NCBI GenBank assembly: GCA_021841025.1
Contig: JAKBWA010000019.1
Location: 1 to 41,720, forward strand
Source: Bacillota bacterium
Lineage (GTDB): Bacteria > Bacillota > Sulfobacillia > Sulfobacillales > Sulfobacillaceae
Reading direction: 5' to 3'
DNA: 41,720 nucleotides
Positions 1 through 41,720 of this stretch are shown here, piece after piece (the first letter of the stretch is position 1; each line of letters begins with the position of its first letter). Made by a program: the position numbers and the translations under genes. Below the pieces are notes generated by a model, which made no database searches, was not told the origin of the DNA, and was given only the letters and a program-made list of their open reading frames with translations.

Positions 1-97
1 GTCATCCCATTCGAACCTCCTTTATGATCTTTGCAATCTCTAGGAAACCGAATGGGATGGCCTGTTGTCCAGATAAAATCTGGCAAATGCTAATCCC

Positions 98-304
98 CTA
101 ATTTACACCACACAAATGGACATTAACGACCATCCCGCTGATTATCCGGAGCAGCAATGACTTTCCCACTCCGTTGGCTCCGGTAATGCCGACAATTTCT
201 CCATATAACACACAGAGAGACAATTCCTGTAACACAGTAAGTCCTTTAAATCGCTTCATTACCCCGACCATGTCGATGGCTTTTTCATTGTTAATCAAAC
301 ACAT
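98..304 (-). pseudogene. ABC transporter ATP-binding protein, truncated after Walker A
   Basis: The 68-residue product begins like a drug/bacteriocin exporter ATPase and contains an intact Walker A (GANGVGKS, residues about 41-48), then ends at an in-frame TAG. Reading past that stop gives only about 30 further codons to a TGA at positions 2-4, with no signature motif or Walker B. A normal ABC ATPase has 220-300 residues, so this is a remnant of a deleted or decayed gene. Its ATG lies inside the last codons of the upstream permease (14-bp overlap), the usual coupling of an exporter pair. The sequence reading leftward off the window edge has its own AAGGAGG and an ATG near position 10 or 5, so a different minus-strand gene may start there. 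Confidence 0.7.
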
Positions 305-1167
305 CGCCTCGTTTTTTGCTGCGAAATAGGATCAGAAAGAGCCCTGCCAGAATTACATCGATGCCCATCCACACAAAGGGAATTCCGTTGGTGTTGACGG
401 GTGTGGCAGGGGTACTCAAATACGGGCCAGCCATGATTAAAGGGGCCCACGTCATGTGCCCGGTCGCTTCCATGAGGATTGAAACAAGAACGTACAAAGC
501 CCAAGGACCTGCCACAATTCCGTATACATTGGAGGTCGCCACGGACACACACAGTGCCGTCAAACTCATGGCTAAGGCAGCCAACAACGATACGCCCGTA
601 ACCAGAAGCAGGTACAATAAGGGGTGATGAAACAGGAGGGAATGAAAAAATCCGGGAAAGAACGCTTGGGAGAGAGCACGGCCTTGGGCTGGCAAATTCT
701 TAACTGATGCCATATGACGGGGGACGAAATAGGGTGTGCCCCGGATCATCTGCCAATCAGGTAGACGGTCCGGGAACAGCAGAAACGCTAAGAGTCCCGT
801 GACGACAAATCCTGCCGCCATAATGGTGATGGTCATCATGATGAGATGCCACACACGTGTGGCACTGTAAGAGAGACGATGTCTACTGCGGGACAAGGTC
901 AAACGCAAAAATCCACTGCGCCGTTCTTCTCCCAAGGCATCTCCCAGGATTAAGATGGCCACAAGAGGCATGATGCCCCACCCAGTAAGCCGAAGTGCCT
1001 GTCGAGGAAACGGAGAACAAATAGGCCATTTAAGCACTGGGACCGCCTGGAATGATGGAGTATTGGTTACGGTAGCCTATCAGCGGCCATAAGAGAAAGC
1101 CTAATTCCAAGCCCAAGGCGCACCACCGGTTTCGTGCGGTTTTCGCTATCAAACGTCCTGTCCTCAA
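291..1167 (-). pseudogene. ABC-2 type transporter permease, probably frameshifted
   Basis: The open frame 291-1037 encodes a hydrophobic protein with about five membrane segments, and an EERRSGFLRL stretch after the first loop that is typical of ABC-2 exporter permeases. It lacks a normal N-terminus. Immediately upstream, a TTG at 1167 follows AAGGAGG and opens a second frame (beginning LRTGRLIAKTARNRW, then a hydrophobic helix) that looks like the missing first membrane segment. It ends at a TAA about 130 bp later, while the downstream frame is closed by TGA TAG near 1080. A single indel around 1070-1085 would join the two. Together with the broken ATPase this looks like a decaying exporter. 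A sequencing error is the alternative explanation for the shift. Confidence 0.6.
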
Positions 1168-1712
1168 TGAGGATTAGCCCTCCTTAACTTAACTGCTCAT
1201 GGTCTCAAACCCGCGTTACATGACATGCACAGGGCACAAACTAACTTTCTTTGTACATGTAAGTGAGATCCTTTGGATGTCATAGATTAGCTAATGTTTT
1301 CAGGGAACATGCGAAATGCTGGATGCTGCACTCCTTCCTTTGATCCATCCATAGGGTGTGTGCAATCCGGGTCTTGGTTGGGCATCAGTTGCAGCCAGAG
1401 CATCAATACAATCAAAATATCATTGAAAACTGAAAACATTGTAATATTGTGGTGCCCCCTTCTCGGGAACCGATGACCGAGAAGGGGGCAACAGCTTACC
1501 ATAATCCTCAAACCGCATACAATAACGGCCCACACTGCCGGTGAAATTGATTGTAGGGAGTTCGGGATTAGAATAGGTTTTGCAGGAATACTAGGCCCAA
1601 AATTGCTTGAGGAGCTTAATTAGGGGGAGAATAGGGATTTTTATGAAGTGATATCAAGACGTGGCCCACCTGAGTTCTCCATGTTTTCTCTTTCTTCAAG
1701 ATTTATGGCGAT
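1168..1712. other. gene-free stretch, 545 bp
   Basis: Between the decayed exporter and the DUF4349 gene I see no supported coding region: the short open frames here overlap on opposite strands and lack ribosome binding sites. The only clear structure is the perfect hairpin at 1453-1490, annotated separately. The sequence on either side of it is AT-richer than the flanking genes. Confidence 0.5.
1453..1490. repeat. perfect 14-bp inverted repeat (hairpin)
   Basis: TGCCCCCTTCTCGG and its exact reverse complement are separated by a 10-base loop. Neither side is followed by a run of T, so it is not a standard intrinsic terminator on either strand. It may be a terminator lacking the U tract, a structured RNA element or the core of a small palindromic repeat. 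Confidence 0.7.
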
Positions 1713-2585
1713 TTAGTTGCGCGCCCGCTTCCACAAACTCTTGAGAGATCTGGCAATCCCGACGGCAAAAGCTAAGAGAACAAACCATGGGGCGATAAAA
1801 CCTAATGCGAGCAAGGAAAGATAGCCGATATGGCGCATCGCCTTCAGAGACAAAACAAGTGCATCCGCAAAACCGTGAGGAGACGGGCGTGAGGGCAGTG
1901 CGACAGGAAAAAGAGTGATGTTCAAGACGGCATAGTGCACATTGTGTTTAAGCTGGGCCGTGCTTTGGGCGGTTTGTTGCAACTTTGCTTGTACTTGGCT
2001 TAGAGCTTGTTGGATCTCCAGCATGTCCTTCATACTGCCGGCTTTCTTAAAGAGCGCCTGGTACGCTGTCAACTCATCATTTAGAGTCGCTTTTTGCGAG
2101 GCAAGGTTCTGATATTGCCGGGTTACATCGACGCCACTTTGGGAAAAATTGACCAATTTGCCGAGAGATTCGAAATGTGAGAGCGTAGCGGGTAAGGCAT
2201 TTTCAGGAATCCGCAAACTCATAGTCACTTGATGTTGAGAGTGAGGGAGTTGAGTCGATTGCATGTTGGCCACGTAACCCTTTTGTTGATTCGCGAATTG
2301 TGTCATAGCATGAGACACAGACAGCACATGAGATACTCTCAAACTCAAGTTGGCCTGGACTTCGGTAAGTCTTCCTTGCGGCTGCGCTGATCTAGGAGCA
2401 CTGTGGGTCAGAGTAGCCCCGGCCGCTGACTGAGCTGCGGAGCCTGCGGATATGGGATTGTATTGGGACGCGGCCCACCCAAGAAATCCTAGCAATATCA
2501 CCCCACCAACGATTGCGCTTATGAGGATAACAGACCGGGGCCGACTGGTGAGACGGTGTTTTATAATGTCTAAAAGACTTTCCAA
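1713..2585 (-). CDS. DUF4349 domain membrane protein
   Basis: 290 residues with a membrane segment near residues 20-42, an extracytoplasmic region, and a second hydrophobic segment near 248-275 followed by a basic tail. The middle part matches the DUF4349 pattern: a beta-rich stretch around residues 75-150, the VDVTRQYQNL signature near 157-166, then a long coiled coil with repeated Leu/Gln. DUF4349 proteins are membrane proteins of unknown function, often found with ECF sigma factors and sometimes proposed to act as anti-sigma or envelope sensors. Here it is the third gene of a sigma / anti-sigma-like cassette, starting 27 bp after the preceding gene, which supports an envelope-stress role. 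The specific job is inference. Confidence 0.8.
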   Translation of the reverse strand: MESLLDIIKHRLTSRPRSVILISAIVGGVILLGFLGWAASQYNPISAGSAAQSAAGATLTHSAPRSAQPQGRLTEVQANLSLRVSHVLSVSHAMTQFANQQKGYVANMQSTQLPHSQHQVTMSLRIPENALPATLSHFESLGKLVNFSQSGVDVTRQYQNLASQKATLNDELTAYQALFKKAGSMKDMLEIQQALSQVQAKLQQTAQSTAQLKHNVHYAVLNITLFPVALPSRPSPHGFADALVLSLKAMRHIGYLSLLALGFIAPWFVLLAFAVGIARSLKSLWKRARN

Positions 2586-2612
2586 CCTATTCTCCCTCTT
2601 TCTTGAGAAGCC

Positions 2613-3467
2613 CTAATTTTTGTCATGATACTCGCCAATCGAGATGCCTCCCGTGAAGGGGTTGATGTACACTGTCCCCGTTGAGGCTGCTCTTTGGTAA
2701 CTCACCAGCCATAGCCATTGGGGCAAGACTTGCTTGGAGACCGGGAGGCTTTGGACATGATGACCCGATATTTTAGTCACGGAAAGAATTTTGGGAGGGA
2801 TCACACTCTGATGGTGAGTGTGCAGTTGAACCCACTGAATGGCAATGTGTCTGGCTTCTTGGCGGCTTGTTTTTCCATAGGTTGTTGACACGACTTGATG
2901 AGTAGTCATATTGACCCAGAACGTCAAAGCCGGAAAGAGGATCCCTTGATTATTGCGCAATGCGCCTCGCATCCGGAGTAGCACAAATGATGAGGAGGAG
3001 GGAAAAGCCGTGCCTAAGTTCCGGTTAACGGTGGTTGCGGGTATAGGCTTAATCCATAAAACGCGGCCTGGGTGCTCGTGGGATTTCGTCAAATAGGCGT
3101 CAACAATCCTTAAGGCTGGAGTGTGCCGGAATTGAGAAGAGCCATGGGAAACGCGAGGGGACGAGGTGCTTGCGGCGCTCGAGGCAGCGTGTGAGCCGCT
3201 GAACCTTGTGGCTAAGGGTGGAATCATGAGTAATAAGATTAACAGGCCGGCTAAGGACGCGCTGATATAGATCCATCGTCTGGGTATGAGCACAGGGCTG
3301 GATTCTGCTGGCTGGGGTTGATGGAGTTTGTGGACCTTAAGATGCAGATTCCGGTCGGGACGAGGCAACCCGGTTTGGGCAAAGAAATGGCGCAATGTTT
3401 TTTCATCCATGGTATTCGTGAAATTCTTGTCTTGGATTTGGCCCTGGCTACGGGTTTTCCATCTCAT
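2613..3467 (-). CDS. putative anti-sigma factor, single-pass membrane protein
   Basis: The start is placed at the ATG overlapping the TGA of the sigma gene (ATGA), preceded by AAGGAGGAG inside the sigma gene; an upstream start 18 bp earlier is possible. The product has about 284 residues: a basic cytoplasmic N-terminal part of about 65 residues, one membrane helix (WIYISASLAGLLILLLMIPP) and a large extracytoplasmic part of about 190 residues. I do not see the HxxxCxxC zinc motif of ZAS anti-sigma factors. The C-terminal stretch with a WLVSY strand and GTVYINPFTGGI recalls the end of PepSY/YpeB-like domains, but that is weak. The anti-sigma assignment rests on topology and on translational coupling to the ECF sigma gene. 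Confidence 0.65.
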   Translation of the reverse strand: MRWKTRSQGQIQDKNFTNTMDEKTLRHFFAQTGLPRPDRNLHLKVHKLHQPQPAESSPVLIPRRWIYISASLAGLLILLLMIPPLATRFSGSHAASSAASTSSPRVSHGSSQFRHTPALRIVDAYLTKSHEHPGRVLWIKPIPATTVNRNLGTAFPSSSSFVLLRMRGALRNNQGILFPALTFWVNMTTHQVVSTTYGKTSRQEARHIAIQWVQLHTHHQSVIPPKILSVTKISGHHVQSLPVSKQVLPQWLWLVSYQRAASTGTVYINPFTGGISIGEYHDKN

Positions 3468-3973
3468 TCTCGCTCCTCCTTCCACAGATGTTGAAAGCGT
3501 CGCCGAGCCCTGTAGAGCCGTCCCTTGATTACGGCGGGAGTGGTGTGATAATGCTGAGCAATAGTGTCAATTGGCCACTCTTGATAGTAAAAAAGCCATA
3601 GGGCTTCTCGGTCCAAAGACCGGAGCTTCCGCAAAGTTCGTTCCACATCCATTTGCAGGGCAAGATCTCCGTCACTGACAAGAAGATTCGCCGCGCCAGA
3701 TGGAGTGTTTTGAAGGGGCTGTTCCCATTTTCTTTGCCGCAGCCAATCGATAGCCAGATTTCTGGCTACTTGATAGAGCCAGCCAGCATGAAAAGGACGG
3801 CGGGGATGTAGCAGTTGCTGCCGATATCCTCGGACAAGCGTGTCTTGAACGATATCTTGGGCGGTATCTACGTCGTGGACATAGGTGCAGACAAACCGGA
3901 TTAAGGCATCGCCATAGGTTTTCACAAGGATTTCCCATTCTTCCTGGTTTTCTTGGGCGTCATTTTGGGCCAC
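3464..3973 (-). CDS. RNA polymerase sigma factor, ECF (sigma-70 family)
   Basis: About 169 residues from the chosen GTG at 3973. It has region 2 (core binding and -10 recognition, the DIVQDTLVRGYRQ stretch and the WLYQVARNLAIDWLR helix) and region 4 (a DREALWLFYYQEW helix, then the HTH ending IKGRLYRARRRF). There is no region 1 or 3, as expected for ECF. The open frame continues 42 codons upstream to 4099, but AGAGGAGG sits 8 bp before this GTG and the upstream codons encode a Lys/Arg-rich stretch not typical of ECF factors. It is followed with a 4-bp ATGA overlap by a membrane protein, the standard sigma / anti-sigma arrangement. An AACC/CGTT promoter-like pair upstream suggests autoregulation. 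Confidence 0.9.
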   Translation of the reverse strand: MAQNDAQENQEEWEILVKTYGDALIRFVCTYVHDVDTAQDIVQDTLVRGYRQQLLHPRRPFHAGWLYQVARNLAIDWLRQRKWEQPLQNTPSGAANLLVSDGDLALQMDVERTLRKLRSLDREALWLFYYQEWPIDTIAQHYHTTPAVIKGRLYRARRRFQHLWKEERE

Positions 3974-4004
3974 CAGGCGTTCCTCCTCTTTACTCTCGTG
4001 TATA

Positions 4005-4032
4005 CAACGAATGGGGACGTAATAAGGTTTGC
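4005..4032 (-). promoter_or_regulatory. possible ECF-type autoregulated promoter
   Basis: On the minus strand GCAAACC (around 4032-4026) is followed after about 16 bases by CGTTG (4009-4005), resembling the AAC -35 and CGT -10 elements of ECF promoters. It lies about 35 bp before the preferred GTG start of the ECF sigma gene. It would sit inside the longer open frame, which agrees with the shorter start. Confidence 0.35.
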
Positions 4033-4520
4033 GGTTTTCAAATTTTTTTGGTTTGAGTTCCATTCTAGATGGTCGAGGACGGGTTTTATTCTCTGTCACA
4101 AATTCTCGGGCGTATTATTTTCTCTGCACCAATATCATTGAGGCAGATTAGAGTGTAGGGGTATTGAAGAAGAGCAAGAAATGAAATCTTATCCTCCTTG
4201 AGAAAGGACCATAAAATACCACGTGAAGCGGGAAGCGGGAAGCGGTCGTGAAAGCGGCATGCAGCCTCTAAGAGACGGCCCAGTCCGGTCATGCACGCAG
4301 GTGAGATACAAATTCGGCAACGGGCTTTGGCGCCCTCCTCCCCTCCTTCTGGGGTTGACTCTCCTTGGTTTTGGAGGGCGAGGGTGCCAAGCCTCGTTGT
4401 TATTTTGACGGACAAGCTTCTCTTGTCTCGCTCTTAGAAATGCTTTTGTCCTTGGTTCCTAAATCCCCTTGCGGTTGGGTCCGGAATTACGAGGGCCAGG
4501 CCCCGGGCAACAAACCTTCC

Positions 4521-4569
4521 TGTTGTTGAATTCTCATGGGATGGGGTGAAAGTCTACCCTTCAACAACA
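4521..4569. repeat. 10-bp perfect inverted repeat with nested hairpin
   Basis: TGTTGTTGAA (4521-4530) and TTCAACAACA (4560-4569) pair exactly. Inside the loop GGGT and ACCC enclose GAAAGTCT. It lies 20 bp past the stop of the thiamine-binding protein gene, so it could also end that transcript, though no T run follows on the minus strand. Confidence 0.6.
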
Positions 4570-4589
4570 CCGTCGAACGGTAGAGACAT

Positions 4590-4895
4590 TCAATTGTCAG
4601 CCGAATTGATTACGCTGTCGACCATGTCTTCCATATGAGCGGGAGAATCGTAGCGCTCATCGATAGTGATGGTGGTCACAACGCGCGCGCAACCCCGATT
4701 AAAAGGTGCTTGATGCATGGAACGGGCCACAGAGAGTAAAGTGGGCAGTTCTCCTTCCAACACGGTGGAAGTTGGAGTGAGCACGGCTTCAATGTCCTCG
4801 TTCTTGTCGGCAATCTCAAAAGCCTCGCGAATGTAGGATGAGATGGATGGATCATTGGTGCCCACGGGCCACACTTTGATTTCGGCAATTGCCAT
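4590..4895 (-). CDS. MTH1187-family thiamine-binding protein
   Basis: A 101-residue protein of the MTH1187/YqgV/YkoF-like family (formerly DUF77). The N-terminal strand ending in KVWPVGT, the central PTSTVLEGEL segment and the RVVTTITIDERYD strand are characteristic. Family members form a ferredoxin-like fold and bind thiamine or related pyrimidines in the cytoplasm; their physiological role is unclear, possibly thiamine salvage. The ATG has a good AAGGAGG 9 bp upstream. It appears to be a single gene. No thiamine transporter or TPP riboswitch is visible nearby. Confidence 0.85.
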   Translation of the reverse strand: MAIAEIKVWPVGTNDPSISSYIREAFEIADKNEDIEAVLTPTSTVLEGELPTLLSVARSMHQAPFNRGCARVVTTITIDERYDSPAHMEDMVDSVINSADN

Positions 4896-5017
4896 GAATA
4901 ACGCCTCCTTCGCATCATCCTCCCGGAATCAGGGAAGATGTGATCTTAGAATTGCCGGGAGATCAAGACTGTAGGAATCCAAATGTTGGCACAGTGGAGT
5001 ATGAGTTCTATCCCTCG

Positions 5018-5045
5018 GGAACATACTACTCCGGAACATATTACT
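5018..5045. repeat. tandem GGAACATA(C/T)TACT repeat
   Basis: Two 13-base copies differing at one base, with a 15-base period, lie 45-75 bp before the start of the next gene. The spacing of about one and a half helical turns fits a regulator binding site. GGAAC also matches ECF sigma -35 elements, but I see no matching -10 at the right distance. Confidence 0.45.
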
Positions 5046-5090
5046 ACCACCGAAAAGTGGCGCGGGGAGACAAAATGAAGGAGGAGCGCA

Positions 5091-5411
5091 ATGGAAAGAA
5101 ATGAGGAGGACAAGGAAAGCGTGGAACAAAAAGATGAAAGCAGTACAAAAAAAGACGGATCCCAAAAACATGACGATGCGGGCCATGACCTTTCGGTTAA
5201 TTCCTTTAATGAAGCGATTCGTAAAGAACTGGAGTATCTAGATATGGTGGTAGCTACACCGTTTCGGGTGGTGCGGCGCAGTGTGGGGGAAAACCAGGCA
5301 TCATGGGCCCAAGGGCTGGAAGAACTGACTTGGGCCGTAGAAGGCATGGCCCGGGTCCCAGTCAAAATGTTGCAAGCCGCCTTTGGAGAAAATTTTTCCA
5401 AAAAAAATTAG
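5091..5411 (+). CDS. small charged hypothetical protein
   Basis: 106 residues preceded by AAGGAGGAG at good spacing. Residues 1-35 are very rich in Glu, Asp, Lys and Ser and look disordered. The rest is predicted helical and amphipathic (LEYLDMVVATPFRVVRRSVGE, then a Trp/Glu/Met-rich helix). No membrane segment, signal peptide or known family is recognised. The AT-rich intergenic DNA after it shows no clear terminator. The strong ribosome binding site and the folded-looking second half argue for a real gene. Confidence 0.6.
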   Translation: MERNEEDKESVEQKDESSTKKDGSQKHDDAGHDLSVNSFNEAIRKELEYLDMVVATPFRVVRRSVGENQASWAQGLEELTWAVEGMARVPVKMLQAAFGENFSKKN

Positions 5412-5522
5412 AAGCGATTCCTGTGGTCTAGCCTAAGTTGTCCTGGCGTAGAGGTGTAAAGATATACCTTTAACACTCTCAAGTCCCAGCTGCCTAATAC
5501 CAGAGAAAAGGAGAGGACAGAC

Positions 5523-6707
5523 GTGGGGAAGAAACTGGGCATGACCCATGATTTATGGTGGTTGACCCTTTCTATGGGATTATGGGGTCTGGGATTTGGC
5601 CTCTACGGTATTTTGTGGCCGCTCTACATTGAAAGATTGGGTGGCAATGCCCTATCTGTGGGAATTCTGTCCACGATAGCTGGCATCGCCACGGCTTTGG
5701 TGGTTTTTCCGGGTGGCTATATGGCAGATCGCATCGATCGACGCACGATTGTTCTGTGGGGTTGGATTCTTGGCATTCCTGTGCCATTTCTATTTGCTTG
5801 GGCGCCGTCGTGGCATTGGTTGATACCCGGTGTTTTGCTATATTTCGGATCAGCTTTTTCGACCCCGGCTCTTCAGGCTATGGTGGTGGAGGAAGCGCAA
5901 GGCGAACATTTGTCAACGGCTTATAATATTGTGATGAGTGTCTTTGGCGCGGGCATGGTGGTGGGGCCTCCCATTGGCGCCTACCTGGCGATTCACTGGT
6001 CGTACCGCGTCTTGTTTATTATCAGCGGATTATTATATTTAGTTTCAACCTTGACACTCGTCCCCGTAAAAAGTCATCCGCCTCAAAAGTCTCAGCGCAA
6101 TGCTGTGAGACCCCAATGGACACCTAAAGGCCGGCCCAGACTTTTTCAATGGATGATTTTTGCAGCCGGTCTCGCGATAGTGCAGGGCATGGCTTTTCCT
6201 TATGTCGTCCCTTTTTGGAAATCAATCAGTCATTTTTCCTTGCAAACGATTGGGTATCTCGGAAGCGTGGGAATTTTATGCGGAACCCTCAGTGGTCCTC
6301 TTTGGGGAAAGTTCGGCGAAAAACACGGGGTAACAATGACCATTGGATGGGGATTGGGTTTGGTGACCGTTGGATGGCTCGCGATTTTGTGGGCTCCGAC
6401 AAGTGTTAAGTGGGCAGTGGTTTCGGGAGTTCTGCGCGGAGCGGGTGAATCGGCGAGGGGATTGCAAGGCGTAGCGGTCGGACGCGTCGTGAGACGAGAA
6501 GAGGCGGGAACGGCATACGGGTTATTTAATCTTGTGACGGAAAGCGCAGGGGCCATAGCCCCATTGCCTGGTGGAATTCTCTATACCCAGTGGCCTTACG
6601 CTCCATTGATCGTGGCGACATTTTTTACCGGGTTAATTGCCTGGTGGCTCGTAAACGGATTGCCGGGACGGCCTGTTCCCCCCTCGCCCCCTGCCACCCA
6701 GTCTTAG
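5523..6707 (+). CDS. MFS transporter
   Basis: 394 residues with about twelve hydrophobic helices in two six-helix halves separated by a hydrophilic basic loop near residues 180-205. The loop between helices 2 and 3 carries the major facilitator motif A form GGYMADRIDRR (residues 64-74). The GTG start follows AAAGGAGAGG. It is probably a proton-coupled exporter or importer of a small molecule. The substrate cannot be read from the sequence, and there is no regulator or enzyme gene beside it to suggest one. The fxsA gene follows 66 bp downstream on the same strand. Confidence 0.85.
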   Translation: MGKKLGMTHDLWWLTLSMGLWGLGFGLYGILWPLYIERLGGNALSVGILSTIAGIATALVVFPGGYMADRIDRRTIVLWGWILGIPVPFLFAWAPSWHWLIPGVLLYFGSAFSTPALQAMVVEEAQGEHLSTAYNIVMSVFGAGMVVGPPIGAYLAIHWSYRVLFIISGLLYLVSTLTLVPVKSHPPQKSQRNAVRPQWTPKGRPRLFQWMIFAAGLAIVQGMAFPYVVPFWKSISHFSLQTIGYLGSVGILCGTLSGPLWGKFGEKHGVTMTIGWGLGLVTVGWLAILWAPTSVKWAVVSGVLRGAGESARGLQGVAVGRVVRREEAGTAYGLFNLVTESAGAIAPLPGGILYTQWPYAPLIVATFFTGLIAWWLVNGLPGRPVPPSPPATQS

Positions 6708-6773
6708 GCGTGGTACACTAAGATTACGATGAAGTTCGGCAGGACGAGGTGGGTGTGAAAGGAGAGACAGACC

Positions 6774-7154
6774 ATGCTCAAAAGGCTTTTAGCCCTCTTT
6801 CTGGTGGTTCCTTTGGTGGAACTCTCGCTATTATTTCTCATTGCCCATTTTTTGGGATGGGGATGGACTATCGGCATCACGGTGGTATCCTCGCTCTTAG
6901 GGGCCTATCTGGCTAAAGTCAGCGGCAAACAGTGGTGGGAAACCGTCAAGCGGGAATGGGCGTCAGAAGGTTTCCCTGTGCACCGGCTAGGTGAAGGGGC
7001 ACTGTTGTTGGTATCCATGGCGTTTATGATTACCCCAGGGCCTTTAACCGGTATTATTGGCCTGTTATTTATGATTCCCAAGGTTCGCACAGCGGGTGCC
7101 AGAGGATTGAGCCGATGGGTCTCGAATCGGTTCATGGAAAGATTGTGGCCTTAA
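6774..7154 (+). CDS. fxsA: FxsA family cytoplasmic membrane protein
   Basis: 126 residues with the FxsA layout: an N-terminal helix with VPLVELSLLFLIAH, a second helix with the short GAYLAKVSGKQ loop, a GALLLVSMAFMITPGPLTGIIGLL third segment and a basic tail. The TPG motif after the third segment is the family hallmark. FxsA was named in E. coli for suppression of F-plasmid exclusion of phage T7; its normal function is unknown. The ATG follows AAAGGAGAG. Its stop codon overlaps the stop of the convergent downstream gene by 4 bp, so no terminator separates them. Confidence 0.85.
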   Translation: MLKRLLALFLVVPLVELSLLFLIAHFLGWGWTIGITVVSSLLGAYLAKVSGKQWWETVKREWASEGFPVHRLGEGALLLVSMAFMITPGPLTGIIGLLFMIPKVRTAGARGLSRWVSNRFMERLWP

Positions 7155-8080
7155 GAAGCCCGTTCGGACTTAGGTTGAAGCTGGCGCATAAAGGGAAACT
7201 GCGAGCCTAGTAATGTCCAAAACAACAGGGTAAAAGGCAAGATCATGCCGGGATCTGTCCCCGTCCCGCTTAAAAGCGTTCCAAAAGCTTGGGGGATTGC
7301 CCACAAAAAGATCATCCACGCTCCGGTCATCACGGCTGTCCACCTGGATTTCGGCCAAAAGAAGCTTATAAGGCTCAATAGGAGCAAAATCGCGCTGTAG
7401 ATCCCATTCTCGAGAACTGGATGCAATTGGCTTGACATGACCATGGCATTAATCGCCATTTGCAAGAAGGCGGGTTCACCACCATTCATGGTGACGTCGC
7501 CAAATTGGGCGGCTAAGCCGTTTGCTGTCCAAAACCCTGATGAAGGCAATATTTGCCAAATGAAGGCAATGAACCAGAAAATGGCGAGACCGTAGCGTAG
7601 TGCTTGATAAATGTGTTCCTCTGTCCACCAGTCTTTGTTTATGAGTAGAAGTATTGCCGCGATGGCATAAAAGGGAATCGATCCCGGTGATCCCTGAATG
7701 ACGCTTGGCGAGCCCGTAAAAAGGCCCCCGAATCCCTCCGCGCCAACCCACACAATGGCTCCCCAGACAAGAGAAATCCATAACCCCAACCGCCCTTTTG
7801 AGGTATCGGGACCTTTAAGAATGAGAATGCCGATGACAGCTTCAATGAGAAAATTCAAGATGTTTGAGACGATTCCGAGGTGAATCCAGATCCTCGCACC
7901 ATCCATCATTAAGTGAAAAAGCCATGGCGGTTGCGAATCAGTAGCCGCAGGCGCGAGCACGTCGGCTACCAGCAAGGAATGAAACATAGCTGGCTGGACT
8001 TTTAGAAGAGCATCGAAAATCCACAAGATGCCCAGTCCGTAGGCTAAGGAGCGTCTGCGATCAAACGGCATTGTCAACAC
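7151..8080 (-). CDS. multi-pass membrane protein, family not recognised
   Basis: About 309 residues with roughly eight or nine hydrophobic helices and short loops, ending in a basic QPKSERAS tail. The frame is open to an ATG at 8155, but AGAGGAGG lies 5 bp before a GTG at 8080 and 8 bp before a TTG at 8077, so translation more likely starts there; the next ATG is 8071. I recognise no catalytic or transport motif. It transcribes away from the flagellar operon and converges on fxsA with a 4-bp stop overlap. Integral membrane proteins of this sort are common as lineage-specific genes, and no function is assigned. Confidence 0.7.
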   Translation of the reverse strand: MLTMPFDRRRSLAYGLGILWIFDALLKVQPAMFHSLLVADVLAPAATDSQPPWLFHLMMDGARIWIHLGIVSNILNFLIEAVIGILILKGPDTSKGRLGLWISLVWGAIVWVGAEGFGGLFTGSPSVIQGSPGSIPFYAIAAILLLINKDWWTEEHIYQALRYGLAIFWFIAFIWQILPSSGFWTANGLAAQFGDVTMNGGEPAFLQMAINAMVMSSQLHPVLENGIYSAILLLLSLISFFWPKSRWTAVMTGAWMIFLWAIPQAFGTLLSGTGTDPGMILPFTLLFWTLLGSQFPFMRQLQPKSERAS

Positions 8081-8426
8081 CAAATCCTCCTCTCGTGATA
8101 TATGCGTAGATTGTCCCGCGATCTTATAAGAGTTCAATGTTTCTTTCATATCCAAAGGACGCCCTGGTCCTGGCTATAAAAATTCGGGGTCGAAGACCTC
8201 TGAGTCCTCTTTGTGTTTCATAATCTTCCGCAATGTTCCGCGCAAGGCCACATCCAATAGAGTCATTGTAGCAAATACCCCAGCTCAAGGCGTAAGCAAA
8301 AAATGGCGGGGGGAATAAATTCGCTGAAGAAAAGAGGATTTTGTCGAAGCGAGTAGAAATAAATTAAGTTGCAATGAACACTAGACTTCAGAATTCATCG
8401 AACTCAGAAGGAAGGGGAGGGACGTC
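8081..8426. other. intergenic region before the first flagellar operon
   Basis: About 350 bp between the divergent membrane-protein gene and the first flagellar gene. No RNA or gene is evident. A Spo0A-box-like TTGTCGAA lies at 8341-8348, followed by AT-rich DNA with TAAATT at 8360-8365. The sigma-A elements are poor matches, so an activator-dependent promoter is possible. Confidence 0.4.
8341..8348 (+). promoter_or_regulatory. Spo0A-box-like site (TTGTCGAA)
   Basis: An exact match to the TGTCGAA core of the 0A box, about 80 bp before the first gene of the flagellar operon. A TAAATT starts 11 bp after it. The only other matches I found by eye are one before fliO (24799) and one inside a coding region on the opposite strand. 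Confidence 0.35.
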
Positions 8427-8879
8427 ATGAGTGATCAGCCGTTGTCCCAAGAAGAAATTGACAAGCTGTTACAGGCCGTGATTTCCAAAGAGAATGAAAA
8501 AGCCACACTAAGTGACGAACCCATTGCGGCGAAGGGATCAGAAGGAGCACAACCGAGCCGCAATTCCGGACGGACGGATCAGCCTATGATAGAGACCAAA
8601 ACCCCAAGAGGTGTCTTAAGGAACAAAGCGGATGCACAGCGGGGAAAATGGGGAGCGATTGTGGAATTGCAATTGCATTTTACGGCTGAAATCGGGACAG
8701 CTTCCTTGAAATTGGGCGATGTTCTGCAATTGGGGGTAGGCTCAAGGCTTCCCGTCAAAACCCGTTGGATGGAGCCTTTGGTTTTACGACTGAATGGGAA
8801 AACCGTGGGTTATGGCAGGGTGGTTTTGGTCGGAAATAAGTTTGGTGTTGAGGTAACCAGTTGGGGACGACTCGGCTAA
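8427..8879 (+). CDS. FliN/FliY-type flagellar switch protein (SpoA domain)
   Basis: 150 residues. The N-terminus MSDQPLSQEEIDKLLQAV is the conserved peptide that in FliM and FliY binds phospho-CheY. A polar linker (about residues 25-75) follows, then a C-terminal SpoA/FliN domain (ELQLHFTAEIGTASLKLGDV through GNKFGVEVTSW), as found in the switch complex C-ring. There is no CheC-like middle domain, so it is not a full FliY. It heads the plus-strand flagellar gene set and is followed 11 bp later by a TPR protein. A second FliN-like protein lies at 36046 after fliM, so this one may be a second C-ring subunit or a soluble CheY-P binder. Confidence 0.85.
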   Translation: MSDQPLSQEEIDKLLQAVISKENEKATLSDEPIAAKGSEGAQPSRNSGRTDQPMIETKTPRGVLRNKADAQRGKWGAIVELQLHFTAEIGTASLKLGDVLQLGVGSRLPVKTRWMEPLVLRLNGKTVGYGRVVLVGNKFGVEVTSWGRLG

Positions 8880-8890
8880 GGGGCTAAAGT

Positions 8891-10060
8891 ATGCGAACGC
8901 CATGGACCGTAATCATCAATACGTGGCCGTATTCTGCTGACGAGATCGAGAGAGCCATTGCGCCTTTGAGCGGATGGGCAGACAATATCATCTTGGCTGA
9001 ATTGGGGACGTGGCACCGTTCCTTGACCGCATTAACGTCGTTAGGACGGAATATCGGCATCTCGGAATGGATGGGCTCTTTTTGTCGGCAGCACGACTTT
9101 TTAATGCGCCAAGAGAGAAGAAACGGCACCGAAAGAGTTCTTTTCTTGGAGGGGAATGAAATCATCCGGAGGATGGATTTGCACCACCTGGAGGATTTGA
9201 GCAGCGGGGATGAGACAGCCTATTGGTTGAATATTGAGTCAGTTGCGCCAGATGCTGGGAAGAAGGAGATCAGGATTCTCAAACCGGTAGGGTGGCATGG
9301 ATTTGCCGGGCTTTACAAGCCCGATCCTTATCCGGGGTTGGCCGCATTCTGCCAAGATATCCGGGATACGGACGTTAGCCTCTTTCCGGCGCAAGAACAA
9401 GGGGAGACAAAAGCGGCACAGATGGAACAAATTCTGTCCCAAAATCTCATGCCTCCTTTGATTAAGGCCCGGTGGCTGATAGAAATGCGGAAGTTTGTTG
9501 AGGGATCGCGCGTGTTAAGGAAGGAGGCTTGGCCTCATATTGACAAGGATCAAGACTTTGTCACTTGGAAAATGCTTATGGCGGAAACTCTGCTGGGTTT
9601 GAGCAAGCCCTTGGCGGCTTTGCAGATGTTGGCACCATTAATGGCGGCATCACCCACTTGCGATAGGGGTTATCTCATGGGATTGGTCTTATATGAGCTA
9701 AACCGCTACGAAGAGGCATCGACCTATTTTTTTCAGTCCGGCACCGGGATGTTGGGAGACAGAGAATACCAGGCGCCTGGGGCGGATGGCTACCGGTCTT
9801 TATTGTGGGCAGCTGAGTGTTTAAACTTGGCCAAACGGCCTAAAGACAGTTTCGAGGTGTTAAAGCGCCTTTTGGAAGACTACCCGTTATTTCAAGAAGC
9901 GTGGACCTTCTTTTTCCGACTGTTTGCCGGCGCTCAACCCCAAGAGCTTTATGAGATTTTAACCCAATTTATGTCAGGGGGCAATATTTATGACGTGTTT
10001 GAGCATCTCAAAGGCTTAGAGGAAGAAGGAAAACGTTTCCGGCAATGGATTTTGCGTTAA
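8891..10060 (+). CDS. degenerate GT2 glycosyltransferase-like TPR protein
   Basis: 389 residues. The first 150 or so follow the layout of TPR-linked family 2 glycosyltransferases: DEIERAIAPLSGWADNIIL matches the usual SV..WVDEIVVVDTGS region, W..FCRQHDFLMRQ matches the DFA.ARN helix, and EIRILKPVGWHGFAG matches the E.RLFR....F.G.VHE strand. The metal- and sugar-nucleotide-binding acidic motifs are replaced: DTGS by ELGT and DADE by EGNE. The rest (about 180-389) is helical repeat, including GLVLYELNRYEEASTYFFQSG, a typical TPR. It is probably catalytically dead and kept as a protein-binding module. It sits inside the flagellar gene set, so a role in assembly or motor function is inferred. Confidence 0.55.
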   Translation: MRTPWTVIINTWPYSADEIERAIAPLSGWADNIILAELGTWHRSLTALTSLGRNIGISEWMGSFCRQHDFLMRQERRNGTERVLFLEGNEIIRRMDLHHLEDLSSGDETAYWLNIESVAPDAGKKEIRILKPVGWHGFAGLYKPDPYPGLAAFCQDIRDTDVSLFPAQEQGETKAAQMEQILSQNLMPPLIKARWLIEMRKFVEGSRVLRKEAWPHIDKDQDFVTWKMLMAETLLGLSKPLAALQMLAPLMAASPTCDRGYLMGLVLYELNRYEEASTYFFQSGTGMLGDREYQAPGADGYRSLLWAAECLNLAKRPKDSFEVLKRLLEDYPLFQEAWTFFFRLFAGAQPQELYEILTQFMSGGNIYDVFEHLKGLEEEGKRFRQWILR

Positions 10061-10063
10061 GAA

Positions 10064-10227
10064 AACCAGGAGCAGAAATTGTCGTCAGTAAAAGAAGGAT
10101 ATGGAAACAGCGTGTAGAAAAAAGCAAAGAGTAGCAATACAAAGAGTGGAGAATGTGGAAAGAGAAGGAAGATTAGACACAGGATGAAAATAATAAGGAA
10201 TGTAAGGAATAGAAAGGGGGAATAGCA
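10064..10227 (+). other. purine-rich spacer between two flagellar-locus genes
   Basis: About 160 bp that are strongly purine-biased on the plus strand (mostly A and G) with no open frame or obvious hairpin. It separates the TPR gene from the orphan gene and ends in AAAGGGGG, the ribosome binding site of the latter. It may be a degraded gene end or an unstructured leader. Confidence 0.45.
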
Positions 10228-10803
10228 TTGATAAATAAAACACTGGCATTTTTTGAAAATGGTCAAATCGTGCCTGTGACGACCCCAATTTTTCAATGCC
10301 CCAAAGCCAGACGGCGAGGCCGCAGACGCGAACAGGACCGGTATTTTCCGAATGGAGAACTTATTCCGAGCCGGAACGAATTGATTCAATTTATTCTCAG
10401 TCATGTTTTGTATCAGATTGACCCGGTACTGGGAGAGCCTATCTTTTGCAAACATATTATCAAACCCAACCGTGAGCGTAATCGTGAAAGCATGTATCAT
10501 GTGGTGTTGGGCCCGTTATCTTGGACAGGGGTATGGGAAGTTATCGGCAATCGCCGCATGTTCGATATTCATGCGGAATATGTCAAGGAAGAATCGACCT
10601 GGCTTCCACAAATTACGGTTTCTCCCGGTAATTTTATCGGTGTTGAAAATCTCAATGGGATTGAGCTTGATCCAGAACGCCTGCGCAACGAAATTATCGG
10701 AAGAAATTTCGTTACAGCTGACGAGTATGACTGGTTTGCCAATCCGCATGCTTCGGTAAGACGCCTGGCCATGGCCCAGGCGGAACGGGGAATATGGATG
10801 TAA
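10228..10803 (+). CDS. hypothetical protein in flagellar operon
   Basis: 191 residues from a TTG start preceded by AAAGGGGG. No known family is recognised. The N-terminal part has a basic patch (KARRRGRRR, about residues 27-35) followed by an alpha/beta region with many aromatic residues (YHVVLGPLSWTGVWEVIG) and an acidic C-terminal helix region. There is no signal peptide or membrane segment, so it should be cytoplasmic. It is co-directional with and lies between the TPR pseudo-glycosyltransferase and motA, suggesting a motility-related role specific to this lineage. The codon composition resembles its neighbours. Confidence 0.6.
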   Translation: MINKTLAFFENGQIVPVTTPIFQCPKARRRGRRREQDRYFPNGELIPSRNELIQFILSHVLYQIDPVLGEPIFCKHIIKPNRERNRESMYHVVLGPLSWTGVWEVIGNRRMFDIHAEYVKEESTWLPQITVSPGNFIGVENLNGIELDPERLRNEIIGRNFVTADEYDWFANPHASVRRLAMAQAERGIWM

Positions 10804-10828
10804 TCATCACAGAAAAAGTATGATGATG

Positions 10829-10836
10829 GCCGATAA
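10829..10836 (+). promoter_or_regulatory. sigma-28/sigma-D-like -10 element before motA
   Basis: GCCGATAA is an exact match to the sigma-28 -10 consensus, ending 19 bp before the motA ATG. The -35 region is only A-rich (GAAA at 13-bp spacing), so the match is incomplete. The same -10 with nearly the same distance to the start codon occurs before the small gene at 41158. Confidence 0.4.
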
Positions 10837-10855
10837 AGATCTTCGAGGAGGAGCT

Positions 10856-11692
10856 ATGCGCTTAGATGTCACGGCTATTGGCGGCATTATCTTTGGTGCT
10901 TTGGCTTTGGTTGCCGGATTTGTCTTGGAAGGCGGCAGGGCGGGAGCATTGGTTCAGGGCACAGCGGCCTTAATTGTATTTGGCGGCACAATTGGTGCTA
11001 CGGCAGTGTCTTTTTCGGTTGATGAGTTAAAGAAAGTCCCGGCCTTATTTCGCATGGGTCTGACTCGCAAAAAATTTGACCCCATTGTCCTCATCGACCA
11101 ACTGGCACGCTATGCCGATATTGCCCGCAGGCAACAGCCTTTGGCTCTGGAACCGGAAATTGAATTGACCCAGGATGAATTTTTGGGCAAAGGATTACAA
11201 CTTATTGTGGACAATCAGGATCCGACCTTAATGCGGCAAATGCTGGAGTCCGATATTTATGGCCGGTATTCCCAACAAAAAATGGGGGCCAGCATTTTCG
11301 AGCAGGCTGGCGGCTACGCTCCGACCATGGGGATTGTAGGAACCGTTATGGGATTGGTTCATGTGCTGGGAGAATTATCGGGTAATCCGAACAACTTGGC
11401 ATCCGCTATTGGCCTCGCGTTTATTGCCACGTTATATGGCGTGTCCAGTGCCAATTTACTATGGCTGCCAATGGCTAGCAATCTCAAGAATAAGGCCAAA
11501 CACGACCTCTTGATGCGCCAGATGAGTTTGGAAGGTCTCTTAGCCATCAGTGAAGGGATGGCCCCAAGCTTATTACGGGATAAGTTGATGACGATGATTC
11601 GTCCGTCAGCTTCTCCGGCACCGCAAGATGTCGCACAAGCTGAAACAATGGGAGCTCCACGACCTAAGGCGGGAACCCAGGAGGCATCATAA
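10856..11692 (+). CDS. motA: flagellar motor stator protein MotA
   Basis: 278 residues from the ATG at 10856, chosen because GAGGAGG lies 4 bp upstream; the frame opens earlier at 10820 without a ribosome binding site. MotA/TolQ/ExbB proton channel family: two N-terminal membrane helices (IGGIIFGALALVAGFVLEGG and GTAALIVFGGTIGATAVSF), a large cytoplasmic loop (about 55-150) that touches FliG, then two C-terminal helices with the conserved GGYAPTMGIVGTVMGLVHVL and an ATLYGVSSANLLWLP helix. It forms the ion-conducting stator with MotB, encoded immediately downstream. The Pro/Ala-rich C-terminal tail is typical of the family's variable end. Confidence 0.95.
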   Translation: MRLDVTAIGGIIFGALALVAGFVLEGGRAGALVQGTAALIVFGGTIGATAVSFSVDELKKVPALFRMGLTRKKFDPIVLIDQLARYADIARRQQPLALEPEIELTQDEFLGKGLQLIVDNQDPTLMRQMLESDIYGRYSQQKMGASIFEQAGGYAPTMGIVGTVMGLVHVLGELSGNPNNLASAIGLAFIATLYGVSSANLLWLPMASNLKNKAKHDLLMRQMSLEGLLAISEGMAPSLLRDKLMTMIRPSASPAPQDVAQAETMGAPRPKAGTQEAS

Positions 11693-11697
11693 CAACG

Positions 11698-12432
11698 ATG
11701 TGGGACGAAGATAAAGAAGAGAGCGGACACGACGGAGGCGGAATGATGCGCTGGCTAATTACCTATGCCGATCTTATCACTCTGTTGCTAGCCTTCTTTA
11801 TTGTGCTTTATGCCATGAACCGGACTCAGGAGATGAAATTTTCTCAGGTAACTCAGGCTTTAGCCCGGCAATTTGACTCCAAGAGTATAATTGGCCGCTC
11901 ACCCGGTCCTTCCATTATTAACGGCTTGTCGGGCACTCGCCAGGAACAGGCGAGTTTGAACCACTTAGCTCAAGAACTGCAGCACAAAATAAACCAGTCC
12001 AACCTAGCGTCCAAGGTCTCGGTGGCCACCACTATGCGCGGCGTGGAGGTCAGTCTCAACGCGTCCTTGTTATTTGCCTCCGGCTCCGCTCGCATTGCGC
12101 CCCAGGCTAAGAATTTGCTCTTTCATTTAGGCATAGTCTTGCGGAGTGTGCCTAATGACATCGAGGTGGCGGGGTATACCGATTCCACTCCCATCCGCAC
12201 ATCCAAATATCCAAGCAATTGGCAGCTCTCAGCCCAACGAGCCGCCAATGTGGTCTATCTTTTGGCCCATGTGCCCCGTATTAATCCGTCGCGTCTTTCT
12301 ATTGCGGCCTTTGGCCACTACCATCCTATTGCCAGCAATCGAACGTCACAAGGGCGCCGACAGAACAGGCGGGTGAATATTTTAATTCTCCGCTCGGACG
12401 TGGCCAAAGTGGCCATTGGCAACGGTCCGTAA
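11698..12432 (+). CDS. motB: flagellar motor stator protein MotB
   Basis: 244 residues: a short acidic cytoplasmic N-terminus, one membrane helix beginning RWLITYADLITLLLAFFIVL, and a C-terminal OmpA-like peptidoglycan-binding domain with GYTDSTPI and a QLSAQRAANVVYLL helix. Asp25 in the YADL motif is the expected proton-carrying residue. It anchors the MotA stator to the cell wall and closes the plug until bound to the motor. The AGGAGG is 13 bp upstream of the ATG, a rather long spacing. The start lies 5 bp after the motA stop. Whether it conducts H+ or Na+ cannot be settled, but an acidophile setting would favour H+. Confidence 0.95.
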   Translation: MWDEDKEESGHDGGGMMRWLITYADLITLLLAFFIVLYAMNRTQEMKFSQVTQALARQFDSKSIIGRSPGPSIINGLSGTRQEQASLNHLAQELQHKINQSNLASKVSVATTMRGVEVSLNASLLFASGSARIAPQAKNLLFHLGIVLRSVPNDIEVAGYTDSTPIRTSKYPSNWQLSAQRAANVVYLLAHVPRINPSRLSIAAFGHYHPIASNRTSQGRRQNRRVNILILRSDVAKVAIGNGP

Positions 12433-12503
12433 AATCCGGGATCGAACCTTGGTTTAGTAGTGGGTTTAGGAGATTGAAGGGAAATGAAAGGAGAGTCCAA
12501 ATC

Positions 12504-12866
12504 TTGGGACTGTTTAACACCTTAAGTAGTCAAAGTGTGATTAAGACACTCAATTTGTCGGCCAAATCGGAGGCGATGATTGCTAATAATCTGGCTAACT
12601 ACGACACACCCGGATATAAAAGCGAGAGCCTCTCTTTCCAAAAGCAATTGAACCAGGCCCTTGCTCAGGGAACTCAAGCCGTGGAGCGGGTCAAAGGCCG
12701 GGTGAGTGTCAATACGTTGTCGGTGCAGCCTGATTTAAACAGCGTGTCCTTAACGCACGAGACGACAGATTTGGCGAAAATTCAGCTGCTGTATCAAACC
12801 GCCGTGCAAGCGTTTAACTATAAAACCACGGAAATCAAGATCGTAAGTGAAGGGAGAGCTTTGTAA
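12504..12866 (+). CDS. flgB: flagellar basal-body rod protein FlgB
   Basis: 120 residues from a TTG at 12504 with AAAGGAGAG about 10 bp upstream; a TTG at 12474 would add ten basic residues and has no good ribosome binding site. The hallmark ANNLANYDTPGYKSE motif near residue 30 is the rod/hook family signature, and the C-terminal helix (DLAKIQLLYQTAVQAFNYK) matches the rod family. It is a proximal rod subunit exported through the flagellar type III apparatus, so it has no Sec signal. It is the first gene of the flgB-flgC-fliE-fliF set, 71 bp after motB. Confidence 0.92.
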   Translation: MGLFNTLSSQSVIKTLNLSAKSEAMIANNLANYDTPGYKSESLSFQKQLNQALAQGTQAVERVKGRVSVNTLSVQPDLNSVSLTHETTDLAKIQLLYQTAVQAFNYKTTEIKIVSEGRAL

Positions 12867-12868
12867 AG

Positions 12869-13282
12869 ATGTTCGATGCTTTAAATATTACATCCACGGG
12901 GCTTATGGCGGAATCATTGCGGCTGGGTTTGGTGGCGAACAATCTGGCTAACGCCACGACCACTCAAACGGCCACGGGTTTTCCTTATCAAAGCGAATCG
13001 GCGTTGCTCTCTTCCATGCCGGCTCGGAATCACGGGGCTTATAAAGGAGTGGGGCAAGGGGTGATGGTGCAAGCCATTGTATCCAGCCAGGCTCCCTTCC
13101 CCCAGGTCTATGATCCGACAAGTCCTTTGGCTAATAAGAAGGGATACATTTTGCAGTCAAATGTCAATTTGTCCACGCAAATGGTGGATATGGCGGAAGC
13201 CTCTCAGGCCTATCAGGCGAACGCCAATGCCTTTACGGCCGACAAGAACATGATTTTGAAAGCTTTAACTTTAGGAGCGTGA
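12869..13282 (+). CDS. flgC: flagellar basal-body rod protein FlgC
   Basis: 137 residues, starting 2 bp after flgB. It has the N-terminal rod motif variant (VANNLANATTTQTATG), a middle segment with GVMVQAIVSSQAPFPQVYDPTSPLAN (here a shortened form of the FlgC-specific V..I..D.SPF..VYDP.HPDA), and the C-terminal SQAYQANANAFTADKNMILKAL helix. It forms the proximal rod with FlgB, FlgF and FlgG. Usual length for the family. Tandem stops TGA TAA end the gene just before the fliE start. Confidence 0.93.
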   Translation: MFDALNITSTGLMAESLRLGLVANNLANATTTQTATGFPYQSESALLSSMPARNHGAYKGVGQGVMVQAIVSSQAPFPQVYDPTSPLANKKGYILQSNVNLSTQMVDMAEASQAYQANANAFTADKNMILKALTLGA

Positions 13283-13285
13283 TAA

Positions 13286-13579
13286 GTGATGAACCCTATT
13301 GGACTGACATTAACGAATCCGGTTCCCCTGAAGACTACGGCTGCACCATCCCCTGGCTCAGGAACCTTTGGCCAATTGCTGAACCAAGCTGTGAATCAAT
13401 TGGGGAATAGTCAAAATCAAGCTAATCAGGCTATCACCGGGGCCATGACCGGACACGTCAGTGTGACTCAAGCGATGGTGTCGATGTCCCAGGCTCAAAG
13501 TACTTTGGATGTGGCGGTATCCATCCGCAATAATGTGGTACAGGCTTATCAAAGCGTTATGAATATGCCTGTCGGGTAG
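13286..13579 (+). CDS. fliE: flagellar hook-basal body complex protein FliE
   Basis: 97 residues. The C-terminal two-thirds match FliE: FGQLLNQAVNQL, then SVTQAMVSMSQAQSTLDVAV and a SIRNNVVQAYQSVMNMPVG end typical of the family. FliE links the MS ring (FliF) to the rod and is the first substrate of the flagellar export system. The start is GTG at 13286 or ATG at 13289; TTAGGAGCG precedes both. Its place between flgC and fliF is conserved in many Bacillota. Confidence 0.92.
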   Translation: MMNPIGLTLTNPVPLKTTAAPSPGSGTFGQLLNQAVNQLGNSQNQANQAITGAMTGHVSVTQAMVSMSQAQSTLDVAVSIRNNVVQAYQSVMNMPVG

Positions 13580-13592
13580 AGATCAGAGGCGA

Positions 13593-15155
13593 GTGATGAA
13601 CCAGCGTATCAAAGAATACGGACAACAGATTCTTAACTGGTGGAAACGCCAAAGCTTAACCCAACGTCTGCGCCTAGGTGTCATTAGTGCACTGGCGCTG
13701 AGTGTGGTTTTGGTGCTGATTAACTGGGTTACTAGTCCCAACTGGCAACCCTTATATACGAATTTGAGTCCACGGGCTGCCGGGCAGATTACCACGCAAC
13801 TCACCCAAATGAAAGTGCCCTATCAACTGACCAATCAGGGACGCACGGTTCTAGTGCCCAAAGCCCATGTCAATCAGGTGCGTGTAGACCTGGCGGACTT
13901 AAATATTCCGTCCTCAACGGTGGGGATGCCACAACCCTTGCATTTTAGTTTGGGGGAGACCAACCAGGAGATTACGCTAACCCAGCTAGCCGATTTGGAA
14001 GCGACTTTAGCCCAGACCATTAATTCCATAAATGGAGTTCACAACTCGCGCGTTTTAATTAATCAGCCTCCCCCCGCGCTCTTTGGGGAAAGTGCCGCCA
14101 ATCCCACGGCATCCGTATTCTTGGATTTGAATCTGGGCGTGTCCTTAAGTGCGTCGCAAGTGCGCGGCATTATGAACTTGGTGGCGCATTCTGTTGCCGG
14201 CTTAACTCCCAAAGAGGTTACGGTCGTGGATCAGGCTGGTACGCTTCTATCGCAAAATGCGTTGAATAGCCAGCCGGGTTCGAGTATCACCGGGACCAGT
14301 CAGGCGGAATTAGCGGCAGAAGATCAGATCGACAATCAGATTGCGCAAAAGGTGACGTCCATGTTGGACCAAGTTTTGGGTCCGGGAGCGGCGGTCGTGC
14401 GTGTGAATGCGTCGTTGAATTTCAATCAGTCCAGTATTCATTCCATTTTATACGGCAAATCCGTCCTCTCCTCCCAGAAAGTCACGACCAAGACCACGTC
14501 TTCCAAAGGAGCGGCGGCAGTGCCGGCGGGAGCGCAGGGCAATACCCCCGCCTACCCCGTCACGACGGGAGCACTAGGACCGTCGAAATCTCAGAGTAAT
14601 AGCACGACATCCCATTGGCTGGTAGATAAGACCTCCACGAATCAAGTGGTGCCCGCCGGAAGTATTAACCGTATGACTGTGGCGGTTGCCGTGGACAAGC
14701 CCTTAAGCAAGGCTCAAAGCGCATCGCTCAAGAGCCTGGTCTCTTCGGCAGCGGGAGTGAATGCCAAACGGGGTGATGTGGTGACAATTATGGGACAGCC
14801 GTTTAACCGCACTCAGGTTAACCAAGCGTTGAAGCAAATGGCGCAAGCCCAAAAGATTCAGCAGATCCACCGGTATATCTTAGACGGGGTTCTGGGGTTA
14901 TTGGGTGTTATTCTGGCCATTTTGCTGTGGCGGGGCATTTCCAAATTGCGCCGGCCTATGCCGGGGAACTTTGAACCGGCTATGGCTGGTGCACCTGCCC
15001 AGTCTTTGTCTGTGACCGATCTGTTGAATGAAATCCGGCAAGCTAAAGAACCCAGCCAGGCTGAAATGGCCAAAGGACATTTACAGGAAATGCTGCAAAA
15101 AGATCCTGAAGGCGCAGCCCGTCTGATTAGAGCCTGGATTCAGGAGGATGAGTAA
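13593..15155 (+). CDS. fliF: flagellar MS-ring protein FliF
   Basis: 520 residues (GTG at 13593 or ATG at 13596). N-terminal membrane helix near residues 28-46, periplasmic ring-building domains with the SecretinN/YscJ-like NLSPRAAGQITTQL and TLAQTINSINGVHNSRVLI stretches, a low-complexity Ser/Thr/Pro insert (about residues 295-345), a second membrane helix near 430-450 and a cytoplasmic C-terminal tail that binds FliG. It forms the membrane ring on which the motor and export gate are built. Its last 8 bp overlap the fliG start, so the two are translationally coupled, as expected for proteins that assemble together. Confidence 0.95.
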   Translation: MMNQRIKEYGQQILNWWKRQSLTQRLRLGVISALALSVVLVLINWVTSPNWQPLYTNLSPRAAGQITTQLTQMKVPYQLTNQGRTVLVPKAHVNQVRVDLADLNIPSSTVGMPQPLHFSLGETNQEITLTQLADLEATLAQTINSINGVHNSRVLINQPPPALFGESAANPTASVFLDLNLGVSLSASQVRGIMNLVAHSVAGLTPKEVTVVDQAGTLLSQNALNSQPGSSITGTSQAELAAEDQIDNQIAQKVTSMLDQVLGPGAAVVRVNASLNFNQSSIHSILYGKSVLSSQKVTTKTTSSKGAAAVPAGAQGNTPAYPVTTGALGPSKSQSNSTTSHWLVDKTSTNQVVPAGSINRMTVAVAVDKPLSKAQSASLKSLVSSAAGVNAKRGDVVTIMGQPFNRTQVNQALKQMAQAQKIQQIHRYILDGVLGLLGVILAILLWRGISKLRRPMPGNFEPAMAGAPAQSLSVTDLLNEIRQAKEPSQAEMAKGHLQEMLQKDPEGAARLIRAWIQEDE

Positions 15156-16155
15156 AGTGCGTATGTCCGGTGCGCGCAAAGCCGCTGTATTGCTCATGGC
15201 TATTGGCAGTCAGAAGTCCTCTTTGTTGCTCCGTTATCTCCGACGTTCCGAAGTCGAAGCCATTACGATGGAAATTGCGAATCTGAAGCGGGTCGACTCT
15301 CAGGTCGTCGATGACGTCATCACCGAATTTTATGAGATGTCAAGGGCTGAAAAGCAATTGGCGGAGGGCGGGATTGATATGGCCCGGGATATGTTGGAAC
15401 GGGCTTTTGACGGGCCCAGAGCCCAGGAAATTCTGCAAAGACTGACCGGGTTTTTGCAGCGCCGGCCCTTTGAGGTTCTGCGTAAAGCCGACCCGAGTCA
15501 AGTTATGACCCTGCTGATGAATGAACATCCCCAGACCATTGCTGTGGTTTTGGCGTATATGGACCCGACTCAAGCTTCATCTGTGCTCTCCTCGTTGGAG
15601 CCCGAAATGCAAAGTGAAGTGGCACGGCGCATCGCGGTAATGGGCCGAGCGGCACCTGAGGTGATTAAGGAAATCGAACACTTGATGGAGAAGAAGCTTT
15701 CTAATTTGGCAGCGGAGGAGATTTCTGGAGCAGGCGGCATTAACGCTATTGTCCCGATTTTAAACAATACGGACCGCACATCTGAGCGCTTGATTTTACA
15801 ACGCCTGGAAGAATTTGATCCAGAGTTGGCGGATGAAATCAAAAACCGGATGTTTGTCTTTGAAAATATTGTGCAAATAGACGATCGGGCGATGCAAAAG
15901 GTCTTGCGGCGTGTGGATAATAAGACCCTGTCCATGGCTCTGAAGGGGACACCTCCAGAAGTCTCACAAAAGGTGATGCGCAATCTCTCCCAAAAAGCAT
16001 CAGATTTGTTGCGGGAAGATATTGAAGTTTTGGGTCCAGTCCGGATCCGGGATGTAGAACAGGCCCAGAGGGAAATTGTGAATGTCATCCGTCAATTGGA
16101 GGATCAGGGAGATCTGGTTATTTCCCGCGGGGAGCGTGATGATTTTGTCGTCTAA
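15148..16155 (+). CDS. fliG: flagellar motor switch protein FliG
   Basis: 335 residues. The N-terminal FliF-binding domain begins with KAAVLLMAIG, the middle domain carries the EHPQ motif (residues 126-129) that contacts FliM, and the C-terminal domain has a hydrophobic patch and the charged torque helix (IDDRAMQKVLRRVDNKTL), whose Asp/Arg residues face MotA. It is the rotor component that converts stator movement into rotation. The start ATG overlaps the fliF stop (ATGAGTAA). Length and motifs are entirely normal. Confidence 0.96.
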   Translation: MSKVRMSGARKAAVLLMAIGSQKSSLLLRYLRRSEVEAITMEIANLKRVDSQVVDDVITEFYEMSRAEKQLAEGGIDMARDMLERAFDGPRAQEILQRLTGFLQRRPFEVLRKADPSQVMTLLMNEHPQTIAVVLAYMDPTQASSVLSSLEPEMQSEVARRIAVMGRAAPEVIKEIEHLMEKKLSNLAAEEISGAGGINAIVPILNNTDRTSERLILQRLEEFDPELADEIKNRMFVFENIVQIDDRAMQKVLRRVDNKTLSMALKGTPPEVSQKVMRNLSQKASDLLREDIEVLGPVRIRDVEQAQREIVNVIRQLEDQGDLVISRGERDDFVV

Positions 16156-16843
16156 TGTGCTTAAGGCCCGAACCATCAAAAAAAGCGACCAGCCCTTGTT
16201 ATTGATCTCAGAAGATAGAGGGGGAGCGCCTTCGGTAGAAATGGCGGTGCAAAGCGCCAAAGAGGCTGCGATGGATATTGTGATCAGGGCTAAGGAAGAA
16301 GCTCGGGCAATTATCGAAGAAGCCGAGGAGGAAGCGGCTGCAATTCTTGATAACGCTCGGGAAAAGGGCTATCAAGAAGGCATTAACAGAGGGATTCAAG
16401 ACGGCCAAGACAGGGTTCAAAAAGAATGGGCTGGGATTTCCGCCGAGATTTCGGCTGTGTTGTTAAGAATTGAAAGTCTTAAGGCGTATACCCAGGTCCT
16501 GGACACGGAAATGGTCTTGGCTCAGGCCGCAGCGATGGTGGCCAAACTTCTTGACGAAGAGGCCCGCTCTCATCCCGAAAGGCTGCGAACATATTTAACG
16601 GCACTGTTAGAAGGCTTGGAAGAGGATCAAGTCACCTTCTTCCTTTCGGAAGAATTCCACCATACGTTAGAGGGATTGACCAGAGAGTGGGGAAGCTTGT
16701 GGGAGCCGGTCCAGTTGGCGGTGGACCGCCAACTGGAGGGCTTAGGTATGCGCATTGAAACCCAAGCAGGTGAAAATTTTCTCGCTGGCCCCTTGGCTGC
16801 TTTGAGCCGGATACTGGACGAGGTGCTCTATGGCAGTATGTGA
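16139..16843 (+). CDS. fliH: flagellar assembly protein FliH
   Basis: 234 residues from the ATG at 16139, overlapping the fliG end by 17 bp, with GGGGAGC just upstream; the frame is open further upstream but only within fliG. A long Glu/Ala-rich coiled coil (AKEEARAIIEEAEEEAAAIL, then REKGYQEGINRGIQDGQ with glycine-spaced repeats) precedes the C-terminal domain that binds FliI. FliH is the peripheral stalk and negative regulator of the export ATPase, analogous to the F-type ATPase b/delta subunits. It overlaps fliI by 14 bp, fitting the tight FliH-FliI partnership. Confidence 0.88.
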   Translation: MILSSNVLKARTIKKSDQPLLLISEDRGGAPSVEMAVQSAKEAAMDIVIRAKEEARAIIEEAEEEAAAILDNAREKGYQEGINRGIQDGQDRVQKEWAGISAEISAVLLRIESLKAYTQVLDTEMVLAQAAAMVAKLLDEEARSHPERLRTYLTALLEGLEEDQVTFFLSEEFHHTLEGLTREWGSLWEPVQLAVDRQLEGLGMRIETQAGENFLAGPLAALSRILDEVLYGSM

Positions 16844-18176
16844 AGACATTCAAGCTATGCCTATTGCGTCAACGTTAGTGCCAGTGGGAAAGATTACATC
16901 CGTGCGCGGACAAAGTCTCATTGCCTCTCAGATCCGCATGGCGATAGGCGAAGTTGGGAAAATCCGGTTGTCTCAGGGAAAGCTGGTTGACGTGGAATGT
17001 GTGGGATTTCTAGAAGATCACCGCGTGTTATTAACGCCTTACCATGACATCACCGGCATCAAACCAGAACTTGAAGTCATTGGATTGAGACGGCCTTTTG
17101 GGATCGTCACGGGGAAGGGAGTATTGGGACGGCTTTTGGATGCAATGGGCCGAGCACTCGACAATGGGCCAGTAGCATTGGGACCCAAACGCCTCTTAAA
17201 CGTCGCTCCTTTGTCGCCTTTGAGCCGCAGAAATCCTCAAAAAATCATGTGGACGGGAATTAAAGCGATCGACGGATTTGTGAGCCTGGGAGAAGGGCAG
17301 CGAGTCGGTATTTTCGCTGGGGCTGGATTTGGCAAAACTACGTTATTGCAGGACATCTTAGGCGGCAATACGGCGGATGTGGTGGTTGTTGGACTGATTG
17401 GAGAAAGAGGACGGGAGGTCGCGGACTTTTACCGCAGTCTCGATCCTCAGACTCTAAAACGCACCGCTATTATTGCCGCCACTTCGGACATGCCGGCCAT
17501 TATGCGGCTTAAGGCCGCCTGGTCGGCCACGTTGATAGCCGAAGCATTTCGTGATCAGGGCAAGTCAGTGCTCTTGGTGATTGACTCTCTGACCCGCGTG
17601 GCGCAAGCACAGCGCGAAATCGGAATGGAAACAGGAGAACTGCCCTCAGCCAGGAGCTATACTCCTTCGGTGCTCCATCTGCTGCCACGCCTGTTGGAGC
17701 GTGTGGGTGCTACGGACAAAGGATCCGTCACCGGCATTTATACGGTGTTAGTTGATGGAAATGATGCCTTTGACGATCCCTTGTCCGATATTCTGCGGGG
17801 ACTCTTGGATGGTCATATCATCCTCTCCCGGCAACTGGCCCAAAGCGGTCATTTTCCCAGTGTTGATGTTGTGGCCTCTTTGTCCCGATTGATGCCGGAA
17901 ATTGTTTCAGAAGAGCACATGATGATGGCCAGATCGTTGAGGCAGGTAATATCCCGGGTTCAGGACGCGCATGACTTGCTGGAGGTGGGAGCTTATGTTC
18001 CGGGACGGGATGAGGCCTTGGACAAGGCGATGGCATTATACCCTGCTCTCAGGGACTTTTTGAACCAAAAACGGGGAGAAAAGGCGAGAGCAAAAGACGT
18101 TCTTGAGGGCATGTCCGAGCTTATGATGCAGCAACAAAGGCTCGATCAGGATGGGAAAGAGATGATGGGTGAGTGA
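16830..18176 (+). CDS. fliI: flagellum-specific ATPase FliI
   Basis: 448 residues. Walker A AGAGFGKT (163-170), the GERGREVADF stretch (191-200) and Walker B VLLVID (247-252) mark it as a type III secretion ATPase related to F1 beta. The N-terminal beta-barrel spans about residues 15-85. It hexamerises at the base of the export gate and uses ATP with the proton motive force to unload substrates from chaperones. The ATG overlaps fliH by 14 bp, and the stop overlaps the fliJ start. No deviation from the family is visible. Confidence 0.96.
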   Translation: MAVCEDIQAMPIASTLVPVGKITSVRGQSLIASQIRMAIGEVGKIRLSQGKLVDVECVGFLEDHRVLLTPYHDITGIKPELEVIGLRRPFGIVTGKGVLGRLLDAMGRALDNGPVALGPKRLLNVAPLSPLSRRNPQKIMWTGIKAIDGFVSLGEGQRVGIFAGAGFGKTTLLQDILGGNTADVVVVGLIGERGREVADFYRSLDPQTLKRTAIIAATSDMPAIMRLKAAWSATLIAEAFRDQGKSVLLVIDSLTRVAQAQREIGMETGELPSARSYTPSVLHLLPRLLERVGATDKGSVTGIYTVLVDGNDAFDDPLSDILRGLLDGHIILSRQLAQSGHFPSVDVVASLSRLMPEIVSEEHMMMARSLRQVISRVQDAHDLLEVGAYVPGRDEALDKAMALYPALRDFLNQKRGEKARAKDVLEGMSELMMQQQRLDQDGKEMMGE

Positions 18177-18691
18177 TGAGACGAACCGTGATGCAGGCTT
18201 TCGAACGGAGTTTAAGCATTAAGAGAAAAAGACGCGTGCGCGATCTTGAAGAACTCAATCAAGAGCTGGACAATTTGCGCCATACTCTTCGCCAATGGCA
18301 TATGACCTTGGAATCAGAACCCGGAACAAACACTTCCATCATGAATTCTAGCGATTTACACACCTATTACGAAAATTATTATTTTGCGGTTCAACAACTT
18401 TCCGTGCTAAAAAAAGAGGAATCGGCATTATTAGAGCGAATTCAACAATGTCGGGAGGAAATTGTTTCCGTGCGTCAAACAGAAAAACAAATTCGTCTTT
18501 TTGCAGCCAAGAGAGAACAACGCCGCGCTTCACGTCTTCAGCGGCGCGGGGATGAAGAGTTGTTGACGCTAGGGATCTCTCGGACGCTATTACTGGGGGA
18601 GGTCGCTTCATTCCGTGTCCTTGTTAGAATCCCATCAATCCGTGTATCTGCTCGTGCGCCCAGGAAAAATGGTGGGCACACGCGTGATTAG
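18173..18691 (+). CDS. fliJ: flagellar export protein FliJ
   Basis: 172 residues (GTG at 18173 or ATG at 18176, overlapping the fliI stop). It is almost wholly alpha-helical and charged, with long coiled coil between about 15 and 130, as expected for FliJ, the central stalk that rotates in the FliI hexamer and contacts FlhA. Sequence identity within FliJ is always low, so position after fliI carries much of the call. The last 25 residues are basic, not coiled, and overlap the next gene by 77 bp. That is longer than a usual 145-150 residue FliJ, so this tail may be a recent read-through into the PilZ gene. Confidence 0.8.
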   Translation: MMRRTVMQAFERSLSIKRKRRVRDLEELNQELDNLRHTLRQWHMTLESEPGTNTSIMNSSDLHTYYENYYFAVQQLSVLKKEESALLERIQQCREEIVSVRQTEKQIRLFAAKREQRRASRLQRRGDEELLTLGISRTLLLGEVASFRVLVRIPSIRVSARAPRKNGGHTRD

Positions 18692-19241
18692 ACGGGTTCG
18701 TCAGGAGGTCTATCTCGATGCCTTAAAGGACCATGATTTGGAGTTGACGCCTTTGCCGGGAACGACTGTTGCGATTCGTTGGCCCTATGATGATGTGCTC
18801 TATGAGCAACAGGGAATAATCACCGAAGTGATTGATCCGGTGCCTATTATTGTCGTGAAGTTGAAGGGAAATCCCCAGGCTATTGAGCAGCGAGGAAGCC
18901 TCCGGGTTAAAGTGCAAGTGCCATTGGAGTATGCGTTAGTGCGTCCAGACTCCGAAATTCTCATGACGACAACTTTGGATTTGTCGGCGGGTGGTTTGCG
19001 ATTTCCCAGTGCTGTGGAACTCTGGAGCGGACTTCATCTGAAATTGCGGCTGATTATTTCCATGCAAGAAATTATTGTGCTAGGCAAAGTCACCAGAGCG
19101 GCGACCAAAGCCCGGGAAATCCGGGGAAAGAAAACCTGGGAAACCGCCGTGAGTTTTCTAGGGATAAAACCCCAAGATCGCAGGCTTATCGAACAATTTG
19201 TGAGAAGGCAGCATAGCCGCAAGCAACTGAAGCAGGACTAA
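18615..19241 (+). CDS. PilZ domain protein, YcgR-like
   Basis: 208 residues. An N-terminal YcgR_N-like beta domain (about 10-85) is followed by a PilZ domain with RGSLR (residues 93-97, the RxxxR motif) and DLSAGG (122-127, the DxSxxG motif), both needed to bind cyclic di-GMP. Such proteins act as c-di-GMP-dependent flagellar brakes that contact the motor. The GTG start at 18615 has GGGGGAGG about 14 bp upstream; an ATG lies further in (residue 19) but would cut into the domain. It overlaps fliJ by 77 bp. Encoding it between fliJ and fliK makes it a constitutive part of this flagellar operon. Confidence 0.85.
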   Translation: MSLLESHQSVYLLVRPGKMVGTRVIRRVRQEVYLDALKDHDLELTPLPGTTVAIRWPYDDVLYEQQGIITEVIDPVPIIVVKLKGNPQAIEQRGSLRVKVQVPLEYALVRPDSEILMTTTLDLSAGGLRFPSAVELWSGLHLKLRLIISMQEIIVLGKVTRAATKAREIRGKKTWETAVSFLGIKPQDRRLIEQFVRRQHSRKQLKQD

Positions 19242-19309
19242 GTTTGGAATCAGCAGTGCTCAAAAACGTTTAGGCACCAAAGAACGGCGAAAGGAGGTGA
19301 TAAGACAAC

Positions 19310-20629
19310 ATGACGTCAGGACATGCTTTGCTTCCCGGTGTTAATCCAGTTTCTGAAGGTCCTAAGCATTTGCCCCGCCATCTCAAGCGCGTGCATAAAC
19401 AATCGATAGGGAGCCATGCGAGAACTTTTGGGGAAATTATGCAAGAGAAAAAGGCCACCAAAACTTCTCGCCCAATCTCCCGGACTATTCCTTACCGGGC
19501 ACTACACGCTGGGGCGTCACAGAAAAAAGGGCATTCATTGGCTTTGGTGGTGAGTCATAAAGGGATACACAGAGGCCAAAAAAGCCCGAAGCATCCTGTG
19601 AATGTCACTCATCAGGCCAAAAAGACTGTGCATTCCCATAAATCTGTGGCGCCGAGAGGAATTCAGGTTCTCCACCGCCATAACCACCAAATGCTGCCTT
19701 TCTTGTCTTTTGTGCCGTTTACTGCCAAGGCAAGCATGCACAAAGTTCAGTCCCCAGGGGTAGTCAAGGGGCACAAAGTAATTCGCCCCAAGCATGGAGA
19801 AGCAACTCTTCTCAATGGCCCGGAAACTCCTTTGTTTCAAACAAGTAAGGGACATGCTGCGTTGGCCACTCCGTCCAGTTCCTCGGCAACGGCCAACAGG
19901 CACCCCAGTGCAGTGTCTCAAGCGAATGAAACTCTAGGCATCACCAAACGGAAATTGGTGTTTGTGCGCCGGCTCAAAGACCAGGCACAGTCCGAAACCT
20001 CTTCAGGATCTGTTCATAACACATCTAAGCCCTTGTCTGTGGCAAAGAGCCGGGTTGTAACCACTCCAAATTCCCGGGCCGAGACGATCTCAATGGCACA
20101 AGCAGAAAATCCGAGCGCCACTTCTGGTGAGAGAAGCACAGCATCTCACGTTCAACCTGTTCTTGTCCGGGCTGTGCAACAAGGAGTCTTGAAAAGACGC
20201 GGGGGAGGCTGGGTGATTAAACCCGTCAATTGGCGGGCTCCTGGGGGAATCAACGCCAGCAAATGGACCCTAACTATGCCGAAGCAGGCGAGAAGCTTGC
20301 TTATGACCCTTGTTCATATGCAAAAAAGTTGGAAGGTTGATCTGGAAGCCAATTCTCCCGCTGTCGCCGGAGCGTTAGCGGAAAATCTGAGCCAGACCCC
20401 AGGCCTTGTGGCTGCATCTTTGCCGGTGTCCCAGGTTTCGGTATTTTTGGGATTGGGGCACCACCAGGCGGGACACGGTGAGGGATCAGGAGGATCCGGA
20501 TCTGGGGCATTAGCGGATCAAAGGAATTCGAATCTCTCACAAAAAGAGCAACCGGGATCGGGACTGAGAAGTCTCGGCATACCGCGTCTGGGTCCGGTGT
20601 CGTATTCCCGTGTTGATTATCAGGCCTAA
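19310..20629 (+). CDS. fliK: flagellar hook-length control protein FliK
   Basis: 439 residues after a strong AAAGGAGGTG. The first 280 or so residues are low-complexity, basic and Ser/His/Lys/Pro-rich, like the extended ruler part of FliK. The region from about 300 to 380 (INASKWTLTMPKQARSLL, then WKVDLEANSPAVAGALAENL and a VSVFLG strand) has the pattern of the FliK C-terminal (Flg_hook) domain, which touches FlhB to switch export specificity. A Gly/Ser-rich tail follows. FliK sequences diverge strongly, so the call depends on domain pattern and on the place before flgD. The histidine content is unusually high. Confidence 0.75.
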   Translation: MTSGHALLPGVNPVSEGPKHLPRHLKRVHKQSIGSHARTFGEIMQEKKATKTSRPISRTIPYRALHAGASQKKGHSLALVVSHKGIHRGQKSPKHPVNVTHQAKKTVHSHKSVAPRGIQVLHRHNHQMLPFLSFVPFTAKASMHKVQSPGVVKGHKVIRPKHGEATLLNGPETPLFQTSKGHAALATPSSSSATANRHPSAVSQANETLGITKRKLVFVRRLKDQAQSETSSGSVHNTSKPLSVAKSRVVTTPNSRAETISMAQAENPSATSGERSTASHVQPVLVRAVQQGVLKRRGGGWVIKPVNWRAPGGINASKWTLTMPKQARSLLMTLVHMQKSWKVDLEANSPAVAGALAENLSQTPGLVAASLPVSQVSVFLGLGHHQAGHGEGSGGSGSGALADQRNSNLSQKEQPGSGLRSLGIPRLGPVSYSRVDYQA

Positions 20630-20728
20630 GGGAGGGCTCTTGTGTCATATCAGAGCTGATAATGGAGTTTAAGAGGGGATTGGAGAGGAAATCCCAAGAG
20701 ATCTATACCTGTCAAGAAAGGATGAGAA

Positions 20729-21154
20729 GTGATGAGTATCGGGTTGAATAGTTTGTCTGCAACCAGCAATAGCGTGAGTACCCAAGGAACCACGTCATCT
20801 CCAGCACCTGGGGGAAAACTCGGAGAATCCGCATTTTTGACGTTGCTTTCAGCGGAATTGCAGTACCAGAATCCTTTGCAGCCTATGAACAACACGCAGT
20901 TTATAGCGCAATTGGCTCAATTTTCAAGTCTGGCTGCTGTCAGTAAGCAGTCGGCAACTTTGGGGAAGATTCTGTCGACTTTGCAGCAGCAAAATCCGGT
21001 GGTGCAATTGTCCCAGCTCATCGGCAAGACCGTGACGACTGCTTTTGGCACAGGAGTAGTGAGTGCGGTGAGTGATCAGGGAGGTCAGCAAATGCTTACC
21101 GTTCAAGGACTGGGAAATGTGAAAGCCCGGGATATTACCGGGATTAAGGGATGA
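20729..21154 (+). CDS. flgD: flagellar hook capping protein FlgD
   Basis: 141 residues. The conserved N-terminal region (FLTLLSAELQYQNPLQPMNN, then TQFIAQLAQFSSLAAV) is intact, and the short C-terminal part covers the QLIGKTVTTA segment. Many Bacillota FlgD proteins have this short form without the Ig-like domain of enterobacteria, so the length is normal here. FlgD caps the growing hook and is needed for polymerisation of FlgE. Its stop overlaps the next start (ATGATG). The 99-bp gap to fliK has no convincing promoter. Confidence 0.92.
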   Translation: MMSIGLNSLSATSNSVSTQGTTSSPAPGGKLGESAFLTLLSAELQYQNPLQPMNNTQFIAQLAQFSSLAAVSKQSATLGKILSTLQQQNPVVQLSQLIGKTVTTAFGTGVVSAVSDQGGQQMLTVQGLGNVKARDITGIKG

Positions 21155-21648
21155 TGTCGCCGTTTTCCGGGGGCATTGAGCCATTAACGGGCCCCAAGAC
21201 GCCCTCTAAAGTCGCAAAATCCTCTGGGTCAAGTGCCTCAAGGGATTTCGAAGAACTTGTTCATGGACAGCTAATCTTTAGCCAGCATGCCGCCAATAGG
21301 ATGGAGAAGCGAGGCATTCACTTGACGGCAAATCAGAGAACCAAACTCAGCCAGGCGATGGATGCTGCCCAAAACAAGGGCGCGAAGCAAGCAGCGGTAA
21401 TCATGGGGTCCGATATCTTTATCGTGGCGCCTCAAGCCCGAACGGTGATAACCAGCCTTTCATCGCCTCAAGACGGGATGAAAGTTATTACGCAAGTGGA
21501 CGCGGTGGTGTATGTCAGCCGGACCTCAACGGATTTTCAGAAACCACCGGAGGAAGCTCAAGGCATTCGACAGACCGCGGATGCTCCTGCCGCGCCACAT
21601 TGGAGTTTGCTCTCGTTGCCGGATCAAGAGCCCAAACACAATTCCTAA
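21151..21648 (+). CDS. TIGR02530 family flagellar operon protein
   Basis: 165 residues. The middle (LIFSQHAANRMEKRGIHL, then KLSQAMDAAQNKGAKQAAVI and ARTVITSL) matches the TIGR02530 family, small cytoplasmic or exported proteins found beside flgD and flgE in Bacillota. Their function is not established, and a hook-assembly chaperone role has been suggested from position. The N- and C-terminal thirds are Ser/Pro-rich and probably disordered. It is coupled to flgD by a 4-bp overlap and followed by flgE. Confidence 0.85.
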   Translation: MMSPFSGGIEPLTGPKTPSKVAKSSGSSASRDFEELVHGQLIFSQHAANRMEKRGIHLTANQRTKLSQAMDAAQNKGAKQAAVIMGSDIFIVAPQARTVITSLSSPQDGMKVITQVDAVVYVSRTSTDFQKPPEEAQGIRQTADAPAAPHWSLLSLPDQEPKHNS

Positions 21649-21723
21649 CGGCGTTGTGTCAACTATGGCTGTTCGAACGTCAGAGTTTATTTAGATTCAG
21701 TAGAAGAGAGGGAGGAATAATCA

Positions 21724-23001
21724 ATGTCAGGAACACTATATGCCGCTATTTCCGGCCTCAATGCGGAACAAGCGCTCATGGGCGTGATATCCCAGAATAT
21801 TGCCAATGTGAATACGACGGGTTATAAGAGCAGCAACATGAGTTTCGCTCAGATGATGCAGCAAACGCTGTCCGGAGGGACAGCCCCTACCGCTGCCTTA
21901 GGAGGCACGAATCCCGAGCAGGTGTCGGGAGGGGCTGCTGTGGGCATTGGCGCCGTAAATGTCAATATGAGTCAAGGAAGTCTTCAGACAACGGGTATAA
22001 AGACTAATATGGCCATTTCGGGGCACGGTTTTTTTGTTATTAAAACACCTACTGGCTACAGCTATAGTCGCAGCGGTGATTTCACTCTGGATTCTCAAGG
22101 ACAACTGGTGACGCCTCAAGGTGACTATGTAATGGGGTGGATGGCTCAAAATGGGAAACTGACGGGCGAGAGCCAAGGAAACATTTCACCTATCACCATC
22201 CGTCCCAATATGACCATGAGTCCTTCCGCCTCAACGACAATGACTGTCACGGGCAATCTGAATGCCGCGTTGGCTACATCGGCATCCTCTTCGACGACCA
22301 CTGGGTCAAACACAACGGTTCGCAGTGAGCCAGTTACCGTGTATGATTCATTAGGCGATCCGGTGACCTTGAACGTGAATTTCTCCAACCCCACGGCTAC
22401 AGCTAACAGCGGGACTTCGTGGACCGTGAATGTGACTGAACCTCCCTCAACCACGGTGCTCGGTTCGGGGACGGTAACATTTAGCAATACGGGTGCTATT
22501 ACCAGCGGCAGTACCATGACAGTCACCATCCAGAGCAAGAACGGATCGCAATCGCCCCAAAAAGTCACTTTGAATTTGGGCGGGATGACGGCTGATGCTG
22601 CATCCACGTCTTTGTCGGGGAAGGCTAATGGTTATGGGCAGGGACTATTGTCAAACTTTACAATTGGCAGTAACGGCGTGATTACGGGAACATTTTCTAA
22701 CGGACAAACTCAAGCTATTGCCCAGGTAGGCTTAGCCAATTTTAACAATGCTGCGGGGTTACTGAATGTGGGCAACAATCTCTGGCAACAATCGGCCAAT
22801 TCGGGCACAGCAAAAATCGGACAGCCGGGCTCGGGGAGTCTTGGCACCATTTCATCCGGATCGCTAGAGGAATCCAATGTGTCCCTCGCCAATCAATTTG
22901 TCAATATGATTAAGGCCCAGCAAGGCTATCAGGCAAATGCCAAAGTGATTTCTGTGGCACAAGCTTTAGGCACCACCTTAGTGAACACAATTGCTCCGTA
23001 A
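21724..23001 (+). CDS. flgE: flagellar hook protein FlgE
   Basis: 425 residues. It has the N-terminal ISQNIANVNTTGYKSS motif, a hook body with GHGFFVI and YSRSGDFTLDSQGQLVTPQG (the FlgE/F/G D1 signature), a Ser/Thr-rich D2 insert (about 150-310) and the C-terminal EESNVSLANQFVNMIKAQQGYQANAKVIS helix. It polymerises to form the hook. AGAGAGGGAGG precedes the ATG. It is the last gene of the plus-strand block and is followed by an intrinsic terminator, so transcription very likely ends here. Confidence 0.95.
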   Translation: MSGTLYAAISGLNAEQALMGVISQNIANVNTTGYKSSNMSFAQMMQQTLSGGTAPTAALGGTNPEQVSGGAAVGIGAVNVNMSQGSLQTTGIKTNMAISGHGFFVIKTPTGYSYSRSGDFTLDSQGQLVTPQGDYVMGWMAQNGKLTGESQGNISPITIRPNMTMSPSASTTMTVTGNLNAALATSASSSTTTGSNTTVRSEPVTVYDSLGDPVTLNVNFSNPTATANSGTSWTVNVTEPPSTTVLGSGTVTFSNTGAITSGSTMTVTIQSKNGSQSPQKVTLNLGGMTADAASTSLSGKANGYGQGLLSNFTIGSNGVITGTFSNGQTQAIAQVGLANFNNAAGLLNVGNNLWQQSANSGTAKIGQPGSGSLGTISSGSLEESNVSLANQFVNMIKAQQGYQANAKVISVAQALGTTLVNTIAP

Positions 23002-23020
23002 TTCCAAAGCCATACACTAC

Positions 23021-23065
23021 AGCAGGCTTCGCGACAGGTGGATCTGTTTTGAGGCCTGCTTTTTA
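23021..23065 (+). terminator. intrinsic terminator after flgE
   Basis: AGCAGGCTTC (23021-23030) pairs with GAGGCCTGCT (23051-23060) over ten positions, one a T-G wobble. The loop contains a smaller ACAG/CTGT stem. A TTTTT run follows directly, giving a classical Rho-independent terminator 20 bp after the flgE stop. Confidence 0.85.
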
Positions 23066-23750
23066 TAAGTTCAACTGGCGCTGTGTGAATGATCCTCGAA
23101 AACGTTTTCCTGTATGGTATTCAGGCAAAACACCCCCGGCACTGAGATGCTGAAAGTACCACAGAACCAACATAGCGCCAAAGGGGGTGTCTTGGCATTG
23201 ATGATACCAGGGGGAATTTGTTTTGGGTGAGGTGCGATGAAACCGCCGACTTTTGCTGTATCGCAGCTTGGCATCTGCTCGGGAAACTCCGCGCTATGCC
23301 GAGGAACTGCACCCCTCCTTTTCCAATCGAAAGTTTCTTGACGATATTTTTGAACCGGATTCCCGCGTTGCTACGCCGACAACTTGCCATTTCGGCCCAA
23401 GAAAGTTGAGTTATAAAGTTTTTCTCACACCCGCTTGGTACCCAGTGAGGGGGATTTGCGTTTGGGAGAGATGTCTGTTTCAGTTGCCCGGACTTGTGGG
23501 CAAACCGAAGTCATTTGCTTAAGTGAGGTCACAAAATCAGACGACGTCATCTCAAAGGCAGAGTACCGTGCCGTTAAAAGCTGTGAATTTGCTGGATTTG
23601 GTGTAGAACTCTACCTCTATGGCGCCATGAGGGCAATTCCCACAAAACCATAAAATAGAATGCGCGTAAGAAGTGTTCCGCATTTCCATATCGAATATCA
23701 TCGCGGGGGTTTGTGGTGGTCATAATTTGAAAGTTGTCCAACCACCTTGA
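23066..23750. other. 685-bp stretch without a supported gene
   Basis: Short overlapping open frames on both strands lack plausible starts, and none gives a recognisable family. The plus-strand frames contain coding-like fragments (for example LGIDDTRGNLFW near 23192 and YAEELHPSFSNRKFLDDIFEP near 23296) in different frames, as expected if a gene here has decayed. I could not match them to a transposase with confidence, and no inverted terminal repeats were found by eye. Confidence 0.35.
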
Positions 23751-24457
23751 TCAGTCTACGTGATAGAACTTATCCCTTTGAGCTAGCCTAAGGCCGGTAT
23801 AGGCCAATCGATCGTCTTCATGCTGCATAAAGGGAAAGGGCAGGTTCGCCAGATGAAAGATGGTTTGTAAGATCGACTCTTGTTGGGCAATGGTGGTGCT
23901 GGGATGTTGGGCGCAAGCACCTAGCGCATCGGCCGTGTGAGCCACCGAATGAGCCCAAGCTTTCGTGTCGATAACCCCCCGGCGATCTTTTTCGCGCTGA
24001 GCATATTCTATCATCTTGTTAATTGTTACTTCTAGTTGATTCGTCTGCAAGAGACGATCGCTAGCGTCTTTAGCAATGATGGCAGAAATGATAAGAGATC
24101 CAAAGCTTCTGGTGAATAGACTGTCCATCTCTTCTTCGTCAATCCGGTAAAAAAGATATTGCTGACTGAGCACTATTTCAAGAAGATTCGCCCTTTCATC
24201 AGCTGTCAACATTTTTGACGCGATAATTTCTGCAAAGCAAAATTCTTTAACAGAGTGATAGTCCACTCGAAAGGCGAGTAGTCCGGGTACACCCAAAGGC
24301 GTCTGTCTATCAGATCATATAAAGTTTCTAAACTCTTCGGAGGGAATTTGTTCCATGATACCACCGCCTTAGGCTCTTGATGAGTTGTTATTGCCGAGTT
24401 GTGGAATCTATGATCCTGGGCAGCTGGCACGAGATGCTGTAGAAGACATTCTCGCAT
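23751..24457 (-). pseudogene. DUF2785 family protein, probably frameshifted
   Basis: Two minus-strand frames overlap between 24206 and 24296. The downstream frame (23751-24296) carries the typical DUF2785 features: a RSFGSLIISAII helix, an ERDLRGY-like EKDRRGVIDTKAWAHSVAHTADAL signature, and a HEDDRLAYTGLRLA C-terminus. The upstream frame (from 24457) ends in a helix ETLYDLIDRRLWVYPDY, which looks like the missing N-terminus; joining the two needs one frameshift near 24270-24290. The family is uncharacterised, soluble and helical-repeat-like, and is not flagellar. It sits in the insert between two flagellar blocks. A sequencing error or a shorter functional protein starting near 24296 remain possible. 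Confidence 0.6.
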
Positions 24458-24851
24458 CCTGGCTCTGTCCGGCTCCTTTTAGATTTTCAGGATCTTTTCC
24501 TTATATAAACCTTTTTTGCCGCATTATCTACGGCCCGTTTTAGATCCGATAAGGAATAGTCTCAATGGGTCCCATCACATCGAGAACAAGAACTCATTTG
24601 TTGCTTCCTAGCATACCATGAAGTTCCTTTTTAAGGATGACAAGGAGCGTGCACCAGACAATGGAACATGGGGATGCCTTATTTTTCAGAGCTGATTCCC
24701 TGCGTGCCGGTGGTGAAGGTCCCCTATTTGCAGGAGGATTTCATGAGACGAAAAGAGTCAAGAAAACTTTTTTGCGATAAATAGCCCTTGTTATTTCCTG
24801 TCGAAGAATGGAAATTTATATAATACCCCCAGAGTTAGGGGGATTAAGGGT
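24458..24851. other. intergenic region before fliO
   Basis: No gene of normal size. A perfect AGGAGG at 24732-24737 precedes a 13-codon open frame (ATG 24743, stop 24784) rich in Arg and Lys. It may be a leader peptide or the stub of a lost gene. The end of the region holds a Spo0A-box-like TGTCGAA and a TATAAT, annotated separately. Confidence 0.4.
24799..24824 (+). promoter_or_regulatory. promoter candidate before fliO with Spo0A-box-like site
   Basis: TATAAT (24819-24824) is a perfect sigma-A -10, but there is no good TTGACA at 17 bp. In the -35 position lies TGTCGAA (24799-24805), the core of the 0A box. That arrangement resembles Spo0A-activated sigma-A promoters, in which the box replaces the -35. 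The fliO start is 28 bp downstream. Confidence 0.4.
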
Positions 24852-25211
24852 TTGAATGCCGTTGCAGTATTTCTGAATTTTTTATGGGCTCTCGCCCTTG
24901 TTGTCGCTTTGGCCTATCTGGCAGCTCGCTTACTCAAAAAAATCGGCTGGGGGAAGGTGAGCCAGGCTCAGTATTTGCAACAAATCGACTATTTGCCGAT
25001 GGGTCCCAAGCGGGGAATTGCTCTCGTGCAGATCGCGGACAAAACAGTGGCTTTAGGTATCACCGATCAAACAATTTCCTTATTGATGGAAGTTAATGAG
25101 GATGCCGTCACACGGCAGGCGCGCGAAAAAACCGTTCTTCATGAAACGAGCTTGTCTCAATTTGCCGAGGAGTTGTGGCGCAAAATTCGGCACACTGAGA
25201 ATCCGTCATGA
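24852..25211 (+). CDS. fliO: flagellar biosynthesis protein FliO
   Basis: 119 residues from a TTG start, with a G-rich stretch upstream as ribosome binding site. One N-terminal membrane helix (FLNFLWALALVVALAYLAARLL) is followed by a cytoplasmic domain with YLQQIDYLPMGPKRGIALVQ and KTVALGITDQTISLL, the FliO/FliZ beta domain. It assists assembly of the FliP ring in the export gate. It is the first gene of the second plus-strand block and overlaps fliP by 4 bp (ATGA). Confidence 0.9.
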   Translation: MNAVAVFLNFLWALALVVALAYLAARLLKKIGWGKVSQAQYLQQIDYLPMGPKRGIALVQIADKTVALGITDQTISLLMEVNEDAVTRQAREKTVLHETSLSQFAEELWRKIRHTENPS

Positions 25212-25972
25212 AACCACGACCGATGAAACCCCTGGTTGTCATCGCCACTGTTTTGGCGGGTGTCTTAACAGGACCCTTAGTGTATGCCCATGGACTAACA
25301 GTGCCGCAAATATCTGTAAGTACCCATGGAAGCAGTTCGCCGTCTGGGGTTATCAGCATTCTGGCGCTCTTGACCGTCTTATCCTTTCTTCCAGCCATTT
25401 TGCTGACTATGACCGCGTTTACCCGTGTGATTACGGTTCTGGCATTTGTTCGCAATGCTCTGGGATTGCAGCAAACCCCTCCTAATCAAGTGCTCATTGG
25501 CCTAGCGCTTTTTCTGACGTTCTTTATCATGGCACCGACGTTCGGCCAAATTGACCATCAGGCTTTGATTCCGTACTTGCATGGCCAGATTGGCCTCAGT
25601 AAAGCAGCCATGAAGGCCTTAAACCCCTTGCGGGTTTTCATGTACCACCAGACGCGTCCGGCGGATTTGGCATTATTTTTACACTTGGATCATATCGCGC
25701 ATCCCCGAAGTCTGGCCCAGGTGCCTACGGTGGCCTTAATGCCTGCCTTTGTGATTTCAGAGTTGAAGACGGCATTTGAAATTGGTGTGTACATCTTTAT
25801 TCCTTTCATGATTGTGGATTTGGTGGTCTCGACGATTTTGATGTCATTGGGAATGATGATGGTGCCTCCAACTCTCATTTCTCTGCCTTTGAAGATCTTG
25901 TTGTTTGTCCTAGCCAATGGCTGGGATTTGGTGGTGCAGTCCTTGGTGATGTCATTTCATGGGGTGAGATAA
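25208..25972 (+). CDS. fliP: flagellar biosynthetic protein FliP
   Basis: 254 residues. A cleavable N-terminal signal (basic start, hydrophobic core, cut near VYAHG) is followed by four membrane segments. The family motifs LTMTAFTRVITVLAFVRNAL, LGLQQTPPNQVLIGLALFLT and FVISELKTAFEIGVYIFIPF are all present, as is the DLVVSTILMSLGMMMVPP segment. FliP forms the pentameric core of the flagellar export gate. Typical length, directly followed by fliQ with no gap. Confidence 0.96.
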   Translation: MKPRPMKPLVVIATVLAGVLTGPLVYAHGLTVPQISVSTHGSSSPSGVISILALLTVLSFLPAILLTMTAFTRVITVLAFVRNALGLQQTPPNQVLIGLALFLTFFIMAPTFGQIDHQALIPYLHGQIGLSKAAMKALNPLRVFMYHQTRPADLALFLHLDHIAHPRSLAQVPTVALMPAFVISELKTAFEIGVYIFIPFMIVDLVVSTILMSLGMMMVPPTLISLPLKILLFVLANGWDLVVQSLVMSFHGVR

Positions 25973-26245
25973 ATGTTTGATCACGCGATCGCCTTGAGTC
26001 AGTCTGCAATGACGACGGCAGGCCTGATTTTGGGGCCAGTTTTGATTGCTGCCCTTGTGGTCGGGCTCTTGGTCGGGATTTTTCAAGCCACGACGCAAAT
26101 TCAGGAGTTGACCTTATCCTTCATGCCTAAGCTCATCGTTGTGGGGATTATGATCTATTTGGCGGGTCCCTGGTTTTTGCGAATTCTCGTTGCGTTCACT
26201 CAAAATGACTTATCCACCTTCTGGCATGTCGCTTATTTGCCTTGA
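25973..26245 (+). CDS. fliQ: flagellar biosynthetic protein FliQ
   Basis: 90 residues, two membrane helices. The GPVLIAALVVGLLVGIFQATTQIQELTLSFMPK stretch (split here by position rather than quoted in full: about residues 19-52) is the family signature. FliQ packs around the FliP-FliR core of the export gate. It starts right after the fliP stop. Normal length. Confidence 0.95.
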   Translation: MFDHAIALSQSAMTTAGLILGPVLIAALVVGLLVGIFQATTQIQELTLSFMPKLIVVGIMIYLAGPWFLRILVAFTQNDLSTFWHVAYLP

Positions 26246-26298
26246 AGACGGGACTTAGCCTGGTTTGAAATGAATGGTAGAAGGTTCGTGAACAGTAC

Positions 26299-27075
26299 AT
26301 GACCATAAGTCTGGCGTTTGTCGATTTAACTCAAGAGTATTTTTTGATTGCGGCGCGCATAACGGGTCTGATTTTCACAGCTCCAGTGTTCGGATCGGCT
26401 TACGTGCCCAAAATGCTGAAAGTGGGCTTGATTGTCATTCTTGCGGCCGTTTTAGCGCCCTCGGTGAAAATCATGACGATGCCGACATTTTTGTGGGTGC
26501 TGGCCTTAGTTATTCAATTCGCGATCGGGGTTTTGATAGGGCTCGTTCTGGCTTTGTTTATGTCCGTATTCGGTATGGCGGGACAAATCGTGACCTATCA
26601 ACTGGGATTGGGATTAGCGATTACATCTAATCCGGCTTTGGAGGAAAGCGGGTCGTTTTTGGCGGAATGGCAAAGTCTTCTGGCTTTGTTCGTCTTTGTC
26701 GTCTCGGGAGGACTTGAACTTTCCGTCTTGGCTCTTCATGCCTCATTTCAAGCCATTAGCCCGAATGTTACAGCGTTTCCTTTGCCGGCTCTGTCATTTG
26801 TGATTGGGTTGATGTCGAGTGCTTTAACCATGACCTTGCTTGTGGCGTTTCCCTTGTTGCTGTCCGGTTTGGTCGTGAATTTAGCCGTAGGTTTCCTCTC
26901 TCGGGCCTTTCCGCAAATGAACGCGTATTTTATTGCGCTGCCCGTGAATATTGGGGTGGCTTTGCTGGTTTTTGCCGCCATGATTCCGGTGTTAATGGGG
27001 ATTCTTCCGAATTTTTGGAACAAGGCCTTTACTGACATCAGCCGGCTCTTGGTTCTATTGGAGGGCAAAGCATGA
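26299..27075 (+). CDS. fliR: flagellar biosynthetic protein FliR
   Basis: 258 residues with about six membrane segments, FAIGVLIGLVLALFMSVFGM and GQIVTYQLGLGLAITSNPA being typical. FliR completes the FliP5Q4R1 export channel. The gene is separated from fliQ by 53 bp, more than its neighbours, with only a weak ribosome binding site (AGAAGG, distant) before the ATG. Its stop overlaps the flhB start. I see no unusual feature in the protein. Confidence 0.94.
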   Translation: MTISLAFVDLTQEYFLIAARITGLIFTAPVFGSAYVPKMLKVGLIVILAAVLAPSVKIMTMPTFLWVLALVIQFAIGVLIGLVLALFMSVFGMAGQIVTYQLGLGLAITSNPALEESGSFLAEWQSLLALFVFVVSGGLELSVLALHASFQAISPNVTAFPLPALSFVIGLMSSALTMTLLVAFPLLLSGLVVNLAVGFLSRAFPQMNAYFIALPVNIGVALLVFAAMIPVLMGILPNFWNKAFTDISRLLVLLEGKA

Positions 27076-28175
27076 TTGCCGCGGCAGAGTTCTTTTCCCA
27101 ACCATTTTTTGCCCAGGCGGGAGAAAAGAGCCAAAAAGCTACTCCGCATAAGAAACAGCAGATGCAAAAACAGGGACAGAGCTGGAAAAGCCCGGACTTT
27201 CAAGCCGCATTTGCGCTGGCGGTAGGGTTTGTCGTGATGCGCCATCTGCTTCCCTGGCTGGGCACACAGTTTGGGGCAATGGAGGCCAATGTCCTGGCAT
27301 TGGCCAGTGGATCGCAAAGTACTTTGGCTTCGGCATGGCTGGTGGGTTTTTCGGCGATGGTCCGGATTCTTCTCCCTTTGGTCATTCCCTTAGTTGTGGC
27401 AGGGCTTTTGGCCAGCAGCATCGAAAAAGGCTTTCGATTTTCGATGACAGGGCTCAAAGCGGATATGACCCGTTTGAATCCCGTGGAAGGGATTAAACGG
27501 ATGTTTTCCCAGGACAGTGCCTGGCAGTTGCTAAAAGGAATCGTAAAGGTGAGTGTGATGGCCCTTTTGGGGGGATGGGTCATACACAAGCAAATCGCAA
27601 ATTATCCGGGACTGATGGCTGAATCACTGGGACAGGCCTTATCGCGTGCACAGCAGATGTTGAGCCAAATGGTATTGATGTTAGCCGCAGCATTTTTCGC
27701 TATCGGGGTGGCCGATATGTTCTATCAAATGCATGCTTTCCAGCAAAAATCGCGCATGACGACACAAGAAGTCAAAGACGAATACAAACAGACGGAAGGC
27801 AATCCTCACGTCAAAGGAAAACGCCGGGAAATGGCGCGGTTTCTCTGGCGTTCAGGCATGCGCCAAGTTAAAGATGCCCAGGTTGTTATTACCAATCCTA
27901 CGCATTACGCCGTTGCTTTGAAATGGGAACAGAAAACCATGTCGGCACCCATTGTGATTGCGAAAGGTGCCGATGAGATGGCCCGGCATATTCGGGAGAT
28001 CGCGATACGCCACGAGGTGCCGCTAGTGGAGAACCCGCCTTTGGCCCGTGCGTTGTACGAACTGCCTTTAGGTCAGCAAATCCCACAGGAGCATTACCAG
28101 GCCGTGGCCGATATTCTGGCATTCTTGATCCGTAAACAACAGCGATACCGCAGCGGAAGGGAGCAGCAGTTATGA
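27072..28175 (+). CDS. flhB: flagellar biosynthetic protein FlhB
   Basis: 367 residues. Four membrane helices in the first 210 residues, then a cytoplasmic domain containing NPTH (in VVITNPTHYAVALKW), the autocleavage site that switches export from rod/hook to filament substrates after contact with FliK. The N-terminal EKSQKATPHKKQQMQKQGQ region is the expected amphipathic start. It overlaps fliR and flhA by 4 bp each, so translation is coupled through this stretch. Confidence 0.96.
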   Translation: MIAAAEFFSQPFFAQAGEKSQKATPHKKQQMQKQGQSWKSPDFQAAFALAVGFVVMRHLLPWLGTQFGAMEANVLALASGSQSTLASAWLVGFSAMVRILLPLVIPLVVAGLLASSIEKGFRFSMTGLKADMTRLNPVEGIKRMFSQDSAWQLLKGIVKVSVMALLGGWVIHKQIANYPGLMAESLGQALSRAQQMLSQMVLMLAAAFFAIGVADMFYQMHAFQQKSRMTTQEVKDEYKQTEGNPHVKGKRREMARFLWRSGMRQVKDAQVVITNPTHYAVALKWEQKTMSAPIVIAKGADEMARHIREIAIRHEVPLVENPPLARALYELPLGQQIPQEHYQAVADILAFLIRKQQRYRSGREQQL

Positions 28176-30208
28176 TGAAAAGCCGGGCTTTGTTGAAAGA
28201 AGCGTTTGTTCCTGTTGCTGCTATCATCGCCATTCTCATGCTGGTTATTCCCATTCCTCCCTGGGCACTGGATTTTTTCTTGATCATTAATATCGCTTTG
28301 TCTATTGCGGTCTTGGTATCGACGATGTTTATCGATCAAGTGCTGGATTTGTCCGTATTTCCTTCATTGCTTCTGCTCACGACCTTGTTTCGGCTGGCTT
28401 TGGAGGTGACCGCAACGCGGCTGATTCTGTTATCGGCCAATCCAGGCTCCGTGATCCAGACTTTCGGGCGTCTTGTCGTGGGAAATAATGTGGTGGTCGG
28501 GATTATCATTTTCATCATTCTCGTTGTCATTCAATTTATGGTCATTACCAGGGGAGCCGAGCGTGTCAGCGAGGTCGCCGCCCGTTTTACTTTAGATGCC
28601 ATGCCGGGCAAACAAATGGCTGTGGACGCTGAGTTAAATGCCGGTCTAATCCCGGAGCACGAGGCCAAGAAAAGACGCCAGGACATCGAAAGGGAAGCGG
28701 ATTTCTACGGGGCCATGGACGGGGCGTCCAAATTTGTGCGGGGGGATGCGATTGCCGGAATCATCATTGTGTTAATTAACATCATCGGCGGACTGATTAT
28801 CGGTTTGTCGGAACGGCACCTAAGCTTGCATACGGCTCTTTCCACCTACACGATTTTAACCATTGGCGAGGGCATTACCACCCAAATTCCCGCGCTGTTG
28901 CTTTCAACCGCCACAGGTATCCTCGTCACACGCTCGGGTTCTCAGGGAACTCTTAACAAAGATGTCCTCACCCAGCTCACGCAATTGCCACGGGTGCTTT
29001 ATATCGTGGCCATTGTTCTCTTTTTGTTGGCGGCTTTGGGGCTTCCGCCTCTCGTGCCTTTGATTTTGGGATCCCTGGCGTTTTATGGCGGCTGGCAGAT
29101 TGAACAGCGGCAAAAAGCGCAAAAGGCTGAAGAACAAGCGCAAAAACAGCAAGCTATTCAGGATTCGGCACACAAACCGGAAGCTGTCATGCAATTAATT
29201 GGGTTCGATGTGATTGAGCTAGAGGTGGGTGTGGGTCTAGTTCCTTTGGTGGGAGGGCAGGCCGGCCAGGATCTCAGGGACCGGATTATGGCGTTGAGAC
29301 GGCAAATTACCGCCGAATTGGGCTTAGTGGTTCCTCCCGTACGGGTACGCGACTCTTTGGAATTGACCTTGAATCAATACCGCATTCGGATTCGCGGAGC
29401 CAGTGTGGCGATATCTGAAGTGCGGCCCGACCGCTTTTTGGCCATGGGCGGACAGGAATTAGGCATTGATCATGCGATTCTTACCAAAGATCCGGTTTTT
29501 GGGCTCCCCGCCTATTGGATCCGGGAAGATGCTCGGGACCGGGCGGAATTGGCAGGCGCTACGGTTATAGATGCTGGATCGATTTTGGTGACCCACTTGG
29601 GAGAGGTTATTCGCACTCACGCTCATGAGATTTTGGACCGGGAAGAAACCAAAAAACTGGTGGATCACGTGAAGCTAACTCATCCGGTCGTGGTTAATGA
29701 ACTCATTAGTGATTTGCTGACTTTAGGGGAAGTGCAGAGGATTTTGGCCAATTTATTGCGGGAAAAGGTCTCGATCCGGGATATGCCGACAATCTTGGAG
29801 GCCCTGGCGGATCAAGCCCGCAGCACACGCGACATCGATCTTCTGACGGAGCATGCGCGCCAACAATTGGGCCGGCATATTACCGAGCCTCTCATTAAAG
29901 AAGGATTTTTGCATGCGGTAATTCTCTCTCCTGCCATAGAACAGCAAATGAAAGAGTCGCTGGAACAGACGGATCACGGGACCTATTTGAATTTGGATCC
30001 TTCGGTGGCGCAGAAGGTGGTGAATAACTTAAACCGCCAACTCAGCAATTTGCCGCAAGGGGTACCCCGAGTGGTGATTTCCTCTCCATATGTGCGGCTG
30101 TATTTCAAGCGTCTAACAGAGCGATTGTTCCAAGATTTGACGGTGTTGTCTTACGCCGAAATAAACAGTGATGTGGGGATTAAGACGGTGGGAGTGGTAG
30201 AAATATGA
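28172..30208 (+). CDS. flhA: flagellar biosynthesis protein FlhA
   Basis: 678 residues. Eight membrane helices in the N-terminal half with the FHIPEP-family signature (DLSVFPSLLLLTTLFRLALE and TRLILL), the cytoplasmic FHIPEP loop region (RFTLDAMPGKQMAVDAELNA), and a large C-terminal cytoplasmic domain from about residue 330 that docks chaperone-substrate complexes. It forms the nonameric export-gate platform and couples ion flow to secretion. Length and order (flhB-flhA-flhF) are normal for Bacillota. Confidence 0.96.
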   Translation: MMKSRALLKEAFVPVAAIIAILMLVIPIPPWALDFFLIINIALSIAVLVSTMFIDQVLDLSVFPSLLLLTTLFRLALEVTATRLILLSANPGSVIQTFGRLVVGNNVVVGIIIFIILVVIQFMVITRGAERVSEVAARFTLDAMPGKQMAVDAELNAGLIPEHEAKKRRQDIEREADFYGAMDGASKFVRGDAIAGIIIVLINIIGGLIIGLSERHLSLHTALSTYTILTIGEGITTQIPALLLSTATGILVTRSGSQGTLNKDVLTQLTQLPRVLYIVAIVLFLLAALGLPPLVPLILGSLAFYGGWQIEQRQKAQKAEEQAQKQQAIQDSAHKPEAVMQLIGFDVIELEVGVGLVPLVGGQAGQDLRDRIMALRRQITAELGLVVPPVRVRDSLELTLNQYRIRIRGASVAISEVRPDRFLAMGGQELGIDHAILTKDPVFGLPAYWIREDARDRAELAGATVIDAGSILVTHLGEVIRTHAHEILDREETKKLVDHVKLTHPVVVNELISDLLTLGEVQRILANLLREKVSIRDMPTILEALADQARSTRDIDLLTEHARQQLGRHITEPLIKEGFLHAVILSPAIEQQMKESLEQTDHGTYLNLDPSVAQKVVNNLNRQLSNLPQGVPRVVISSPYVRLYFKRLTERLFQDLTVLSYAEINSDVGIKTVGVVEI

Positions 30209-31335
30209 TTGTCAAACGCTTTAGCGGACAAACGGTGGAAGAAGCACTGATGCGAGCGAAATGGGAATTGGGTGATGAGGCTGTCCTTTTGTCGTCGGGC
30301 CCTTCGCGAGACCGGTGGTGGAAATTTTGGGAAAAGGGCTACCAAGTATTGGCTGCCACAGACTATCCTCTGCCCACCAATGCTTCGGCACAGCCGAACA
30401 AGGATTCTGGGCCAGAAATTGCTGTCAGCCGCCTCGCGGAAGATGCAGGCCAGACAGAAAGAAACCAGGAAACAGACCGCATAGAAGAGATAATGACATT
30501 GTTAACGCGGATGGATGAAAAAATTGCCGCGTCCTCTTTGACTCACAAGACTGGACATGGCAAGGCCAGCTCTTTGGTCTCTCGGCTCATCCAGTGGGAG
30601 TGGGAGGAGAAATGGGCCAAGGAGATGGCCCAGGACGTGCCTAAAGGCAGTAGCGGGGATAGCCAGCTGGTTCACGTGCAAAAGGCCTTACAGAATCGAT
30701 TGAGTTTCTCTCCTCCCTTATCTCTGTCATCTGCCGGATCGCCTAGGGTCGTGGTGGTGGTAGGGCCTACTGGGGCCGGAAAGACCACGACGATTGCCAA
30801 ACTGGCTGGAGGAATGGCGACCCAAGGGATAAGAGTTTTGTTAATTACCACAGACACCTTTCGGGTGGCGGCGGCCGATCAGCTCGAGACTTTTGGCGGT
30901 ATATTGGACCTGCCTGTTGTCATAGCCAAGAAGCCTCAGGACGTGCCGTTATTGATCCGACGCTATGATGTGGATATCGTCCTCATTGATACCCCCGGAC
31001 ACAGCATTTATGAATCCGTCGGCATCCGCCAGGCCCTTGCTGTGATAAAAAATGCGGGAACGACTGATGTCCTTTTATGCATGCCTGCAACGTACAGCCG
31101 CTCCCTTTTTGTGGACACAGCGAGGAAATTGGCGGGGGACCAAAGAGTATCCCTGTGCTTGACGAAAGTTGATGAAGCTTTTCTTCCCGGATCCGTATCT
31201 TCGGCTTTGCTGGAACTAAATTATCCCCTGATGTATGTCAGTGCGGGCCAACGAGTTCCTCATGATATTGAAAGTGCGGGACACAGTCAGTTTCTGATGG
31301 AGTGGCTTGTTAAAGGAGGAACTTATCGTGGCTGA
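30205..31335 (+). CDS. flhF: flagellar biosynthesis GTPase FlhF
   Basis: 376 residues. A basic N-terminal part and linker (1-150) precede the SRP-type NG domain: G1 GPTGAGKTT (187-195), DTFRVAA (217-223), G3 DTPG (262-265) and G4 TKVD (320-323). SRP GTPases usually have DTAGR at G3; here it is DTPGH. FlhF dimerises on GTP binding and sets the place and number of flagella. It is translated from ATG overlapping flhA, and overlaps flhG by 8 bp. The G3 substitution is interesting but does not rule out activity. Confidence 0.94.
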   Translation: MIVKRFSGQTVEEALMRAKWELGDEAVLLSSGPSRDRWWKFWEKGYQVLAATDYPLPTNASAQPNKDSGPEIAVSRLAEDAGQTERNQETDRIEEIMTLLTRMDEKIAASSLTHKTGHGKASSLVSRLIQWEWEEKWAKEMAQDVPKGSSGDSQLVHVQKALQNRLSFSPPLSLSSAGSPRVVVVVGPTGAGKTTTIAKLAGGMATQGIRVLLITTDTFRVAAADQLETFGGILDLPVVIAKKPQDVPLLIRRYDVDIVLIDTPGHSIYESVGIRQALAVIKNAGTTDVLLCMPATYSRSLFVDTARKLAGDQRVSLCLTKVDEAFLPGSVSSALLELNYPLMYVSAGQRVPHDIESAGHSQFLMEWLVKGGTYRG

Positions 31336-32227
31336 ACAAGCTGATCAGTTGCGGCAATGGATCAAGCGCCAGAGTATCCGGGCACAAGAAGAAGTCTTGA
31401 ATGTTCGCATCAAAGGCAGCCGGGTGGTGGCCATTACGTCAGGCAAAGGAGGAGTGGGCAAAAGCCATATCACCTTAAACCTGGCCTTGGCACTGCAAAA
31501 GCTCGGTCAGAGAACCATTATTCTGGATGCGGATTTAGGACTGGCTAATATCAATATTCTTTTAGGATACGAACCTAGCTACACGTTGTGGGATGTGGTG
31601 CAACAGCACTTAAGCATCCGTGATGTGCTGCAAAAGGGTCCTTTGGGCCTGCGCATTATTCCCGGCGCCTCCGGCATTAGCCGACTGGCATCTTTAGAGG
31701 CAAAAGAAATCCAAGGGGTCATAGAAGGATTTAAGGAGCTCGAGAGCGAATGTGATTGGTTATTGGTCGATACGGCGGCGGGCATTTCTCCCGGTGTTCT
31801 GTCCTTTGTTTTAGCCGCCGACGAAGCGTTGATTGTGACCAATCCCGAGCCGCCTGCTTTAGCCGATGCTTACGGATTGATTAAGTCTATTTGGCAGGTT
31901 CAGGGGCGTGTTAGCCTACAGCTTATCATGAACCGCAGTGCGTCTTTGCGTAGCGGGGAAGAGATGGGGATGCGGGTGATCAGTTTGACGAAGAAAATGC
32001 TGAATCAAGATGTCGGGTTTTTCGGTGCAGTTCGGGAAGACAGCCATACGTCTCGGGCGATAGCACGTCAAACTCCCTTGGTTCTCTTATACCCCGCCTC
32101 TCCGGCAGCACAGGACATTGGTGATATGGCCGAGCGGATGATTCACCGCATCAAGCCAGCTAAAAGAGGGCGATGGGAGCAATTTATTTATCGCATGGGA
32201 AAGATGTGGTCGTCTGTTGAAACTTAA
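31328..32227 (+). CDS. flhG: flagellar number regulator FlhG (MinD/ParA-type ATPase)
   Basis: 299 residues from a GTG at 31328 with AAAGGAGG 8 bp upstream; an earlier TTG at 31307 is less likely. The N-terminal EQADQLRQWI matches the DQAxxLR motif with which FlhG stimulates the FlhF GTPase. The deviant Walker A KGGVGKS is at 40-46, followed by the ILDADLGLANINIL and DWLLVDTAAGI motifs of MinD-like ATPases. It restricts flagellar number and may also bring FliM/FliN to the nascent C-ring. The next gene is 64 bp downstream. Confidence 0.94.
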   Translation: MAEQADQLRQWIKRQSIRAQEEVLNVRIKGSRVVAITSGKGGVGKSHITLNLALALQKLGQRTIILDADLGLANINILLGYEPSYTLWDVVQQHLSIRDVLQKGPLGLRIIPGASGISRLASLEAKEIQGVIEGFKELESECDWLLVDTAAGISPGVLSFVLAADEALIVTNPEPPALADAYGLIKSIWQVQGRVSLQLIMNRSASLRSGEEMGMRVISLTKKMLNQDVGFFGAVREDSHTSRAIARQTPLVLLYPASPAAQDIGDMAERMIHRIKPAKRGRWEQFIYRMGKMWSSVET

Positions 32228-32291
32228 AGACTTACACACGATAAATTTAACCGATTAATAGATCTCAGGATTTTCACCAAAGAGAGGATGT

Positions 32292-33023
32292 ATGCAAATG
32301 AACGCACTTTATACAGGGGCGTCCGGACTTTTGGCCCAACATCAGATTCTCGAAAGCGTAGCCGGAAATTTGGCCAATCAAAACTCTGCCGGATATCTTA
32401 GCCAGGAAACCCGCAGTGTGGGAATGTGGCCGCAAACGGTTATGGCCTCTCATTCCCGGAGAATGGTTCCGATTGGACAGGTCATTTCGGAGCCAGTCGT
32501 TCTTCAGGGACTGGACTTGACGCCTGGGAAAATGCGCACAACGGGTCTTTACACCGACTTAGCTATTGCCGGCAACGGGTTTTTTACAGTAAAAACGCCC
32601 CAGGGAGTGGCGTATACTCAGGATGGACGATTTTCGATAAATTCCCAGGGAGAATTGGTGACAGCTACGGGAGATCCCGTGTTGTCGGCTCAAGGGAAAC
32701 CCATTTTGCTAAGGAAAAGTTCCTTTACCGTGAATTCTTCGGGTCAGATTATGCAAAAGGGGCGAGTGGTGGCCTCATTAGGCTTGAAGGATTTAGTCAA
32801 TCAAGGCATTAAGGCGCTTGGAAACAGTTTGTACACGGCGCCCAAAAATCTGCCTTTTACCGGCCAGGTGGTCCAAGGGGCGATTAACCTTTCCAATAGC
32901 AATATGACCCAACAGACGATGACGATGATGCAGGCGGAACAGACCTATCAGGCTTTGACCACACTGGTTAACGAAGAATCGAGCCGGCTGAAGACGGCAG
33001 GGGCCTTGAGCATTATTGCCTAG
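32292..33023 (+). CDS. flgF: flagellar rod protein, FlgF-like
   Basis: 243 residues. It has the rod N-terminus with a variant motif (AGNLANQNSAGYLSQ, where Ser replaces the usual Thr), the FlgE/F/G signature (DLAIAGNGFFTVKTPQGVAY, then TQDGRFSINSQGELV) and the C-terminal SNMTQQTMTMMQAEQTYQAL helix. In B. subtilis the corresponding pair after the regulatory genes is FlhO/FlhP. I use flgF for the first and flgG for the second only by order; both are distal-rod family members. AGAGAGGATG precedes the ATG. Confidence 0.85.
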   Translation: MQMNALYTGASGLLAQHQILESVAGNLANQNSAGYLSQETRSVGMWPQTVMASHSRRMVPIGQVISEPVVLQGLDLTPGKMRTTGLYTDLAIAGNGFFTVKTPQGVAYTQDGRFSINSQGELVTATGDPVLSAQGKPILLRKSSFTVNSSGQIMQKGRVVASLGLKDLVNQGIKALGNSLYTAPKNLPFTGQVVQGAINLSNSNMTQQTMTMMQAEQTYQALTTLVNEESSRLKTAGALSIIA

Positions 33024-33044
33024 GAAGAAAGGAGAAGAGTTAAG

Positions 33045-33821
33045 ATGTTTAGCATTATGAGTACCGCGGGAAGCGGCCTTCAAGCTCAAAACTACTGGAT
33101 GAATGCGATTAGTGAGAACACAGCCAATAGCCAGACACCGGGTTTTGGCCGCCGCATCGAGGTTATCGCTCCGGATTCGGGCAATATCATCAGACCCCAG
33201 GGGACCAGGGTTGGGAATCAGGTCATTCAACCACCTCTTGGCGTAACGCCCGGGGCTCATTTGGCTCAGGATTCGCCCGTGTTTTCGAACCACATCAGGG
33301 CGACATCGAATGCCCATGATGTGGCGATTGCCGGCAATGGGTTTTTGGCAGTCAAAATGGGCAATGGATCAATCGCCTACACCCGTGCCGGATTGCTCCA
33401 ACAAGATGCGCAAGGACATTTGGTGGTGCCGGGAGGATACCGGATAGAGCCTCCTGTGACTATTCCTTCGGGTGCTACTTGGAACATCACGCCCGGAGGA
33501 CAAATTATGGCGTCTTGGCCGGGCCAAAATGCGCGGAAGGTTGGACAGCTTAAACTGGCCCTCATTCCCAATCCCGGGGGGTTAAAAGGAATCGGGCAGA
33601 ATCTTTATGTGCTAAGTGTGGCCACAGGAACGCCGATTATGGCCAATCCGGGGCAAAATGGGGCTGGGCTCTTGCAACCATCCGCATTAAATGCGAGCGG
33701 TGTCAGTATGACTCAGGAACTCACTGATGTCATTCAGGCCCAAGCTGCATATCAGATGAACGCAAAAATTCTGGCCATCTCTCAGAGTCTGTCCAAGGGG
33801 ATGTCACAAATTGTCACCTAA
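33045..33821 (+). CDS. flgG: flagellar rod protein, FlgG-like
   Basis: 258 residues, beginning 21 bp after the previous rod gene with AAAGGAGAAG. The N-terminal motif is SENTANSQTPGFGRR, the central signature is DVAIAGNGFLAVKMGNG with an AYTRAGLLQQDAQG stretch, and the C-terminal helix is SMTQELTDVIQAQAAYQMNAK. It forms the distal rod. The assignment to FlgG rather than FlgF is by order; sequence alone supports the FlgF/FlgG superfamily. The next gene is inverted. Confidence 0.84.
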   Translation: MFSIMSTAGSGLQAQNYWMNAISENTANSQTPGFGRRIEVIAPDSGNIIRPQGTRVGNQVIQPPLGVTPGAHLAQDSPVFSNHIRATSNAHDVAIAGNGFLAVKMGNGSIAYTRAGLLQQDAQGHLVVPGGYRIEPPVTIPSGATWNITPGGQIMASWPGQNARKVGQLKLALIPNPGGLKGIGQNLYVLSVATGTPIMANPGQNGAGLLQPSALNASGVSMTQELTDVIQAQAAYQMNAKILAISQSLSKGMSQIVT

Positions 33822-33844
33822 ATTGTTTAACCGCTCTGAGAGGG

Positions 33845-34411
33845 TCAGGTGATTTTTGGCGTGGATGAAGAGAGGGCCTGATACGTGGCCATCACTTTTT
33901 GGACGTAATTTTGGGTTTGGCGGTAGGGAGGAATTCCTCCAAAGTGTTGCACGGCTCCGGGACCTGCGTTATAGGCGGCAAGCGCTAGGGGCAAATCACC
34001 TTGAAAAGTGTCGAGCAAGCTCTTGAGGTACTCCGCGCCTCCCAAAATGTTTTGTTCGGCATTATAGGGGTTTACGTGCAGAGATTGTGCCGTTTGGGGC
34101 ATCAACTGCATCACGCCGATAGCGCCTCGTGAACTGACAGCCAAAGGGTTTAAAGATGATTCCACCGTACCTACGGCTTGAAGGAGTGCGGGGGACAGTC
34201 CCGTATTTTTCGCTGCTAACTGAATTGACTCGGCTAAAGGGGTGTTGGCGGAAGAAACCGTGGAAGGAGAAGATGTCTGTGAATTGCCATTTTCTTCTCC
34301 CGAAGTTTGGTTACTAAACAGGTTTTGAAATGTTGCAGACTGTGAATTTGTTTGTGTGGCGAAATCATTGAAGAACAAGGTTTCCAATGCCCAGAACAAT
34401 AATGGTTCCAT
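33845..34411 (-). CDS. lytic transglycosylase (SLT domain)
   Basis: 188 residues. The C-terminal 120 form a goose-lysozyme-like SLT domain with catalytic Glu in VESSLNP, a GAIGVMQLMPQTAQ motif and LALAAYNAGPGAV. The N-terminal 60 residues are Ser/Thr/Asn-rich with only a short hydrophobic start, so a Sec signal is unclear. It probably makes the wall opening for the rod, as FlgJ does in enterobacteria; no flgJ is present here. It is the only gene in this block on the minus strand, lying between flgG and fliL, with AAGGAGG upstream of the ATG. Confidence 0.88.
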   Translation of the reverse strand: MEPLLFWALETLFFNDFATQTNSQSATFQNLFSNQTSGEENGNSQTSSPSTVSSANTPLAESIQLAAKNTGLSPALLQAVGTVESSLNPLAVSSRGAIGVMQLMPQTAQSLHVNPYNAEQNILGGAEYLKSLLDTFQGDLPLALAAYNAGPGAVQHFGGIPPYRQTQNYVQKVMATYQALSSSTPKIT

Positions 34412-34499
34412 AAGTTAGTGAATCCTCCTTGGTTTCAGTGTACAGGGAGTCAGAACGGAACCTGTCAATTTTAGAAGGATTTTTGGGAGGATTTTTCCT

Positions 34500-34976
34500 A
34501 TGAAAAAGGTGTTGGTTTTTGTATTGATTTTTCTATTCGGTGCGGGTGCCGGAGCGGCAGGACTCATATTTGGAGCGCCGTCACTTCTGAGCCATAAACC
34601 AAGGCCCATCGTCGCTTCTTTGCCTTATAATCCGTCTCAAGCTGTTGGGGTCACCGAAACGGGGATTGAAAGCAACTTAGCCACCTCAGGACATTATGTG
34701 CGCTTTGATTTGGAATTTAGCGTGACGAAGGAAGCCTTAAATGCGCAAGGCGGATCTTCTGCTGGGGCCCAGGGCGGTACGGGTACGGGTTCTCCGCAAC
34801 TTGATGCAAAAATCCGCAATGATTTGATCAATTTGGTCCGAAGCATCCCCTATGGAGAATTCACTTCTTCAGGAGGGCTGTCCACGTTCAAAACTCAGGT
34901 TAAAGGCGTACTCGAATCAATTTTTGGTCCCGGTACTATTGGTCCTATTTATTTTTCATCCCTTATGACTCAGTGA
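34500..34976 (+). CDS. fliL: flagellar basal body-associated protein FliL
   Basis: 158 residues. One N-terminal membrane helix (VLVFVLIFLFGAGAGAAGLI), a linker, and the FliL periplasmic domain with GHYVRFDLEFSVT and KIRNDLINLVRSI, where the usual RD.II..L pattern is recognisable. A Gly/Ser-rich insertion (GGSSAGAQGGTGTGS) interrupts the domain. FliL encircles the stator units and supports torque. GGGAGG precedes the ATG. It starts the fliL-fliM-fliN set, divergent from the lytic transglycosylase gene, so a promoter in the 88-bp gap is likely. Confidence 0.87.
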   Translation: MKKVLVFVLIFLFGAGAGAAGLIFGAPSLLSHKPRPIVASLPYNPSQAVGVTETGIESNLATSGHYVRFDLEFSVTKEALNAQGGSSAGAQGGTGTGSPQLDAKIRNDLINLVRSIPYGEFTSSGGLSTFKTQVKGVLESIFGPGTIGPIYFSSLMTQ

Positions 34977-35074
34977 TAGAGGCGATGCCCTGGCCTATTT
35001 AAAGCCATGAGGCAGTGTGAAATTGAGAAAGACATAAAGAAGTGAGAGGGAAGGATGAAAGGAAGGAACCCGTA

Positions 35075-36046
35075 ATGGGACTGATCAAAGATTTACGAGA
35101 AGTTCGACCCTATGATTTTCAAAGACCGCACCAGCTCAGCCGGTTACAGTTGGACGCGATTACGCTCATGATGGAATCGTATTTAAGGCTGGCCTCGAAC
35201 TTTTTATCAACCTATTTGAGAACCCCCGTACAGATTCAGCATCTCACTACCGAACAGATGCCGTATGAGCAGTATGTTGAAGGGGTTGCGATACCCAGTG
35301 TGCTGGCTTTGTTCACTATTAACCAGTCGGGTTCGGGACTTCTCGAAAGCTCCCCCGAGGTGACGTTGGCTATCATTGACAGAGCTTTGGGGGGGCCGGG
35401 ATTTGGCCATTTTACCCGTCGCGAGCTCACGGAAATTGAGCAGACAATTTACCGCCGTATCATGGAACGTCTCTTAAGTTTGCTAAGCCAGAGCTGGTCT
35501 TCGCTCATGCCCTTTGAAACCTTAATCGATACCATTGAATATAACCCGGCTTTTACTCAAGTGTCCGCAGAAGGAGACTTGGTCGTAGTGCAGCAACAGC
35601 AAATTACGATTGACAGTCACAAAGGGACCTTGTCCTGGGTATGGCCGTATCCATCGATTGAACCCTTTGCGCTCATGTTGGGGCGTCATGCTTTGGGACG
35701 GGAGGATGATCAGGACGTCAAGCCCCAATCCCAGGAAATGTTCAAGCTTTTGAAAAGAAGCAAGGTTCAAGCCCAGGTCATATTGGGACGCACCACGATT
35801 TCTTTGGGTGAATTTCGGCACTTGAGGCCTGGGGATGTGGTGGTGCTAAAAAACCGGTATGACAAGCCCATGATTTTGGCTCTGGCAAAACAAGAAAAAT
35901 TTCAAGTGCTAGCCGGCAAAGTGGGGGGGCATTTGGCTGTTCGTATTATTGGGCGAACAGAGGAAGAGCCTCCATCCCAGGGCAGTGCCGCCAGGGAGTT
36001 TAAACCCAGTCGAAAAGCGCAGGCAGAAGAAGGGATGAATCCGTGA
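35075..36046 (+). CDS. fliM: flagellar motor switch protein FliM, lacking the N-terminal CheY-binding peptide
   Basis: 323 residues from the ATG at 35075 (AAGGAAGG 8 bp upstream). It contains the CheC-like middle domain, starting at VRPYDFQRPHQLS and including LSTYLRTPVQIQ and a DRALGGPGFG loop (the GGxG motif that contacts FliG), and the C-terminal SpoA domain from about residue 235. The conserved LSQxEIDxLL peptide that precedes this in most FliM proteins is absent: only eight residues precede the domain, and an in-frame TGA at 35024 excludes a longer start. The motif is instead on both FliN-like proteins of this locus. FliM is otherwise complete. Confidence 0.92.
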   Translation: MGLIKDLREVRPYDFQRPHQLSRLQLDAITLMMESYLRLASNFLSTYLRTPVQIQHLTTEQMPYEQYVEGVAIPSVLALFTINQSGSGLLESSPEVTLAIIDRALGGPGFGHFTRRELTEIEQTIYRRIMERLLSLLSQSWSSLMPFETLIDTIEYNPAFTQVSAEGDLVVVQQQQITIDSHKGTLSWVWPYPSIEPFALMLGRHALGREDDQDVKPQSQEMFKLLKRSKVQAQVILGRTTISLGEFRHLRPGDVVVLKNRYDKPMILALAKQEKFQVLAGKVGGHLAVRIIGRTEEEPPSQGSAAREFKPSRKAQAEEGMNP

Positions 36047-36450
36047 TGGATGATCATAAGGGGCGTTTGAGCCGAGAAGAATTGGATGCATTGACAGGAG
36101 CAATGGCCGACGACTTGGAAGAAGAAGCGCGCCCCGTTGAATTTGTGGATCTCGGCGGGAATAAACCTACTGTGTCGGGCGAAGCGGCTGACGCAGAATT
36201 CCTGTGGGATTTGCCCATGAACGTGGAAGTCATTTTGGGATATACCGACTTATCGGTCCAGGATGTTCTGGAAATTGGCCCGGGATCGGTGGTTGAACTG
36301 GAACGATCCTATGGGGAGCCGGTCGATGTCTACCTCAATGACCGTCTTGTCGCCAAAGGAGAGGTGGTCATCGTCGGTGAGCAATTTGGGGTGAAGATTA
36401 CGGAGATTTTGGCCTCTTTTCCAGAGGAGGAAGAGAATCCTTCGGACTAG
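36046..36450 (+). CDS. fliN: flagellar motor switch protein FliN
   Basis: 134 residues (ATG at 36046, or GTG at 36043, overlapping the fliM stop). The N-terminus has LSREELDALTG, a CheY-binding-like peptide usually seen in FliM or FliY. An acidic linker is followed by the SpoA/FliN domain (MNVEVILGYTDLSVQDVLEI, then VDVYLNDRLVAKGEVVIV and FGVKITEI). It forms the base of the C-ring with FliM and binds FliH. The C-terminal Glu-rich tail lies in a 53-bp antisense overlap with csrA. There is no CheC domain, so it is FliN rather than FliY. Confidence 0.92.
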   Translation: MDDHKGRLSREELDALTGAMADDLEEEARPVEFVDLGGNKPTVSGEAADAEFLWDLPMNVEVILGYTDLSVQDVLEIGPGSVVELERSYGEPVDVYLNDRLVAKGEVVIVGEQFGVKITEILASFPEEEENPSD

Positions 36451-36667
36451 GCGGCTTTAAATTGTCCAACTCCTGGGGAGGCACGGATACCGCTGCCATT
36501 TGATTGTGTTGCTGGGCTTCGAAAAGTTCCTCGCGCATTACGCTGATATGGCGGGGAGCGTCGATGCCCAGTTTTACCTGGTCTCCTTGGATACCTAAAA
36601 CGACAATGCGGATTTCGCCATTGCCAATAATCAGGGACTCATCAATTTTACGGCTTAGTACCAGCAT
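36398..36667 (-). CDS. csrA: carbon storage regulator CsrA
   Basis: 89 residues from the ATG at 36667 (GGAGG 9 bp upstream, inside fliW); the frame extends upstream but without motif. The first 60 residues are the complete CsrA fold, MLVLSRKIDESLIIGNG through APRHISVMREELF, with the conserved RNA-binding Leu4 and Arg6 and the core GIDAP/HREE-like residues. The tail is extended and Pro/Ser-rich. CsrA binds GGA motifs in mRNA leaders and represses translation, typically of flagellin; FliW, encoded just upstream and overlapping by 20 bp, antagonises it. It converges on fliN with a 53-bp overlap. Confidence 0.95.
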   Translation of the reverse strand: MLVLSRKIDESLIIGNGEIRIVVLGIQGDQVKLGIDAPRHISVMREELFEAQQHNQMAAVSVPPQELDNLKPPSPKDSLPPLEKRPKSP

Positions 36668-37109
36668 CGTTTTGGGCCTCCACAAGCAAAGGATATTCGA
36701 ACGAGTACGGTAAGGACAAGACAAATTGTCCTCCCCGCCGTGTTTGGCGGTTAATTATCAAAGGACTTTTAAGGTTAGCGGTGGCTTGTAGACCGTCTCC
36801 GCTTCCTCCATGACTTACCGTACATATACATAGAATAGCCCAAAAGTCCGGATTTCCCAATCCCGCTACTTCATCTGGGGGGACCTTGTAGTCGGGTTTG
36901 AACGTTAAAGGATCAATCACAATGAATGCGAGTTGGGAGTCGGAGACCGACTGCAGGTAGAGAAAAGGACTGTCTTGATGATGCGGTAGTAAGACAAACT
37001 GGCGATGTTTGGGAAATCCGAGAATTTCTTGATCCAGCGTTAAAATGTCCCGCGACGAGATGGTTATCTCCCCATGAAATCGGGTTTGAATCGTTTCTTT
37101 GGTTATCAT
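36648..37109 (-). CDS. fliW: flagellar assembly factor FliW
   Basis: 153 residues with the FliW signature: an ILTLDQEILGFPKHRQFVLL N-terminal part, SPFLYLQSVSDSQLAFIVIDP, and a C-terminal ANLKSPLIINRQTRRGGQ motif. FliW binds either flagellin or an allosteric site on CsrA and so couples flagellin export to CsrA release. It overlaps csrA by 20 bp. The flagellin gene lies outside this window. Usual length. Confidence 0.95.
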   Translation of the reverse strand: MITKETIQTRFHGEITISSRDILTLDQEILGFPKHRQFVLLPHHQDSPFLYLQSVSDSQLAFIVIDPLTFKPDYKVPPDEVAGLGNPDFWAILCICTVSHGGSGDGLQATANLKSPLIINRQTRRGGQFVLSLPYSFEYPLLVEAQNDAGTKP

Positions 37110-37154
37110 TGGTTAGCGTGCTCCCTTAAATTTTTCCGTTACCTCTTTTATCCT

Positions 37155-38054
37155 TTAGGGGTGGATAAAGTTGAGCAAGGACATTGGCAAAATCTGCGCT
37201 CCGCTCTGCAAGGCGGCTTGATAGGCTTGTTCTTCCTGGGCAAGTTGAATGGTGAGTTTAGGAATATTGGCGCCGGCGACCTGGGAAATGGTCTGGTTGA
37301 GATTCAAAGCCAGGCTTTTTAGCTGGGCCTGGGTTTGGTTGACGCGTTCCAAACGCCCGCCTACGATACTCTGTGCGGTTGAGAGATAACTTTGGTCGGT
37401 TTTCAGCGTGTTGATCGCCGATTTCGTCACTTGGGAACCGGAAGTCAGTTGGCCAGCCAGCTTTCCCAGATCTGTGTAAAGTTGGGCCAAGTAATTTTGC
37501 CCCGCAGGCTGGCCCACATTCTCTTCCCCCGTCAGGTTTACGGTAATCGTAGAGCTAGAAGCTATTTGAAAAGACTGGGTTTGGGCAGATGTGGGAAAAT
37601 TTGTTGTTCCGCTAGAGGTAATTACTGGATTAGAGGTGTCATAGCCGCCAAAAAGATAGCTCCCCTGGTAGCGGGTGTTCAACAATTGCCCCAACGCCTT
37701 TTGAGCTTGGGTGATTTGCTGTGCCAAAGCCTGGCGGTCGGTGCCAGTCAGGGTGCTGTTCGATCCCTGAACAGCAATAGACAGCGCGTTTTGCCAAATA
37801 TGCTGCATATTTGCCAGAACACCGGCCGTTGTGTTTAGATAGTTTTGGGCTTGAGTGGCAGCATTTTCATAAGCATGGGTATTAGCTAAGGCGTTGTTCA
37901 AATTCATGGTCGCGCTCACCCTTGAGGGGCTGTCTTCGGGTTGTTGAAAACGCTGCCCGGTTGAAATTTGTTCCTGAATCTGACCAATCCTTTGATATTG
38001 TGATTGGACATTTTGCAAAAGGTTATTCATAAGAACTTGCGGGGTAATTTCCAT
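37155..38054 (-). CDS. flgL: flagellar hook-associated protein 3, FlgL
   Basis: 299 residues from the ATG at 38054 with GGAGGAGG upstream. The N-terminal flagellin-like coiled coil (QVLMNNLLQNVQSQYQRIGQ, ISTGQRFQQPEDSPSRVSA) and the C-terminal helix (KLTIQLAQEEQAYQAALQSG) are the FlgL pattern. A Ser/Thr-rich central domain includes a YLFGGYDTSNP stretch. It joins hook to filament together with FlgK, encoded directly upstream. The gap to fliW is 45 bp. Confidence 0.92.
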   Translation of the reverse strand: MEITPQVLMNNLLQNVQSQYQRIGQIQEQISTGQRFQQPEDSPSRVSATMNLNNALANTHAYENAATQAQNYLNTTAGVLANMQHIWQNALSIAVQGSNSTLTGTDRQALAQQITQAQKALGQLLNTRYQGSYLFGGYDTSNPVITSSGTTNFPTSAQTQSFQIASSSTITVNLTGEENVGQPAGQNYLAQLYTDLGKLAGQLTSGSQVTKSAINTLKTDQSYLSTAQSIVGGRLERVNQTQAQLKSLALNLNQTISQVAGANIPKLTIQLAQEEQAYQAALQSGAQILPMSLLNFIHP

Positions 38055-38121
38055 TGGGGGGCCTCCTCCTACCAAATTGGCGGTTTTGTTGTGTTAGGCA
38101 ATAATGAGCCACAATCCGTTC

Positions 38122-39498
38122 TTATCCCACGGCCTGAAAGAGACTCGACATGAGGCTCTGTTCGACGCCGATGAGCTTGGCGGCGGCTTGGTAACTTTGC
38201 TGTTCGGAAATCAGGTGAGCAGATGACTGATTGATGTCCACGCCGGTAGCGGACTGGCGAGCGTTTCTCAGCGACTGGAGTGTTTGGTTGGCGCTGTTAA
38301 ACAAATCTTGCGCGTGTTGTCCTTGGTTTCCGACTTGACCCACTAAGTTTGTATAATACTGGCCGAAAGTGTATTCGGTGAGAGAGGGACGGGCAGAGTG
38401 GACTAAATTGGCCATGGCCAAAGCATTGCTCCCGTCTCCCGGCGCATTCTTATGCGAGGCGGCTGCGATGGCCTGGGTTGTCAGGTTGCCAAAGACATGT
38501 ATGGTGCCGGCACTAAGTGCGGATGGGGAAAAAAATGGCCCGCCAGGGGTTGAGCTATTGAGTTGGTAGCCTTGCTGCTGTTGATAGTTAACGGCATCGA
38601 CCACAGAGTGGGCGAGTGTGTTCAGTTGTGATGAATAGTTCGAAATGTCGGCACCAGCCTGGAGCAAGCCGGACAATTCGCCATTTTTCAATCCGGTCAG
38701 GGGATTACCGCCTAAGTGGACTTGAAGGATCCCTGATGAAGACGCGGGCGGGCTAACGGACAAAGACTGGGCCTGATTATTGGAGACTAACTGGTTGTTG
38801 CCCAGATAGACGTTGACACTTTGATCAGGATTGACCGTGTAAGATATATTGACTAATTGACTCAACTGGTCCAAAAGCAGTCCTCGTTGGTCAAGCAGTG
38901 CATTAGCACTGCTGCCGGAACTGCTGACACTGCTGATCTGAGTGTTGAGCCGAGCGATTTCGCTGCTGAGGGTATTGATTTGATTCACCGTGCTATTTAC
39001 CGAATGGTTCACGTTTTGAATAGTGGAGTAGAGTTCTTGGCTCATGCCGTTAAAAGTCCCGGCCAGAGACTTTCCCTCTTCAAGCACGGCCTGGCGTGAA
39101 GAGAGACTGTTTGGAGTTTGTGAGAGTGTCTGCCAGGCATTGAAAAAGTGGCTCATAGCTTCCTGAAGGCCACTAGACGCCGGTTCTTGAAAAATATTTT
39201 GGATTTGGGACAAGACAGAGCTCAGAGTTTTCCATCGGCCCATGGATCCATACTGGGTACGGACACTTCGGGAAAGGAACGCGTTTTGAGCTCTGGAAAT
39301 GGCCTGAACGTTCACTCCCTGACCCTCTAAAGTGCCGTTCAAACTGGAGGAGGGGATGGGCGGAGCTTCGACCAGATCTGCTGTTTCCCGGCGATAGCCC
39401 GGGGTCGCTGCATTGGCCATGTTGTTGCCGGTGACTTCCATAGCCAATTGTTCTGCGGCTAGACTGCGGCTCGCGATATTGAGAATGGTAAATGCCAT
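38122..39498 (-). CDS. flgK: flagellar hook-associated protein 1, FlgK
   Basis: 458 residues from the ATG at 39498 (AGAAGGGA upstream). It shows the NNMANAATPGYRRE motif of hook-type proteins, an N-terminal coiled coil, a Ser/Asn/Gln-rich central part with DQRGLLLDQLSQLVNISY typical of FlgK, and the C-terminal GVDINQSSAHLISEQQSYQAAAK helix. It is the first hook-filament junction protein. The start at 39579 given by the open frame lacks a ribosome binding site and the preceding codons are not family-like. Confidence 0.94.
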   Translation of the reverse strand: MAFTILNIASRSLAAEQLAMEVTGNNMANAATPGYRRETADLVEAPPIPSSSLNGTLEGQGVNVQAISRAQNAFLSRSVRTQYGSMGRWKTLSSVLSQIQNIFQEPASSGLQEAMSHFFNAWQTLSQTPNSLSSRQAVLEEGKSLAGTFNGMSQELYSTIQNVNHSVNSTVNQINTLSSEIARLNTQISSVSSSGSSANALLDQRGLLLDQLSQLVNISYTVNPDQSVNVYLGNNQLVSNNQAQSLSVSPPASSSGILQVHLGGNPLTGLKNGELSGLLQAGADISNYSSQLNTLAHSVVDAVNYQQQQGYQLNSSTPGGPFFSPSALSAGTIHVFGNLTTQAIAAASHKNAPGDGSNALAMANLVHSARPSLTEYTFGQYYTNLVGQVGNQGQHAQDLFNSANQTLQSLRNARQSATGVDINQSSAHLISEQQSYQAAAKLIGVEQSLMSSLFQAVG

Positions 39499-39515
39499 CT
39501 TAGCGATTGTCCCTT

Positions 39516-39848
39516 CTAAAAATCTATATTGATTGCCGTACGCTGATGAGTACCGATCAGCATCTGTACAAAATCGCAATAACCTAACTGTGCGCTCAGA
39601 ATTTCATGGAGAAACTGAGTCCGTTCCTGCCACCTGGCTGCATACTGTCTGATTGTTTGACGTTTTTCGGCACTGAGTTGACCTATGTCCGGGAGATGGT
39701 CGTTGACCCAGGTTAATGGGTCCAGTTCCTCTTGTAGCAACTGAACCAGACGTTCGGTATCACGCGTTGTTGCTGCTTCGATTTTCTCTTCAGTTAAGGT
39801 TTCCAATTTCAGTAAATATGCTATGCAGGTATCGAATATGTCGTCCAT
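39516..39848 (-). CDS. flgN: flagellar protein FlgN (chaperone)
   Basis: 110 residues, wholly alpha-helical with a Gln/Glu/Leu-rich pattern like FlgN, which is the type III chaperone for FlgK and FlgL. Positioned immediately before flgK, its usual place in Bacillota. Sequence conservation in this family is low, so the assignment relies on length, helical content and position. GGGAGAGC precedes the ATG. The gap to flgK is 17 bp. Confidence 0.75.
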   Translation of the reverse strand: MDDIFDTCIAYLLKLETLTEEKIEAATTRDTERLVQLLQEELDPLTWVNDHLPDIGQLSAEKRQTIRQYAARWQERTQFLHEILSAQLGYCDFVQMLIGTHQRTAINIDF

Positions 39849-39869
39849 CGCTCTCCCGTTCCTGGCGAG

Positions 39870-40262
39870 TCATAGTAGCATGTCGCACAATAGCCCGCGA
39901 ATCAGTTCCATCCGTTTCATTACCTCGTGCGCCCTTGAGGGTTTGGTTAAACTTTGGCGCAATGTCTCCAATTCTGTATTCACACTGTAAAGATACACCA
40001 GGTACCGAAACTGACCCGAAGGAGAAAAATAGCCTTCTGCTTTAGCCTGATGAGTCTCGAGGGCATGCTGCAGAATGTCTCTCACGGTTCTTATGTACCC
40101 GTTGACGCTGCCGATGCTGAGATGAGCGATTACGGTTTTTTCTTGTCGGTCTAACTGTGTCCAGAGCTCTTTTAGTTTACTGGAGACGACTGGTTTAGCA
40201 ATATGATGGCTTCCTCTGACAGTCGGCAGGATCCTTGTCTCACTCACTCTTTTAGCTTGCAT
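39870..40262 (-). CDS. yaaR: YaaR/DUF327-like protein
   Basis: 130 residues. The C-terminal two-thirds resemble DUF327: a charged helix, an IGSVNGYIRTVRDILQHAL region, a hydrophobic FRYLVYLYSVNTEL helix and the ending RMELIRGLLCDMLL (the family ends IRGLLVDL). Members are small cytoplasmic proteins of unknown function. Here it is the first gene of the flgN-flgK-flgL-fliW-csrA cluster, downstream of a sigma-D-like promoter, taking the position that flgM has in B. subtilis. No FlgM signature is visible. Its ribosome binding site is weak. Confidence 0.6.
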   Translation of the reverse strand: MQAKRVSETRILPTVRGSHHIAKPVVSSKLKELWTQLDRQEKTVIAHLSIGSVNGYIRTVRDILQHALETHQAKAEGYFSPSGQFRYLVYLYSVNTELETLRQSLTKPSRAHEVMKRMELIRGLLCDMLL

Positions 40263-40353
40263 AGCTTCATTTTACGTGGGCTAATAAATCCGAGTCGAAG
40301 ATTAGAAGGTATTTTATGAAGAAAATATTTGAAGAGTAGATCATCTAAGCAGG

Positions 40354-40381
40354 ATATCGCTGCAAAACCGCGAATACTTTA
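40354..40381 (-). promoter_or_regulatory. sigma-D/sigma-28 type promoter
   Basis: On the minus strand TAAAGTAT (from 40381) is followed, after 16 bases counted from TAAA, by AGCGATAT (40361-40354). The consensus is TAAA, 14-16 bases, then GCCGATAT. The -35 is complete and the -10 matches six of eight. It lies about 90 bp before yaaR-flgN-flgK-flgL-fliW-csrA, a set that is sigma-D dependent in B. subtilis. Confidence 0.65.
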
Positions 40382-40447
40382 GCATTGAAATGATGAATTA
40401 ACTAACTTGTGATAAATAAACTTTATCATGTCAAAGAGGGTATCCTT

Positions 40448-40648
40448 GTGAACGATGTAAACGATGGTATCTTAAAACGCGTTTCCGAACTTCAGCGCGA
40501 ATTGGATCGAATTTATGCGGCCACTTTGGATATAGCCGACCCGCTGTTATTGGCTGTAAGCCGCGAATTAAATGAATTAATCGTTGAATATTTGCGAAGA
40601 CAACCTATTGTGGTTGAACCACCTGAGTCAATGGCTAATGATTCTTAG
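40448..40648 (+). CDS. Spo0E-like sporulation regulatory protein
   Basis: 66 residues from a GTG at 40448 with AAAGAGGG 7 bp upstream (the frame opens at 40409). It is a helical hairpin with the motif SRELNELIVEYL near residues 38-49, the Spo0E family motif (usually SQELDxLI) with Asp replaced by Asn. Family members dephosphorylate phospho-Spo0A and so delay sporulation. The Asn may weaken catalysis. It is convergent with a second Spo0E-like gene, the stop codons overlapping by 4 bp. Confidence 0.7.
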   Translation: MNDVNDGILKRVSELQRELDRIYAATLDIADPLLLAVSRELNELIVEYLRRQPIVVEPPESMANDS

Positions 40649-40860
40649 CCCGGCGAGATTGATCCGGAAACTTCTCCGCAATTATGCTCATGCCAATATT
40701 GTTGAATCGAAACTACATATTCGTCAATTTCCTGACTTACTGTGAGAACGTCAGGGTCTAAGTTGCCTTTTATCTTGGCCAGTGTGGTGAGTACCCTTTG
40801 CAGCAGGCGGATTCTTTCGACGGCTCGGCGGTATTCGCTGGCGCTCTGTAAGTAAGTCAC
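40645..40860 (-). CDS. Spo0E-like protein
   Basis: 71 residues from a GTG at 40860 (AAAGGAGAG 8 bp upstream); the open frame extends to 40893. The two helices are RAVERIRLLQRVLTTLAKIK and the DPDVLTVSQEIDEYVVSIQ motif, in which SQEID is the canonical Spo0E signature. It converges on the neighbouring Spo0E-like gene with overlapping stops. A pair of such proteins beside the flagellar locus suggests a link between motility and entry into sporulation. The tail beyond the second helix has His and Cys and is variable. Confidence 0.7.
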   Translation of the reverse strand: MTYLQSASEYRRAVERIRLLQRVLTTLAKIKGNLDPDVLTVSQEIDEYVVSIQQYWHEHNCGEVSGSISPG

Positions 40861-40942
40861 GGCTTGTCTCTCCTTTCGAACAAAGTATACCACGATCTAG
40901 GTTAGAAGCAAGATCGTGGTAGATATGGCATATAGTGTTATT

Positions 40943-41158
40943 TTACTTCATTCCCAGCTGTTTTTTTACCCAATAGGCTAGAATCTCACCGGTACCAACG
41001 CCGTTTTGTCGCGCGGTTTTGCGGAACTGGTCGAACATCTGAAATACTTCTTGCTGAGCCTCAGCATGTCCTTCAGTCGGTCTTACCGAGAGATGTATAC
41101 CTTCTCTGTTTTTCTCAATACTAAAGTCGTAGCCAGCAAAGCGCGTTTTACGGGCCAT
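40943..41158 (-). CDS. small hypothetical protein with sigma-28-like promoter
   Basis: 71 residues. It begins with a basic beta segment (MARKTRFAGYDFSIEKNREG) followed by a charged helix and a C-terminal helix (GVGTGEILAYWVKKQLGMK). No family is recognised. AAAGGGGG precedes the ATG. A GCCGATAA element ends 21 bp upstream. It may be a late-class flagellar or motility accessory protein by promoter type, but that is inference. Confidence 0.6.
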   Translation of the reverse strand: MARKTRFAGYDFSIEKNREGIHLSVRPTEGHAEAQQEVFQMFDQFRKTARQNGVGTGEILAYWVKKQLGMK

Positions 41159-41179
41159 AAATAGATCCCCCTTTCCAGC

Positions 41180-41205
41180 TTATCGGCATTTATGTTTTTA
41201 GTGTA
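41180..41205 (-). promoter_or_regulatory. sigma-28-like promoter candidate
   Basis: On the minus strand TACA (41205-41202), 14 bases, then GCCGATAA (41187-41180). The -10 is an exact match to the sigma-28 consensus; the -35 matches TAAA in three of four. The expected transcript start falls next to the ribosome binding site, which would leave a very short leader. Confidence 0.5.
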
Positions 41206-41419
41206 GCATAGAAGCCTGGAAGGAGTCTAAAAAACCAGCTATTCGAGTTTCCAAGATGCCGCGTTTGGTGTTTGGATACGTCGAGTATGGGATTATTCAA
41301 AAAATGTTATCTCTCCCAAGTGAGAATATAATAATCCCCCAAAAAGAGCCCCTGCAGTCGATTAAGTGGTATTCTAGAGTTATCAGGCAACTGGATAGGA
41401 TGGCAGATGATATTACGGC
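41206..41419. other. intergenic region, nothing recognised
   Basis: About 210 bp between the small-protein promoter and the tRNA promoter. It is AT-rich, with no open frame carrying a ribosome binding site and no clear hairpin. Confidence 0.4.
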
Positions 41420-41448
41420 TTGACAGTAGTGGACTGCGCTTTTATAAT
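41420..41448 (+). promoter_or_regulatory. consensus sigma-A promoter for the tRNA cluster
   Basis: TTGACA (41420-41425), exactly 17 bases, then TATAAT (41443-41448): a perfect housekeeping promoter. The initiator tRNA begins 27 bp downstream, placing the transcript start about 20 bp before it. Confidence 0.93.
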
Positions 41449-41475
41449 ATCCGTTGTGCACTGATGGAGTTTCAC

Positions 41476-41552
<77 letters not shown>

Positions 41553-41553
41553 T

Positions 41554-41630
41554 GGCGGCGTAGCTCAGTTGGTTAGAGCACACGGTTCATACCCGTGACG
41601 TCGGTGGTTCGAATCCACCCGCCGCTACCA
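41554..41630 (+). tRNA. tRNA-Met (CAU), elongator
   Basis: 77 nt with encoded CCA, anticodon CAU, starting 1 nt after the initiator tRNA. The body (GGCGGCGTAGCTCAG...) is that of an elongator Met tRNA rather than tRNA-Ile2. It has a full acceptor stem with a G1-U72 wobble. Confidence 0.93.
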
Positions 41631-41640
41631 AAATAAGCAA

Positions 41641-41716
<76 letters not shown>

Positions 41717-41720
41717 CCGC

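Follow-up and report, generated by a model that had tools for sequence, protein, structure and literature searches.

A Spo0E-like gene within a conserved flagellar gene order suggests that motility and sporulation are genetically linked in the Sulfobacillaceae

Introduction

Most work on how a cell decides whether to swim or to form a spore comes from Bacillus and Clostridioides. A stretch of 41,720 nucleotides from a member of the Sulfobacillaceae, referred to here as the window, carries two small Spo0E-like genes, A and B, together with flagellar genes. The question raised by this locus is whether a Spo0E-type protein is coupled to flagellar expression in this lineage, and by which route. 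The first-pass annotation of this DNA had described the pair and had proposed a local control of motility by Spo0A~P. Its observation is confirmed in the present analysis and its interpretation is partly supported. A Spo0E-like gene among flagellar genes, in some genomes opposed by a second, related one, suggests that motility and sporulation are directly linked at the genetic level.

Results

The Spo0E-like gene pair

The two genes are convergent and occupy positions 40448-40860, with the coordinates and orientation given to them initially. Gene B, on the minus strand (40860-40645), has a GTG start with AAAGGAGAGA upstream and encodes a protein of 71 amino acids with the motif SQEID. Gene A, on the plus strand (40448-40648), also has a GTG start and encodes 66 amino acids with the motif SRELN, in which Asn stands in place of Asp; both motifs read as first described. 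With the Pfam Spo0E-like family (PF09388), B scored 27.8 bits and A 26.4 bits, both above the gathering score of 23 bits. A search of the same genome for Spo0E-like genes (E<=10) yielded nothing besides A and B. The signature SxxxD, as defined in PMC11115286, is present in B (SQEID) and not in window A (SRELN), and A is therefore classed as Spo0E-like only. The stop codons of the two genes share 4 bp (40645-40648), as had been claimed. Across relatives, with the window pair counted in, 5 of 11 pairs overlap (by 4, 4, 4, 4 and 8 bp) and the other six are spaced by 0-22 bp; thus the overlap is not fixed.

AlphaFold2 models built from three-sequence alignments predict two helices in each protein, H2-26 and H32-50 in A (mean pLDDT 87.7) and H7-31 and H36-60 in B (mean pLDDT 79.8). 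The predicted two-helix core of A is conserved, as judged from the alignment of 11 A proteins and the model. When the models were compared with the PDB by Foldseek, the Bacillus anthracis phosphatase 2c0s was found for A at rank 28 (rmsd 1.3 over 45 columns, E 3.8); for B there was no match at E<=0.001, and 2c0s was not among the 50 matches listed. The Foldseek hits of these predicted hairpins are weak and unspecific. By sequence, the B profile matched 2c0s with an E value of 0.015, ranking it behind a designed protein (0.0088), and the A profile found no Spo0E structure.

Flagellar gene order around B

On the minus strand the genes follow one another in the order DUFx71 (40943-41158), B, a DUF327 gene (39870-40262; PF03885, 40.8 bits), an flgN-like gene (39516-39848), flgK (38122-39498, start codon picked by eye; PF22638, 208.5 bits), flgL (37155-38075; PF00669, 56.2 bits), fliW (36648-37109; PF02623, 91.5 bits) and csrA (36398-36667; PF02599, 78.7 bits). 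The label flgN rests on position, because the Pfam FlgN score is just 11 bits and below the cut-off; flgL is named by its position and its flagellin N-terminal domain. Gene A, on the plus strand, separates B from DUF327; it converges on the former and diverges from the latter. The pair had been placed next to the flagellar locus. The location is right, but B lies within the conserved flagellar gene order and is a member of it more than a neighbor, with a single transcript being putative.

The gene upstream of B, DUFx71, encodes a 71-amino-acid protein whose family is unassigned, with no Pfam match over the cut-off and no NCBIfam match at E<=1. Other bacteria often have flgM at this position. 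DUFx71 is conserved and adjoins B in 23 of the 27 B-bearing family genomes (tblastn; window counted in); it also stands beside B in G005, a genome in which no FlhA was matched.

Conservation of B and of the pair

A profile made from 27 B proteins was run against 154 genomes belonging to the class. Matches above 85 bits were obtained in 27 of the 34 family genomes; at this threshold B was absent from G002, G014, G023, G025, G026, G032 and G033, four of which have a completeness of 59-71%. Of the 27 genomes with B, 24 have the genes DUF327, flgN, flgL, fliW and csrA after it on the same strand (in several genomes flgK had diverged too far to be matched by tblastn). The exceptions to the B-DUF327-flgN order are G003, G004 and G005. 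No flagellar gene was matched in the fetched stretch around B in G003 and G004, and G005 gave no FlhA match at E<=1e-20 yet keeps DUFx71 and B. B is therefore not purely flagellum-linked, and from its persistence in G005 it may have a use outside flagella.

Outside the family, four B matches of 47.8-70.3 bits were found in two further families of the order (G119, G120, G121 and G124), and each of them adjoins flgN, flgL, fliW and csrA. The weaker matches of the class, examined in 16 fetched loci of 13 genomes (G056 and G058 not among them), have none of these flagellar genes nearby. Inspection by eye of the Spo0E matches listed for 199 genomes from across the phylum showed none, outside the family, within 10 kb of a FliW match.

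Gene A, inverted in the flagellar order, accompanies B in 11 genomes from three genera. It is present in 7 of 8 genomes of the window genus, where the eighth has a completeness of 61%, in both genomes of g6 and in 2 of the 5 of g11. In the antisense ORFs of 13 A-less genomes no remnant of A was recognized by eye. Conservation of the pair beside flagellar genes, which the first-pass annotation had put forward as a check on its proposal, is thus found both for B in its order and for the pair. A different Spo0E-like gene occurs inside a flagellar cluster of G002 (L167, 4505-4690, minus strand), with flgG/flgE-like, fliQ-like (by reading) and flhB genes as neighbors; a gene related to it is located 4 kb from flhB in G001 (L074).

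Such linkage could arise without any coupling, B being an ordinary Spo0A phosphatase that rides in the flagellar region and A an unrelated later insertion. The B genes of G003, G004 and G005, with no flagellar genes in the fetched stretches, are in keeping with this, as are the phylum-wide lack of listed extra-family matches close to FliW and the separate promoter-like element of DUF327-flgN described below. We nevertheless consider it unlikely, as B-DUF327-flgN has been kept in 24 of 27 divergent family genomes, B adjoins flgN in two further families, and the place and orientation of A are retained in all 11 genomes across three genera.

Motif, selection and origin of A

SQxxD shows no variation among the 27 B proteins. 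Among the A proteins, 3 of 11 have Asn (window, G013 and G015) and 8 have Asp. The other Spo0E-like proteins extracted from the family (n=28) comprise 27 with Asp and one with Asn, a sub-threshold protein of G014. Asn is therefore seen in 4 of 66 Spo0E-like proteins, the three of A and that of G014, a count that covers 64 extracted proteins and the window pair and omits weaker matches as well as seven proteins over the cut-off (three of G027 and one each of G025, G008, G021 and G024). The G014 protein (L041, 5254-5517, minus strand; motif SRILN) comes from the window genus, and its 6-kb contig has no flagellar match.

Judged from these proteins, the Asn of A is a lineage-specific change. The Asn variant had been suggested to act as a non-catalytic competitor; the variant is present, but with 3 of 11 A proteins carrying it such a role could apply to the Asn clade alone. 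The motif Asp is critical to Spo0E function in B. subtilis, according to PMC11115286. With the catalytic Asp lost, the A protein of the window clade probably binds without dephosphorylating.

Synonymous and nonsynonymous changes were compared in seven pairs per gene (five for flgN), some of which were saturated at synonymous sites. Within the Asn clade the dN/dS of A was 0.10 (window vs G015) and 0.16 (G013 vs G015), the comparison of the window with G013 being saturated; two Asp-bearing pairs gave 0.09 and 0.15. Values were 0.05-0.11 for B (four unsaturated comparisons) and 0.11-0.23 for flgN. Since its ratios stay at 0.10-0.16, A in the Asn clade still resembles a selected protein, and looks to be under purifying selection. 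A midpoint-rooted tree of 66 proteins, built from 54 columns and with weakly supported deep forks, places A and B in separate groups. An origin of A as a recent copy of B is thus unsupported.

Spo0A, sigma factors and flagellar regulators

The genome has one Spo0A gene (152.7 bits), so that a candidate substrate of B is present. Its receiver and DNA-binding parts look intact by reading. Spo0A, the lack of which had been named as fatal to the earlier proposal, is also found in 31 of the 34 family genomes, with no match in G014 or in the draft assemblies G006 and G007. G007 has the A-B pair, so either its draft is missing the part with Spo0A or the pair may occur where Spo0A does not. SigH is present, over the cut-off. 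In the same genome FliA gave no match over the cut-off and FlgM none at E<=1, despite many flagellar genes. Another sigma factor may therefore set flagellar timing, and another checkpoint protein may be needed.

These results bear on a further explanation, in which B (and A) would control motility by binding another regulator rather than by dephosphorylating Spo0A, and would thereby feed back on the flagellar genes. According to PMC11115286, Spo0E of C. difficile binds RstA, and Spo0E affects motility in both C. difficile and B. subtilis with no need of Spo0A. The lack of an FlgM match fits such a role, as does the selection that keeps the Asn form of A although the catalytic Asp is gone. A pure binder would perhaps have no need of SQxxD, however, which all 27 B proteins keep, and B persists in G005 without an FlhA match. 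On balance control by binding another regulator seems rather unlikely.

Promoter-like sequences and 0A boxes

Upstream of A a sigma-H-type promoter sequence, GCAGGATAT-N11-CGCGAAT, is located at 40349-40375 on the plus strand, and in 7 of 7 congeners it stands at the corresponding position of the alignment. Scores for sigma-H were obtained by a home-made weighting of the consensus, with a maximum of 19. The A promoters of the seven congeners scored 18-19, with 0.3-6.7% of shuffles as high. For A in four members of the two other genera the best scores were 16.5-18.5 at differing places, and 2-15% of shuffles reached them. As a control, the sequences that precede DUFx71 in the seven congeners scored 13-14.5.

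The first flagellar gene, with a FliMN_C domain (8427-8879, plus strand; PF01052, 58.5 bits), is also preceded by a sigma-H-type promoter sequence (8333-8359, plus strand). Its score was 16.5-19 of 19 in the seven congeners, the lowest being that of G015, which was equaled by 21% of shuffles. The spacer of this promoter contains an exact TGTCGAA (8342-8348), which we take to be the canonical 0A box. The exact site recurs in 6 of 7 congeners and is absent in G013. No A-promoter spacer among the 11 contains TGTCGAA, although the one in G007 has TGCCGAA. A bulk enrichment of 0A boxes was also considered and rejected: TGNCGAA occurs 32 times in the window against 26.0 +/- 5.5 expected, which is chance level, and TTTGTCGAAA with up to two mismatches occurs 54 times against 53.7 expected. 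Of the 0A-box-like sites once proposed to precede the flagellar operons, the bulk is thus at chance, but the one exact and conserved site stands. In the upstream region of the organism's own spoIIGA, used as a yardstick, no clear box was seen, and the 0A-box consensus is therefore putative for this lineage.

DUF327-flgN has a promoter-like element of its own (40269-40319, minus strand), made up of the -10 sequence TAAAAT and an upstream A/T-rich element, here CTAATCTTCGACTC. TAnAAT aligns at a common position, with fixed spacing, in 22 of 25 loci, whether A is there or not. Column counts for this element cover 21 of the 25 loci, as L052, L062 and L122 have no row and L079, a near-copy of L078, was omitted. 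The element is 0A-like and a tentative candidate for a box: TTCG occupies the position of a 0A box in 7 of 22 rows and by eye is one base off in four further rows (L037-L040); at or near this position it occurs in 7 of 7 congeners vs 4 of 15 others. In the window genus the -10 begins 12 nt before the start codon, so that the message would be leaderless or nearly so. With this element in front of DUF327-flgN, B may not be co-transcribed with flgN.

An extended -10 (TATGCTACACT; 41200-41210, minus strand) is found upstream of DUFx71-B and conforms to T[AG]TGnTACACT in 18 of 24 loci. A sigma-28 promoter for DUFx71-B (GCCGATAA) had been a candidate and was rejected. A similar site occurs among the 24 loci only in G013 (GCCGATGA), and its place instead holds the conserved extended -10.

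The inverted orientation of A, its own promoter-like sequence and the lack of any terminator-like site between A and B in a scan of 39800-41480 would also fit a gene that acts chiefly as an antisense transcript. The convergent mRNA would then lower the B message in the manner of a non-contiguous operon, a concept established in PMC7154746 and PMC11087260, and the A protein would be of minor account. Loss of the Asp in one clade agrees with this as well. Such an explanation is improbable for a protein with a conserved predicted two-helix core, which in the Asn clade, too, seems to be under purifying selection (dN/dS 0.10 and 0.16).

Discussion

The explanation that we tentatively favor, with confidence a little short of even, is that a Spo0E protein is coupled to flagellar expression, that motility and Spo0A~P inhibit each other, and that A is encoded antisense under a sigma-H-type promoter. 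B would be a Spo0E-type protein that holds Spo0A~P low while the surrounding flagellar genes are expressed. Conversely, Spo0A~P would reduce flagellar expression by acting on the 0A box that lies within the first flagellar promoter. The outcome would be that motility and sporulation inhibit each other. What the analysis shows is the content, order and conservation of the genes, the constraint on the motif, the selection and the promoter-like sequences; the enzyme activity, the binding partners, the co-transcription, the overlap of transcripts and the direction of each effect are what we infer. A would be a second Spo0E-like gene, placed antisense within the gene order and read from the sigma-H-type promoter; its role could be transcript interference through a putative overlap with the B message, binding to a presumed partner, or both. 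Another form of this explanation is a toggle within one gene cluster, in which the flagellar-borne B would lower Spo0A~P during flagellar synthesis, and A, made antisense from its sigma-H promoter, would shut off B through convergent transcription and protect Spo0A~P by binding it with no dephosphorylation. This toggle is doubtful. Read in this way, A would be catalytically dead in one clade.

Invariance of SQxxD in B, an intact-looking Spo0A and the exact 0A box together lend support to a local Spo0A link, as the first-pass annotation had suspected. Spo0A~P is not the sole possible route, however, given the Spo0A-independent effects of Spo0E on motility reported in PMC11115286.

Many genera retain a Spo0E gene in their flagellar gene order, and in one clade its antisense partner has lost the catalytic Asp while staying under selection. 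This makes for a natural experiment on whether Spo0E proteins affect motility by way of Spo0A, and on the function left to such a protein once the catalytic residue is gone. In the literature library searched, no paper was found on Spo0E with flgN, nor on Sulfobacillus with Spo0E.

Three known systems can be compared with this locus. With the Spo0E aspartyl-phosphate phosphatases (PF09388) A and B share small size, a predicted two-helix core and a score over the Pfam cut-off, and B shares SxxxD. They differ from that family in being encoded within a flagellar gene order and, for window A, in having Asn for Asp. The Spo0E-Spo0A-RstA switch of C. difficile (PMC11115286) likewise ties Spo0E to sporulation and motility, but there the link is made by protein binding and here it shows as gene order. 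The non-contiguous operons of Staphylococcus aureus (PMC7154746, PMC11087260) also have an opposite-strand gene with its own promoter-like sequence amid genes of one strand. Such an arrangement is seen here in 11 genomes, where the flanking genes form a putative operon. In contrast to those operons, the inserted gene and its convergent neighbor belong here to the same protein family, and co-transcription of the flanking genes is putative.
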